A DNA stretch of 46,796 bases, from the NCBI GenBank assembly GCA_005883575.1, contig VBFH01000038.1, positions 1 through 46,796 of the forward strand, written 5' to 3'. This document shows positions 1-46,796 of this stretch, piece after piece. The stretch's first letter is position 1. Each line of letters begins with the position of its first letter. The notes below the pieces were generated by a model. It saw nothing but the letters and a program-made list of their open reading frames with translations. It searched no databases and was not told the DNA's origin. The translations under genes were made by a program, and so were the position numbers. The stretch is from Chloroflexota bacterium. Lineage in GTDB: Bacteria > Chloroflexota > Dormibacteria > Dormibacterales > Dormibacteraceae.

Positions 1-500
1 TTGATCGTGACGATCGTCCCCGCGACTTTGTCGTGGATCGCCTGCCGCTGCGGGTCCCACAGCTGCCAGAGCCAACCGATGGCGCCGATGATGCAGATCG
101 TGAAACCCACCTCGAGCACCCATATGAAGCCGCGCAGCGCCGCCTTGCCGATCTCGGGGTATTGGCCGGTGGCCTGGTCCCTGACCTTGAAACCGAACAC
201 CATCATCCCGATCGACTGGCCGCGTGAGCTCCAGAAGTAGGCGAAGTAGGCGACGTCGACGATCAGGTTGATGATGCCGGCCAGGCCTGTGGCCTTCTGG
301 AGGACGGCGCCGATGATGCCGTTGATGACGATCAAGATGACCACGTCGATCAGGCCGCCCACGATTCGGAGTCCCGGGCTTGCGAGGTTGCCGGGCATCG
401 CCATCGCACCCCCGGCGCCGGGCGGCATCATCGGGGGCTGGCCGGGCGGGACCATCGGAGGCTGACCGGGAGGAGGTGGGGGTGGGGGTGGGTTCTGCAT
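1..500 (-). CDS. RDD family membrane protein, cut by left edge
   Basis: Reading from ATG 500 on the reverse strand gives a proline/glycine/methionine-rich N-terminus (PPPPPPPP then repeated PPGQPPM) of about 37 residues, followed by a membrane domain. RDD hallmarks are visible: LRIVGGLIDVVIL in the first membrane helix, GMMVFGFKVRD after the second, and DPQRQAIHDKVAGTIV near the end of what is visible. RDD proteins are small multi-helix inner-membrane proteins of mostly unknown function; some have been linked to ion transport. At least 166 residues are present and the stop lies beyond base 1. There is no Shine-Dalgarno; a TATGAT hexamer ends 9 bases before the ATG, so the message may be leaderless. 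It is divergent from the L25 gene. Confidence 0.85.
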   Translation of the reverse strand, partial: MQNPPPPPPPPGQPPMVPPGQPPMMPPGAGGAMAMPGNLASPGLRIVGGLIDVVILIVINGIIGAVLQKATGLAGIINLIVDVAYFAYFWSSRGQSIGMMVFGFKVRDQATGQYPEIGKAALRGFIWVLEVGFTICIIGAIGWLWQLWDPQRQAIHDKVAGTIVTI

Positions 501-508
501 GCTTCGCG

Positions 509-515
509 TATCATA
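509..515. promoter_or_regulatory. symmetric -10 element shared by RDD and L25 genes
   Basis: TATCATA reads TATCAT on the plus strand and TATGAT on the minus strand, so both directions match TANNNT. On the minus strand it lies 9 bases before the RDD ATG, the leaderless distance. On the plus strand it would give a leader of roughly 25 bases containing GAGAAG before the L25 ATG at 545. Symmetric TANNNTA elements are known to drive divergent transcription in bacteria. No convincing -35 hexamer was found, so this is inferred from the -10 sequence and position. Confidence 0.45.
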
Positions 516-544
516 TTCGCGCCTCTCCAACCTGAGAAGCACCT

Positions 545-1204
<660 letters not shown>

Positions 1205-1226
1205 TCGCGGCCGCTAAGGCGGCTTG

Positions 1227-1745
1227 ATGTTCCAGTTCAACGAACCCACCAAGGACATCGCGTGGGTTGTCGTCGGCATTCTCGTCTTTGTTGGGTTCAT
1301 CATTGCGGCGCGCCTGGTGGCGCGATTTGCCGGCGATCAGCTAGGCAAACGACACGTCCGGGGCGACATGGTTGTCCTTGGCAGGCGGGTAGTCACCGGC
1401 GGTGTGGTTTTGCTCGGCATCTTCGCGGCCCTCGGTTTTGCAGTCCAGAGCGCGAACGTCACCCTGTTCGGCCTCCTGCTTGCGACCATCGTCGCCGCAC
1501 TGGGCGTGCAGCAGCTGCTGCAGGACTACGTGTCCGGCTACTACGTTCTTCTGGAGCACCACATCCGGGTCGGCGATCGCATCAGCTTCGACGGGGACGA
1601 GGGCACGATCACCGAGGTGAAGCTGCGGGTCACGCTCTTGAAAAACGACGAGGGCGACGTCGTCGTCGTGCCCAACTCCGAGCTGTTCACCAAGCCGGTC
1701 ACGATTCGCGCACGGGCGGAACCTACGACAGCGCCCCCAACGTAA
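1227..1745 (+). CDS. small MscS-type mechanosensitive channel
   Basis: About 172 residues. Two or three hydrophobic segments (residues about 10-30, 50-75 and 80-95) lead into the MscS beta domain, seen as HIRVGDRISFDGDEGTITEV and VVVPNSELFTKPV. This is the core pore helix plus middle beta domain; the long cytoplasmic cage of E. coli MscS (286 aa) is missing, as in many minimal MscS paralogues. The family opens on membrane tension to release solutes. ATG 1227 is preferred over the adjacent TTG 1224; TAAGG lies about 7 bases upstream. The last 23 bases overlap, tail to tail, the NDK-like gene on the other strand. Confidence 0.87.
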   Translation: MFQFNEPTKDIAWVVVGILVFVGFIIAARLVARFAGDQLGKRHVRGDMVVLGRRVVTGGVVLLGIFAALGFAVQSANVTLFGLLLATIVAALGVQQLLQDYVSGYYVLLEHHIRVGDRISFDGDEGTITEVKLRVTLLKNDEGDVVVVPNSELFTKPVTIRARAEPTTAPPT

Positions 1746-2343
1746 CCCGGCAGAGCGCCTCGAGCTCCTGCCCCTGGAGCTCGGACTCTTCGGCGATGAG
1801 CTCACACACCACCTGCGACGCGAGGTCGACGTGAATCCCGCCGGCGATCTGAGTCGCGAGCGAGCGCAGGTGATACGTGTGGTCGGGCTTGTCGCTCGAG
1901 TCGTCCAGGTGGAGCTTCACGCTGTCCAGCTGGACGTGCTCCGACCACCGCTTGACCTCGGCTTCTCCAGTCTCAGACGCATCTGAGAGATGAAGGCAGT
2001 TGAGGCCGCCGAAGATCCCGTAACGCTCTCGCAGCGAACCCGGTCGCGACTGCGCGATCTGCGTCTCACCCAAGTCATGCCGCATCTGCTTCAGCGCCTC
2101 CGCGGAGGCACTGACCCGACCGACCACCACCGGCAGCGCTGTCATGAAGTCCACCAGCCATGGAAAGAACGGCCTTCCCTGCAGGAAGTCGTAGTGACTC
2201 TCGATCAGCGACGCCGGCGGCTGAAACCACTCCAGGGATTCGATCTTCCAATCGCGCTCGGATGAGAGCCAGCTCCAGATCCCGGCGCGCGCGGCGAGTC
2301 GATACGCGGAGTCGGGTTTGAATATCAGGAGCGCGTTGGCCAA
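1723..2343 (-). CDS. nucleoside diphosphate kinase-like domain protein
   Basis: The 206-residue protein has an NDK fold signature at residues about 48-130: ESHYDFLQGRPFFPWLVDFMT, ALPVVVGRV, DLGETQIAQSRPGSLRERYG and NCLHLSDASE. In NDKs the histidine of NxxHGSDS carries the phosphate; here the equivalent NCLHLSDA keeps the His but loses the Gly and second Ser. The C-terminal 70 residues do not match classical NDK (about 140 aa). Enzymes of the family transfer phosphate between nucleotides, but this divergent, extended version may have another role. It lies 9 bases downstream of rarA on the same strand, so the two are probably co-transcribed. Confidence 0.7.
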   Translation of the reverse strand: MANALLIFKPDSAYRLAARAGIWSWLSSERDWKIESLEWFQPPASLIESHYDFLQGRPFFPWLVDFMTALPVVVGRVSASAEALKQMRHDLGETQIAQSRPGSLRERYGIFGGLNCLHLSDASETGEAEVKRWSEHVQLDSVKLHLDDSSDKPDHTYHLRSLATQIAGGIHVDLASQVVCELIAEESELQGQELEALCRVTLGALS

Positions 2344-2352
2344 CTGCGAGAT

Positions 2353-3600
2353 CTATTTTCCCGGCTTGCGGTCGCGGGGGTTTGGCGCGTAGACCTTGCG
2401 ACCCTTCAACTTCTCCGGCATATGCTTCTGGTCGGCGACGCCACCTTCGAAGTCGTGCGCGTACTTGTAGCCGCGCCCATAACCCATCGACTTCATCAAG
2501 CCTGTCGGCGCGTTGCGCAGGTGCAGCGGCACTGGTTCGTTGCCCGTCTCCTGGATCAACTCGCGCGCGGCGCCGTACGAGGTGAGCGCGGAGTTGGACT
2601 TCGGTGCGAGCGCGAGGTAGAGCGCGGCCTCGGTCAGCGGCAGGACGGCCTCCGGCATGCCGACAAAGTGCGCCGCCTGCTGTGCGGCCACGGCCACCGG
2701 CAGTGCCTGCGGGTCGGCGAGTCCGATGTCTTCGGCCGCGAGGATGACGAGCCGCCGCGCCACGAACATCACGTCCTCACCCGCCTCCAGCATGCGGGCC
2801 ATCCAGTAGACGGCTGCATCCGGGTCGCTGCCGCGAACGCTCTTGATCAGCGCCGAGACGATGTCGTAGTGCTGGTCGCCGGCGCGGTCGTAGAGCAGGT
2901 GACGCTGCTGGAGAGCTCGCTCCACCTCGTCGAGGCCCACGGTCCCATCACCCGCAAGCGCCGTGGCCGCTTCGAGGCCGTTGAGGGCGACGCGCGCGTC
3001 GCCCCGCGCGACCTCGAGCAGGGCCTCCATCGCGTCGTCGGCGATCGTGGAGTGCAGCTCCTGCAGACCGCGCTCGACGACCTGCCGGAGCTCCTCGCGG
3101 TCGAGCTGCTCGAGCCGGAACACGCGGCTGCGTGAGAGCAGCGGCGAGATGACCTCGAACGACGGGTTCTCGGTGGTGGCGCCGATCAAGGTCACGATGC
3201 CCTCCTCGACGTGAGGCAGGATCGCGTCCTGCTGCGCCTTGTTGAAGCGATGGATCTCGTCGATGAAGAGCACGGTGCGCAGCCCGGCGCGGCGCTGAAT
3301 CCTGGCCTCGGCCACGACCTTGCGCAGGTCGGCCACGCCCGCGGTCACAGCCGACATGGCGACCATGCGCGCGCTCGTTTCGCTGGACAGCAGGCCGGCC
3401 AGGGTCGTCTTGCCGCTGCCCGGAGGCCCCCACAAGATGATGCTGGGGAGGTTCCCGCTCTGGGTTAGGCGCCGCAACACGTCCACCACCTCGCGCTGGC
3501 CCACCAGCTGGTCGAACTTCCTGGGCCGCAACCGGGTCGCCAGCGGGGCCTTCGGCTCCGTTCCAGCCGGGACCGGAAAGAGCTCGCCCTGATCTGCCAT
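2353..3600 (-). CDS. rarA: replication-associated recombination protein A (AAA+ ATPase)
   Basis: RarA/MgsA (yeast Mgs1, human WRNIP1 family) is a clamp-loader-like AAA+ ATPase acting at stalled replication forks. Visible motifs are Walker A GPPGSGKTT, Walker B LFIDEIHRFN, the sensor stretch GATTENPSFEV and the arginine-finger region SRSRVF; the C-terminal MgsA tetramerisation domain ends in HMPEKLKGRKVY. The start is placed at ATG 3600 (MADQGELFPV), giving 415 residues, the usual family length; a longer reading from 3663 would add an unconserved arginine-rich extension. It is divergent from the GGDEF-like gene by 56 bases and upstream of the NDK-like gene. Confidence 0.93.
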   Translation of the reverse strand: MADQGELFPVPAGTEPKAPLATRLRPRKFDQLVGQREVVDVLRRLTQSGNLPSIILWGPPGSGKTTLAGLLSSETSARMVAMSAVTAGVADLRKVVAEARIQRRAGLRTVLFIDEIHRFNKAQQDAILPHVEEGIVTLIGATTENPSFEVISPLLSRSRVFRLEQLDREELRQVVERGLQELHSTIADDAMEALLEVARGDARVALNGLEAATALAGDGTVGLDEVERALQQRHLLYDRAGDQHYDIVSALIKSVRGSDPDAAVYWMARMLEAGEDVMFVARRLVILAAEDIGLADPQALPVAVAAQQAAHFVGMPEAVLPLTEAALYLALAPKSNSALTSYGAARELIQETGNEPVPLHLRNAPTGLMKSMGYGRGYKYAHDFEGGVADQKHMPEKLKGRKVYAPNPRDRKPGK

Positions 3601-3642
3601 CGTCCAAATTCTGAACTGGGCACGGTAGCGAGGCCGGCAGCC

Positions 3643-3648
3643 TACAAT
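3643..3648 (+). promoter_or_regulatory. -10 hexamer TACAAT, leaderless position
   Basis: TACAAT ends 8 bases before ATG 3657, with no Shine-Dalgarno between. The spacing places a transcription start at or next to the start codon. Inferred from sequence and distance only; no clear -35 is seen. Confidence 0.45.
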
Positions 3649-3656
3649 TCGCGCCC

Positions 3657-4301
3657 ATGGCAACCTGCTGGTACTGCAGCTCCGAAGTCCCGGAGACGTC
3701 CCAGTACTGCCCGACCTGTGGCCACAGCCAGATCGACCGCACGTCGAGCCCGCTTTTCGGGGTCGTCGACTCCACCACCGGGATCTGGAACTCCAAGTTC
3801 GTCAACGCCCTGGTCGGCCAGGAGGCAAACAGGGCGGTCCGCTACCACCGGCCGCTTTCGGTCCTGGTCGTCGAGCTGGACCACGCCGAGCACATCCACA
3901 AAGAGCTGGACCAGGTTCAGGTCGAGGCACTACTCAGGGAGATGGCCGAACGCCTAGGCCAGGCCGTCCGCGACACGGACACGGTTGGCTTCCTAGACGT
4001 CAACGGCCCGCCGCACTTCGCGATCGTGCTTCCGGAGACAGACGAGCAGGGAGCCGCGCTGGCTGCGGACAAGATCAGGCGCTCGATCGCGTCTCATGAC
4101 TTCGGCACCGGCGCATGGAAGCGGATCACTGTCAGCTGCGGGTCCGCGACCATCGAATCCGGCTCCCGGCCCATGGACGAAGCCGGCGTCATGAACCGGC
4201 GCGAGTACACGGGCAACCTGCTGCGCGAGGCTTACCAGGCGCTTGATTCAGGCCGCTCGGCCGGAACCAACCGCACGACGGTCGGCGCCTACCGAAGCTG
4301 A
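3657..4301 (+). CDS. zinc ribbon plus degenerate GGDEF-like domain protein
   Basis: The 214-residue protein begins with a zinc ribbon (CWYC at residues 4-7, CPTC at about 19-22), followed by a diguanylate-cyclase fold at residues about 45-175. The fold shows RPLSVLVVELDH, an RDTDTVGFL strand and FAIVLPETDEQGA. The active-site loop that should read GG(D/E)EF is NGPPHF here, so GTP cyclisation is not expected; it may bind nucleotide or act as a scaffold. The start at ATG 3657 keeps the complete ribbon and agrees with the TACAAT hexamer. The TGA stop overlaps the apparent CTG start of the next gene (CTGA, 4298-4301). Confidence 0.7.
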   Translation: MATCWYCSSEVPETSQYCPTCGHSQIDRTSSPLFGVVDSTTGIWNSKFVNALVGQEANRAVRYHRPLSVLVVELDHAEHIHKELDQVQVEALLREMAERLGQAVRDTDTVGFLDVNGPPHFAIVLPETDEQGAALAADKIRRSIASHDFGTGAWKRITVSCGSATIESGSRPMDEAGVMNRREYTGNLLREAYQALDSGRSAGTNRTTVGAYRS

Positions 4302-4930
4302 GCAGATTATTCCTCATCCGGCACGCGGAGGTTGAGAACCCGCACCGGGTGCTCTACGGTCACCTCCCGAACTTCCAGCTGAGCGCGCTCGGGCGCGCGC
4401 AGTCGGCGGCGCTCGGCGAGCGCCTTCGCCCGGAAGGCCTCACACGGATCGTCCACAGTCCGCTCGAGCGGGCCAAGGAGACGGCCGAGATCATCGCCCA
4501 GCAGTTGACTCCACCACCCGTTCTAGAAGTCGATTACGACCTTCGCGAGTCCGACTTCTCGCGCTACCTGCAGGGCGTACCGTACTGGCAGATCCCCGTC
4601 CGCCGTCCGCTATGGCTGGTGCACAAGGCAAGGCGTGGGCTGCTGCCGGGCGACGAGTCGATCGAGGTGATGGGCGGCCGCATCCTCCGTCTGGCGCGCC
4701 GTCTCAGTCATGAGCATCCGCACGAAACGATGGCGCTCGTCAGCCACGCCGACCCTCTTGTGGCGGCCTGGATCTTGCTCGACCGCCGGCCGCAGAACGA
4801 ACGGGAGATGCATCGCAAGGCGCTAGGCAAGGCAGGAATGCTCCAGCTCGACATGGAGGGCGAGACGCCGAAGGCATGGGAGTACATCCCGCCACCGCAG
4901 ATCGCTAAGCCGGCAAGCGCCGCCGCGTAA
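4298..4930 (+). CDS. histidine phosphatase superfamily protein, apparent CTG start
   Basis: The catalytic RHA motif lies in LSRLFLIRHAEVE, upstream of the first conventional start (GTG 4349), which would delete it. Between the in-frame TGA at 4244 and the motif there is no ATG, GTG or TTG; the only sensible initiator is CTG 4298, whose bases overlap the upstream TGA stop. That gives 210 residues beginning MSRLFLIRHAE, typical for the family. Further support: HSPLERAKETAE after the first domain and the second catalytic histidine in ALVSHADPL. The family (phosphoglycerate mutase-like) dephosphorylates diverse metabolites through a phosphohistidine; the substrate here is unknown. Its stop overlaps the start of the glucosidase gene by one base (TAATG). 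Confidence 0.8.
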   Translation: MSRLFLIRHAEVENPHRVLYGHLPNFQLSALGRAQSAALGERLRPEGLTRIVHSPLERAKETAEIIAQQLTPPPVLEVDYDLRESDFSRYLQGVPYWQIPVRRPLWLVHKARRGLLPGDESIEVMGGRILRLARRLSHEHPHETMALVSHADPLVAAWILLDRRPQNEREMHRKALGKAGMLQLDMEGETPKAWEYIPPPQIAKPASAAA

Positions 4931-6159
4931 TGATGCTGACATTCCCCAAAGGTTTCCTCTGGGGAACGTCGAGTGCGGCGCACCAGGTAGAGGGTGACAA
5001 CCGGAACTGCGATTGGTGGGAGTGGGAGCAGCAGCCCGGGCGAATCGCCAACGGCGACACATCCGCTGTCGCGTGCGACCACTATCACCGCTACCGCGAA
5101 GACTTCGCGATGCTGCGAGACCTCAACCAGAACGCGCACCGGTTGTCGATCGAGTGGTCCCGCATCGAGCCGGCAGAGGGCGAGTTCGATTCGCGCCAGA
5201 TCCGCCACTACCGCGACGTCCTCGGCGAGATGCGCGAAAAGGGGCTCTTGCCGATGGTCACGCTGCATCACTTCACGAGTCCGATCTGGTTCGCGCGCAA
5301 GGGCGGATGGACGTCACCCGACGCGGCGCGGGGTTTCATGCCCTTCCTGAATCGCGTCGTCGACGAGCTGGGCGACCTCGTCGGCCTATGGTGCACGATC
5401 AACGAGCCGAGCATCTACGGCGCCAACGGGTGGATCACCGGCGAATTTCCGCCGGGCCGTCACGGCGACCTCCTATCCCAGTATCGGGTCACGCGCAACA
5501 TGCAGCGCGCGCACGAGCTCGCTTATGCGGCGATCAAGCGCCGGAGGCCGGACGCACCGGTCGGTCTCTCGCACAACAAGTTCCTGTTCATCGCCGCCTC
5601 GCGCAGGCTGCGCGACCGGCTCGCGGCCGGCGCGGCCCAGATGGTCACGGACCGGTGGCCGGTGGGGCCAGGCAGGCTGGCAAGGGTCGTGGAGGCGAGC
5701 AGCGATTTCATCGGCATCGCCCACTACTGGGGGCAGATGTGCGCCTTCGACGTGCGGCGCCCGCAGGACCAGTTCGTGCGCCGCTTCAATCCTCCGGGGG
5801 TGCCGGTGACGGACATGGGCTGGGCGTCCAAGCCCGAATGGATGCGGCAGGTTTTGAACGAGTTGAAGCCCTACCGTAAGCCCGTCTACATCACAGAGAA
5901 CGGAATCGCAACGGCCGACGACAGCGTGCGCGAGCGATACCTGGTCGAGATCCTGACCAGCGTTCATACGGCCATCGAAGACGGCGTCGACGTTCGCGGG
6001 TACTTCCACTGGACGAACATGGACAACTTCGAGTGGGCCCGCGGTTACACGGCGCGATTCGGTCTGATCGAGGTCGATCGGAAGACGCTCGAGCGCACGG
6101 TCAAGCCGAGCGGCCGGCTCTACGCGCGGATCGCGACCGCGAACGCGATAGCGGGTTAA
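4930..6159 (+). CDS. glycoside hydrolase family 1 beta-glucosidase
   Basis: The 409-residue protein is a GH1 retaining glycosidase. The family opening is clear (FPKGFLWGTSSAAHQVEG), the acid/base glutamate sits in TINEPSIYG (E159) and the nucleophile in YITENGIA (E323). GH1 enzymes cleave beta-glucosides or beta-galactosides, usually in the cytoplasm; no signal peptide is seen here. It is slightly shorter than the usual 440-480 residues. ATG 4930 overlaps the previous TAA; ATG 4933 is an equally possible start. Exact sugar specificity cannot be read from the sequence. The coupling to the histidine phosphatase suggests shared transcription. Confidence 0.92.
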   Translation: MMLTFPKGFLWGTSSAAHQVEGDNRNCDWWEWEQQPGRIANGDTSAVACDHYHRYREDFAMLRDLNQNAHRLSIEWSRIEPAEGEFDSRQIRHYRDVLGEMREKGLLPMVTLHHFTSPIWFARKGGWTSPDAARGFMPFLNRVVDELGDLVGLWCTINEPSIYGANGWITGEFPPGRHGDLLSQYRVTRNMQRAHELAYAAIKRRRPDAPVGLSHNKFLFIAASRRLRDRLAAGAAQMVTDRWPVGPGRLARVVEASSDFIGIAHYWGQMCAFDVRRPQDQFVRRFNPPGVPVTDMGWASKPEWMRQVLNELKPYRKPVYITENGIATADDSVRERYLVEILTSVHTAIEDGVDVRGYFHWTNMDNFEWARGYTARFGLIEVDRKTLERTVKPSGRLYARIATANAIAG

Positions 6160-6160
6160 C

Positions 6161-6166
6161 TAGACT
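6161..6166 (+). promoter_or_regulatory. -10 hexamer TAGACT before ccmG, leaderless position
   Basis: TAGACT ends 7 bases before ATG 6174 and directly follows the glucosidase stop. The surrounding CTAGACTCAG recurs exactly before the GTG start at 18144. This suggests that the ccm operon has its own promoter and a leaderless first gene. Confidence 0.45.
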
Positions 6167-6173
6167 CAGCCCG

Positions 6174-6689
6174 ATGACACGGCGGTCGGCTGTCCTCGGC
6201 GCGGTGGCGATCTTCCTCGGCTCGATCCTGATCCTCTCGCTTGCGTGGGGACTGCAGCACGCGGCGCTTTCGAACCCGCCCGTCCTCGGCAAAACGGCTC
6301 CGAGGCTCGCCATCGAAACCACGTCGGGGAGCCAGGTCCGCGTCTGGGAGCTCCAGGGCAAACCGGTGGTGCTCAACTTCTGGGCATCCTGGTGCGGCCC
6401 GTGCGTGGAGGAGGGCGGCGTTCTGGCCCGCGCGGCCCAGGCTCACAGCGACGTCGCGTTTGTCGGCGCTGACAACCGGGACACGACATCCGGGTTCAGC
6501 GCGTTCGAGCAGCGCCATCCCCACCCTTACCCGGCCGGCCCGATCGTCACCGGGACGTACCAGTCGTACGGGGTGGCGGGATTGCCGGCCACGTTCTTCA
6601 TCGATTCCCAGGGCGTCGTCTTGGCGTCGTTTACCGGGCCACTCGATTCGAAGACCCTCGAGCACTACCTCGGCTTGATCGCCTCATGA
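6174..6689 (+). CDS. ccmG: thiol:disulfide oxidoreductase CcmG/DsbE-like
   Basis: The 171-residue protein has an N-terminal membrane anchor (residues about 7-27, AVLGAVAIFLGSILILSLAWG) and a periplasmic/extracytoplasmic thioredoxin fold with WASWCGPCVEE as the redox centre and a cis-proline region GVAGLPATFFID. In System I cytochrome c maturation CcmG keeps apocytochrome CXXCH cysteines reduced. ATG 6174 gives a proper anchor; a longer reading from 6033 would run through the glucosidase gene. It is first in the ccm operon and its stop overlaps ccmE by four bases (ATGA). Confidence 0.88.
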   Translation: MTRRSAVLGAVAIFLGSILILSLAWGLQHAALSNPPVLGKTAPRLAIETTSGSQVRVWELQGKPVVLNFWASWCGPCVEEGGVLARAAQAHSDVAFVGADNRDTTSGFSAFEQRHPHPYPAGPIVTGTYQSYGVAGLPATFFIDSQGVVLASFTGPLDSKTLEHYLGLIAS

Positions 6690-7069
6690 CGCTCGCGTTG
6701 AGATGGGGGCTGCCTGTCGCGGTAGTCGCCGCGTGCGTGGGCTATCTCATCTACTCGGCTTCTGGCGCCAGCGAGTACTACCTCACAGTCGCCGAGCTGC
6801 GCTCGCACGCGCAGGGTGGCGACGTCCGCGTCGCCGGTGTCGTGCAGGAAGACGTGGTGATGACGGACGGCGGCCTGCACGTGACCTTCACGGAGAAGGA
6901 TGGCACCGCATCGGTGCCGGTCGACTACAGGGGCGCGCTGCCTGACATCTTCCAGCCCGGTATCACGGTGGTCGCTGAGGGCAGGCTCGGCAGCGACGGT
7001 GTGTTCCACGCCCGGACGCTCCTGGCCAAGTGCCCGTCGCGCTTCTCCACCCAGCCCTACACCTCATGA
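6686..7069 (+). CDS. ccmE: cytochrome c maturation heme chaperone CcmE, cysteine-type variant
   Basis: The 127-residue protein has one N-terminal membrane helix (residues about 6-26) and the OB-fold beta barrel of CcmE, seen in EYYLTVAEL, VRVAGVVQEDVV, VDYRGALPDIFQPG and VVAEGRLGSDGVFHARTLLAK. CcmE carries heme from CcmC to CcmF. In the classical protein heme is attached to the His of HXXXY; here the position after LLAK is CPSRF, so Cys replaces His as in the known CXXXY variant System I, but Phe occupies the usual Tyr position. The nearest Tyr lies five residues further (TQPYTS). ATG 6686 overlaps the ccmG stop. Confidence 0.87.
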   Translation: MTLALRWGLPVAVVAACVGYLIYSASGASEYYLTVAELRSHAQGGDVRVAGVVQEDVVMTDGGLHVTFTEKDGTASVPVDYRGALPDIFQPGITVVAEGRLGSDGVFHARTLLAKCPSRFSTQPYTS

Positions 7070-7235
7070 TCTCAGGATCACGCCGCCGAGCTCCCTTGCA
7101 TCTTTGCGGCCTCGGCGGCCGGGCGCCATCCCCCCAACCGAAATCCTCGATTCCGCGGCGATTCGGGACGGGGCTGAAGCCTGCGTCAACTCCTGCGCGC
7201 GCTCGGTCACCCATCCATGGGATGCGCTCCCTCGC

Positions 7236-9236
7236 GTGCTCGGCGTTTCATTGGCTCCGGCCACCGATGCCGGCAAATCCGCGGCGGGCCTCGGCGTCGT
7301 GATCCTGGGTTACCTCGGAGCGGGGGCCTTGCTGGCCGGGCTCGTGCTGGGCGGTTTCTCCGCGCTGTTGTCGTTCTGGGCCGGGATTAGGGAGAGTCCG
7401 GTCTTCATCCAGATCGGGCGGCGCGCCTTCTTCGGGGCCGCGGCCATGACAGCTCTCGCCGCGGTGCTGCTCGAGGTCGCGCTTCTGACGCACGACTTCT
7501 CTCTCGCCTACGTTGCCGAGCACACCGACCTCTCAACGCCGACCGCCCTTGTCGCCGCGGGCTTCTACGGCGGCCAGGAGGGATCGCTCCTTTACTGGAC
7601 TTTGATCCTCGGCCTCCTCGGGAGCGCATCGCTTGTCGCCGGCGCGTCACTGGGCGGCCGGGTCGCCGCTTACGCGACCGGCATCCTCGCGGTGATCCTC
7701 AGCTTCTTCCTGTTCGTGCTCGCCGTGGTCGCGAGTCCGTTCGACCTTCTCTCCATCACGCCGCCAGACGGACTCGGTCTCAACCCGGTCCTGCGCGACG
7801 GAGGGATGCTGATCCATCCGCCAGTGGTGCTGGCGGGTTTTGCCGCCTTCGCCATCCCGTTCAGTTTCGCGGCCGCCTCTCTGCTCGCCGGCCGCGTGGA
7901 CGCTGCGTGGATCCGGCACACGCGCCGCTTCGCGCTTCTCGCCTGGAGCCTCCAGACCGCGGGCCTCCTCCTCGGCATGTGGTGGGCGTACCACGTCCTC
8001 GGCTGGGGTGGCTACTGGGGATGGGACCCGGTCGAGAACGTGGCCCTGATGCCGTGGCTGGCGACGACCGCCTACCTGCACTCGTCGCAGGTGCAGGAGA
8101 AGCGGGGCCGGTTGCGGGGGTGGAATCTCGGCCTGGTGATGCTCGCGTTCCTGCTCGTCGTGTTCGGCACCTTCATCGTGCGCAGCGGGGTGGTGCCGTC
8201 GGTGCACACCTTCGCGATCAGCGCGATCGGTCCGTGGTTTCTCGGCTTCCTGTTCGTGTGCATCGTCTTTTCCGCGGTCCTGCTGGCCGCGCGCGCTAAC
8301 GCTGCGCCCGCTGCTCTAGGACGTCCCCCGGCCCCGGTGTCGCGCGAGGGCGCCTTCGTGCTCCAGAACCTGCTCTTGATCGGGGTCATCGCGGTCGTCT
8401 TCTGGGGCACCGTTCTGCCGCTGGTCTCGGGCCTCTTCGGCCTCGAGCGTGTCGTCGGGACTCCGTACTACGAGCGCGCGGCCGCGCCGCTGTTCGCTGC
8501 GCTCCTCGCCCTGCTCGCGATCGGGCCGCTCCTCCCGTGGCGGCGCGCCGGCAGACCAACCATGCGCGCCCTTCGCTGGCCCGCGGCGGCTGCCGCGCTC
8601 GCGTTGGTCGTGCTTGGGGCCGCGGGGTCGCGCTCCGTCCCGGTTCTGATCGCCGTCCCGCTGGCCGCGGCCGCGGCGGCCACGGTGCTCACGGAATACG
8701 GTCGAGCCGTCGTCCGCAAACCGGAGGTGCTCGTTCGCAAGCGTCGCCGCTACGGCGCCTACCTGGCACACCTCGGTCTTGTGGTAGTGGTGGTCGGGGT
8801 CGCCGCCTCCCACCTCGGGCAGCAGGAAAAGGAGGTGACCCTGGCGCCCGGCGGGAAGGTGACGCTGGCCGGTTACACGCTCACCTACACCGGCTCCGAG
8901 CAGCGCCAGCTCGCCGACCACACCGATTTCGTGGCCGGCCTGCGTTTCGGCGACCGGACGCTGGAGCCGTCTCGCGCCACCTATGCGGGACTGGGCGGCC
9001 AGGCGTTGACCCACGTGGCGATCACGACGACGCCGGTGGCCGACGTTTACGTTGTGCTGGCCGGCATCAACGAGGACGGCACAGCCTCGTTCCGGGTCTT
9101 CGTCAACCCCCTCGTCACCTGGATCTGGGCGGGTGGCGCGGTGATCATTCTCGGCGTCGTCCTCGGCAACGCCGGTGAGCGGGGCGTCGAGGCAGAGTTG
9201 GCAAGACGCCGCATTCCGATTACGCTCACTGCGTAG
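7236..9236 (+). CDS. ccmF: cytochrome c heme lyase subunit CcmF
   Basis: A polytopic membrane protein of about 666 residues with 13-15 hydrophobic segments. It carries the tryptophan-rich heme-handling loop WGGYWGWDPVENVALMPWL and conserved histidine contexts LIHPPVVLAG, AYLHSSQVQEKRG and PSVHTFA. CcmF transfers heme from holo-CcmE to apocytochrome. GTG 7236 and GTG 7299 are the plausible starts; the second places the first helix (ILGYLGAGALLAGLVLGG) at the N-terminus as in most CcmF proteins. Neither has a good Shine-Dalgarno. The 166 bases between ccmE and 7236 hold no gene that I recognise. Confidence 0.9.
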   Translation: MLGVSLAPATDAGKSAAGLGVVILGYLGAGALLAGLVLGGFSALLSFWAGIRESPVFIQIGRRAFFGAAAMTALAAVLLEVALLTHDFSLAYVAEHTDLSTPTALVAAGFYGGQEGSLLYWTLILGLLGSASLVAGASLGGRVAAYATGILAVILSFFLFVLAVVASPFDLLSITPPDGLGLNPVLRDGGMLIHPPVVLAGFAAFAIPFSFAAASLLAGRVDAAWIRHTRRFALLAWSLQTAGLLLGMWWAYHVLGWGGYWGWDPVENVALMPWLATTAYLHSSQVQEKRGRLRGWNLGLVMLAFLLVVFGTFIVRSGVVPSVHTFAISAIGPWFLGFLFVCIVFSAVLLAARANAAPAALGRPPAPVSREGAFVLQNLLLIGVIAVVFWGTVLPLVSGLFGLERVVGTPYYERAAAPLFAALLALLAIGPLLPWRRAGRPTMRALRWPAAAAALALVVLGAAGSRSVPVLIAVPLAAAAAATVLTEYGRAVVRKPEVLVRKRRRYGAYLAHLGLVVVVVGVAASHLGQQEKEVTLAPGGKVTLAGYTLTYTGSEQRQLADHTDFVAGLRFGDRTLEPSRATYAGLGGQALTHVAITTTPVADVYVVLAGINEDGTASFRVFVNPLVTWIWAGGAVIILGVVLGNAGERGVEAELARRRIPITLTA

Positions 9237-9238
9237 CG

Positions 9239-9331
9239 ATGGCGATCATCGTCGCGACGCTGCTGCTGTTCCTGGCCGGGCCGTTTGTGCTCTGGCCGCT
9301 GATCAAGACGCCCACCGATATCGACTCGTGA
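9239..9331 (+). CDS. 30-residue single-helix membrane peptide in ccm operon
   Basis: ATG 9239 starts two bases after the ccmF stop and encodes MAIIVATLLLFLAGPFVLWP followed by LIKTPTDIDS. It is almost entirely one transmembrane helix with a short acidic tail. It sits between ccmF and ccmA, 16 bases before the ccmA start, on the same strand. I do not recognise a family. It could be a small structural subunit of the heme lyase or a much reduced CcmI/CcmH remnant, but it has no CXXC. Its place between two overlapping-style genes is the main reason to call it real. Confidence 0.5.
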   Translation: MAIIVATLLLFLAGPFVLWPLIKTPTDIDS

Positions 9332-9347
9332 GCGCCCTCGCCCAGTC

Positions 9348-9992
9348 ATGAGCATCCTCGTCGGCAACGCTCTGACGCAGTGGTTCGGCCGCGAGCTGGC
9401 GCTGGAGGGTGTGGACCTCGTGATCGACACGGGCGAGCACATCGCGGTGCTCGGCGACAACGGTGCGGGCAAGACCACGCTGCTGCGCATCCTGGCCACC
9501 GCATTGCGCCCGACTTCGGGCCAGCTCCAGATCGCCGGCCTTGACGCCTTTCGCGAGCGCCGGCGACTGCGGCACTACCTGGGTTATGTCGCGCACTCCC
9601 CCGGCCTGTATCCGGCACTGTCCGCGGCTGAGAACCTCGAGTTCTTTTGCGACCTTCAGGAAGTCAGCCGGACACGCGCGGAGGAAGCGCTGGAGCTGGT
9701 GGGCCTGACCTCAGTGGCCCGCCGCCGCGCCGACCAGCTGTCGCGTGGTATGCAGCAGCGACTGGCGATCGCCCGCGCCATCCTGCATGAGCCCCGCCTG
9801 TTGATCCTCGATGAGCCCGACGCCAGCCTCGGCGACGACGCCGCCGAGCTGCTCACCCAAGTAATGAGCGGCAAGACCGTAGTGCTGGCGACCCATGACC
9901 ACGCGCTCGCCAACCGGCTGTGTCCGCGAACCCTCGTGCTGCGCCACGGGCGCTCCTTGGGCACCGCCACACGGCTTCACGTCGTCAAATGA
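9348..9992 (+). CDS. ccmA: heme exporter ATP-binding protein CcmA
   Basis: The 214-residue ABC ATPase has Walker A GDNGAGKTT (residues about 37-45), signature LSRGMQQRLAIARA, Walker B LLILDEPDASL and the H-loop ATHDH. With CcmB and CcmC it forms the CcmABCD complex, which uses ATP to release holo-CcmE. The size matches the family (about 205 aa). ATG 9348 lies in the run of tightly packed ccm genes; its TGA stop overlaps the ccmB start (ATGA at 9989-9992). Confidence 0.9.
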   Translation: MSILVGNALTQWFGRELALEGVDLVIDTGEHIAVLGDNGAGKTTLLRILATALRPTSGQLQIAGLDAFRERRRLRHYLGYVAHSPGLYPALSAAENLEFFCDLQEVSRTRAEEALELVGLTSVARRRADQLSRGMQQRLAIARAILHEPRLLILDEPDASLGDDAAELLTQVMSGKTVVLATHDHALANRLCPRTLVLRHGRSLGTATRLHVVK

Positions 9993-10651
9993 ATCCGTTC
10001 CGCGTCGCACTCGCAGTCGCCCGCAAGGACTTGAGGTCGGAGTGGCGGACGAGGGAGATGGTGCCGGCTCTGGCGCAGTTCGTCGTCCTCGCGCTGCTCA
10101 TCGGCAATTTCGGATTCCAGATCGATTCGCGCAACGCGTTGACGATCGCACCCGGGATTCTCTGGATGGCGCTCGTGTTCGCGGGACTGGTTGCGTTCGG
10201 TCGCACCTTCGCCGCCGAGCGTGAGCAGGCTTCGCTCGATGCGATGCTGATGACGCCGGCGTCTCCGGTCGCCATCTTCGCCGGCAAAGCGCTCGCTGCA
10301 TCTGTGCTTCTGGTCGCGTGCGAGGCTGTCCTCCTGCCGGCGCTGACGCTCTTTTTCGGTACGCCGCTGTCCGGCGAAGTGGTTGCGGCGGTCCTGCTTG
10401 CGACCGTCGGCATGGCCGCGCTTGGCGTCATGTTCGCGGCGATCGTGGCGCGTGTGAGGGCGCGCGAGCTCCTGCTGCCGCTGCTCACACTGCCGCTCTG
10501 GATCCCGTTCATCGTCGCCGGCGGGCAGGCGGTGCAGTCCGCGATGGGATTGCCGGGCAGCTACCAGGAGGCGATCGGCCTGCTCATCGACTTCGACATA
10601 CTTTTCGTCGTGCTGACCTCACTCGCGGCGCGCTTCGTTCTCGATGAATAG
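9989..10651 (+). CDS. ccmB: heme exporter membrane protein CcmB
   Basis: A 220-residue membrane protein with six hydrophobic segments. The CcmB pattern ARKDLRSEWRTREMVPALAQF at residues 10-30, FAAEREQASLDAMLMTPASP in the first loop and LTLPLWIPFIVAG late in the protein is characteristic of the ABC-2-like CcmB family. It partners CcmA and CcmC. ATG 9989 overlaps the ccmA stop. Its own stop overlaps the ccmC start by eight bases, so translation is likely coupled. Confidence 0.88.
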   Translation: MNPFRVALAVARKDLRSEWRTREMVPALAQFVVLALLIGNFGFQIDSRNALTIAPGILWMALVFAGLVAFGRTFAAEREQASLDAMLMTPASPVAIFAGKALAASVLLVACEAVLLPALTLFFGTPLSGEVVAAVLLATVGMAALGVMFAAIVARVRARELLLPLLTLPLWIPFIVAGGQAVQSAMGLPGSYQEAIGLLIDFDILFVVLTSLAARFVLDE

Positions 10652-11339
10652 GGCGGAGAGATGGGCGGCCGCGGCCGTCGCGTTGATGCTCGTCGCGGGC
10701 GCTGTAATCTTCCTGTACGCGCCGACGGACGCCCTGCAGGGCCCGGTGCAGCGGATCTTCTATCTGCACGTCAGCGCGGCGATCGCGGCCTACGGGTGCT
10801 TCGCGGTCGTGCTGCTGGGGGGAATCGTCTACCTGCGCAACGAAAGCCTGGTCGCCGATCGATGTGCCCGTGCGGGCGCGCTTGTGGGTGTCGTGCTCAC
10901 GACCGTCACGCTGGTGATGGGGATGCTCTGGGCGAAACCCATCTGGGGAACTTTCTGGACCTGGGATGCACGCCTGACGTCCACGCTCGTGCTCTGGATC
11001 ATCTACGCCGGTTACCTGCTGGTGCGGCGGCTGGCCGAGCCCGGTAGGCAGGCGGCGCGGATCGGTGCCGTGGTCGGGATCTTCGGATTCGTCGATGTGC
11101 CCGTCGTCCACTTCAGCGTCACCTGGTGGCGGACCCAGCATCCTGGGCCGATCATCGTCAACGACGCGCTTCCGGCCCAGATGCTGGCGACGTTTCTTCT
11201 CACCGTGGCGTGCACGCTGATCCTGGCGGCGGTGATGGTGTGGATGCGTTACCGGATCGAGACGTTGATGGACGAGAAGCAGCACATCGCGGAGCCGGTC
11301 AAGGTCGTGACGGCGCGCGAGCCGGAGCCCGTGCCATGA
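10644..11339 (+). CDS. ccmC: heme-binding membrane protein CcmC
   Basis: The 231-residue protein has six hydrophobic segments and the WWD-domain loop WGTFWTWDARLTS. Heme-ligand histidines are visible in IFYLHVSAAI and VPVVHFSVTWWRTQHP. CcmC loads heme onto CcmE. The soluble C-terminus (about 30 residues) is charged and not conserved. ATG 10644 lies eight bases inside ccmB; the stop overlaps ccmD (ATGA, 11336-11339). Confidence 0.92.
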   Translation: MNRAERWAAAAVALMLVAGAVIFLYAPTDALQGPVQRIFYLHVSAAIAAYGCFAVVLLGGIVYLRNESLVADRCARAGALVGVVLTTVTLVMGMLWAKPIWGTFWTWDARLTSTLVLWIIYAGYLLVRRLAEPGRQAARIGAVVGIFGFVDVPVVHFSVTWWRTQHPGPIIVNDALPAQMLATFLLTVACTLILAAVMVWMRYRIETLMDEKQHIAEPVKVVTAREPEPVP

Positions 11340-11437
11340 GCTATCTAATCCTCGCGTACGCATTCGCGATCGCCGCTCTCGGCGGATACCTCGTCTGGTC
11401 GTTGCGCGAGCTTCGCGATCTAGAACGAAAGCACTGA
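11336..11437 (+). CDS. ccmD: small membrane protein CcmD
   Basis: A 33-residue protein made of one membrane helix (SYLILAYAFAIAALGGYLVW) followed by a charged tail SLRELRDLERKH. This is the size and layout of CcmD, which helps release holo-CcmE from CcmABC. Its place directly after ccmC supports the call. Its TGA stop at 11435-11437 overlaps the apparent CTG start of the next gene. Confidence 0.82.
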   Translation: MSYLILAYAFAIAALGGYLVWSLRELRDLERKH

Positions 11438-12573
11438 TCGTCGGCGCCGGCCCGGCCGGCGACGCCGTCGCCGCCGGCCTCCGCGACGGGGGATTCGAGG
11501 GCGAGGTCACTCTGATCGGGGCTGAGGATCACTTTCCGTACGAGCGGCCGCATTTGTCCAAGGGCTATCTCCTCGGCACGGTGTCCGTCGATCGCCTTGC
11601 CCTGCGCCCCAAAGACCAGTACATCGAGCTCGACATCGATCTTCTTCGAGGTGAGCGGGTCGTGGACCTCGGCCTGCAGGAACGAGGTGCATGGCTGGAG
11701 AGCGGGAGGAAGATCCAATGGGACAGGCTGTGCGTCACCGCCGGTTCCGACGTGCGCCGGTTGGAGGACTTTGGCGATGCGCTCTATCTGCGCGAGCTGA
11801 GAGACGCCGAACGACTGAAGGCTCTGATCGATAGGCGCGAGCCGCTCGACATCGTCGGTGCGGGGTTCATAGGCTGCGAGGTCGCCGCGGCGGCGCGGCA
11901 AAGGGGATGCGCCGTCCGGGTGCATGAAGCGCTGACGCAGCCCCTGCTCCGGGTGCTCGGCGCCGAGCTTGGCGGCTATCTCGGCGAGGTCCATCGCCGG
12001 CACGGCGTCGACGTGCGCCTCAACGTCGAGTCGCCCCCGGCAGCGCAGGGAATAAGGCTCGTGGGCGTCGGCTCCGCGCCGCGGACGGAGCTGGCGGAGC
12101 GCGCCGGCCTGGAGGTCGATCGCGGCATCGTGGTTGATGAGCTCGGCCGCACATCCGCGCCCGGCGTGTTCGCCGCCGGCGATGTGACGCGATTCTTCCA
12201 CCCGCTGTTGGAGACGCGGATTCGGGTCGAGCACTTTCAGACGTCGCAGCGGCAGGGATTCGCGGTGGGGAGGGCGATGGCCGGCGCCGCCGAGCCTTAT
12301 CACGAGGTGCCCTGGTTCTGGTCAGACCAGTACGACTTGAACCTCCAGTACGTCGGCGCTGGTCTGCCGTGGGATCAGACGGTTACGCGTGGCGAGCTCG
12401 GCAGGCCGCCGTTCACGCAGTTCTATCTCGACGCGGGCCGATTGGTGGCCGCCGCAGGCATCAACGACCACCACACCGTCGCGAGGGCTCGGCGGGCGAT
12501 GCAGGCACGCAAGGAGCTCACGGTTGACCAGTTGGCTGATCCAAGGTTTGATCTGCGGATGGCAGGGCGCTGA
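11434..12573 (+). CDS. NAD(P)H:ferredoxin/rubredoxin reductase-like flavoprotein, apparent CTG start
   Basis: A FAD-dependent pyridine nucleotide-disulfide-type oxidoreductase of about 379 residues. The FAD-binding LIVGAGPAGDAVAAGL is encoded upstream of the first conventional start (TTG 11554), and no in-frame ATG, GTG or TTG precedes it; CTG 11434 overlapping the ccmD stop gives MIVGAGPAGDA. Other family marks are PYERPHLSKGYL, the NAD-binding DIVGAGFIGCEVAAAA, APGVFAAGDV and a C-terminal reductase domain with FWSDQYDLNLQYVG. Such enzymes pass electrons from NAD(P)H to ferredoxin or rubredoxin. No CXXC redox disulfide was seen. Coupling to ccmD suggests a link with cytochrome c maturation, which is unusual. 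Confidence 0.82.
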   Translation: MIVGAGPAGDAVAAGLRDGGFEGEVTLIGAEDHFPYERPHLSKGYLLGTVSVDRLALRPKDQYIELDIDLLRGERVVDLGLQERGAWLESGRKIQWDRLCVTAGSDVRRLEDFGDALYLRELRDAERLKALIDRREPLDIVGAGFIGCEVAAAARQRGCAVRVHEALTQPLLRVLGAELGGYLGEVHRRHGVDVRLNVESPPAAQGIRLVGVGSAPRTELAERAGLEVDRGIVVDELGRTSAPGVFAAGDVTRFFHPLLETRIRVEHFQTSQRQGFAVGRAMAGAAEPYHEVPWFWSDQYDLNLQYVGAGLPWDQTVTRGELGRPPFTQFYLDAGRLVAAAGINDHHTVARARRAMQARKELTVDQLADPRFDLRMAGR

Positions 12574-12712
12574 GAGCAGGAATTCGCCGGCTCCTCGGCG
12601 CCCATGCGGGCCATCTCCGTTGTTGCGCCCTTGCGCCGCTCGCTCACGCACCAACGATGTGCTCGCTCGGCTGCTCGGCCGCGCCTAGGATCTGGCCGGC
12701 CTGGATCGCCGA

Positions 12713-13300
12713 TTAGCTCGGCGAACCCCTTTGATCGCCCTGCAGCGCTTGCCTGAGCTTCGGCGCCAGGCCATAGACGATCCGCTCGGTTAGTCCCCAG
12801 ACAACGCTCTCCTCGTGGGCCAGGTATCGGAACCGCCAGGGCTCTTGCGACTCCAGCCACGCGCTGTCATCGAGCAGCCGGTCGAGCGGGATGGCGAGCA
12901 CGCCCTCCAGCTCGCGCACGTCGTGCACGAACGACTCCACGGGATCCGGGAGGTAGGCGACGAACGGCACCACGGAGAAGTTGGTGACGGCGGCGTAGAT
13001 CGGGTCGCCGGCCCCCAGAGGCACCAGCCGCCCGACGGGGACGCCGATCTCCTCCGCCACCTCGCGCTGGGCGGCGTCCCAGGCGGATTCTCCCGCCTCG
13101 ACGCTTCCGCCAGGCAGCGCGACCTGCCCTGGGTGATCTCTCAGATCAGCACGACGTCGCACGAAAGGAACCGTCCAGCGCCCGGTCTGCCGGTAGAGGA
13201 CGAATGCGACCGCGGCAGGACGAGCACCCCTTCGGAACTCGCCCCAGCCGTCGACCGGCCGGAACAAGCGTTCGAGGTGTCCGAGAAAAGGATCCTTCAT
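12713..13300 (-). CDS. Nudix hydrolase, CoA pyrophosphatase type
   Basis: The 195-residue protein has the full Nudix box (GGSVEAGESAWDAAQREVAEEIGV) preceded by the CoA-pyrophosphatase signature LRDHPGQVALPGG, matching the NudL/YeaB group that splits CoA or acyl-CoA into phosphopantetheine and 3',5'-ADP. GGAAG lies about 6 bases before ATG 13300. It is divergent from the 117-residue gene at 13342. The 139 bases after its stop, towards the flavoprotein gene, hold only short GC-rich inverted repeats (for example CGCCG/CGGCG at 12585-12600) without a T run. Confidence 0.88.
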   Translation of the reverse strand: MKDPFLGHLERLFRPVDGWGEFRRGARPAAVAFVLYRQTGRWTVPFVRRRADLRDHPGQVALPGGSVEAGESAWDAAQREVAEEIGVPVGRLVPLGAGDPIYAAVTNFSVVPFVAYLPDPVESFVHDVRELEGVLAIPLDRLLDDSAWLESQEPWRFRYLAHEESVVWGLTERIVYGLAPKLRQALQGDQRGSPS

Positions 13301-13341
13301 GCGGCTTCCGGCAGCCGGTAAGCTTGGAAAGGTAGCTGACC

Positions 13342-13695
13342 ATGATCGACCACACGAGCAGCCGGATCGAGCAGCAGCAGAGCGCCACCAGGCGTGAGAA
13401 CCGGCGCCGCTACGCCTTCCAACGCATGCTTCAGGCCACCGATCGGCTGCTGTGGCGGCTCGAGGAGATGAACCGGGACGGCGTCAAGACGGTGCCGAAA
13501 CCGGTTCGCGCCGAGATCCGCAAGGTTGTGGATGGTATGCCAGATCAGGTGCGCGAGCCCCTGCGCGACACCGGCGCGGTCCAGGACATGCTGGACAGCC
13601 TGTTCGAGATTCAGGAGCGGCTGTTCAGGTGGCGCTACCCGGACTGGCACGACTTCGACCCTGACGAAGGGCGCCTCGATATCGTCGCGAGCTGA
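13342..13695 (+). CDS. hypothetical protein, 117 residues, helical
   Basis: I do not recognise a family. The sequence is charged, Arg- and Glu-rich and predicted mostly helical (RRENRRRYAFQRMLQATDRLLWRLEEM), with a conserved-looking aromatic C-terminus (ERLFRWRYPDWHDFDPDEG). It has no membrane segment or signal peptide. A GGAAAGG Shine-Dalgarno precedes ATG 13342 by about 9 bases, supporting real translation. It is divergent from the Nudix gene and ends 12 bases before the convergent ZIP gene. Confidence 0.6.
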   Translation: MIDHTSSRIEQQQSATRRENRRRYAFQRMLQATDRLLWRLEEMNRDGVKTVPKPVRAEIRKVVDGMPDQVREPLRDTGAVQDMLDSLFEIQERLFRWRYPDWHDFDPDEGRLDIVAS

Positions 13696-13707
13696 GCAGG
13701 CCGCCGG

Positions 13708-14490
13708 CTAGGCTCCGCTCGATACCGTCAAAAACAGGTCGGTCGCGTACGCGGTCAGAAATCCGGAGAGCATGCCCCACGCGAACATTGGAGGGGTGCT
13801 GATCTTGCGCCCGAGGTTGAACAGCTCGTTCAGAACGTAGAGCAGGGCGCCTGCCGCGACCGCAAGAAATGCAATCGAAAGGTAGTTCGAGCTGGCCAGG
13901 TAGCCGATCCACGTGCCGATGAACGTAGGCCCGCCGCCGATCAGCCCGGCGAGGCCGAGAAAGCCCCACGACGCTGGTTTCGGCTCGGTGGTCATCGGCG
14001 CCGCGATGCCGAAACCCTCGGTGATGTTGTGAAGGGCAAACCCGATCGCCAGCACGCCGGTGAAAGCGATTGCCCCGACGTGTGCCGACTCGCCGATCGC
14101 GAGGCCTTCGGAGAGGTTGTGCAGCCCCAGTCCGGTGGCGATCGCGAGCGAGAGGGAGCGGGGGCTGGGCGACGCGTGTCCATGGCGCAGGTGGCTGAAC
14201 ACGCTCCGGTTGAAGTAGACGAGGCCGAGCAGCCCGACGCCGATCCCGACCGCGAAGATAGACGCCATGGCGGCAAAGGGCCCGCGATTGGTCTGCTGGA
14301 CCGCGGCCTCGACGGGTCCTGCGGCGTGGCTCAGGATGTCCCAGAGCAGAAAGACCAGGATCCCCGTCGCGAAGGCGTTGAGGAAGCCCTGGATCGGCTT
14401 GGGCAGGCCGTGCATGCGCGCGACCGGAAGGCCGAGGAAGACGGTGGCTCCGGCGATCGCGCCGAGTAGGACGGCCGCGCTTTGGCTCAT
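13708..14490 (-). CDS. ZIP family metal transporter
   Basis: The 260-residue integral membrane protein has eight hydrophobic segments and the ZIP metal-site helices LHNLSEGLAIG and LHNITEGFGIA, both with the HN-x-x-EG core. ZIP proteins import Zn, Fe or Mn into the cytoplasm. The histidine-containing loop HLRHGHASP between helices 3 and 4 is typical. The gene is divergent, by 31 bases, from a DtxR-type metal-responsive repressor, which strongly suggests metal-dependent control and an Fe or Mn (possibly Zn) substrate. Confidence 0.87.
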   Translation of the reverse strand: MSQSAAVLLGAIAGATVFLGLPVARMHGLPKPIQGFLNAFATGILVFLLWDILSHAAGPVEAAVQQTNRGPFAAMASIFAVGIGVGLLGLVYFNRSVFSHLRHGHASPSPRSLSLAIATGLGLHNLSEGLAIGESAHVGAIAFTGVLAIGFALHNITEGFGIAAPMTTEPKPASWGFLGLAGLIGGGPTFIGTWIGYLASSNYLSIAFLAVAAGALLYVLNELFNLGRKISTPPMFAWGMLSGFLTAYATDLFLTVSSGA

Positions 14491-14493
14491 AGT

Positions 14494-14515
14494 TGCGTCA
14501 GTGGGTTAGTACGCA
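14494..14515. promoter_or_regulatory. inverted repeat TGCGT-N12-ACGCA between ZIP and dtxR-like genes
   Basis: Five-base arms TGCGT and ACGCA with a 12-base spacer fill most of the 31-base gap between the divergent ZIP and regulator genes; the flanks GTTG and CAAC extend the symmetry with a two-base offset. Position makes it a candidate operator for the regulator next to it. Arms are short, so chance cannot be excluded. Confidence 0.3.
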
Positions 14516-14521
14516 CAACAG

Positions 14522-15214
14522 ATGCAATTAGATCAGTCTAACGGCGAGGCGAGGGAGCCCTCCGAGGTGGTCTCGCGCTACCTCGAGGCGATCTACTACA
14601 TGTGGTCGGAACAGGAGCCGCTCCGAAGCGCCCGGCTTGCCGACTGGCTGGGCGTGAGCCGGCCCACCGTCGCCGTGGGGCTGCGCCGCATGACCCGCGA
14701 CGGCCTCGTCCGCATGAATGGACGCAAGGAGATCGAGCTGACGGAGGGTGGGATGCGCGCGGCCGAGGCGATCGTGCGCCGTCACCGGATCATGGAACGC
14801 TGGCTGACCGACGGTCTCGGCCTGGACTGGGTAACGGCCGACGCCGAGGCTGCCCGCCTGGAGCACGCGGTCTCCGATGTGGTCGAGAGGCGGCTCTACG
14901 AGGTCCTCGGCCGGCCCGCGACCTGCCCGCACGGCAACCCGATCCCCGGCTACACGGAGGCGTCGGCGAAGGAGGTGCGGCTCTCGTCGCTCGGCCCGGG
15001 CGAAAGGGCGTCGCTCACCCGCGTCTCCGAGGTCGCGGAGCGGGAGGCACCTCGACTGCTGGCGTATCTGATGCAGCGCGACCTGACTCCCGGCCGCCAA
15101 CTAGTTGTTTTGGAGGCCGACGAAGTGGGCAACACCATGACAGTGCGAGTGGCGGAGCAGGACGTGACACTGAGCCACGATACGGCCTCTAAGATTTGGG
15201 CCATTCCCGCTTAA
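14522..15214 (+). CDS. DtxR/MntR-family metal-dependent transcriptional regulator
   Basis: The 230-residue protein has an N-terminal winged helix (YLEAIYYMWSE, ARLADWLGVSRPTVAVGLRRM), the dimerisation/metal-binding domain with the family hallmark RLEHAVSDVVERRL and CPHGNPIPG, and a C-terminal SH3/FeoA-like domain. Family members repress metal uptake genes when Fe(II) or Mn(II) is bound. ATG 14522 has no Shine-Dalgarno; GTG in the SEVVSRY stretch, about 15 codons in, is a second possible start that would put the TTAGA/TCTAA palindrome upstream of the gene. It is divergent from the ZIP transporter and probably controls both genes. Confidence 0.88.
   Translation: MQLDQSNGEAREPSEVVSRYLEAIYYMWSEQEPLRSARLADWLGVSRPTVAVGLRRMTRDGLVRMNGRKEIELTEGGMRAAEAIVRRHRIMERWLTDGLGLDWVTADAEAARLEHAVSDVVERRLYEVLGRPATCPHGNPIPGYTEASAKEVRLSSLGPGERASLTRVSEVAEREAPRLLAYLMQRDLTPGRQLVVLEADEVGNTMTVRVAEQDVTLSHDTASKIWAIPA
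14528..14541. promoter_or_regulatory. palindrome TTAGATCAGTCTAA, candidate DtxR-type operator
   Basis: The arms TTAGA and TCTAA are perfectly inverted around four bases. The pattern resembles the TTAGG-N-CCTAA core of actinobacterial DtxR/IdeR boxes. It overlaps codons 3-7 of the regulator if ATG 14522 is used, which would suit autoregulation. Assignment to this regulator is inferred from similarity and place. Confidence 0.4.
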
Positions 15215-15235
15215 GGATGGTCGAGAGAGGACGCG

Positions 15236-15514
15236 ATGTTCGGTTCGGATGACGCACCGCTTCAGGAGTCCCTCGCCGACTTGTGGTTCGCGCGTGGAGC
15301 GCTGAACGGCAAGGGCGACGACCGGTTTGTTCGAGGCAGGATCGCGATGCTGGTCTGGCTTCCCTCTCTCATCGTCCTCGCCATGCTCTCGGTCTGGCTG
15401 CAGAATGCGATCCCGATCGTCGTGGGGATCCCCGCGCTGCTGATCGGGATGTGGCTGTTCGTGGGGCGCAGCGAGCGGGTCGCGGCGCTTGCGCGGAGGC
15501 TTTATCGCCGATAG
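15236..15514 (+). CDS. small two-helix membrane protein, unknown
   Basis: 92 residues: a polar N-terminus (about 35 residues), two adjacent hydrophobic segments (AMLVWLPSLIVLAMLSVWL and IPIVVGIPALLIGMWLFVG) and a basic C-terminus ending RRLYRR. I recognise no family. GAGAGG lies 6 bases before ATG 15236. It follows the DtxR-like gene by 21 bases, so it may share its transcript, and converges on mscL with a 4-base gap. Confidence 0.6.
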   Translation: MFGSDDAPLQESLADLWFARGALNGKGDDRFVRGRIAMLVWLPSLIVLAMLSVWLQNAIPIVVGIPALLIGMWLFVGRSERVAALARRLYRR

Positions 15515-15518
15515 GCCT

Positions 15519-15920
15519 CTAGGCCGGCTGCGGCGAGGTGCAGAAAGCGCACCTTCGGGCGCCGATCGGGATCTCGCTGAGGCACTCGGTGCACTTCTTG
15601 GTTGTCGGGTCGGCCGGCGGCTCTTTTCGTGAGCGGGCCAGCAAGGCGCCATAGGGCACCACGACGAAGAAGTAGATGACCGCCGCGATGATCACGAAGG
15701 CGAGGACCGCGTCGATGAAATCGCCGTACAGAAACCTGCTGTTGTTGATCGTGAAGTAGAGGCTCGAGAAATCTGGCTTGCCGCCCAGGGCGGCGATGAG
15801 TGGCGTCACGAGGTCTTTCACGAAAGCTGTCACCACCGCGCCGAACGCGACGCCGATGACGACGGCGACGGCGAGATCGACGACGTTTCCGCGCAGCAGA
15901 AAGGCTCTGAAACCCCGCAT
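15519..15920 (-). CDS. mscL: large-conductance mechanosensitive channel MscL with zinc-ribbon tail
   Basis: The 133-residue protein starts with the MscL signature MRGFRAFLLRGNVVDLAVAVVIG, has the second helix DAVLAFVIIAAVIYFFVVVP, and so matches MscL, the emergency pore opened by hypo-osmotic shock. Instead of the usual short charged C-terminal helix it ends in a CxxC-x10-CxxC zinc ribbon (KKCTECLSEIP, ARRCAFCTSP). GGGGAGG precedes ATG 15920. Such MscL-ribbon fusions occur in Actinomycetota and Chloroflexota-like genomes; the ribbon's role is not known to me. A second mechanosensitive channel (MscS type) lies near the left edge. Confidence 0.9.
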   Translation of the reverse strand: MRGFRAFLLRGNVVDLAVAVVIGVAFGAVVTAFVKDLVTPLIAALGGKPDFSSLYFTINNSRFLYGDFIDAVLAFVIIAAVIYFFVVVPYGALLARSRKEPPADPTTKKCTECLSEIPIGARRCAFCTSPQPA

Positions 15921-15932
15921 TCGCTCCTCCCC

Positions 15933-16982
15933 TTACGACACCGAAAGGACGACTTTTCCAAACTGCTCCGCAGAGTCAAGCCGCGTCAGCGCGGCCTGAA
16001 CATCATCCAGCGGATAGACCCTATCGACGATAGGTCGCAGTCCCTTGTCGATTGCCTCGAGCACCGCCTCGAACTCGCTCGCGTTGCCCATCGTCGAACC
16101 GAGCATGTCGAGCTGGCCCCAGAACAACCTCGGCATCGCGATCTCCGCCTTCACACCTGATGTCGAACCGCAGATCACCACGCGGCCGCTCTGCACCACC
16201 GACCGCATCGACTCGTTTAGGGTCGCCGGGCCGACGGACTCGATGACGACGTCGACCCCACCGCCGCTTGCCTCGCGCAGGGGTTTGCTGAAGTCGGCGG
16301 AGTCGAACGCGGCTTCCGCTCCGATCTCCAGAGCGCGCTTTCGCTTCGCCTCGGAGCGGCTCGTGGCATACACGTGCGCCCCCAGGTGCTGCGCGATTCT
16401 GATCGCCGCAACCGCGACCCCACCTCCCGCGCCGACGACGAGGACCTTTTCGCCGCCCTTAAGCCGCGCGCGGGACGTCAGCATCCGCCATGCGGTCAGG
16501 AAGGTTAGAGGGAACGCGGCCGCCTCAGTCCACGAGAGTGCTTGCGGCTTGCGAAAGAGGTTGCGGGCATCGACGTGGAACAGCTCGCAAGCGGTGCCGT
16601 CGGAGTGCTCGCCGATGACGCCGAACCGGGCACAGCGCACGTTCTCGCCTCGGCGGCACCACTCGCATTCCCAGCAGCAAACGACGGGGTAGATCACGAC
16701 CTCGTCGCCGGGCCGCCAGGCCTGGTCCTGGGACGCCTCGACCACGCCCGCGCCGTCGGCGGCGATGACCCTGGGCGAGGTGATGCGCTGCGCCCCGTGA
16801 GCCATCCAGAGATCGAGATGGTTGATCGAGGCAGCTCGAATCGCGACGGCCACCGCGCCCGGCACCGGCTCTGAGCGCGGCCGCTCGCGGACTCGGATCC
16901 CGGCCGGCCCGATCGGCTCCTCGAAGACCGCAGCCCGCCCCTGGCTCAAAACCGCGATCCCGGTCGCCCGCGCAGGGGTCAT
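15933..16982 (-). CDS. zinc-containing quinone-oxidoreductase-like dehydrogenase (MDR)
   Basis: The 349-residue protein is a medium-chain dehydrogenase/reductase. It has the catalytic-domain entry AASINHLDLWMAHG, ADGAGVVEA, a structural zinc loop with CCWECEWCRRGENVRC, and the Rossmann motif VVGAGGGVAVAAIRIAQ. Such enzymes oxidise alcohols or reduce enones and quinones with NAD(P)H; the substrate cannot be told. ATG 16982 lies 6 bases after a TAAGTT hexamer on the reverse strand, consistent with a leaderless message. It is divergent from the M23 peptidase gene. Confidence 0.87.
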   Translation of the reverse strand: MTPARATGIAVLSQGRAAVFEEPIGPAGIRVRERPRSEPVPGAVAVAIRAASINHLDLWMAHGAQRITSPRVIAADGAGVVEASQDQAWRPGDEVVIYPVVCCWECEWCRRGENVRCARFGVIGEHSDGTACELFHVDARNLFRKPQALSWTEAAAFPLTFLTAWRMLTSRARLKGGEKVLVVGAGGGVAVAAIRIAQHLGAHVYATSRSEAKRKRALEIGAEAAFDSADFSKPLREASGGGVDVVIESVGPATLNESMRSVVQSGRVVICGSTSGVKAEIAMPRLFWGQLDMLGSTMGNASEFEAVLEAIDKGLRPIVDRVYPLDDVQAALTRLDSAEQFGKVVLSVS

Positions 16983-16988
16983 TTGCGA

Positions 16989-16994
16989 AACTTA
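16989..16994 (-). promoter_or_regulatory. -10 hexamer TAAGTT, leaderless position
   Basis: On the reverse strand TAAGTT is followed by 6 bases and then ATG 16982. There is no Shine-Dalgarno. Inferred from pattern and spacing. Confidence 0.35.
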
Positions 16995-17057
16995 ACCAAA
17001 TCTCAGCCGCGTCGTCTGGGGCGCAACCCTACGCTGAGTAACCTCCTTTCAAAGGCT

Positions 17058-18131
17058 ATGCGGGTTGTCGTCCTCCTTCTCACACTCGGCCTGTTTCTAT
17101 TGTCTGCGCTTCCGGCCCAGGCGGCTTCGGCGCTGCCGCCGGGGCATCAGCCGATCAAGTACACGCGCTGGGCCTATCCGAGCCAGATGACCTACGGACC
17201 GATCGAGAACGGCGCCGGGAACATCGGCGAGGCGCCTTCGGCGGGCGCCTTCCTCACCCTCCCGTTCATGGGCCCGCACTACATCACGTCACTTTTCGAC
17301 CACTGCGGACCCAACTACAACGTCAGCGGCCGGATCTGCCGCTACGACGGAGCCGTCGCCTCGGCTGGGGTCGGTGGTCCTGACCCCGGCTTCGGCGCGG
17401 GCTACGCTCAGACCCCCGGCGGGCACGACTACCTGTACTACTCGGGCCACGACGGCTACGACTACGGCCTTTACTACGAGCCGGTCGCGGCCGCCGCGCC
17501 GGGCCGGGTGATCCTCGCCAACTGGCTGGTGCCCGGCTGCCACACGTGTCTCAGCGGCCAGACGGTGGAGATCGAGCACGGCAACGGGCTGATGAGCTTC
17601 TACGGCCATCTCGCGCACATCTGGGTCGACAAGGGTCAGTACGTCTCGCGCGGCCAGGTGATCGGAATCTCAGGCATGACCGGCACCGCGACCGGCCCGC
17701 ATCTGCACTTCGGCCTCTATTACACAAATGGCGCCGGACCGGTCGACCCGTTTGGGTGGGCGGGCTCGGGCGACGACCCGTACGCGAAGGACCTCGGTGA
17801 CCTCTGGCTCGGCGGCTCGCCCCGCTTTGCCTCGATCCAGATGCCCAACGTCACGGTGTCGGCCGTCTCCGATCCGGAAGACCCATCGACCATCCACGTC
17901 TCGTGGTCGAGTCCAGGCAGGATGAAGTTCTCGGTCTATCTCGTCACCCAGGATGGGTCTCGCAAGTTGTGGCGAAGCAACCAGGTGAACGGATCGTCCA
18001 CGTTCTACGGCAAGGCCGGCCAGAGCTATTGGTTCTGGGCGTCGGCGACGTCGCCGCTGGGTTGGACCGACGGTAGCGGATCGCTGCTGGTACAGGTTCC
18101 GCACCTGAATCACGGAACAATAACCTCCTAG
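17058..18131 (+). CDS. secreted M23 family metallopeptidase
   Basis: The protein (357 residues from ATG 17058) begins with a classical signal peptide, MRVVVLLLTLGLFLLSALPAQA. The M23/LytM domain has the zinc motifs GHDGYDYG (HxxxD) and GPHLHFGLYY (HxH) plus the G-NG-MSFYGHLA strand. M23 enzymes cut peptidoglycan cross-bridges or act as non-enzymatic activators of amidases; both zinc motifs are intact here. The C-terminal 90 residues resemble a fibronectin-III-like beta domain (VTVSAVSDPEDPSTIHVSWSS). A TTG at 16983 would add 25 basic residues and spoil the signal peptide; AAAGG before ATG 17058 supports the shorter form. The stop overlaps the TAGACT hexamer of the next gene. Confidence 0.88.
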   Translation: MRVVVLLLTLGLFLLSALPAQAASALPPGHQPIKYTRWAYPSQMTYGPIENGAGNIGEAPSAGAFLTLPFMGPHYITSLFDHCGPNYNVSGRICRYDGAVASAGVGGPDPGFGAGYAQTPGGHDYLYYSGHDGYDYGLYYEPVAAAAPGRVILANWLVPGCHTCLSGQTVEIEHGNGLMSFYGHLAHIWVDKGQYVSRGQVIGISGMTGTATGPHLHFGLYYTNGAGPVDPFGWAGSGDDPYAKDLGDLWLGGSPRFASIQMPNVTVSAVSDPEDPSTIHVSWSSPGRMKFSVYLVTQDGSRKLWRSNQVNGSSTFYGKAGQSYWFWASATSPLGWTDGSGSLLVQVPHLNHGTITS

Positions 18132-18134
18132 ACT
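18129..18134 (+). promoter_or_regulatory. -10 hexamer TAGACT before acyl-CoA reductase fusion gene
   Basis: TAGACT overlaps the M23 stop codon and ends 9 bases before GTG 18144. The ten bases CTAGACTCAG are identical to those before ccmG. No Shine-Dalgarno is present, so leaderless initiation is likely. Confidence 0.45.
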
Positions 18135-18143
18135 CAGTCGGTC

Positions 18144-20504
18144 GTGATCGCCGAGGCCCTGAAGGGCAAGACCATCCTGGTCACCGGCAGCACCGGCTTC
18201 CTCGGCAAGTCGATCGTCGAGAAGTGTCTGCGCTCGATCCCGGACGTCGCGCGCATCAACCTTGCCATCCGGTCCAGCGCGCGGCGGCCGGCCAGTGAGC
18301 GCCTCGAGCGCGAGGTGCTTTCGAGCCCGGCCTTCAAACGCCTGAAAGACGAGCTCGGCGAGGAGCGCTTCGGCAAGCTTGCCTCCGAGAAGCTCGCCGT
18401 GATCGAGATCGACCTGGGGCGCGACGGGCTCGGCCTGAGCGATGCCGCTCGCGAACAGCTGCGCGCGTGCGACGTGGTGATCCACTCGGCGGCGGCCGTC
18501 GAGTTCGACAACCCCGCCGATCTCTCCGCCCAGACCAACCTGTTGGGTGCCGCACGTCTCGTCGAGGCCCTGCGTGCGAGCGGCGCGCGGCCGCATCTCG
18601 TGCACATCTCAACCGCGTATGTCGGAGGCATGCTGCGGGGGCGGGTGCGAGAGGAACCGCCGCTTGATCCAGGCCTCAACTGGCGTCACGAGGCCGAGGT
18701 GATGTCGAGCCTGCGCGCTCCGGTCGAGGAGGAGTCCAGGCGACCCGAGGTGCTGAACAAGCTCCGCCGTGAGGCAAGGTCCCGCATGGGACCCGCGGGC
18801 ACGCCCGCCGTCGCGCGGGCGACGGAAAGGCTGCGCGATCGGTGGGTGAAGGACCGCCTCGTCGAACGGGGTCGCACGCACGCCAACGCGATGGGGTTCT
18901 CGGACATCTACTCCTTCACCAAGGCGATGGCCGAGCAGGCGGTCGTGGAGCTGCATGGCGACATTCCCCTCTCGATCGTGCGGCCGTCGATCATCGAGAG
19001 CGCGCTGGCCGAGCCGTTCGCCGGTTGGCTCGAAGGATTTCGCATGGCCGAGCCGCTGATCCTGGCGTTCGGCCGCAACATCCTGCGCGACTTCTCGGGC
19101 TTGCCCGACTCGCTGCTCGACATCATCCCGGCGGACTTGGTGGTCAATACGGTGCTCGCGGTGGCCGCGAACCCCCCGCCGGATACCGAGCCGCGTGTGT
19201 ATCACGCCGCTTCCGGCAGCCGAAACCCGCTGCGGCTGCGACGCATGGCGGGCGAGGCCGGGATCTATTTCACCGCGCACCCATTGCGCGATCGTTACGG
19301 CCAGGCCATCGGCACGCCGTCGTGGACCTTCCCGACCCGGCAGGAGATCGCGACCCAAGCCCGCCTTGCTCTCCGTCTGGTCGAGGCGGCGCAATGGGTC
19401 GTCGAACGTCTGCCACTTGGCGCGAGCGTGGCGCAGGTTTCCGACGACCTCAACGCCGAACGTGACCGTCTCGACCGCGGCTTGAACTTGATTCAGCTTT
19501 ATGGCGTCTACACCGAGGTCGACTGCATCTTCGACACACGCAACGTGATGGCCCTGTGGGAGAAGGTGCCCGCGGCGGAACGCACGGAGTTTCCGTTCGA
19601 CCCCGCCCTGTACGACTGGTCGCACTACTTCCAGAACGTGCATTTCCCGACCGTCGTGCGTATGTCTCGCGCCGAGACGACCGCGCGGAGGGGCAAGCAG
19701 CCGAGTGGAAGCACGGCGCCAAAGACGGAGTCGAGCTCGGTGCGAGCGACGATCGAGCGCCGCAGCGGACGCGCCGACGTGCTGGCCGTGTTCGACGTCG
19801 ACGGCACGCTGGTCGAGACCAATGTCGTCGAGTATTTCCTCTGGATGCGCCTTCGGGCGCAGCCGCTCGACGAGTGGCCGTCGTTCATGGCGCGGATGCT
19901 GCGCCAGGCTCCGCGCTGGCTTTACCTCGAGCGGCGGTCGCGCGCGGAGTTTCAGCGCAGCTTCTACCGCGAGTACGACGGGCTCGACCCCGAAGTGATG
20001 CAGCGGCTCGGGCGCGAGGCTCTCGACGCCGTCACGCTGCGCCGCATCTATCCCGAGGGCATGCGCCGCATCCGCGAGCACAAGCGGGCGGGGCATCGCG
20101 TGCTTCTTCTCACCGGTGCGCTCGACGTCGTGGTCGAACCTCTGGCCGAGCTGCTCGACGTCGAGGTGGACTGCGCGCACCTGCTGGTCAACGACGGCCG
20201 CCTGACGGGCGACCTGGAGTCGCCGCCGCCCGCAGGCGAGGCGCGTAGCGCCTTGCTCGAGGAGTACGCGGGCCGCAACGGCGTGGTGCTGTCGGAGAGC
20301 TTCGCGTACGCAGACTCTCTGTCGGACCTGCCCATGCTGGAACTGGTGGGCAGCCCAGTTGCCGTAAATCCCGACGCCAGGCTGTCTCAGGTCGCCGGAC
20401 AGCGCGGCTGGCGGATCGAGCGGTGGCGGATGGCGCCCGGCAACTGGCGCCTGCCCATGCCGGACCCACGATCACCGGAGTACCTCGAGGCGGTCCGAAG
20501 GTGA
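18144..20504 (+). CDS. fatty acyl-CoA reductase-like SDR fused to HAD-IB phosphatase domain
   Basis: The 786-residue protein has two parts. Residues 1 to about 500 are an extended SDR of the FAR/NAD_binding_4 type: TGSTGFLG at 14-21, VVIHSAAAVEFD, HISTAYVGG and the catalytic YSFTK at 256-260. Residues about 545-786 are a SerB-like HAD-IB domain with FDVDGTLVE (motif I, from residue 550), LLTGALDVVVEP (motif II) and ADSLSDLPMLELV (motif IV). FAR enzymes reduce acyl-CoA to aldehyde or alcohol; HAD-IB domains usually remove phosphate. The fusion suggests one pathway making a reduced lipid moiety. GTG 18144 is the only start that fits. It heads a tight run of five further co-directional genes ending at 26492. 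Confidence 0.8.
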   Translation: MIAEALKGKTILVTGSTGFLGKSIVEKCLRSIPDVARINLAIRSSARRPASERLEREVLSSPAFKRLKDELGEERFGKLASEKLAVIEIDLGRDGLGLSDAAREQLRACDVVIHSAAAVEFDNPADLSAQTNLLGAARLVEALRASGARPHLVHISTAYVGGMLRGRVREEPPLDPGLNWRHEAEVMSSLRAPVEEESRRPEVLNKLRREARSRMGPAGTPAVARATERLRDRWVKDRLVERGRTHANAMGFSDIYSFTKAMAEQAVVELHGDIPLSIVRPSIIESALAEPFAGWLEGFRMAEPLILAFGRNILRDFSGLPDSLLDIIPADLVVNTVLAVAANPPPDTEPRVYHAASGSRNPLRLRRMAGEAGIYFTAHPLRDRYGQAIGTPSWTFPTRQEIATQARLALRLVEAAQWVVERLPLGASVAQVSDDLNAERDRLDRGLNLIQLYGVYTEVDCIFDTRNVMALWEKVPAAERTEFPFDPALYDWSHYFQNVHFPTVVRMSRAETTARRGKQPSGSTAPKTESSSVRATIERRSGRADVLAVFDVDGTLVETNVVEYFLWMRLRAQPLDEWPSFMARMLRQAPRWLYLERRSRAEFQRSFYREYDGLDPEVMQRLGREALDAVTLRRIYPEGMRRIREHKRAGHRVLLLTGALDVVVEPLAELLDVEVDCAHLLVNDGRLTGDLESPPPAGEARSALLEEYAGRNGVVLSESFAYADSLSDLPMLELVGSPVAVNPDARLSQVAGQRGWRIERWRMAPGNWRLPMPDPRSPEYLEAVRR

Positions 20505-20547
20505 CTGCCATTCCGGGGAGAGGGCGAAGGGAGAAGGGCTTGAGCCG

Positions 20548-21729
20548 GTGCTAGCGCTGCAGTACGTGCGCTCGATCCCGTCCTTCGCCGTGGTCAAGGC
20601 CGCGGGCGGACGCCCGGACGTCGCCACCAGCGCGCTGTCGATGCTCAAGCTCGGCGACGTACCCGAACCGCCCCTGCCCGCGAATGACTGGGTGCGTGTG
20701 ATGCCGAACCTCAGCGGCATCTGCGGCTCCGACCTTGCCGCGATCAGCGGCCATGTATCCCTCTACCTCGACCCCCTCACGAGCTATCCCTTCGTGCCCG
20801 GGCATGAGGTCGTGGGCGTCCTCGAAGACGGATCGCGCGTCGTGATCGAGCCCGCGCTCGGCTGCGTGGTGCGGGGCATCGATCCGCCTTGCCCGCGATG
20901 CGCCGAAGGGCGCCCGGGTCTTTGCTACAACGTGACGGACGGCCCCATCGAGGTCGGGCTCCAAACCGGCTACTGCGCCGACACCGGCGGGGGTTGGGGC
21001 GAGGTGCTGGTCGCGCACCCGAGCCAGATCCATGCCGTGCCTGACGCCCTGAGCGACGAGGCGGCGGTCCTCGTCGAACCCCTGGCGTGCTGCATCCACG
21101 CGGCCCTGCGTGGCGCTGCGACCAAGGACGACATCATTGTGGTCTCGGGCGCGGGGACGATCGGCTTGCTGACCATCGCGGCGGTGAAGCTCTTCACCCC
21201 GCCCAAGCGCCTCATCGCGATCGCCAAGCACCCGACCCAGCGTGACCTGGCGCGCAAGCTAGGCGCCGACCAGGTCGTGGCCCCGGCCGAAGCGTTCCAG
21301 CGCGTGCGATTCGCAACGGCCGCCCGGCGGCTCGACAGCATGAACCGCTCCCTGCTGCTCGGCGGCGCCGACGTCACCTTTGAATGCGTCGGACGCGCAG
21401 AAAGCCTCAACGACGCGGTGAGGTTCACACGCGAGGGCGGAACGGTGGTCGCGGTCGGGATGCCGGGCGAGGAGAAGGTCGACTGGGCTCCGATCTGGCA
21501 GCGCGAGTTGACCGTGATGGGCGCCTACGCCTACGGTGCCGAACCGAAGCGCAATGGCCGCAAGACGTTCGAGCTGGCGCTCGAGGCTGCGCCTGAGATC
21601 AACCTCGAGGAGCTGACCGGGCCGCTGTTTGGGCTTGGCGAGTACCGCGACGCGATCTCATACGCGATGAGCGCTGGACGCTTAGGCGCCGTGAAGGTGG
21701 CATTTGATCTGCGACGATTGAGAGCCTAG
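20548..21729 (+). CDS. zinc-dependent alcohol/polyol dehydrogenase (MDR)
   Basis: The 393-residue protein is a threonine/sorbitol-dehydrogenase-like MDR. Catalytic zinc ligands appear in GICGSDLAA and FVPGHEVVGVL, structural-zinc cysteines in GC...PPCPRCAEGRPGLC (with an unusually long gap between the first two), and the Rossmann motif in VVSGAGTIGLLTIAAVK. It probably oxidises a secondary alcohol with NAD(P)+. GTG 20548 is preceded by GAAGGG. It follows the acyl-CoA reductase fusion by 43 bases and its TAG is directly followed by the ATG of the LarA-like gene, so the three very likely work together. Confidence 0.83.
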   Translation: MLALQYVRSIPSFAVVKAAGGRPDVATSALSMLKLGDVPEPPLPANDWVRVMPNLSGICGSDLAAISGHVSLYLDPLTSYPFVPGHEVVGVLEDGSRVVIEPALGCVVRGIDPPCPRCAEGRPGLCYNVTDGPIEVGLQTGYCADTGGGWGEVLVAHPSQIHAVPDALSDEAAVLVEPLACCIHAALRGAATKDDIIVVSGAGTIGLLTIAAVKLFTPPKRLIAIAKHPTQRDLARKLGADQVVAPAEAFQRVRFATAARRLDSMNRSLLLGGADVTFECVGRAESLNDAVRFTREGGTVVAVGMPGEEKVDWAPIWQRELTVMGAYAYGAEPKRNGRKTFELALEAAPEINLEELTGPLFGLGEYRDAISYAMSAGRLGAVKVAFDLRRLRA

Positions 21730-23307
21730 ATGCCTCGCCCCGGAGCAGTCATAGAAGTCGATCGCAACACGCCGCCGGTGCTCTTCCATTTCGGCGAAGG
21801 CATCCGGCTCGAAAAGATGCCGCTTGGTGCGCGCATCGTCTACCCGCCTGACCCGCTCGAACCCATCGGGCATCCGGAGCGCGCCATCAAGCGCGCGCTC
21901 GCCAAGCCCCTCGAAGACGATCCGCTGAAGTCGCTGCTGCGGCGCGGAATGAAGCTGACGATCGCGTTCGACGATCTTTCGCTTCCCTTGCCGCCGATGG
22001 CGGCGCCCGACGTGCGCCAGCTGGTCATGGAAGAGGTCATCGACATGGCCGCGGAGGCGGGCATCGACGACCTGCACATCATTGCCGCGCTCGGTCTGCA
22101 TCGGCGCATGACCGAGGACGAGCTGCGCCACATCGTCGGTGACCGAATCTTCAGCACCTTCCATCCCGAGCGCCTCTACCAGCACGATGGTGAAGACCCG
22201 GAGAACAACGTCTACGTGGGCAAAACCGCGCAGGGAGAGGAGGTCACCCTCAACCGGCGCGCCGCGGAGTCGGACCTCGTCATCTACGTCAACCTCACCC
22301 TGGTGCCGATGGACGGCGGCCACAAGTCGATGTCGACGGGACTGGCGTCCTACCGGGGTATCCGAGCGCATCACAACGTCAAGACGCTCTTGGGCTCGCG
22401 CTCGTACATGAACCCGCCGGACTCCGCGCTCCATCACTCCTGTATTCGCCAGGGGCAGCTGATCGAAGACACCGTGCGCGTGTTCCACATCGAGACTACC
22501 GTCAACAATCACGCGTTTCCGGCGATCGCCAACTTCATGCAGAAGCGCGAGACCGACTGGACCGCTCAGGACCAAGCGATATTTCTCGCCACCAAGCAGA
22601 TGACCGATCTGGCTCCCCCGGCATTCAAGCGCAACGTCTTTCATGCCATGCGAGCGCCCTACGGATTGACCGCCGTCAACGCCGGCCAGGTCGATGCCGT
22701 GCACGACAAGACGCTGGACGCGGTCAACCGGCAGATTGCAGTGCGGGTCGAGGGCCAGACGGACATCGTCACCATCGGTGTCCCTTACCTCGGGCCCTAC
22801 AACGTCAATGCGGCGATGAACCCGGTCCTGGTTCTCTGCATGGGCGCCGGCTACCTGTTCAACTTCTACCGCAACAAGCCGGTCCTGAGGAAAGGCGGCG
22901 TCCTGATTCTCACGCATCCCTGTCGTTACGAGTTCGATGCCGTGCAGCATCCGAGCTACATCGACTTCTATGACGAGGTCCTTGCCGACACCAAGGACCC
23001 GGCCGAGATCGAGAAGAAGTACGAGCTTCGGTTTGCGGAAGACCCCTGGTTTCGCCAGCTATACCGGAAGTCACACGCGTACCACGGAGCGCATCCCTTC
23101 TACGCGCTCTACTGGGCCGCCCACGCGATGGACCACGCGGGCGACATCATCATCGTCGGCGGCGATCGTGACGTGGTCCATCACCTGGGCTTGAAATGCG
23201 CCACCACGCTCGAGGACGCTTTCGAGATGGCCGAGCAGACCGTCGGCCGTTACCCGAGCATTACCCACCTTCGAACCCCTCCGATAATGCTTTGCGAGGT
23301 CGAATAG
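21730..23307 (+). CDS. lactate racemase homologue (LarAH, DUF2088)
   Basis: The 525-residue protein resembles LarA, the enzyme that uses a nickel-pincer (NPN) cofactor to racemise 2-hydroxy acids by hydride transfer. Seen here: IAFDDLSLPLP for the LarA D-TRP-P motif, GLHRRMTEDE (H124) for the first catalytic histidine, GGHKSMSTG with K199 at the cofactor-attachment lysine and, 16 residues later, HH at 214-215 where LarA has its nickel ligand. The second catalytic histidine expected ten residues before the lysine is not evident (LTLVPMDGG). It is about 100 residues longer than LarA. The cofactor genes larB, larC and larE are not in the window. The substrate is unknown. Confidence 0.75.
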   Translation: MPRPGAVIEVDRNTPPVLFHFGEGIRLEKMPLGARIVYPPDPLEPIGHPERAIKRALAKPLEDDPLKSLLRRGMKLTIAFDDLSLPLPPMAAPDVRQLVMEEVIDMAAEAGIDDLHIIAALGLHRRMTEDELRHIVGDRIFSTFHPERLYQHDGEDPENNVYVGKTAQGEEVTLNRRAAESDLVIYVNLTLVPMDGGHKSMSTGLASYRGIRAHHNVKTLLGSRSYMNPPDSALHHSCIRQGQLIEDTVRVFHIETTVNNHAFPAIANFMQKRETDWTAQDQAIFLATKQMTDLAPPAFKRNVFHAMRAPYGLTAVNAGQVDAVHDKTLDAVNRQIAVRVEGQTDIVTIGVPYLGPYNVNAAMNPVLVLCMGAGYLFNFYRNKPVLRKGGVLILTHPCRYEFDAVQHPSYIDFYDEVLADTKDPAEIEKKYELRFAEDPWFRQLYRKSHAYHGAHPFYALYWAAHAMDHAGDIIIVGGDRDVVHHLGLKCATTLEDAFEMAEQTVGRYPSITHLRTPPIMLCEVE

Positions 23308-23312
23308 AAGCA

Positions 23313-23963
23313 ATGAACCGCCTCACCGTCCTCGCGTGCGCCCTGCTGCTCGCGGCATGCGGCGGTTCGACCGGCGGCAGCGGCTCTGGCTCGCAGCCAA
23401 AGCAGGAGACGTCCGCCCAGAGCGTCGCTTCCAACTCCTCGGACTTTCCGGGCATGCAGAAGTGTCCTGAGAGCGGGTCGTGGGACAACTACCTGAAAGC
23501 CGAGCAAGCCAAGGATCCGACCCAGTTCCAGAGCGACAAGTCAGACTGGGATTCGCTGAAGGCCGCGGGCGCGAACGACAGCTACGTCGGTGTGTACGCC
23601 GACGACTCCTCGCACTGCGGCAACTTTGGCTCGGACCAGGCGACCGGCAAGATCGTCGACGTCTACGCGGTGCGCTTCAAGGACTCCTCATCCGCCTCCG
23701 CCAACTTCAAGACCAACTCGAAGGACTTCCACCTCAGCGATTCCGACCTCCAGAGCATCAAGTCCGCCGGAGGCAAGGTCGACCAGGGTGCGACGACGGG
23801 GCTCGGCGACAACTCCGTCGCGGTCTCGTTGGCGATCGCCGGTACATCGTTCTACATCGCCTTCTGGCAGAACAGGCAGTTCGAGGTGGCGATAATCGCG
23901 TACAACCTGGTGGTCGCGGACGGCCAGGCGGCCAGCAAAAAGATCAACGACCGCATCCACTAG
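23313..23963 (+). CDS. secreted lipoprotein, unknown function
   Basis: The 216-residue product has a lipoprotein signal peptide with lipobox LLAACGG (Cys16), a Gly/Ser-rich linker, and a soluble domain of about 160 residues containing two cysteines (MQKCPESGSWD and SSHCGNFG). The domain matches no family I know; alternating polar and hydrophobic stretches (VDVYAVRFKDSSSASANFKT, SFYIAFWQNRQFEVAIIAYN) look like an alpha/beta fold. It lies 5 bases after the LarA-like gene and its stop shares a base with the PlsC-like start (TAGTG), so it belongs to the lipid-type operon. Confidence 0.75.
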   Translation: MNRLTVLACALLLAACGGSTGGSGSGSQPKQETSAQSVASNSSDFPGMQKCPESGSWDNYLKAEQAKDPTQFQSDKSDWDSLKAAGANDSYVGVYADDSSHCGNFGSDQATGKIVDVYAVRFKDSSSASANFKTNSKDFHLSDSDLQSIKSAGGKVDQGATTGLGDNSVAVSLAIAGTSFYIAFWQNRQFEVAIIAYNLVVADGQAASKKINDRIH

Positions 23964-24841
23964 TGGCCTGGTACTCCGAAGGCCCGGTGACCAGGCTTGC
24001 CGGCGTCGCCGGCCGAACCCTCGACGACGTGATGCGCGTGCGCCGGGGTTGGAAATGGAACGCCCCTCGGCCGCGCACGTGGCCCGAGCAGGGTATGGTG
24101 GTGCCGGCTCCACCCAGCGACCTGGGCTGGGCGCGGGTGGAACCTGTGCGTTCGATCCGCTACCTGATCCAGCGTCTACTGCTCATGCCCTTCACCGAGG
24201 CGATGGTCCATCCGAAGGTCGAGGGCAGGGAGTGGGTGAGGGAGCTCAAGCGTCCTGCGATCTTCGCCGCCAACCACTCGAGCCACGCTGACACTTCGCT
24301 GATCCTCTATTCGCTGACGGATGCGGTGCGTGACCGCACGGTCGTGGCGGCGGCCGCGGATTACTGGTTCAAACACCCGATCCTCGGCAACATCGTCAGC
24401 CTCTTCCTCAACACGTTCCCCTTCTCCCGCACCGGGGGTGCGCAGGGCCAGCTGCACAGCTCGAGCCAGCTCCTGAAGTCGGGATGGAACCTTGTCCTCT
24501 TTCCTGAGGGCAGCCGCTCACCCGATGGACGCATCCAGGAGTTCAAGCCGGGCGTCGGCTTTCTCGCCAAAGAGACCGGAACGCCGGTGGTCCCCCTACA
24601 CATTCAGGGCGCATTTCAGGTGATGCCGCGACATCAGAATCTGCCGGTGCCCGGACCGGTGCGCGTGCGTATCGGCAAGCCCATGACCCTGGATGCAAAC
24701 GAAGGTACGCGCGAGTTCACCGCCCGGGTGGAGAAGGCGGTTCGTGCGTTGGCGAGCGAGCCGAAGCAGCCCGACCTGCAGGGCACTTGGATCGAACGCT
24801 GGCGTGCATCGAAGCCGCGCCAGCTCAAGTACGGCGACTAG
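23963..24841 (+). CDS. 1-acyl-glycerol-3-phosphate acyltransferase-like protein (PlsC family)
   Basis: The 292-residue protein has the PlsC motifs: [10 protein letters not shown] (HX4D catalytic), [19 protein letters not shown] for acceptor binding, and [11 protein letters not shown]. PlsC enzymes move an acyl chain from acyl-CoA or acyl-ACP to a lysolipid or other alcohol at the inner face of the membrane. GTG 23963 overlaps the lipoprotein stop; earlier starts would lie inside that gene. The N-terminal 50 residues ([19 protein letters not shown]) are not part of the core fold. Its place after an acyl-CoA reductase suggests that it attaches or remodels the lipid made by this operon. Confidence 0.85.
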
Positions 24842-24848
24842 CGGTGCC

Positions 24849-26492
24849 ATGACCGCGGCGGGTGAGCTCGCGCGCGGCCGCCGCGCATACGACCGGCAAG
24901 ACTGGACGCAAGCGCATGCAAGCCTCACGGCCGCCGGCGCGAAGTCGCAGCTCGGGGCCGAAGACCTGGAACGATTGGCGATCTCGGCGCAGCTCCTCGC
25001 CCACGACGAAGAGGCCGTTGAGGTATGGCAAAGGGCGCACAACGCCTATCTCGAAGCCGCTGATGTGGAGCGAGCCGTCCGCTGCGCGGTGCACATGGTC
25101 ATGAACCTCGTCAATCGAGGTGAGATGGCCAGGGCGGGCGGATGGCTCGCTCGAAGCCGGAGACTTCTAGATGACGGACAGCGCGACTGCGTCGAGCTCG
25201 GCTACCTGATGGTCCCGGCCTCGCTGCAGACCCTGATGCAGGGCGACGTCGAAGGCGCGAGCGAGATGTTCGGGCGCGTGATCGACATCGCCGGACGCTT
25301 TGGTGATCCCGACCTTGCGGCCCTGGGCCGGCTGGGCCGCGGCCAGTCGCTGCTCGCCCTCGGACAGATCGGCGCCGGCGTCGCCCTGTTCGACGAGAAC
25401 ATGGTCGCCGTGACCTCGGGGGAGATCGCTCCCATCATCTCGGGCCTGATCTACTGCGCGGTCATCGACGGCTGCCGTGGCATCTTCGACCTCCGGCGAG
25501 CGCACGAGTGGACCGAAGCGCTGAATCACTGGTGCGAGTCTCAGCCCGGCCTCGTGCTGTACCGCGGCAACTGTCTCGTTTTCAGGGCGCAGATCATGCA
25601 GATCCACGGCGAATGGTCCGAGGCCCTGGCCGAGGCGGACAGGGCGTGCGTGCGGCTCTCGGAGCCCCACCTTCAACCTGCCGCGGGCGACGCCTTCTAC
25701 CGACTGGCCGAGCTGTACAGGCTGCGCGGAGAGTTCTCGAGGGCCGAGGCGGCGTTCCGTCAGGCAAGCGAGGCTGGAACGTCGGCTCAGCCGGGTCTGG
25801 CGCTGATGCGATTGGCCCAAGGCCAGATCGGGCCGGCCGCCGCCGCGATCCGCCGCGAGCGTGACGAGGCGCAATTGCTGCCTGACCGTTGCGCGGTCCT
25901 GCCCGCGTTCGTCGACATCATGCTCGCGGCGCATGACCTCGAGGCGGCCGGGGAGGGCGCGGAAGAGCTCGAGGCCGCGGCCGGCGCACTGCAGGCTCCA
26001 TATCTGCGGGCTCTCGCCGGCCATGCCAAAGGCTCAGCGCTGCTTGCGAACGGCGACCATCGCCGCGCCCTGGAGTCGCTGCGTTCGGCGGCCGCGCTTT
26101 GGCGTGAGGTCGAAGCTCCCTATGAAGGCGCGCGGACCCGCGTGCTGATCGCGATCGCGTGCCGCGCGATGGGCGACGCGGATGCCGCCTCGATGGAGCT
26201 CGACGCTGCACGCCGCGTCTTCAACCGCCTCGGGGCGGCGCCTGACCTGGCCCACGTCGCCGTGCTAGCTCGAGGCGAATCAACCGCTCCCGGAGGGTTG
26301 TCGGCGCGCGAGGTGGAGGTGCTGCGGCTGCTGGCCGCGGGCAAGAGCAATCGCGCCATCGCCGGAGATCTCTTCATCAGCGAGAAGACCGTGGCGCGCC
26401 ACGTCAGCAACATCTTCACGAAGCTCGGCCTTTCCTCTCGCGCCGCGGCCACCGCCTATGCGTACGAGCACGGACTTACGGCGCGTACATAG
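24849..26492 (+). CDS. LuxR-type regulator with TPR-like repeats
   Basis: The protein (547 residues from ATG 24849) is mostly helical repeats of the TPR/MalT type (for example [35 protein letters not shown] and [17 protein letters not shown]), ending in a LuxR/GerE DNA-binding domain ([45 protein letters not shown]). No ATPase (STAND) domain or Walker A is seen, so it differs from full MalT/LAL regulators. The ATG lies 7 bases after the acyltransferase stop, suggesting that it is the last gene of the lipid-type operon. It is followed after about 100 bases by a monooxygenase gene that it may also control. Confidence 0.87.
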
Positions 26493-26593
26493 AACTACCC
26501 ATCGCGGCCGTGACACAAATTGGACATTTCGCCGGATGCGAGCTGTGGCCCGAGACACCTACCTTCACCGCCAGCAAACAGCTGGAGGAAGCG

Positions 26594-27721
26594 ATGAAAG
26601 TTGAGTTCGAAACAATCGTGATCGGAGCCGGGCAGGCCGGGCTGGCGGTCGGACATCAGCTGGCACTGCTCGGCCAATCGTTCGTGATTCTGGACGCCAA
26701 CGCGCGGGTCGGCGATTCCTGGCGAGGGCGGTGGGACTCGCTGCGCGTGTTCACGCCGGCCAAATTCAATGGCCTTCCGGGCATGCGATTCCCTGCGCCG
26801 AGGCTCTCGTTTCCGACCAAGGACGAGGTCGCCGACTACATGGCCGCATACGCGGCGAGGTTTGAGCTCCCGGTGCGCAACAACGTCAGGGTCGACGGCG
26901 TGTCCCGTGCCGGCAACCGATTTGTGGTGACCACGAGCGCGGAGGCGCTCATGGCCGACAACATCGTGATCGCGACCGGCGCGACCCACACTCCACGGGT
27001 CCCCGAGTTCGCCCGAGGGCTCGACACGTCGATTGTCCAGATGCACTCCAGCGCGTACAAGCACCCAGAGCAGCTTCGCGAGGGAGCGGTGCTCGTGGTC
27101 GGCGCGGGCAACTCGGGCGCTGAGATCTCGTTCGACCTCGCGACGCGACACCACGTGCTGCTGTCAGGCACGCCCGCTGGGCAGCTGCCGGTGCCGCACG
27201 GACCCGCAATGGCCGCGCTGGTGTTGCCGCTCGTCAAGTTCCTGGGCATGCACGTCCTCACGATGGACACGCCGGTCGGCCGCAGCGTGCTGCCGAAAAT
27301 GAAAGGCACGCCGCTGATCAGGATGAAGCTGAACGACTTAAAGGCCGCCGGCGTCGAACGGGTGGCCAGGGTGACGGGTGTCCGTGAAGGCCTGCCGATG
27401 CTGGCGGACGGCAGCACGCTGGAAGTTGCCAACGTCATCTGGTGCACGGGTTTCAGGACGGACTTCGACTGGGTTCACCTGCCTGCCGCTTTCACACCCG
27501 CTGGGAAGCCGATCCAGTATCGCGGCGTCGTGGCGTCCGAGCCCGGGCTCTACTTCGTCGGCCTCGAGCACATGTACGCCGCGGTCTCGGAGGTGCTGCC
27601 TGGCGTCGGTCGGGACGCGAACTACATCGCGCGCCACATCGCGATACGCCCGCGCCTAAGCCGGGTCGACTCGGAAGACCGGGTGGTCCGGCGCGATCCG
27701 GCGGAGCTCGCCGTCCGGTGA
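26594..27721 (+). CDS. flavin-containing monooxygenase-like protein
   Basis: The protein (375 residues) has FAD-binding VIGAGQAGLAVGHQL near its N-terminus, the class-B-like WRGRWDSLRVFTP stretch, a second Rossmann motif VVGAGNSGAEIS for NADPH and IWCTGFRTDFDW. These mark the FMO/CzcO group, which hydroxylates substrates or reduces metal or sulfur compounds; the true substrate is unknown. ATG 26594 is fixed by an excellent GGAGGAAGCG Shine-Dalgarno; the earlier ATG-like reading from 26510 lacks one. The 3' end overlaps the DUF385 gene on the other strand by 66 bases, and the last 20 residues (Arg/Asp/Glu-rich) look poorly conserved. Confidence 0.85.
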   Translation: MKVEFETIVIGAGQAGLAVGHQLALLGQSFVILDANARVGDSWRGRWDSLRVFTPAKFNGLPGMRFPAPRLSFPTKDEVADYMAAYAARFELPVRNNVRVDGVSRAGNRFVVTTSAEALMADNIVIATGATHTPRVPEFARGLDTSIVQMHSSAYKHPEQLREGAVLVVGAGNSGAEISFDLATRHHVLLSGTPAGQLPVPHGPAMAALVLPLVKFLGMHVLTMDTPVGRSVLPKMKGTPLIRMKLNDLKAAGVERVARVTGVREGLPMLADGSTLEVANVIWCTGFRTDFDWVHLPAAFTPAGKPIQYRGVVASEPGLYFVGLEHMYAAVSEVLPGVGRDANYIARHIAIRPRLSRVDSEDRVVRRDPAELAVR

Positions 27722-28099
27722 GTCGGCGCTGACGCCACCGAAGAAGATGCCGACCTCCGCCTTCCACCGCTTGAGGTAGGCGCGGAGGATCGGCACCTTC
27801 TGATCGTCGGGGATCTCGACCGCCTTGAATGGCTCTACCCTGCCGCCCACCACCAGCTCGCCCGCGCCTGTGACGCGGATGTTGCGCACCCACTGCGTGA
27901 GGCCGCGCGGCGCGACGAGATAGCGCTTGCCTTCTAATGTGAGCAGGTTTACGGGTTGGCTGCGCCACTCACCTGATCTCCGTCCCCGCACGCGTAGGAT
28001 CCGCGAGCCCCAGACGCTGACCCCGAGCCTGGTCAAACCCTGGACGATGGGATTGAAGATGTGGTTGGTGAACCAGCCGGGTTTTCGGTAGTAGACCAT
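27656..28099 (-). CDS. DUF385 deazaflavin (F420)-dependent nitroreductase-family protein
   Basis: The 147-residue protein fits the Ddn/DUF385 split-barrel family: LRVRGRRSGEWRSQPVNLLTLEGKRYLVAP then TQWVRNIRVTGAGELVVGGR. Known members bind F420H2 and reduce quinones or nitro compounds, or bind other flavins. That would imply F420 in this organism, which cannot be confirmed from the window. ATG 28099 is preceded by TATCGT at the leaderless distance (8 bases). The gene runs into the monooxygenase gene tail to tail, overlapping 66 bases. Confidence 0.82.
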   Translation of the reverse strand: MVYYRKPGWFTNHIFNPIVQGLTRLGVSVWGSRILRVRGRRSGEWRSQPVNLLTLEGKRYLVAPRGLTQWVRNIRVTGAGELVVGGRVEPFKAVEIPDDQKVPILRAYLKRWKAEVGIFFGGVSADSPDGELRRIAPDHPVFRVDPA

Positions 28100-28106
28100 C
28101 GGGTCT

Positions 28107-28113
28107 TACGATA
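28107..28113. promoter_or_regulatory. symmetric -10 element shared by DUF385 and DUF1028 genes
   Basis: TACGATA reads TACGAT forward and TATCGT in reverse, each matching TANNNT. It ends 8 bases before the DUF385 ATG on the minus strand and 10 bases before the DUF1028 GTG on the plus strand. Both genes lack Shine-Dalgarno sequences. The 23-base gap leaves room for little else, so both -35 regions would lie inside the opposite coding sequences. Confidence 0.5.
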
Positions 28114-28122
28114 GGGCCACCA

Positions 28123-29031
28123 GTGACGTACTCGATCGTCGCGCGCGACAAGGAAAGCGACGAGTTTGGGGTCGCCGTCCAGTCGCACTACTTCCAGGTC
28201 GGTCCAGTAGTTCCGTGGGCGCTCGCCGCCGTCGGCGCTGTGGCGACGCAGTCGATGGTCAACATCAGCTTTGGACCGCTTGGTCTCGAGTACATGCGGG
28301 CGGGCTACACGGCGGAGCAGGCGTTGAAGGCGCTCCTCGCGGGCGACTCCGAGCCCGATTCCAGGCAGGTCGCGCTCGTCGACGCGTCTGGCAACGTAGC
28401 CGCTCACACAGGGAGCAAATGCATTCCCGCCGCGGGGCATAGGACCGGGGACGGCTTCAGCGTCCAGGCCAATCTGATGGAGAAGGGCACCGTCTGGGAC
28501 GCGATGTACGAGGCTTACCTGTCGACCGACGCTCCGCTCGCGGAGCGGATGCTGGTCGCACTCGAAGCCGCGGAAGCCGAGGGCGGTGACATCCGCGGCA
28601 AGCAGTCCGCGGCCATGCTGGTGGTGTCGGGAAAACCGACGGGCCGGGCGTGGGAAGACCGCGTGATCGAGCTGCGCGTTGAGGACGCGCCCGACCCACT
28701 GGCCGAGCTGCGGCGATTGCTGCGCGTGAAGCGCGCGTACATGGCGATGAACGACGCCGATCGCCTCGCGGACCAGGGCAACCAGGACGACGCTGCGACC
28801 AGCCTTCAACAGGCGATCACGCTCGCTCCCGAGATGGTCGAGATTCACTTCTGGGGTGGTCTGGGCATGGCCCAGGCGGGCATGGTCGACGCCGGATGCG
28901 AGCTCATGATGCACGCGGTCCACAAAGACCGGCGGTGGATCGAGACCGTACACAGGCTCGTCGCGGCTGATCGGTTGCCTGCGGATCTCGCGCAAGAGAT
29001 CCAGGCGAAGCTCACCGCCAAGGTGTCCTAG
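28123..29031 (+). CDS. DUF1028 family protein with C-terminal TPR-like segment
   Basis: The 302-residue protein matches DUF1028: MTYSIVARDKESDEFGVAVQSH, AVGAVATQSMVN, GLEYMRAGYTAEQALKALLAGD and the aligned DGFSVQANLM. The fold is Ntn-hydrolase-like in known structures, but activity is not established to my knowledge. Residues about 205-285 form a TPR-like pair of helices (NDADRLADQGNQDDAATSLQQAITLAPEM), an extension seen in some members. GTG 28123 is the start that puts the conserved TYSIVARD at the N-terminus, and a -10 hexamer lies at the leaderless distance. The next gene begins 50 bases downstream. Confidence 0.83.
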   Translation: MTYSIVARDKESDEFGVAVQSHYFQVGPVVPWALAAVGAVATQSMVNISFGPLGLEYMRAGYTAEQALKALLAGDSEPDSRQVALVDASGNVAAHTGSKCIPAAGHRTGDGFSVQANLMEKGTVWDAMYEAYLSTDAPLAERMLVALEAAEAEGGDIRGKQSAAMLVVSGKPTGRAWEDRVIELRVEDAPDPLAELRRLLRVKRAYMAMNDADRLADQGNQDDAATSLQQAITLAPEMVEIHFWGGLGMAQAGMVDAGCELMMHAVHKDRRWIETVHRLVAADRLPADLAQEIQAKLTAKVS

Positions 29032-29066
29032 GCGTGCGCCCTACGCGCGCCCGGCGCTCGCGCCTT

Positions 29067-29072
29067 TAGACT
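29067..29072 (+). promoter_or_regulatory. -10 hexamer TAGACT before IF-1 gene
   Basis: TAGACT ends 9 bases before TTG 29082. No Shine-Dalgarno is present. This supports the TTG as the start of a leaderless message and so the extended N-terminus of the product. Confidence 0.45.
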
Positions 29073-29081
29073 TCAACCGTT

Positions 29082-29375
29082 TTGGGAAAAAACAAAGGCC
29101 GCAGAGCGCCGCGTCGTCCGGAGAAGGCCCGCAAGGCCGACCGCGATGACGGCGACCAGAAAGAGCCGGCGGTCGTGATGGACGCTGTCGTCTCTCAGGC
29201 GCTGCCAAACGCGATGTTCGAGGTCGAGGTCGAGGGGGGGCACAAGCTGATCGCGTACGCCGCCGGGCGCATGCGGCGCTACTTCATCCGCATCACGCCG
29301 GGCGACCGGATCCGCGTCGAGCTCTCGCCGTACGACCTCACCCGGGGTCGCATCGTCTACCGCTACCGCGATTGA
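29082..29375 (+). CDS. infA: translation initiation factor IF-1-like protein with basic N-terminal extension
   Basis: The 97-residue protein carries a full S1/OB fold of IF-1: [45 protein letters not shown] and [13 protein letters not shown]-1 binds the ribosomal A site during initiation. Bacterial IF-1 is usually about 72 residues; here about 25 extra Lys/Arg-rich residues ([20 protein letters not shown]) come first. TTG 29082 is the likely start because ATG 29178 would cut the first beta strand. The usual neighbours (rpmJ, rpsM) are absent, so this may be a stand-alone or second infA. The TGA stop overlaps the next start (TTGA). Confidence 0.85.
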
Positions 29376-30154
29376 TCCCTGTGCTCCTCGAAGCGGTCGA
29401 GGCGGCCAGGATCTTCGACCTCGAGCAGCTGCGCTACGCCGGCGCGCCGTCGCATCCGGCGCACACGCCGGGCTTCAACTACTTCCTCCACCGCCATCAC
29501 GCCCGCGGAGCGCCTGAGGCCCGAACCGGCGCGTCAGGCATCATCGTCACTCCTGAGCATTCGGGCACCCACATCGACGCGCTGGCGCACCAGGCCGAGA
29601 ACCTCACCCTATATGGCGGCGTCCATGTCGACGAGGGCGTGCAGACCTCGGCCGGCTTCAAGAAGCTGGGCATCGAAACCATGGCGCCCCTCGTGTCGCG
29701 CGGTGTGCTGCTCGATGTGGCGGGCGAGCGCCGGCTTGACCCCGAGTACGCGATCACGGCCGCCGACCTGGAACGCGCCGAGCGTGCCGAGGTCCGCGCG
29801 GGCGACGCGGTCCTGGTCCGCACCGGCTACGGGGCGCTCTGGTCGAAGCCTGACGAGTACTTACGTGCGGCCGGCGTCAGCGCCGCCGGTTCGCGCTGGC
29901 TGATCGACAAGAAGGTCGGTGCGGTAGGCGCCGACAACATGGCCTTCGACGTCATGGGACCGGCCGACCCCGAGCTCAAGGTCACGCTGCCGGGCCACCT
30001 CTTGCTCCTGGTCCGCTCCGGCATTCCGATCATCGAAAACGTGAACCTGGAGGAGCTGGCCGCCGCCGGCGTCGAGGAGTTCTTGTTCGTGTGTCTGCCG
30101 CTGAAGATGCGCGGGGCCACCGGCTCGCCGGTCCGCCCGATCGCGATCGCCTAG
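29372..30154 (+). CDS. cyclase/kynurenine formamidase-family hydrolase
   Basis: The 260-residue protein belongs to the metal-dependent cyclase family (PF04199), which includes kynurenine formamidase and isatin hydrolase. The metal motif [11 protein letters not shown] is intact, and the later [11 protein letters not shown] and [23 protein letters not shown] are typical. Its length exceeds KynB (about 210 aa). The likely start is TTG 29372, overlapping the IF-1 stop as TTGA; GTG 29381 is the alternative and loses only three residues. No other tryptophan-degradation gene is nearby, so the substrate is open. Confidence 0.83.
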
Positions 30155-30170
30155 AGGGTGACTGCCGGCC

Positions 30171-30461
30171 TTAGCGTCTCCCCACGGTCTGGAAGCAGTC
30201 CAGGCAGTAGACCGGCCGCGCCCCTGTGGGCACGAACGGCACCTGCGTCGGCTTGCCGCAGTTCGAGCAGATCACGTCGTGCATGACCCGCGCGCGGCCG
30301 TTGCCGTCCGCCGCCCGTCTGGCCGCCCGGCATTCCGGGCAGCGGCGGGGCTCGTTCTGGAGTCCCCGCGACTGATAGAACTCCTGCTCCCCGGCTGTGA
30401 ACAGAAACTCACGCCCGCAGTCGCGACACGTCAAAGTTCGATCCACGAAGCTCACCGTCAC
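30171..30461 (-). CDS. double zinc-ribbon protein
   Basis: The 96-residue protein has a zinc-binding 'probable treble clef' segment (LTCRDCGREFLFTAGEQEFY, PRRCPECRAARR) followed by a second ribbon (VICSNCGKPTQVPF, PVYCLDCFQ). Four CxxC pairs suggest two zinc ions. Proteins of this kind are widespread in Actinomycetota and Chloroflexota-like bacteria and lack a known function. GTG 30461 is fixed by GGGGAGG about 8 bases upstream; a longer reading to 30503 would cover that site. It lies 121 bases downstream of the MFS gene, on the same strand. Confidence 0.78.
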   Translation of the reverse strand: MTVSFVDRTLTCRDCGREFLFTAGEQEFYQSRGLQNEPRRCPECRAARRAADGNGRARVMHDVICSNCGKPTQVPFVPTGARPVYCLDCFQTVGRR

Positions 30462-30582
30462 CGTACAGGCCTCCCCTTGTAAATCGCGCCGAGGCCCGGA
30501 CATTGCCGGCCGGACTCCCTCCAGCGTGCGCGGCGATTCTAGCGCGGTTGGCGAACATTTGGAGGTATCTCCTTACAGGCCT

Positions 30583-32199
30583 TTACCCTGCCGCGACTGC
30601 GCGCTCCTCCTCCTCGACCTCGACTGGCGCCGCTTCGAAGCCCATGCCTGTGCGGCCCGCCTTGAGCGGCACCTCTTTCATGAAGATCGTCGCGATCAGG
30701 GCCAGGACCAGAACGAACCCGGCAAAGACGTAGATGTCGTGCAGCGAGTCGGCCAGCGCGGCGCGGATGGCCGTGATGATGGCCGGCGGCAGCTTGGCCA
30801 GCAGGGTCGGGTCTAGGATCGCGTTCGCATTCCCCGTGTTCGGCAGGTTGTTGAGGGCCTGGGGCGGAATGCCCGCCGCGCCCACGCGCGTGGTCAGGTA
30901 GTCGGGCAGCCTGTTCGAGAGGACCGCGCCCAGGATCGCGCTGCCCACGGTGCCACCGAGGTTGCGCCAGAACTGGATCTGACTCGAGGCCACGCCGAGG
31001 TATTGGCGGGGCAGGGCGGTCTGCACCGCGGTCAGATACAGGGGGAAGGTGACTCCGATGCCGAGCCCGACCACGATCAGGGCTGCGACGACGCGCCACT
31101 CCTGCACCGAAGGCGTGATCTGAGAAAGCAGCCACATGCCGAAGATCATCACGGCGACACCCAACGTGCCGAGGAAGCGGTAGTACTTGATCCGCCGCAT
31201 AACAAAACCGGTGAGGGTGCTCGCGCCCAGCAGGCCGAACATCATCGGGGTGATCAGCGCGCCCGAGTTGGTGGCGCTGATGCCCAGGACACCCTGGAAC
31301 ACGAGCGGCGTGAAGAGGATCGACCCGAACATGCCGAATGCGGTGATGAAACCGACCAGCATGCTGACGCTGAACGTCGAGTTCTTGAAAAGATGCAGCG
31401 GAACGATCGGGTGCTCGACGCGCGACTCGACGAAGATGAATGCGGCCAGCATCGCCGCCGCGATGGTGAGCAGCCCGCTGACCTGGGGCGACGTCCACGC
31501 GTGGTCGCGCGTGATCGACAGCGCAATCAGAAGGGGAACAATGCCCGCGGCGAGGGTAAACGCGCCCCAGAAGTCGATGTCACGCCATGACGCCTTGGAG
31601 CGCACGTAGGGCAGGCCGGCGAGCACGACCAGGACGGCGATGACGCCGACCGGAATATTCACCTCGAACACCCACCGCCAGCTCCAGTGATCGGTGATGA
31701 AGCCTCCGGTCGTCGGGCCGACGATCGAGCTGAGGCCGAAGACGCCGCCGAAGAGGCCGGCAAGTCGGCCGCGCTGCTCGGGCGGGAAGAGGTCGCCGAT
31801 GACGGTGAACACGGTCGCGAAGAGCACACCGCCGAAGATGCCCTGGATGCCGCGGAAGACGATCAGCTGTGTCATGTCCTGCGACAGACCGCACAGGGCT
31901 GAAGCCGCGACGAAGCCGATCATGCCCGCGAGCAGGAATGGCTTGCGGCCGAAAAGGTCGCCGAGCTTGCCGGCGATCGGGGTCATCGTGGTCGACGTCA
32001 CCAGGTAGGCCGTGGTGACCCACGCCAGGCGGTCGAGCCCGTTCAGGTCGGCGACGATCCGCGGGATCGCGGTGCCGACGATCGTCTGGTCGAGCGCGGC
32101 CAGCAGAAGCGCGAGCATCGTCCCGGCCGTGGCCAGGATCACCCTGCCCCTGGAAAGTCCGTGAGTCAGGGATCTCGTCATTACGGCTTCTTCGGTCAT
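30583..32199 (-). CDS. DHA2-family MFS drug efflux transporter (EmrB/QacA type)
   Basis: The 538-residue protein has about 14 hydrophobic segments. DHA2 marks are LAALDQTIVGTAIPRI in helix 1, GKLGDLFGRKPFL (motif A), VGPTTGGFITDHWSWRWVFEVN (motif C region) and NIPVGV. These transporters export toxic compounds using the proton gradient. ATG 32199 overlaps the marR stop (ATGA at 32196-32199), a standard repressor-pump operon. An upstream reading to 32241 would run into marR. The C-terminus is acidic (EVEEEERAVAAG). Confidence 0.9.
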   Translation of the reverse strand: MTEEAVMTRSLTHGLSRGRVILATAGTMLALLLAALDQTIVGTAIPRIVADLNGLDRLAWVTTAYLVTSTTMTPIAGKLGDLFGRKPFLLAGMIGFVAASALCGLSQDMTQLIVFRGIQGIFGGVLFATVFTVIGDLFPPEQRGRLAGLFGGVFGLSSIVGPTTGGFITDHWSWRWVFEVNIPVGVIAVLVVLAGLPYVRSKASWRDIDFWGAFTLAAGIVPLLIALSITRDHAWTSPQVSGLLTIAAAMLAAFIFVESRVEHPIVPLHLFKNSTFSVSMLVGFITAFGMFGSILFTPLVFQGVLGISATNSGALITPMMFGLLGASTLTGFVMRRIKYYRFLGTLGVAVMIFGMWLLSQITPSVQEWRVVAALIVVGLGIGVTFPLYLTAVQTALPRQYLGVASSQIQFWRNLGGTVGSAILGAVLSNRLPDYLTTRVGAAGIPPQALNNLPNTGNANAILDPTLLAKLPPAIITAIRAALADSLHDIYVFAGFVLVLALIATIFMKEVPLKAGRTGMGFEAAPVEVEEEERAVAAG

Positions 32200-32750
32200 T
32201 TCCCCAGCTCCTTCCTGGCGTTCTCCACCAGCAACAGGCACAGATGTCGAAGCTGCGCCAGGTCGTCTTTGCTCAGTCCTTCAACCAAATCGAACTGGTG
32301 CTCCAGTCCTTCCTTCCAGATGCCGTCGATCCGCTCCCGGCCGGTTGCGGTCAGGCGTGCCCGCACCGACCGGCGGTCGGCTGGATCGGGCACCCTCTCG
32401 ACGAGGCCGTCCCGCTCCAGATGGTCGACCAGTCCGGTGATGTTCCGCGGCGTGTAGTCCAGGTCGTCGGCCAGGTCGCCCAGCGGCATGTCGCCGCACC
32501 GGTAGAGGCGGAACAGCACGCCAAGGCGTCCCTCGCTCAACCCGCGCTTGTCGGCCCATCGCTCCTGCAAGAGGTGGAGATGGCGCCCCGCGACCCTCAG
32601 TGCTGATAGCGCCTCGACCGCGGCGACATCGATCTTGAGCGGGCTGAAAAGCTCACGGAACCGCTTGATGTAAAGCCGGCCGTTCTCGTCGCGCTCGAGC
32701 TCGAATCCGAGCTTGGGGAGGCCGGGATGCTTCAATTCATCAGTCTTCAT
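32196..32750 (-). CDS. MarR-family transcriptional regulator
   Basis: The 184-residue protein (from ATG 32750) has the MarR winged helix: LGVLFRLYRCGDMPLGDLADDL, YTPRNITGLVDHLERDGLVERVPDPADRRSVRARLTATG. The N-terminal 50 residues (KHPGLPKLGFELERDENGRLY) are longer than in most MarR proteins. MarR proteins repress linked efflux genes until a ligand binds; here the MFS pump is the next gene and overlaps it. ATG 32765 is a second possible start. A 12-base palindrome lies just upstream of ATG 32750. Confidence 0.87.
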   Translation of the reverse strand: MKTDELKHPGLPKLGFELERDENGRLYIKRFRELFSPLKIDVAAVEALSALRVAGRHLHLLQERWADKRGLSEGRLGVLFRLYRCGDMPLGDLADDLDYTPRNITGLVDHLERDGLVERVPDPADRRSVRARLTATGRERIDGIWKEGLEHQFDLVEGLSKDDLAQLRHLCLLLVENARKELGK

Positions 32751-32754
32751 AGTG

Positions 32755-32766
32755 AATGACTTCATT
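32755..32766. promoter_or_regulatory. palindrome AATGACTTCATT, candidate MarR operator
   Basis: Perfect five-base arms (AATGA/TCATT) around CT, 4 bases upstream of marR ATG 32750. The adjoining TTCATAGTGAA (32746-32756) forms a second small inverted repeat that overlaps the marR start. The place fits an operator blocking marR-MFS transcription; the divergent M19 peptidase gene, 41 bases away, could be affected too. Inferred from symmetry and position. Confidence 0.4.
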
Positions 32767-32795
32767 ATTCCCCAATACAGGGTTCGGGCGCAAGT

Positions 32796-32801
32796 TATTC
32801 T
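32796..32801 (+). promoter_or_regulatory. -10 hexamer TATTCT before M19 dipeptidase gene
   Basis: TATTCT ends 6 bases before GTG 32808, with no Shine-Dalgarno. The spacing fits a leaderless message. Sequence-based inference only. Confidence 0.35.
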
Positions 32802-32807
32802 CCGCCG

Positions 32808-33770
32808 GTGATCGTCGACGCCCACCTCGACATCGGTTGGAACGCGATCTCGGCCGGCCGTGGCTTCCTCGCGCGGCCGGCGCAGGGCTACGTCATCAGC
32901 CGGTCATCCCTGGTCGCCGCCGGGGTGGGGCTGGTCTTCGCCACGCTATATACGGCGCCGGCCCGCGCCGGACGCTCGATGCGCACCCGGTTCGTCTACG
33001 AGAATGCCCACGAGGCCAACCTCATGGCCACGGCCCAGGTCAATTACTACCGGGCGTCCGGGCTGGACCTGCTGGGCACGCGCACGGAGCTCGCCGGCTA
33101 CGCGCGCGGCTGGCGAAACGGACGTCTGGCTGCGATCCTCCTGATGGAGGGCGCCGACCCCGTCGAGACGCCATCGCAGCTCGGCGCCTGGAGCGACCGC
33201 CGGGTCCGCATCATCGGCCCGGCGTGGGGGAGGACGCGGTACAGCGGTGGGACCGGCGCGCCGGGCGGCCTTACCGATCTCGGCCGGCAGCTGCTCAAGG
33301 CCATGCGCCGCAAGAAGGTGATCCTCGACCTGAGCCACATGGCCGACCAGTCGGTGGCCGACGCGTTCGCCCTCTGGCGGGGACCGATCATGGCCTCGCA
33401 CAGCAACGCGCGCGCGATCGTGCCCGGCGACCGGCAGGTGACGGATGAGACGGTGGCGGAGATCGCGCGGCGGGGCGGTGTGGTGGGCGTGAGCTTCTAC
33501 CAGCACCATCTCCGCAGGTTCGGCCGGGCGACCCTCGAGGACGTCGTCAGGCACGTCGTCCACCACGCCCGGGCGGCGGGTTCGCCCGAGCATGTCGGGC
33601 TGGGAACCGACCTGGACGGAGGCTTCGACGCGCGCCACGCGCCGATCGATAACCTGGCGAAGCTGAAGGAGCTGCCGGCCCGGTTGCGCCTGCACTTCAA
33701 CCGCTCCCAGGTCGAGGGCATCATGGGCGGAAACTGGCTCAGCTTTCTGGAGCGCAGCCTCCCCGACTAG
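32808..33770 (+). CDS. membrane dipeptidase family protein (peptidase M19)
   Basis: The 320-residue protein is an M19 (renal dipeptidase-like) amidohydrolase. Metal ligands are visible in DAHLDIG near the N-terminus, LLMEGADPV, DLSHMADQS, ASHSNARAI and GTDLDGGF. Bacterial members cleave dipeptides, some with D-residues. No signal peptide is seen, so it is probably cytoplasmic. GTG 32808 places DAHLD at residues 4-8 as in the family. Its stop shares the bases CTAG with the stop of the convergent flavoprotein gene. Confidence 0.88.
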   Translation: MIVDAHLDIGWNAISAGRGFLARPAQGYVISRSSLVAAGVGLVFATLYTAPARAGRSMRTRFVYENAHEANLMATAQVNYYRASGLDLLGTRTELAGYARGWRNGRLAAILLMEGADPVETPSQLGAWSDRRVRIIGPAWGRTRYSGGTGAPGGLTDLGRQLLKAMRRKKVILDLSHMADQSVADAFALWRGPIMASHSNARAIVPGDRQVTDETVAEIARRGGVVGVSFYQHHLRRFGRATLEDVVRHVVHHARAAGSPEHVGLGTDLDGGFDARHAPIDNLAKLKELPARLRLHFNRSQVEGIMGGNWLSFLERSLPD

Positions 33771-34834
33771 ATCATCTCCGCGACCTGCTTCGCGGTCATG
33801 AACGCGAAGCCCATGCCGTGCCCTGTAAAGCCCGCGCAGATGTAGACGTGCGGCATCCCCTCGAGCGGTCCCGCCATCGGCAGGCCCGATTCGGTGAACC
33901 CCATCGTCCCCGCCCAGCGATGCGTGACCTCAGCCTTCGCGCCCAGCTCGCGCACCGCGCGGTCGAGCTGCTTCTGGATCTCTGCAGTGGGCTCGGCGTC
34001 GAGCGTCTTCTCGGTCTCGAGCGTGGTATCGCGCCACCCGCCGATCAGCACCTCGCCGGTCGCGAGCTGGCGCCAGTACCGATAGCCGAAGTGGGAGTAG
34101 ACGGGTATGTCGATGGTCGTCGTCGATTCGGGCGCGGTGGCGAGCATCTGTGCCCGAGTGGGCTGGATCTTCACGCTCGGCACGAGCTGCGGTGTGTACG
34201 CATTCGTGGCCAGGATGACGACACCCGCCTCGCACTCATCCTCGCCGGCGGTGAGCACCACGTCCCGGGCGCGAGGCGTCATCGAGGTCACGTGCACACC
34301 CTCGCGGATCGCGCCTGGCTTCGCCTGCCGCGCCAACGCACCGACCATCGCGGCCGGATTGATCTCCCCGTCGCGCGGGTTGATCAACCGCCTGCCGTCC
34401 CATCTCGCCTGGAACGAGTCTTCCTGCAAGAGCTGCTCCGACTCGATCAGCAGCGCCCGCTCGTCTTCGCCCGAGGGAAGGATCGCGGTGCCGAGCCGGC
34501 GGTGGCCGACTTCCTGCCCGCGCGCGGCCTCGATCATGCGGTCGTGGTTTTCGTTCGTGATCTCCCAAAGCTCGCGCGCCTTCTCGCGGCCGTATGTGCG
34601 CACGGCTTCCGCGTAGCTCGACGCAACTCCCGCGAGCAGAAAGCCCGCGTTGCGGCCGCTCGCGCCCCACGCGATGTGTTCGCGCTCGACGAGGACGGCG
34701 TCGACGCGGCGATTCGTCAGGTGCCACAGCAGGCTCGTGCCCGCGATCCCGCCGCCGATGATCAGCACGTCCGCCTTTGCAGGCGGTCGCCCGGGGTACT
34801 TCTCGGGCGGCGGAGCCCAGAACGGCGTGCTCAT
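33767..34834 (-). CDS. FAD-dependent amino-acid oxidase-type oxidoreductase (DAO family)
   Basis: The 355-residue protein has the FAD-binding VLIIGGGIAGTSLLWHL, followed by WGASGRNAGFLLAG, and the C-terminal DAO stretch ESGLPMAGPLEGMPHVYICAGFTGHGMGFAF. The group (glycine/sarcosine oxidases, PuuB-like) oxidises amines or N-methyl amino acids. The HWAG-like HRWAGTMGFT and YRYWRQLATGEVLIGG point to the gamma-glutamylputrescine oxidase/PuuB side, but the substrate remains a guess. ATG 34834 is chosen over the upstream 34843. It is divergent from frdA and converges on the M19 gene. Confidence 0.85.
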   Translation of the reverse strand: MSTPFWAPPPEKYPGRPPAKADVLIIGGGIAGTSLLWHLTNRRVDAVLVEREHIAWGASGRNAGFLLAGVASSYAEAVRTYGREKARELWEITNENHDRMIEAARGQEVGHRRLGTAILPSGEDERALLIESEQLLQEDSFQARWDGRRLINPRDGEINPAAMVGALARQAKPGAIREGVHVTSMTPRARDVVLTAGEDECEAGVVILATNAYTPQLVPSVKIQPTRAQMLATAPESTTTIDIPVYSHFGYRYWRQLATGEVLIGGWRDTTLETEKTLDAEPTAEIQKQLDRAVRELGAKAEVTHRWAGTMGFTESGLPMAGPLEGMPHVYICAGFTGHGMGFAFMTAKQVAEMI

Positions 34835-34843
34835 GAGTCCCAA

Positions 34844-34849
34844 TAGAAT
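34844..34849 (+). promoter_or_regulatory. -10 hexamer TAGAAT before frdA
   Basis: TAGAAT, a close match to the consensus, ends 10 bases before GTG 34860. It lies downstream of ATG 34833, which argues against that ATG as the frdA start. Confidence 0.45.
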
Positions 34850-34859
34850 CAGAAGGCAA

Positions 34860-36572
34860 GTGGACTTTGAGAGCTATGACGTCCTGGTCGTCGGCGGGGG
34901 GCTCGCCGGCCTCAGGGCAGCGATAGCTGCGGTCGAGGCCAATCCGCGGGTCAAGGTCGGAATGGTCTCCAAGGTCTATCCCATGCGCAGCCATACGGTC
35001 TCCGCCGAGGGCGGCGCCGCCGCAGTGATGTCCGCGGACGACTCGTACGACACCCATGCCTTTGACACGATCAAGGGCTCCGACTACCTCGCCGACCAGG
35101 ATGTGGTCGAGGCGTTCACGCGCGAGGCGCCGGTCGAGATCATCCAGATGGAGCACTGGGGTTGCCCCTGGAGCCGGAACCCGGACGGCACGATCGCGGT
35201 GAGGCCGTTTGGGGGCATGACGACATGGCGCACGTGCTTCGCCGCTGACAAAACCGGCTTCCACATGCTTCACACCGTCTTCCAGACCTCGCTCAAATAC
35301 CCCCAGATCACCCGCCACGACGAAGCTTTCGTGACCAAGCTCCTGGTCGAAGACAGCCGTTGCGTCGGTGTCGTCGCCCTCGACATCCGCACCGGTCGCT
35401 TCGACGCGATCACCGCGAGGTCGGTCATCCTCGCGACCGGCGGGCTGGGCCGGGTCTACGCCTTCACCACCAACGGCAACATCTGCACCGGCGACGGCAT
35501 GGCCCTGGCGTACCGCGCGGGCGTCGGCTTGAAGGACATGGAGATGGTGCAGTTCCATCCGACCGGGCTGCCTTTCACCGGCATCCTGATCACCGAGGCG
35601 GTGCGCGGCGAGGGCGGCTACCTGCTCAACAGCGAGGGCGAGCGCTTCCTCAAGCGGTATGTGCCCAACAAGATGGAGCTCGGGCCGCGCGACATCATCT
35701 CCCGCGCGATGGTCACCGAGTTCGAGGAAGGGCGAGGTTTCGAGGGCCCGCACGGCAAGTACATGCACCTCGATGTCCGTCATCTTGGCGAGAAAGTGAT
35801 CGACCGCAAGCTGCCCTTCATGCGCGAGCTCGGTCGCGAGTTCGTCGGCATCGACATCGTCACCGATCCGATTCCCGTCCGCCCCGTGCAGCACTACATG
35901 ATGGGCGGCGTCGACGCGGACATCTCGGGCGAGACGCCCATCCTCGGGCTGTACGCGGCCGGCGAGTGCGCGAACGTCGGTCTGAACGGCGGCAACCGCC
36001 TCGGCTCCAACTCTCTCTCCGAGTGCCTCGTGTTCGGCGCCGCGGCAGGCCGCGCGGCGGCGCACTACGCGAGCTCCGCCAAGCCGGTGACCGCGAATCC
36101 AGTCGACGCGATGCTCTGGGACGAGGCGCGTCGTGTCGAGGCCGAGTACCTCGAGAAGAAGGGCGGCGTGGAGCGAATCGGCCCGATCCGCGAGGAGATG
36201 CAGCTCGAGATGGACGCGGGCGCAGGCGTCTTTCGAACCAAAGAGAGTCTGTCTCGACTGGCGCGTAACCTCGGCGGTCTGCGGGAGAGGTTCGAAAAGG
36301 TCAAGGTCGATGACTCGAGCCGCACTTTCAACACCGAGATCACCGCTGCGCTGGAGCTCGACTTCATGCTCGAGGTCGCGTCTTCGATCACGTTCTCCGC
36401 GCTGGCCCGCGAGGAGTCGCGCGGCGCTCACGCCCGCCGCGATTTTCCGGAACGCAACGACGCGAAGTTCCTCAAGCACACGCTCGCCTTCCACACCAAC
36501 ACGCTCGCGCCGAGGCTCGAGTATCGCGACGTCAAGATCACCACCTTCAAGCCGCAGGCGAGGACTTACTGA
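34860..36572 (+). CDS. frdA: fumarate reductase/succinate dehydrogenase flavoprotein subunit
   Basis: The 570-residue protein has FAD-binding DVLVVGGGLAGLRAAIAA, the covalent-FAD histidine in RSHTVSAEGGAAA, catalytic HPTGLPFTG, GVDADISGETPILGLYAAGECA and NRLGSNSLSECLVFG. It interconverts fumarate and succinate. GTG 34860 is preferred: AGAAGG lies 3 bases before it and TAGAAT 10 bases before. ATG 34833 would add nine residues and overlap the divergent oxidase start. The gene heads frdABCD, 3 bases before frdB. Direction of catalysis cannot be read from the sequence; the membrane subunits favour the FRD type. Confidence 0.9.
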   Translation: MDFESYDVLVVGGGLAGLRAAIAAVEANPRVKVGMVSKVYPMRSHTVSAEGGAAAVMSADDSYDTHAFDTIKGSDYLADQDVVEAFTREAPVEIIQMEHWGCPWSRNPDGTIAVRPFGGMTTWRTCFAADKTGFHMLHTVFQTSLKYPQITRHDEAFVTKLLVEDSRCVGVVALDIRTGRFDAITARSVILATGGLGRVYAFTTNGNICTGDGMALAYRAGVGLKDMEMVQFHPTGLPFTGILITEAVRGEGGYLLNSEGERFLKRYVPNKMELGPRDIISRAMVTEFEEGRGFEGPHGKYMHLDVRHLGEKVIDRKLPFMRELGREFVGIDIVTDPIPVRPVQHYMMGGVDADISGETPILGLYAAGECANVGLNGGNRLGSNSLSECLVFGAAAGRAAAHYASSAKPVTANPVDAMLWDEARRVEAEYLEKKGGVERIGPIREEMQLEMDAGAGVFRTKESLSRLARNLGGLRERFEKVKVDDSSRTFNTEITAALELDFMLEVASSITFSALAREESRGAHARRDFPERNDAKFLKHTLAFHTNTLAPRLEYRDVKITTFKPQARTY

Positions 36573-36575
36573 GAG

Positions 36576-37316
36576 ATGCCCGACAAGACGATCACGATTC
36601 GCGCCACCCGTTACGACCCCGAGAAGGACGAGAAGCCGCGACTTCAGTCCTATGACGTCCCCTTTTACGACGAAAGCATGGTCGTCCTCGACGCGCTCAA
36701 CCACATCAAGTCGCACGTCGATGGCAGCCTCAGCTATCGCTGGTCGTGCCGGATGGGCATCTGCGGAAGTTGCGGGATGATGGTCAACGGCATGCCGAAG
36801 CTGACGTGCAACGCATTCCTTCGCGATTACTGGCCGCGCCCCATTGTCGTCGAGCCGCTGAACAACTTTCCGGTCATCCGCGACCTGGTCATCGACATGG
36901 ACGACTTCATGCACAAGCTGAAGTCGATCAAGCCGTGGATCATCCGCAAGCAGGAGATTCCGCTTGGCGCGCGCGAGCATCGTCAGACCAACGAGCAGAT
37001 CGACGACTTCAGGCAGTTCAGCGAGTGCATCAACTGCATGCTCTGTTACGCGGCGTGCCCTGTCTACGGTCTTAACAGCGAATTTCTCGGCCCGGCGGCG
37101 ACCGCGCTCGCGCGCCGCTACAACCTCGACTCGCGCGACCAGGGCTTGAAGGAGCGGCTGCCGGTGATCGGCGGCGCGGAAGGGATCTGGGAGTGCAGCT
37201 TCGTGGGCGAATGCTCGGTCGTCTGCCCCAAGGGCGTCGACCCCGCGAAGGCGATCCAACAGACCAAGCTCGACACGACGATGCGCTTCGTCCTGCCTTA
37301 CGGAAACCGAGATTGA
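36576..37316 (+). CDS. frdB: fumarate reductase/succinate dehydrogenase iron-sulfur subunit
   Basis: The 246-residue protein (E. coli FrdB 244) has all three cluster motifs: SCRMGICGSCGMMVNGMPKLTC for [2Fe-2S], CINCMLCYAACPVYG for [4Fe-4S], and CSFVGECSVVCPKGVDPAKAI for [3Fe-4S] (the first Cys of the last group also closes the series). It carries electrons between FrdA flavin and quinone. ATG 36576 follows the frdA stop by three bases with GAG upstream. Its stop overlaps the TTG start of frdC (TTGA, 37313-37316). Confidence 0.92.
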   Translation: MPDKTITIRATRYDPEKDEKPRLQSYDVPFYDESMVVLDALNHIKSHVDGSLSYRWSCRMGICGSCGMMVNGMPKLTCNAFLRDYWPRPIVVEPLNNFPVIRDLVIDMDDFMHKLKSIKPWIIRKQEIPLGAREHRQTNEQIDDFRQFSECINCMLCYAACPVYGLNSEFLGPAATALARRYNLDSRDQGLKERLPVIGGAEGIWECSFVGECSVVCPKGVDPAKAIQQTKLDTTMRFVLPYGNRD

Positions 37317-37714
37317 CGACGGAGGCGCATACCGCACAGCCCGAATACCGCTGGCGCATGCCGGCGGACTGGTGGGCCCGCCAGCGTCATTACTTCTTGT
37401 ATGTCGTCCGCGAGTTCACCGCGCTGCCGCTCGCGCTGTGGCTGCTGTGGCTTTTGGTCGAGATCAAGCGCGCGGGTGATGGACCGGGCCGCTATGCGCC
37501 ACACGGGTCGATGCCGTTCGTGGTCTTCAGCGTCGTCGTGCTGCTGTTCGCCCTCTATCACAGCTACACGTTCCTGAGCCTCGCGGGCACGATCCTGCAT
37601 TTCAAGGTTTTCGACCGGCCCGTGCCTTCTCGCCTCATCGTCCTCTCGCAGTTCGGCTTGTGGGCCGCGGCTTCGGTGGTGGTGGGCTTCGCCCTGATCT
37701 GGTTCGCGCGGTGA
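37313..37714 (+). CDS. frdC: fumarate reductase membrane subunit C
   Basis: The 133-residue protein has three hydrophobic helices and the FrdC-type opening YRWRMPADWWARQRHYFLYVVREFTALPLAL, close in pattern to E. coli FrdC ([22 protein letters not shown]). FrdC and FrdD anchor the enzyme and bind menaquinone without heme. The start is TTG 37313, overlapping the frdB stop; ATG 37358 would remove the conserved WR. No Shine-Dalgarno fits the ATG. The stop overlaps the GTG start of frdD (GTGA). Confidence 0.85.
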   Translation: MTTEAHTAQPEYRWRMPADWWARQRHYFLYVVREFTALPLALWLLWLLVEIKRAGDGPGRYAPHGSMPFVVFSVVVLLFALYHSYTFLSLAGTILHFKVFDRPVPSRLIVLSQFGLWAAASVVVGFALIWFAR

Positions 37715-38103
37715 AGGCCGAAGCGAGGCAGAGGCCGGCCTTGATGCACCTGTTCTGGTGGTTCATGTTCGCCCAGGGGGGTGTGATCGCTGCGGTGCTG
37801 ATCCCGGTGCACGTTCTGGTCCAGGGAATCCTTGGCCCGCTCGGAATCGTTCCTGTCGTCGATCGCCACTACGACACGTGGGTCAGCATGCTGGGCAACC
37901 CGATCGTCAAGCTCTACTTGCTCGTTCTGATCGCATTCCCCTTTTTCCACTTCGCGCACCGGCTGCGCTACCTGCTCGTCGACCTCGGCCTTCCCGCCGC
38001 CAAGGGCGTGCCGGCGCAGGCCCTTTTCTATGGTGGGGCGGTGGGGGTCACGCTCGTCACGATCTGGGTTCTACTGACGACCATCCCGATCTCGCTCGGC
38101 TGA
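37711..38103 (+). CDS. frdD: fumarate reductase membrane subunit D
   Basis: The 130-residue protein has three helices (about 15-40, 65-85, 105-128) and FrdD features: LFWWFMFAQGGVIAAVLIPVHVLVQGILGPLGI and LIAFPFFHFAHRLRYLLVDLG, the latter matching the HR-x-HH region of E. coli FrdD. GTG 37711 overlaps the frdC stop; a longer reading would be inside frdC. It completes the FrdABCD set, making a classical SdhC/SdhD heme-b anchor unlikely. The next gene starts 4 bases later, so the MBL-rhodanese protein is probably co-transcribed. Confidence 0.85.
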   Translation: MKAEARQRPALMHLFWWFMFAQGGVIAAVLIPVHVLVQGILGPLGIVPVVDRHYDTWVSMLGNPIVKLYLLVLIAFPFFHFAHRLRYLLVDLGLPAAKGVPAQALFYGGAVGVTLVTIWVLLTTIPISLG

Positions 38104-38107
38104 GAGC

Positions 38108-39451
38108 ATGTACACGGTCGAGGCGATCCCGGCGTCTGAGCTGGGCAACGCGAGCTTTGTCGTCGCCGACCCGGATCGTGGAGTGGGCCTGATCGTCGAC
38201 CCGCTGCGTGACATCGAGCGCTACCTGACCGTTGCGAAGAACCTGAACGTCAAGCTGACGCACGCCCTCGACACCCACCTGCACAACGACTACGTATCCG
38301 GCCGTCGCGAGCTCGCGGCCGAGGTCGGAGCGAACGTCGACGAGCTCGCACCGGGCGGTGAGCTCCAGCTGGGCCAGCTGACGATTCGGGCGATCCACAC
38401 TCCCGGCCACACGCCCGACCACAAGAGCTACCAGCTCAACGAAGGTGGCCGCCCGCGCGCCCTCTTCTCTGGCGGGGCGGTAATGCTCGGCGCGATTGCG
38501 CGCACCGACCTGTTCGGCCCCCACATGGCAGTGCATCTTGCCCTCGAGGCCCTGAGCACGCTGCAGGTGCGCCTGCGCGGGCTGCCCGACGAGATCAAGG
38601 TCTTCCCGACCCACGGCGGCGGGTCTTTCTGCGGCACCGGGGGTCGCAGCGGACACGAAACGACTCTGGGCAACGAGCGCCAGACCAACCCGTTCTTCCT
38701 GACCGCAGAGGTCATGCCCTTTCTCGCGCGGGTCCTCAACCAACCGCGGTATCCGACCTACTACCGGGACATGGCGGCGGTCAACCGGGGAGGCCCGGCG
38801 TTGATCGGGCTCACTCTTCCACCGCTCACCAGGCTCGCGGCCGACGAGGTCGCGCGGATGATGGACGGAGGCGCGGCCGTGGTCGACGTGCGTGAAGGCC
38901 GCGACTACGACCGCGCCCACATCCCAGGCAGCTACAGCGTCGGCATCGACGGCCCGGTCAGCGTGTGGGTCGGCTGGCTCATCGCGCGCGGGCGTCCCAT
39001 CGTGCTCGCCGGCGGCAGCGAAGCCCAGCATCGCAAGGCGCAGCGCCAGCTCCTGCGCATCGGCTTCGACACCATCGCAGGTGAGTTCGACGGCGGCATG
39101 GATGCGTGGCGCGCCAGCGGCCGCGACCTCTCGAGCTTCGAAACGGTCGACGTCGAAGACATGGCGCAGTGGGTACTCAGCGCCGAGCCGATGACGGTGG
39201 TCGACGCGCGCGACGAGCATGAGTGGGCGTCGGGCCATGTCCCCGGCGCGGTGCACATGTACGTGCCCGACGTTCCCAGTCGCGCGCCCGAGATTCCACA
39301 CGATGCGCCGGTCGCCGTGCATTGCGCCTCGGGTTATCGCGCGGGCATCGCGGCCAGCTTGCTCGAGCAGGCGGGCCTCAAGCGGATCATCCACGTCAAC
39401 GGCGAGTACTCGGACTGGGACCGCCTTCATCTGGCTCAGAGCAGGGTCTAG
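38108..39451 (+). CDS. metallo-beta-lactamase fold protein with two rhodanese domains
   Basis: The 447-residue protein has an N-terminal MBL domain (THLHNDYVSG, HTPGHTPDHKSY, FSGGAVML, FPTHGGGSFCG) and two C-terminal rhodanese domains. The first rhodanese loop is IVLAGGSEAQ, without catalytic Cys; the second is VHCASGYRA with Cys. MBL-rhodanese proteins include persulfide dioxygenases and sulfane-sulfur transferases, so a role in sulfide or persulfide handling is likely. The MBL motif is HxHxDY rather than HxHxDH, a form common in this subfamily. ATG 38108 follows frdD by 4 bases. Confidence 0.87.
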   Translation: MYTVEAIPASELGNASFVVADPDRGVGLIVDPLRDIERYLTVAKNLNVKLTHALDTHLHNDYVSGRRELAAEVGANVDELAPGGELQLGQLTIRAIHTPGHTPDHKSYQLNEGGRPRALFSGGAVMLGAIARTDLFGPHMAVHLALEALSTLQVRLRGLPDEIKVFPTHGGGSFCGTGGRSGHETTLGNERQTNPFFLTAEVMPFLARVLNQPRYPTYYRDMAAVNRGGPALIGLTLPPLTRLAADEVARMMDGGAAVVDVREGRDYDRAHIPGSYSVGIDGPVSVWVGWLIARGRPIVLAGGSEAQHRKAQRQLLRIGFDTIAGEFDGGMDAWRASGRDLSSFETVDVEDMAQWVLSAEPMTVVDARDEHEWASGHVPGAVHMYVPDVPSRAPEIPHDAPVAVHCASGYRAGIAASLLEQAGLKRIIHVNGEYSDWDRLHLAQSRV

Positions 39452-39496
39452 AGTTAGCCGGAAAGCTGGCGGGTCTGGGGGCAGGAGGTCACGCCG

Positions 39497-40870
39497 ATGG
39501 CCGGGTTGGGCAGGAAGCTCTTCGTTTCGCTGGTAGGCTCTACGCTCGCCATCTGCATCGTGCCGCTCACGGCGGTCGCTGCATCCATCGACACACGCTC
39601 CGGAAGCTTCACGGACGGAGCCACCTACCTGATCCAGAAGCCGAGCGATTGGAACGGTGCGCTCGTCCTGTACAGCCATGGCTACGTCGTGCCGGGCTCG
39701 CCGAATCCCGCGCCCGACGTCGGCGACCCGCTCACCGGGGCGTGGCTGCTCGGCCACGGCTACGCGCTCGCGGGCTCCTCCTACGCGAGCACCGGGTGGG
39801 CACTCGAGGAAGCGATCCCCGACCAGATCGCAACGCTCGACACCTTCACCGGCCTCTTCGGCGCGCCGACACGGACCATCGCGTGGGGGCACTCGCTCGG
39901 AGGCATGATCACCGCCGGGCTTTTGCAGACGCATCCGGACCGCTTCGACGCCGCGCTGCCGATGTGCGGTGTGGTCGGCGGAGGGGTTGGAGTGTGGAAC
40001 CAGGCCCTCGACGCCGAGTTCGCGATCCAGCAACTCCTGGCTTCCGGCACGAATTTGAAGGTCGTCAACCTCGGGTTCCCGAACTTCGCCAACCTCGGCC
40101 TGGCCGAGTCGGCGGTCGGCGCGGCGCAGACGACGCCCGCCGGCCATGCGCGCATCGCTCTCGCGGCGGCGCTCGGCGACTTGCCGGGGTGGTTTAGCCC
40201 GGCATCCGTGGAGCCGGCCGCGACGGACTATGGGGCGCAGGAATACAACCAGTACCTTTGGATCACCCAGATCAACGCTTTCTTCCTTTTCTTCTTGAGG
40301 GGCGAGATGGAGGCCAGGGCCGGCGGCAACCCGTCCTGGAACACCGGCGTCGACTACTCGAAACAGCTTGCGATGTCGGCCGATATCGCCGAGGTGCAGG
40401 CGCTGTACGCACAAGCGGGGCTGAGCCTTGACGCCGACCTCGCAACGCTCGCCGCGGCGCCGAGGATCAGCGCCGACAGCGGAGCCGTGGGCTACCTGAC
40501 CGACAACATCGTCTACAACGGCGAGCTAGGCGGGAAGCCGGTCCTCACGCTCCACACCACCGGCGACGGCTTGGTCGTGCCGGAAAACGAGCAGGCGTAC
40601 CGCTCGTCGGCCCAGCGCGCCAAGAGCGCGCCCCACCTGCGGGAGGCGTTCGTGCATCGGGCGGGACACTGCGAGTTCACACCGGCCGAGACGATCGCCG
40701 CGTTCCAGGCCCTGGTGAGCCGGCTCGACACCGGCCGATGGGCGGGCGTCACCGACCCCGCGGCGCTCAATGCCGCGGCCACGGCTCTCGGGACGACCTA
40801 CAACCTCGCACCTGCGTCCTACATCGACTACGCATCGCCGAAGTTCCTGCGTCCGTTCGACCTGGGTTAG
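39497..40870 (+). CDS. secreted alpha/beta hydrolase
   Basis: The 457-residue protein begins with a signal peptide (GRKLFVSLVGSTLAICIVPLTAVAAS). The alpha/beta hydrolase core shows VLYSHGYVVPG (oxyanion), GHSLGGM (nucleophile Ser133) and, late, TGDGLVVPENEQ and RAGHCEF for acid and histidine. The 100-residue insertion between nucleophile and acid may be a lid. Substrate is unknown; esterases and peptidases of this size exist. ATG 39497 has a good CAGGAGG Shine-Dalgarno 9 bases upstream. It follows the MBL-rhodanese gene by 45 bases. Confidence 0.85.
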   Translation: MAGLGRKLFVSLVGSTLAICIVPLTAVAASIDTRSGSFTDGATYLIQKPSDWNGALVLYSHGYVVPGSPNPAPDVGDPLTGAWLLGHGYALAGSSYASTGWALEEAIPDQIATLDTFTGLFGAPTRTIAWGHSLGGMITAGLLQTHPDRFDAALPMCGVVGGGVGVWNQALDAEFAIQQLLASGTNLKVVNLGFPNFANLGLAESAVGAAQTTPAGHARIALAAALGDLPGWFSPASVEPAATDYGAQEYNQYLWITQINAFFLFFLRGEMEARAGGNPSWNTGVDYSKQLAMSADIAEVQALYAQAGLSLDADLATLAAAPRISADSGAVGYLTDNIVYNGELGGKPVLTLHTTGDGLVVPENEQAYRSSAQRAKSAPHLREAFVHRAGHCEFTPAETIAAFQALVSRLDTGRWAGVTDPAALNAAATALGTTYNLAPASYIDYASPKFLRPFDLG

Positions 40871-40890
40871 CGACCCGAAGACATCTTCTT

Positions 40891-41667
40891 CTAGCGTTTG
40901 CGGGCGCGCCAGATCTCCTCGGATGGCCACCGGCGCCCCCACTCGGCCGGCACGAAGTCGTAGCGCGGATGGTCGACGGAATCGTCCGACGCATAGAGCT
41001 GGCGGTAGTCCACGACGTCGAAACCCGTCCGCCGGAGGAGCTGAAACAGGTCCGTGGTGCTGAGGTGGAATTCGGTCGATGGCTGGCCGTCCTCGGACCA
41101 GTCCAGCCGGTTCATTCCTCGCAGCGGCCGGACCAGCCGCTCCACGACCTTGCCCTCGTCCGGCGAGCACACCATCTCCAGGTCGGTGTTGCGCACGAAG
41201 ACCAGCTCGCCCCCCGGCCGGAGCAGGCGAGCGGCCTCGGGGATCCAGCGCTCGGAATCGCACCAGATGGACGCGCCGTACTCCGAGAAGGCGAGGTCGA
41301 ATGTCGCATCCGGCAGCGGCACCTCCTCCGCGTTCGCCTCGATGAGCTCCAGGCCCAGCCCGAACTCCTGATTCATCGCGCGAGCGGTCTCGAGCTGCGC
41401 CGGCGTGATGTCGATGCCGACGACGCGCCGGGCGCCGTGTTTCTTCAGCCAGGCGCCGAAGTAGGCGGTGCCGCAGCCCAGCTCGATGACGTCGAGTCCG
41501 TGGACGTCGGGAAGAATGCGAACCGTAGACTCAGGAGTGCTCCAAACGCCCCAGGTGATCTGGTCCTGCGCCCACTTCTCCCTGGCCCTGCCCGCGGTGT
41601 ACTCGGCGTTGGACTTCGTCCACAGCGCGCGTGCCGTCAGCGCGTAGTCGGGCAGCTTCTCAGGCAT
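40891..41667 (-). CDS. class I SAM-dependent methyltransferase
   Basis: The 258-residue protein has the Rossmann SAM-binding VIELGCGTAYFGAWL (motif I), VVGIDITPAQLETA (motif II), and DLAFSEYGASIWCD (motif III-IV region). The acceptor cannot be predicted. ATG 41667 overlaps the dehydrogenase stop (41660) by eight bases, so it is the last gene of a four-gene reverse-strand operon. A methyl transfer step linked to acyl-CoA catabolism would be unusual. Confidence 0.85.
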   Translation of the reverse strand: MPEKLPDYALTARALWTKSNAEYTAGRAREKWAQDQITWGVWSTPESTVRILPDVHGLDVIELGCGTAYFGAWLKKHGARRVVGIDITPAQLETARAMNQEFGLGLELIEANAEEVPLPDATFDLAFSEYGASIWCDSERWIPEAARLLRPGGELVFVRNTDLEMVCSPDEGKVVERLVRPLRGMNRLDWSEDGQPSTEFHLSTTDLFQLLRRTGFDVVDYRQLYASDDSVDHPRYDFVPAEWGRRWPSEEIWRARKR

Positions 41668-42949
41668 CGGTCGTGGCCGCTTCCAGCAGCGCTGCGAACT
41701 TGCGCCGCGACGCCTCGCGTCGCGTCGGGACGTGCTCGCGCGGCCACATGCCGTCGGGCGGCCGGTATCCGGACAGAACCTGTCGCGCCACTGCTACCCG
41801 ATGGACCTCGTCGGGCCCGTCGTAGATCCGCGCCGCGCGAGCGTGGCGGTACATCTCTTCCAGAGGCAGGTCCGCCGAGTATCCGAGCGAGCCGTGGATC
41901 TGGATCGCGCGGTCGATCACATCATGAAGCACCTTGGCGCCAAAGAACTTGATCAGCGAGATCTCTTTGCGCGCCGCCGACGCGCCCTGCGTGTCGATGA
42001 CCCACGCAGCGTGCAGCGTCATCAGGCGGGCCGCCTGCATCTCGGCGGCCGAGTCCGCGATCCAGTTCTGCACGGTTTCGTGACCCGCGAGCTTTTTGCC
42101 GAAAGCCTCGCGCTGCAGCGCGCGCTCGCACAGCATGTCGAAAGCCCGCCGTGCCTGGCCCAGCCACCTCATGCAGTGATGGATGCGACCCGGGCCGAGC
42201 CGCATCTGCGCAATGAGAAAACCCTGTCCGCGCTCGCCGAGCAGGTTTTCGCTGGGCACGCGCACGTTCTCGTAGAGGATCTCGGCGTGGCCGTAGCCGA
42301 ACGTCTCGTGCTCGCCTGCAAGGGTGGGCACGTTGCGCACCCGCTTCAAGCCGGGCGTGTCGGTGGGCACGATGATCATCGACGCCCGCTCGTACGCATC
42401 CGCCTTCGGCTCGGTGACGACCATCGCGATCAGGAAGTCCGCGATCATGCCGTTCGACGTGAACCATTTGTGGCCGTTGATCACCCACTCATTGCCTTGC
42501 AGCTCAGCCGTGCTCGAAAGCAGCGTCGGGTCTGAGCCCGCGGTGTTCGGTTCGGTCATCGAGAATCCGGAGCGGATCTTTCCCTCGAGCAGCGGATGGA
42601 GCCACCGCCGCTTTTGCTCCTCGGTCCCGAAGTGGGCGAGGATCTCGGAGTTGCCCGAGTCAGGCGCCTGGTTGCCGAAGACGATCGGCCCCCAGACCGA
42701 GGCGCCCTCGATCTCGTGCATCAGCCCCAGCTTCACCTGCCCGTAACCCTGGCCGCCGAGCTGGGGCGGAAGGTGCGTTGCCCACAGCCTCTGCCGCTTG
42801 ACCTCTTCCTGCAAGGGCTTGATCGCCCGCATGAAAGCACGCTCGTCGACATCGAGGACCTCGAGCGGATAGACCTCCTCGTGCATGAAACGACGCATCC
42901 ACTCGAGCTTCTTCTCGAACTCGGGCTCGGTCGAGAAGTCCCAGCTCAT
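41660..42949 (-). CDS. acyl-CoA dehydrogenase, ACAD10/11-like
   Basis: The 429-residue FAD enzyme has GFSMTEPNTAGSDPT for FAD/substrate binding, NGHKWFTSNG, and the C-terminal QIHGSLGYSADLPLEEMYRHARAARIYDGPDEVHRVAVA. Ordinary acyl-CoA dehydrogenases have EGT at the catalytic base; here the loop is DGPDEVH, the form I associate with ACAD10/ACAD11. Those mammalian proteins are fusions with an aminoglycoside-phosphotransferase-like kinase that help degrade 4-hydroxy acids. The upstream gene here encodes just such a kinase, overlapping by ATGA (42946-42949). No -35 or -10 is seen between them. Confidence 0.87.
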   Translation of the reverse strand: MSWDFSTEPEFEKKLEWMRRFMHEEVYPLEVLDVDERAFMRAIKPLQEEVKRQRLWATHLPPQLGGQGYGQVKLGLMHEIEGASVWGPIVFGNQAPDSGNSEILAHFGTEEQKRRWLHPLLEGKIRSGFSMTEPNTAGSDPTLLSSTAELQGNEWVINGHKWFTSNGMIADFLIAMVVTEPKADAYERASMIIVPTDTPGLKRVRNVPTLAGEHETFGYGHAEILYENVRVPSENLLGERGQGFLIAQMRLGPGRIHHCMRWLGQARRAFDMLCERALQREAFGKKLAGHETVQNWIADSAAEMQAARLMTLHAAWVIDTQGASAARKEISLIKFFGAKVLHDVIDRAIQIHGSLGYSADLPLEEMYRHARAARIYDGPDEVHRVAVARQVLSGYRPPDGMWPREHVPTRREASRRKFAALLEAATTDA

Positions 42950-43902
42950 GCGCCGGTGTCGAGCAAGGTGATGCCCTCGTCGATCATGCCGACGATGGTA
43001 TCCGTCAGCCCCTCGTACATGGGGTCGGGTCGGCGGCCCTTGCGGTGGAGCATGAGGTTGTAACCGAAGATCGACGCGTACTTATAGAGGCTCATCGCGG
43101 CAAACCAGCGCATCTCGCCGGCGTCGACGCCGTAGAGCCGGTAAAGCTCCTCCACCGAGACGCTGATCGCGCCCCCTGGGTTGGGGGCGCCCTGGTACTG
43201 GCGCCGAATCGCGACGATGCACAGGCAGCCGAGGTCGAGAAGGGGCTGGCCGATCTGCGCGATCTCCCAATCCAGAACCGCAACCACATCGGCGCCGCGG
43301 AAAAGCATGTTGCCGTAGTGGTAGTCGCCGTGGACGAGCGTCGGCCGCCGCTCCACGGGGACCTGCCCCGCAAGTAATCCGCCGAATTCGCCGGCGCGCG
43401 TGGTCAACTCTTCGGGCGCGCGCTGCATGAGCATGGCCCAGCGCATCATCTCGACCTTCAGCCCGATCGCGTCTTCGTCGCCGAGGCCCGTCCTGTCGAG
43501 CGGGAGCGCCTGCAACCGTTTCAGGACTTCGATCGCGTTGGCTGCGATGTCGATCGGCTTTTGCTCCTGCGCGGTCTTTTCGATCCGGACGCCGTCGACT
43601 CGCTCCATCAGGATGAACGGCCGGCCATCCACGACCGGTTGGTCCACGATGAGCGGCACCGCGGGAGTAGGGAGGCCCGCCTCGTGCAGCGCAGCCATGA
43701 TCCGGCCCTGGCGCACGACGTCGGCCGGTCCGGCGATCCGCGCCCCCGGCGGCGGAAGCCGGAGCACGTATCGCGTTGGCCCGGCGGCCCCTTCGGCGTC
43801 GACGAAATAGGTGAAACCAGAGTGCCCTTCGGGGATCGGCTCGATGGCCGTCACCCGCTTGGACAACACCGCCTCGAGGTCGGCGCGGATCTTTTCTGTC
43901 AT
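42946..43902 (-). CDS. aminoglycoside phosphotransferase-like kinase, probable 4-hydroxyacyl-CoA kinase
   Basis: The 318-residue protein has the APH/choline-kinase fold: the lysine/Gly region YVLRLPPPGA, LMERVDGVR, the catalytic loop VHGDYHYGNMLF (HxD...N) and the metal-binding AVLDWEIAQIGQPLLDLG. Paired with the following ACAD10/11-like gene, the kinase probably phosphorylates a 4-hydroxyacyl-CoA so that the dehydrogenase partner can eliminate it, as in LvaA of levulinate metabolism. Homology to aminoglycoside resistance enzymes is only structural. Both ends overlap neighbours by ATGA. Confidence 0.8.
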   Translation of the reverse strand: MTEKIRADLEAVLSKRVTAIEPIPEGHSGFTYFVDAEGAAGPTRYVLRLPPPGARIAGPADVVRQGRIMAALHEAGLPTPAVPLIVDQPVVDGRPFILMERVDGVRIEKTAQEQKPIDIAANAIEVLKRLQALPLDRTGLGDEDAIGLKVEMMRWAMLMQRAPEELTTRAGEFGGLLAGQVPVERRPTLVHGDYHYGNMLFRGADVVAVLDWEIAQIGQPLLDLGCLCIVAIRRQYQGAPNPGGAISVSVEELYRLYGVDAGEMRWFAAMSLYKYASIFGYNLMLHRKGRRPDPMYEGLTDTIVGMIDEGITLLDTGA

Positions 43903-44408
43903 TCGAGGTGGGCGACATCGCCGAACGTGCCGACCATCCGGCGATCACCGAGCACGCGCAGCGTGCTAATGCTCGTGTAGTACGGAAACAGGCGCAGCTG
44001 CCCGGGCTCGAGGCGCATCGCGTCGGTAAGGCAGGCGACGATCGAGGCGCCATGGGTGATCAAGACCACCCGCTTGCCCTCGTGCTCGGCCACGATCTCG
44101 TCGATGACCGCCCGCATCCGGGTCACCGCCGAGGCGGGTGTCTCCTGGAAATCAAGCGAACCGTCCTCGCTGATCTCCAGCGTCATCTCGACGAGTCGGG
44201 GATCGACGCGCACGTCGTCGGTGATCGCGTGCGCGGTCTCCATCGCACGCAAATATGGACTCGAATAGACCGCGGCGGGCTGCGCGTGCTGGACGCGTCG
44301 CGCCAGATGTGCGGCCTGCTCCCGACCCACCGGGCTGAGCGGGGGATCGTCGACCACCGCCATGTCGCGATAGCAATCTGCGTGGCGCACGAGCCAGATC
44401 TCGGTCAC
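43899..44408 (-). CDS. histidine phosphatase superfamily protein
   Basis: The 169-residue protein (from GTG 44408) begins TEIWLVRHADCYRDMA with the catalytic RHA motif, then PLSPVGREQAAHLARRV, YSSPYLRAMETAHAI, and the second catalytic histidine in VVLITHGASIV. The substrate is unknown; within this operon it might remove a phosphate made by the APH-like kinase or recycle a phosphorylated CoA ester. ATG 44450 is an alternative start adding 14 hydrophobic residues. The stop overlaps the kinase start (ATGA). Another family member lies at 4298-4930. Confidence 0.82.
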   Translation of the reverse strand: MTEIWLVRHADCYRDMAVVDDPPLSPVGREQAAHLARRVQHAQPAAVYSSPYLRAMETAHAITDDVRVDPRLVEMTLEISEDGSLDFQETPASAVTRMRAVIDEIVAEHEGKRVVLITHGASIVACLTDAMRLEPGQLRLFPYYTSISTLRVLGDRRMVGTFGDVAHLE

Positions 44409-44486
44409 GCCTTCGACGCCGATCAGGAATGCGGCTTCGAGAGCGAGCATGGCTCGGGTTACGTACTCCGAGCCGGCTGCCACGGC

Positions 44487-44492
44487 TAACAT
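44487..44492 (+). promoter_or_regulatory. -10 hexamer TAACAT before lipoprotein gene
   Basis: TAACAT ends 8 bases before ATG 44501 and there is no Shine-Dalgarno, fitting leaderless expression. Sequence-based inference. Confidence 0.4.
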
Positions 44493-44500
44493 TCGACCAC

Positions 44501-45034
44501 ATGCTCCGGTGTGCGGGCATCGTCGCCCTCTTCGTCCTTGCAGCCTGCGGCCAGAACACCGCCAAAGTCGCACCCTCCCCTTCGCCTGTAATCGCCCAGG
44601 GGACATGGACTCAGAACCTGACCCTCACCGGCGATCTGCCGGGTCGGATCACGACCATCGTGCCCGACCAGGGGACGCAGCAAACGTTTTGCTCGGGTGC
44701 GAAGGTCCGCAACGGCGAGATCTGGTCGGAGAGCTTCTACGCCAATGTGGACACGAGCGGCGACGAGTGGCAGTTAAACATCATCGTCGAAAATTTCCGT
44801 GGGCCTGGGACCTACACGAACAAGGACGTGAAGATCTCGCTCCAATCGCCGGACAACTCGAAGGCGTGGTTGAACCAGGATGCGGACCCGACCAATAAAT
44901 TGAACGCAGACAAAGTGATGTTCACGATCGACCGCACTCTGCAATCGGGTTCGATTGATGCCTTGCTGACCAACGCGTCGTCAGGCAAACGCGGCGCGGA
45001 GCACATCACGGGCACCTGGAACTGCCGGGGCTGA
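44501..45034 (+). CDS. lipoprotein, unknown function
   Basis: The 177-residue protein starts with a short lipoprotein signal peptide and lipobox VLAACGQ, then a Pro/Ser linker and a beta-rich domain (GTWTQNLTLTGDLPGRITTIV, EWQLNIIVENFRGPGTYTN) with a C-terminal NCRG. I recognise no family. Two other cysteines (TFCSGAK and WNCRG) might form a disulfide. A start at 44429 would precede the signal peptide, so ATG 44501 is used; a TAACAT hexamer fits this. It is divergent from the histidine phosphatase gene and followed 6 bases later by the thioesterase gene. Confidence 0.72.
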   Translation: MLRCAGIVALFVLAACGQNTAKVAPSPSPVIAQGTWTQNLTLTGDLPGRITTIVPDQGTQQTFCSGAKVRNGEIWSESFYANVDTSGDEWQLNIIVENFRGPGTYTNKDVKISLQSPDNSKAWLNQDADPTNKLNADKVMFTIDRTLQSGSIDALLTNASSGKRGAEHITGTWNCRG

Positions 45035-45040
45035 GGCGGG

Positions 45041-45460
45041 GTGGAGGTCCATTTCGACGGCCATTGCTTCGGCTGCGGCCCTCTCAACCCGGACGGACTG
45101 CAGCTGAAGTTCGAGCCCGGGCCGGAGGGCTCGGTGGCCAAGTACGAGGTGCCGGCGCGCTTTCAGAGCTGGGCCGGGATGGCCCACGGCGGAATCGTTT
45201 CCCTGATGCTCGACGAGGCGGTGGGCTGGGCCGCCTGGCACGGCGGGCACCCGGGGGTGACCGGGCGGCTGCAGGTCAGCCTGAGGCGACCGCTGACGCT
45301 TGGCGAGCGGGTACGGATCGTAGGCAAGGTCGAAAACGTCCGCCGGACGCTGGTGTACGTGAGCGCCTTCGTCGAGAACGCTGACGACCGCTCCCGGGTC
45401 GCGGACGCCACGGCGACGCTGGTGGAGGTCAAGACCGTAATCGACTCGATCGACCGGTAG
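45041..45460 (+). CDS. PaaI-family hotdog thioesterase
   Basis: The 139-residue protein has CFGCGPLNPDGLQLKF at the N-terminus (CxGCG motif of the hotdog subfamily) and MAHGGIVSLMLDEAVGWAA, the HGG signature of PaaI-like thioesterases, plus GRLQVSLRRPLTLGERVRI. It probably hydrolyses an acyl-CoA; the acyl group is unknown. GTG 45041 lies six bases after the lipoprotein stop with GAGGCGGGG upstream, so the two are likely co-transcribed. Confidence 0.85.
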   Translation: MEVHFDGHCFGCGPLNPDGLQLKFEPGPEGSVAKYEVPARFQSWAGMAHGGIVSLMLDEAVGWAAWHGGHPGVTGRLQVSLRRPLTLGERVRIVGKVENVRRTLVYVSAFVENADDRSRVADATATLVEVKTVIDSIDR

Positions 45461-45480
45461 TCACAATTCGTTTCCGTAAA

Positions 45481-46320
45481 GTGCGCACGGTCGACGTTCC
45501 AGTCGCGGTCCGGCGTCTCCTGAACTCACTTCGCAGCGGCCGGCCGCTGCAGGTGGGGGCGGTGGCGCTTATCGTCCTTGCCGCGGCCATCGTGCTGGCC
45601 CTCCTGTATGGGGACCTGCCGGAGTTCGTCCACGCCGGCGGCCGCCAGCTGCGCGAGTTCATGCGCCAGAACGCGTTTCTTCCCGGGTTCGCGCTGCTCT
45701 ACATCGAGGAGTCGGGGGTCCCGCTGCCCGCGCCGGGCGATGTGTTCGTGATGTACGTGGGCACACGGGTGCCACACCACCTCGCCGCCTGGATCCTCGC
45801 ATGGCTGGGTTTGATCCTGGCCGTAGTGCTCGGCGCCACCAACCTGTTCTTGATCTCGCGCCGCTTCGGGCGACGCCTGGTGAACAGCCAGTTCGCGGAG
45901 TACATCCACCTGAGCCCGGAGCGCCTGGCCAAGGCAGACGAGTGGTTCAAGAGATACGGGGTCCTGGCGATCATCTTCGGCCGGCACATCCCGGGCTTTC
46001 GGATCCCGATTACGGTCGCATCGGGAATCTTCGAGGTCCGCTACCCGGTGTTCGCGGCCAGCGTCGCGGTCTCGACCGCGATCTGGGCCGGGGTGGTGCT
46101 GATCATTGGGATCAATTTCGGGCCGCGGTTGGAGAACCTGCTGCGGGCGCACACGCAGCTGTACTTCGTATGGGGGGCGATCGTCGTGGCGCTGGTCCTG
46201 TCGATCTTCGTGCGCCAGCGGCTGCGGCAGGCCCGAGCGGCGCACGCCGCGCGGACCGCGCGGGCCGAGACGAAAGTTGACCGGCCGGTAGAATCACCGA
46301 GTTCGTCGAAGCCGTCATAG
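45481..46320 (+). CDS. DedA family membrane protein
   Basis: The 279-residue protein has the SNARE-associated/DedA domain: YIEESGVPLPAPGDVFVMYVGT, FFKRYG-like WFKRYGVLAIIFGRHIPGFRIPITVASG, and five or six hydrophobic segments. DedA proteins are involved in flipping undecaprenyl phosphate or phospholipids and in membrane homeostasis. The C-terminus is highly basic (RQRLRQARAAHAARTARAETK). GTG 45481 is the likely start. The TAG stop lies 3 bases before the tRNA gene. Confidence 0.87.
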   Translation: MRTVDVPVAVRRLLNSLRSGRPLQVGAVALIVLAAAIVLALLYGDLPEFVHAGGRQLREFMRQNAFLPGFALLYIEESGVPLPAPGDVFVMYVGTRVPHHLAAWILAWLGLILAVVLGATNLFLISRRFGRRLVNSQFAEYIHLSPERLAKADEWFKRYGVLAIIFGRHIPGFRIPITVASGIFEVRYPVFAASVAVSTAIWAGVVLIIGINFGPRLENLLRAHTQLYFVWGAIVVALVLSIFVRQRLRQARAAHAARTARAETKVDRPVESPSSSKPS

Positions 46321-46323
46321 CGT

Positions 46324-46400
46324 CGGGGGCTGGCGCAGTTTGGCAGCGCGCACGGTTCGGGACCGTGAGGCCCCGGGTTCAAATCCCGGGCCCCCGACCA
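46324..46400 (+). tRNA. tRNA-Pro (anticodon CGG)
   Basis: A 77-base cloverleaf with encoded CCA. The acceptor stem CGGGGGC pairs with GCCCCCG; the D arm is GCGC/GCGC; the anticodon stem CACGG/CCGTG encloses loop TTCGGGA, so the anticodon is CGG, reading the proline codon CCG; the T arm is CCGGG-TTCAAAT-CCCGG. Discriminator base A fits proline. The gene ends one base before an IS481-type element. No clear promoter is seen in the preceding DedA coding end. Confidence 0.95.
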
Positions 46401-46401
46401 A

Positions 46402-46796
46402 TGTCATGTCTCAGGTAGAAGCGGACCGCTGTCTCACCTGATGCCGGACGAGTGTAGGCGCAGTTGAGCGCTGGTAATCGCGGCTGGGGTCGAGCGTCAG
46501 CTCACGCAGGAGGGCGCCGTCTTCTGCGATGACGCGTACATGGGCGCCGGCGACCAGGAGCATGACTGGCTCGCCGCGGTGTCTGTAGCTGACGTGGAAG
46601 TGGCGCAGCCGGCTGAGATAGCGAAGGGTGACACGACCGTCGGCGTCGAGTCGGTCGCGCCGGAAGCGGTAGTCGACCTGGGGCTGGCGCATCAAAGGTG
46701 AGGCTTTGAGACGAGCGTGGAAGGCCTGCAGCGGTGTGCGGCCGTCCAGGGCGCGATGTGGTCGCTGCTGGTTGTAGATGGTGCGGAACGCGTCGA
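46402..46796 (-). mobile_element. IS481-type insertion sequence, one end
   Basis: The element runs past the right edge. Its visible end starts TGTCATGTCTCAGG at 46402, and TGT is typical of IS481 ends. The transposase stop lies 9-11 bases inside. The end is one base after the tRNA CCA. The other terminal repeat and any target duplication are outside the window. Confidence 0.7.
46411..46796 (-). CDS. IS481-family transposase, C-terminal part
   Basis: 128 residues are visible. The end of the DDE integrase core appears as FRTIYNQQRPHRALDGRTPLQAF, which is the hallmark of IS481/IS3-type transposases, followed by the C-terminal extension with YRFRRDRLDADGRVTLRYLSR and GAHVRVIAEDGALLREL typical of longer IS481 transposases. 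The catalytic residues upstream lie beyond the window edge, so intactness is unknown. Reading frame is open from the edge to TGA at 46411. Confidence 0.85.
   Translation of the reverse strand, partial: DAFRTIYNQQRPHRALDGRTPLQAFHARLKASPLMRQPQVDYRFRRDRLDADGRVTLRYLSRLRHFHVSYRHRGEPVMLLVAGAHVRVIAEDGALLRELTLDPSRDYQRSTAPTLVRHQVRQRSAST

Follow-up and report, generated by a model that had tools for sequence, protein, structure and literature searches.

An operon of Dormibacterota and Actinomycetota that may make ether lipids around a nickel-pincer nucleotide enzyme

We describe, in a 46,796-nucleotide stretch of a Candidatus Dormibacterota MAG (the window), an operon whose conserved unit consists of a FAR-HAD fusion, an MDR dehydrogenase, a LarA homologue of the LarAH14/15/16 type (LarAH) and a PlsC-type acyltransferase. 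The unit is present in Dormibacterota and in Actinomycetota, including many actinobacteria such as Rubrobacter radiotolerans. We propose, with a probability of about 0.52, that it encodes a pathway for 1-O-alkyl (ether-linked) glycerolipids organized around a nickel-pincer nucleotide (NPN) enzyme.

The genes of this region lie on the plus strand. FAR-HAD (18144..20504), assigned from Pfam, NCBIfam and PDB matches, is followed by the MDR zinc alcohol/polyol dehydrogenase (20548..21729), LarAH, which has a single catalytic His (21730..23307), a lineage-specific lipoprotein (23313..23963) and PlsC (23963..24841). ORF coordinates reproduce exactly the gaps of 43, 0, 5 and −1 bases that the initial annotation gave for these five co-directional genes; the GTG start of PlsC shares one base with the TAG stop of the lipoprotein gene. 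A LuxR-TPR regulator (24849..26492; GerE/TPR in Pfam) begins with ATG after the 7-base gap already recorded. Not mentioned earlier was an M23 peptidase gene (16983..18131; PF01551) on the same strand, 12 bases before FAR-HAD; in the list of upstream genes it is conserved at this position in Dormibacterota only. A promoter and terminator scan gave no signal above chance.

Gene order and strand are kept across the two phyla at LarAH identities down to about 54–57%, and the unit is therefore beyond chance. Among 346 Actinomycetota genomes, all 71 that bear LarAH also encode FAR-HAD, which lies upstream of LarAH on the same strand in every same-contig case (65/65). MDR belongs to the core in most lineages and is missing at the operon position in some Acidimicrobiia, and the position of PlsC after LarAH is conserved. 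Some Rubrobacter-clade genomes carry protoglobin, MarR and MOSC genes, none an obvious pathway gene, between MDR and LarAH. Ddl and MurF-like flanking genes are also syntenic within Acidimicrobiia, which might suggest that the genes are neighbours by inheritance and share no common pathway. We regard this as extremely improbable, and already disfavoured, given the same order across phyla despite different flanks, the patchy presence of the unit and the joint presence of LarAH and FAR-HAD in 71/71 genomes.

The lipoprotein, recognized by its lipobox (LLLAACGG) and aligned in 14 copies, has no Pfam or NCBIfam match. Close relatives have 0, 1 or 2 copies of it, and none was found outside close Dormibacterota among the relatives' loci compared. 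The LuxR-TPR gene was matched in one relative only (L036). Both genes are local additions outside the conserved unit. Hence, of the five genes initially grouped together, four are strongly co-conserved and the lipoprotein gene is not part of the unit, nor is the LuxR gene part of the gene set.

Profile matches bore out the families first assigned to FAR-HAD, the zinc dehydrogenase, the LarA homologue and PlsC. FAR-HAD combines NAD_binding_4, Sterile and HAD domains, the last a HAD-IB phosphatase domain; the Sterile domain scores 34.5 bits in the window, just below the 35.4 cut-off, and exceeds the cut-off in a relative (L106). The best PDB match, over both halves, is the fatty acyl-CoA reductase 7eoz (E 1e-60). 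Relatives keep the YxxxK and HAD motifs, and TGxTGFxG is also found. By family, FAR-HAD is thus predicted to be a fatty acyl-CoA reductase producing fatty alcohol. MDR has ADH_N/ADH_zinc_N domains and conserved GICGSD, GHE and EP motifs; its nearest solved structures are ketose reductase and sorbitol, idonate and xylitol dehydrogenases. PlsC (PF01553, E 9e-22; NHSSHAD and FPEGSR motifs) best matches 5kym, a 1-acyl-sn-glycerol-3-phosphate acyltransferase. Families and co-conservation together support well the original reading, in which a lipid-type operon provides a reduced fatty chain and transfers acyl groups. The operon might serve a wax-ester or fatty-alcohol pathway in which a PlsC-type enzyme esterifies the FAR alcohol, as FAR and an acyltransferase share one operon and actinobacterial FARs feed wax esters (PMC3522743, PMC11948995). 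We consider this very unlikely, because bacterial wax synthases are WS/DGAT enzymes, not PlsC, because LarAH and HAD would be left without explanation, and because PlsY, which acylates glycerol-3-phosphate, is the operon's acyltransferase in the clade that contains Rubrobacter.

In this clade, a PlsY gene scoring above the equivalog cut-off lies directly upstream of FAR-HAD at all 16 newly fetched loci and at L169 and L170, and no PlsC follows LarAH at the same loci; PlsY and PlsC alternate as the operon's acyltransferase. One of the genomes (G117) is R. radiotolerans, with a 57 kb DNA match to an R. radiotolerans plasmid. Its operon reads PlsY-FAR-HAD-MDR-LarAH, the genes being separated by 1, 7 and 75 bases, and the genome has LarC and yielded no AGPS at E ≤ 1e-40. 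In 1.6 Mb (54%) of the R. radiotolerans chromosome plus plasmid 1, we found neither another FAR or PlsY nor a match to YjiL/YjiM, used as an approximate stand-in for Ger/PlsA. Plasmid 1 encodes an AMP-ligase-ACP-PlsC protein, ElbD-like without the FAR domain, which is a possible other source of ether lipids. Among carriers of the operon, 1-O-alkyl glycerol membrane lipids have to our knowledge been published for Rubrobacterales only, and we know of no ether-lipid reports for Acidimicrobiia or Actinopolymorpha. Rubrobacterales are reported, according to the title of a work cited by PMC11150832, to be dominated by mixed ether/ester lipids.

FAR-HAD is linked to AGPS in two settings. On a megaplasmid of Streptomyces NBC_01450, FAR-HAD adjoins a divergent PlsC-AGPS pair, the AGPS having ADPS as its best PDB match (E 2e-114); a search of the plasmid alone found no LarAH on it. 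The actinobacterial operon L112 opens with AGPS (PDB E 9e-76), two genes upstream of FAR-HAD on the same strand. The PlsY and AGPS links together suggest a glycerol backbone and an ether bond. AGPS as a general partner of the cluster was rejected: at E ≤ 1e-40 it is found in 27/75 cluster-bearing and 89/271 other Actinomycetota, showing no association across the 346 genomes.

There is no AGPS inside the window operon. The window's own genome has an AGPS-like gene elsewhere, adjoining GlpB- and DAG-kinase-like ORFs, with strong matches in all 37 searched genomes of the source family. Because AGPS and LarAH coexist in this genome, LarAH is not a simple AGPS replacement everywhere. Ether lipids might instead be made by AGPS elsewhere in the genome or by ElbD-like enzymes, FAR-HAD supplying the fatty alcohol and LarAH catalysing a side reaction, for example adjusting the redox state or the epimer of a glycerol derivative. 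The family-wide AGPS-like gene, the AGPS genes near FAR-HAD in Streptomyces and L112, and the AMP-ACP-PlsC protein of R. radiotolerans all fit such an arrangement. We nevertheless think it unlikely, as 48 of the 75 cluster-bearing Actinomycetota, R. radiotolerans included, have no AGPS at E ≤ 1e-40 and LarAH is a near-obligate partner of FAR-HAD.

LarAH has a Lar_N domain and scores 828 bits against NF052592 (LarAH14/15/16; cut-off 740). Its AlphaFold model (pLDDT 87) is closest to the single-His LarA structures 9q3k and 9q3j (TM 0.85 and 0.83 by target length), and all 19 PDB matches with E ≤ 0.001 are LarA-type or the homologue 4nar. In the residue map, NPN-binding Lys184, Ni-binding His200, ribose Asp72 and catalytic His108 correspond to K199, H215, D82 and H124, present in 90/90 sequences. 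The second catalytic His174 is absent, its loop being deleted (LVPMDGGHK), and the equivalent of carboxylate-binding Arg75 is Leu85 in 81/90 sequences, Cys or Ile in the others and Arg in none. Lacking both residues, LarAH is unlikely to be an ordinary hydroxy-acid racemase. The single-His enzymes LarA_Bw and LarA_Sp of group 17 (9q3j, 9q2u/9q3k) share its fold, cofactor Lys, Ni-binding His, ribose Asp and single catalytic His; however, in group 17 Asn replaces the second His where LarAH has a deleted loop, LarAH has Leu at the Arg/Lys site, and its gene neighbourhood is one of lipid genes rather than glycolysis. Genes for NPN synthesis, LarC and LarE, were found in the window's genome, and LarC is present in 69/75 cluster genomes versus 128/271 other Actinomycetota. 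Sister LarAH subfamilies have mixed gene neighbourhoods that gave no lead on the chemistry, and no PLSDB plasmid gave a LarAH match. We know of no activity for LarAH14/15/16 enzymes since one was tested in 2020.

The hydroxy-acid head group suggested in the initial annotation is accordingly not favoured. Extended, that idea would have LarAH and MDR set a hydroxy-acid/polyol head group or a 1,2-diol backbone, in keeping with the use of 2-hydroxy acids and aldonates by LarA relatives (PMC11770544), the resemblance of MDR to polyol dehydrogenases, and the ties of single-His LarAHs to carbohydrate metabolism (PMC12611868). The loss of the Arg75 equivalent and of the His174 loop, and the inactivity of a Frankia group 14 LarAH in seven hydroxy-acid tests, including lactate, malate, hydroxyglutarate and gluconate (PMC7583248), make it quite unlikely.

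In the ether-lipid pathway that we prefer, FAR would reduce acyl-CoA to fatty alcohol, as its family suggests, and 1-acyl-glycerol-3-phosphate would come from an acyltransferase, the operon PlsY in the Rubrobacter-containing clade and one encoded apart elsewhere. LarAH may act on the glycerol backbone by hidden redox, and this step might be the formation of the ether itself. The cofactor would temporarily hold a hydride taken from the C2-OH of glycerol, so that the acyl group at sn-1 could depart and the fatty alcohol take its place; return of the hydride would give 1-alkyl-glycerol-3-phosphate. We offer this exchange only tentatively; that LarAH14/15/16 enzymes are NPN-dependent alkylglycerol-phosphate synthases, creating the ether bond through hidden-redox chemistry at C2, is likewise possible but doubtful. 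Acylation at sn-2 by PlsC would then yield a mixed ether/ester lipid; HAD may take off a phosphate, and MDR may adjust the oxidation level of the glycerol unit.

In myxobacteria, the elb operon for ether lipids unites FAR, AGPAT-like, HAD and NAD-dehydrogenase functions (elbB, HAD; elbD, FAR-ACS-ACP-AGPAT; elbE, dehydrogenase), and the main ether route of Myxococcus xanthus is independent of AGPS (PMC9131029). This operon and MXAN_1674-1676 resemble the operon described here in grouping a FAR, an AGPAT-like acyltransferase, a HAD phosphatase and an NAD-type dehydrogenase. Here, however, FAR and HAD form one fusion protein, PlsC or PlsY is a separate acyltransferase, ligase and ACP are absent, so that the FAR-ligase-ACP-acyltransferase architecture of ElbD is not found, and the nickel-pincer LarAH is a constant partner. 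Fatty alcohol supply, a glycerol-phosphate acyltransferase and a redox step are also shared with the eukaryotic peroxisomal route (FAR1, GNPAT, AGPS, alkyl-DHAP reductase), and the Streptomyces relative carries a true AGPS. The flavin-dependent AGPS of that route is absent from the operon, with LarAH in the block instead.

A 1-O-alkyl glycerol phosphate operon has reportedly been proposed for five Rubrobacter species (Sinninghe Damste et al. 2023, Syst Appl Microbiol 46:126404). It probably comprises the same genes as the Rubrobacter operon described here, and the Rubrobacter part of our proposal may therefore already have been made; the connection to a nickel enzyme and the inclusion of Dormibacterota and Acidimicrobiia come from the present analysis. 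Literature searches on the lipids of Dormibacterota, on ether lipids in Acidimicrobiia and on LarA in a lipid context found nothing connecting these subjects. The operon joins two questions that can now be tested with few genes, namely how Rubrobacter and other aerobic actinobacteria make ether lipids when AGPS is missing and what LarAH14/15/16 enzymes do. If LarAH14/15/16 enzymes do form the ether bond, this would add a further bacterial ether-lipid chemistry besides AGPS and Ger/PlsA, and would be the first case of an NPN enzyme acting on a substrate other than a 2-hydroxy acid. Joining the two questions would also widen the interpretation of lipid biomarkers to Dormibacterota and Acidimicrobiia, both of them common in soils and in the sea.

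The initial annotation had the positions of the five operon genes (18144-24841) right, as well as their spacing of 43, 0, 5 and -1 bases; the LuxR-TPR gene follows 7 bases downstream, as described there. Domain searches bore out the family names given to all genes: a fatty acyl-CoA reductase fused to a HAD-IB phosphatase (FAR-HAD), a zinc dehydrogenase (MDR), a LarA homologue (LarAH), a lipoprotein and the acyltransferase PlsC. In a profile search, LarAH scored above the curated NCBIfam NF052592 (LarAH14/15/16) cut-off. Judged by its relatives, the genome belongs to Candidatus Dormibacterota. A gap of 12 bases separates FAR-HAD from the preceding M23 peptidase gene, which keeps this position in Dormibacterota only.

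A comparison of 115 loci showed that FAR-HAD, MDR, LarAH and PlsC keep this order both in Dormibacterota and in numerous Actinomycetota (Acidimicrobiia, Actinopolymorpha and others), with internal gaps mostly below 100 bases; part of the Acidimicrobiia lack MDR at its operon place. The gene set first proposed holds for these four genes; the lipoprotein and LuxR genes are local: the former occurs in 0, 1 or 2 copies and in close relatives only, and the latter in one relative only. The lipoprotein family (window 23313-23963; L042, L043, L044) evolves fast and occupies an insertion between LarAH and PlsC, in some loci with two diverged copies in tandem. Many Acidimicrobiia have a TetR regulator gene in divergent orientation to FAR-HAD (L088:3701-4360 and about 20 further loci).

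LarAH14/15/16 scored above cut-off in 71 of 346 Actinomycetota genomes, and FAR-HAD was present in 75, including all 71 LarAH-positive ones (Fisher p = 1e-69, uncorrected for phylogeny); the four genomes with FAR-HAD only include contig-end fragments and one split LarAH gene. In 65/65 cases with both genes on one contig, FAR-HAD lay upstream of LarAH in the same orientation, no more than 8 kb away. LarC, the nickel-inserting enzyme of nickel-pincer nucleotide (NPN) synthesis, was present in 69/75 cluster-bearing Actinomycetota genomes, compared with 128/271 others. In Dormibacterota, LarC and LarAH co-occur within a single family, and three others have almost none of either; LarC also accompanies the cluster in the sole positive genome beyond this family, and the window's own genome encodes both LarC and LarE. 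A sister LarAH subfamily (L157, L158, L171; about 420-540 bits to NF052592) occurs in Actinomycetota without FAR-HAD, in mixed neighbourhoods.

The predicted LarAH structure (pLDDT 87) most resembles those of single-His LarA (9q3k and 9q3j). K199 (cofactor Lys), H215 (Ni-binding His), D82 (ribose Asp) and H124 (first catalytic His) are invariant in 90 sequences, in which the loop bearing His174 is missing and Leu, Cys or Ile takes the place of the carboxylate-binding Arg75. Because of this pattern, LarAH should bind NPN and is unlikely to be a two-base hydroxy-acid racemase. Seven hydroxy-acid tests of a Frankia member showed no activity, and some other hydride-mediated reaction was suggested for groups without His174 (PMC7583248).

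In PDB comparisons, FAR-HAD matches fatty acyl-CoA reductase 7eoz across both halves, and for the window PlsC the nearest match is 1-acyl-glycerol-3-phosphate acyltransferase 5kym. In FAR-HAD of Acidimicrobiia loci such as L107, HAD motif I reads DLENT (DxE, not DxD), a variant present in 41/73 sequences; enolase-phosphatase E1 likewise carries DxE. One actinobacterial clade has PlsY (glycerol-3-phosphate acyltransferase, scoring above the equivalog cut-off) immediately before FAR-HAD, and PlsC there does not adjoin LarAH.

This clade includes Rubrobacter radiotolerans (G117), whose PurK is 100% identical to that of plasmid NZ_CP007515; 57 kb of G117 DNA are 99.96-100% identical to that plasmid. 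Its order is PlsY, FAR-HAD, MDR, LarAH (gaps 1, 7 and 75 bases). Six further members, with PurK 67-73% identical, are probably Rubrobacter; other, more distant ones in the clade have 46-49%. A 2023 paper on Rubrobacterales lipids reportedly included R. radiotolerans among its five species and is said to propose a putative alkyl-glycerol-phosphate operon. Mixed ether/ester lipids dominate in Rubrobacterales, according to a title cited in PMC11150832. G117 has no match to alkyl-DHAP synthase (AGPS), which makes the ether bond, at E<=1e-40; in 1.6 Mb of R. radiotolerans chromosome plus plasmid 1, searches found neither AGPS nor a second FAR or PlsY, and E. coli YjiL/YjiM, used as an approximate stand-in for the ether-lipid enzyme Ger/PlsA, had no match. 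Plasmid 1 encodes an AMP-ligase-ACP-PlsC protein (L237:33458-36190), resembling Myxococcus xanthus ElbD without its FAR domain. It also carries consecutive PLP aminotransferase, GNAT and NAD-dependent epimerase genes (L237:14230-17597), which recall bacterial sphingolipid genes; purE and purK of R. radiotolerans are also on a plasmid (L239:44931-46615).

Elsewhere AGPS itself lies near FAR-HAD. On a Streptomyces megaplasmid (L331; NZ_CP109481.1 1066625-1086832), FAR-HAD (39% identical) is accompanied by divergent PlsC and then AGPS, whose top structural match is Dictyostelium ADPS (E 2e-114); LarAH was found neither nearby nor on any PLSDB plasmid. In L112, AGPS (E 9e-76 to ADPS) heads a same-strand run of an unknown gene, FAR-HAD, MDR, LarAH and PlsC, and further AGPS-like genes occur near FAR-HAD in L070, G307 and G408. 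The window's own genome has one (G000:C86:86773-88137; L183, L185) between GlpB-like and DAG-kinase-like ORFs, with strong matches in 37/37 genomes searched of its family. These associations tie FAR-HAD to ether lipids but do not identify LarAH as the maker of the bond, because several genomes have both AGPS and LarAH and, overall, the presence of AGPS does not follow that of the cluster.

In the proposed pathway, FAR would produce a fatty alcohol and PlsY, inside the operon or encoded elsewhere, 1-acyl-glycerol-3-phosphate. LarAH could take the C2 hydride onto NPN, the acyl group could then leave, the alcohol add at C1 and the hydride be returned, a net outcome like that of AGPS via hidden redox; PlsC would then acylate sn-2. 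Dephosphorylation by HAD and glycerol-level redox by MDR are guesses from family. The M. xanthus elb operon groups the same functions (FAR, AGPAT, HAD, dehydrogenase), and ether lipids there are formed mainly without AGPS (PMC9131029). In the literature searched, we found no link between a nickel-pincer enzyme and lipids; the Rubrobacter part of the proposal may already have been put forward in 2023. We conclude that the operon is real, conserved and coherent; LarAH may be the ether-forming enzyme, though this is less likely than not, and ether glycerolipid synthesis, with a probability of about 0.5, is the best reading of the operon.
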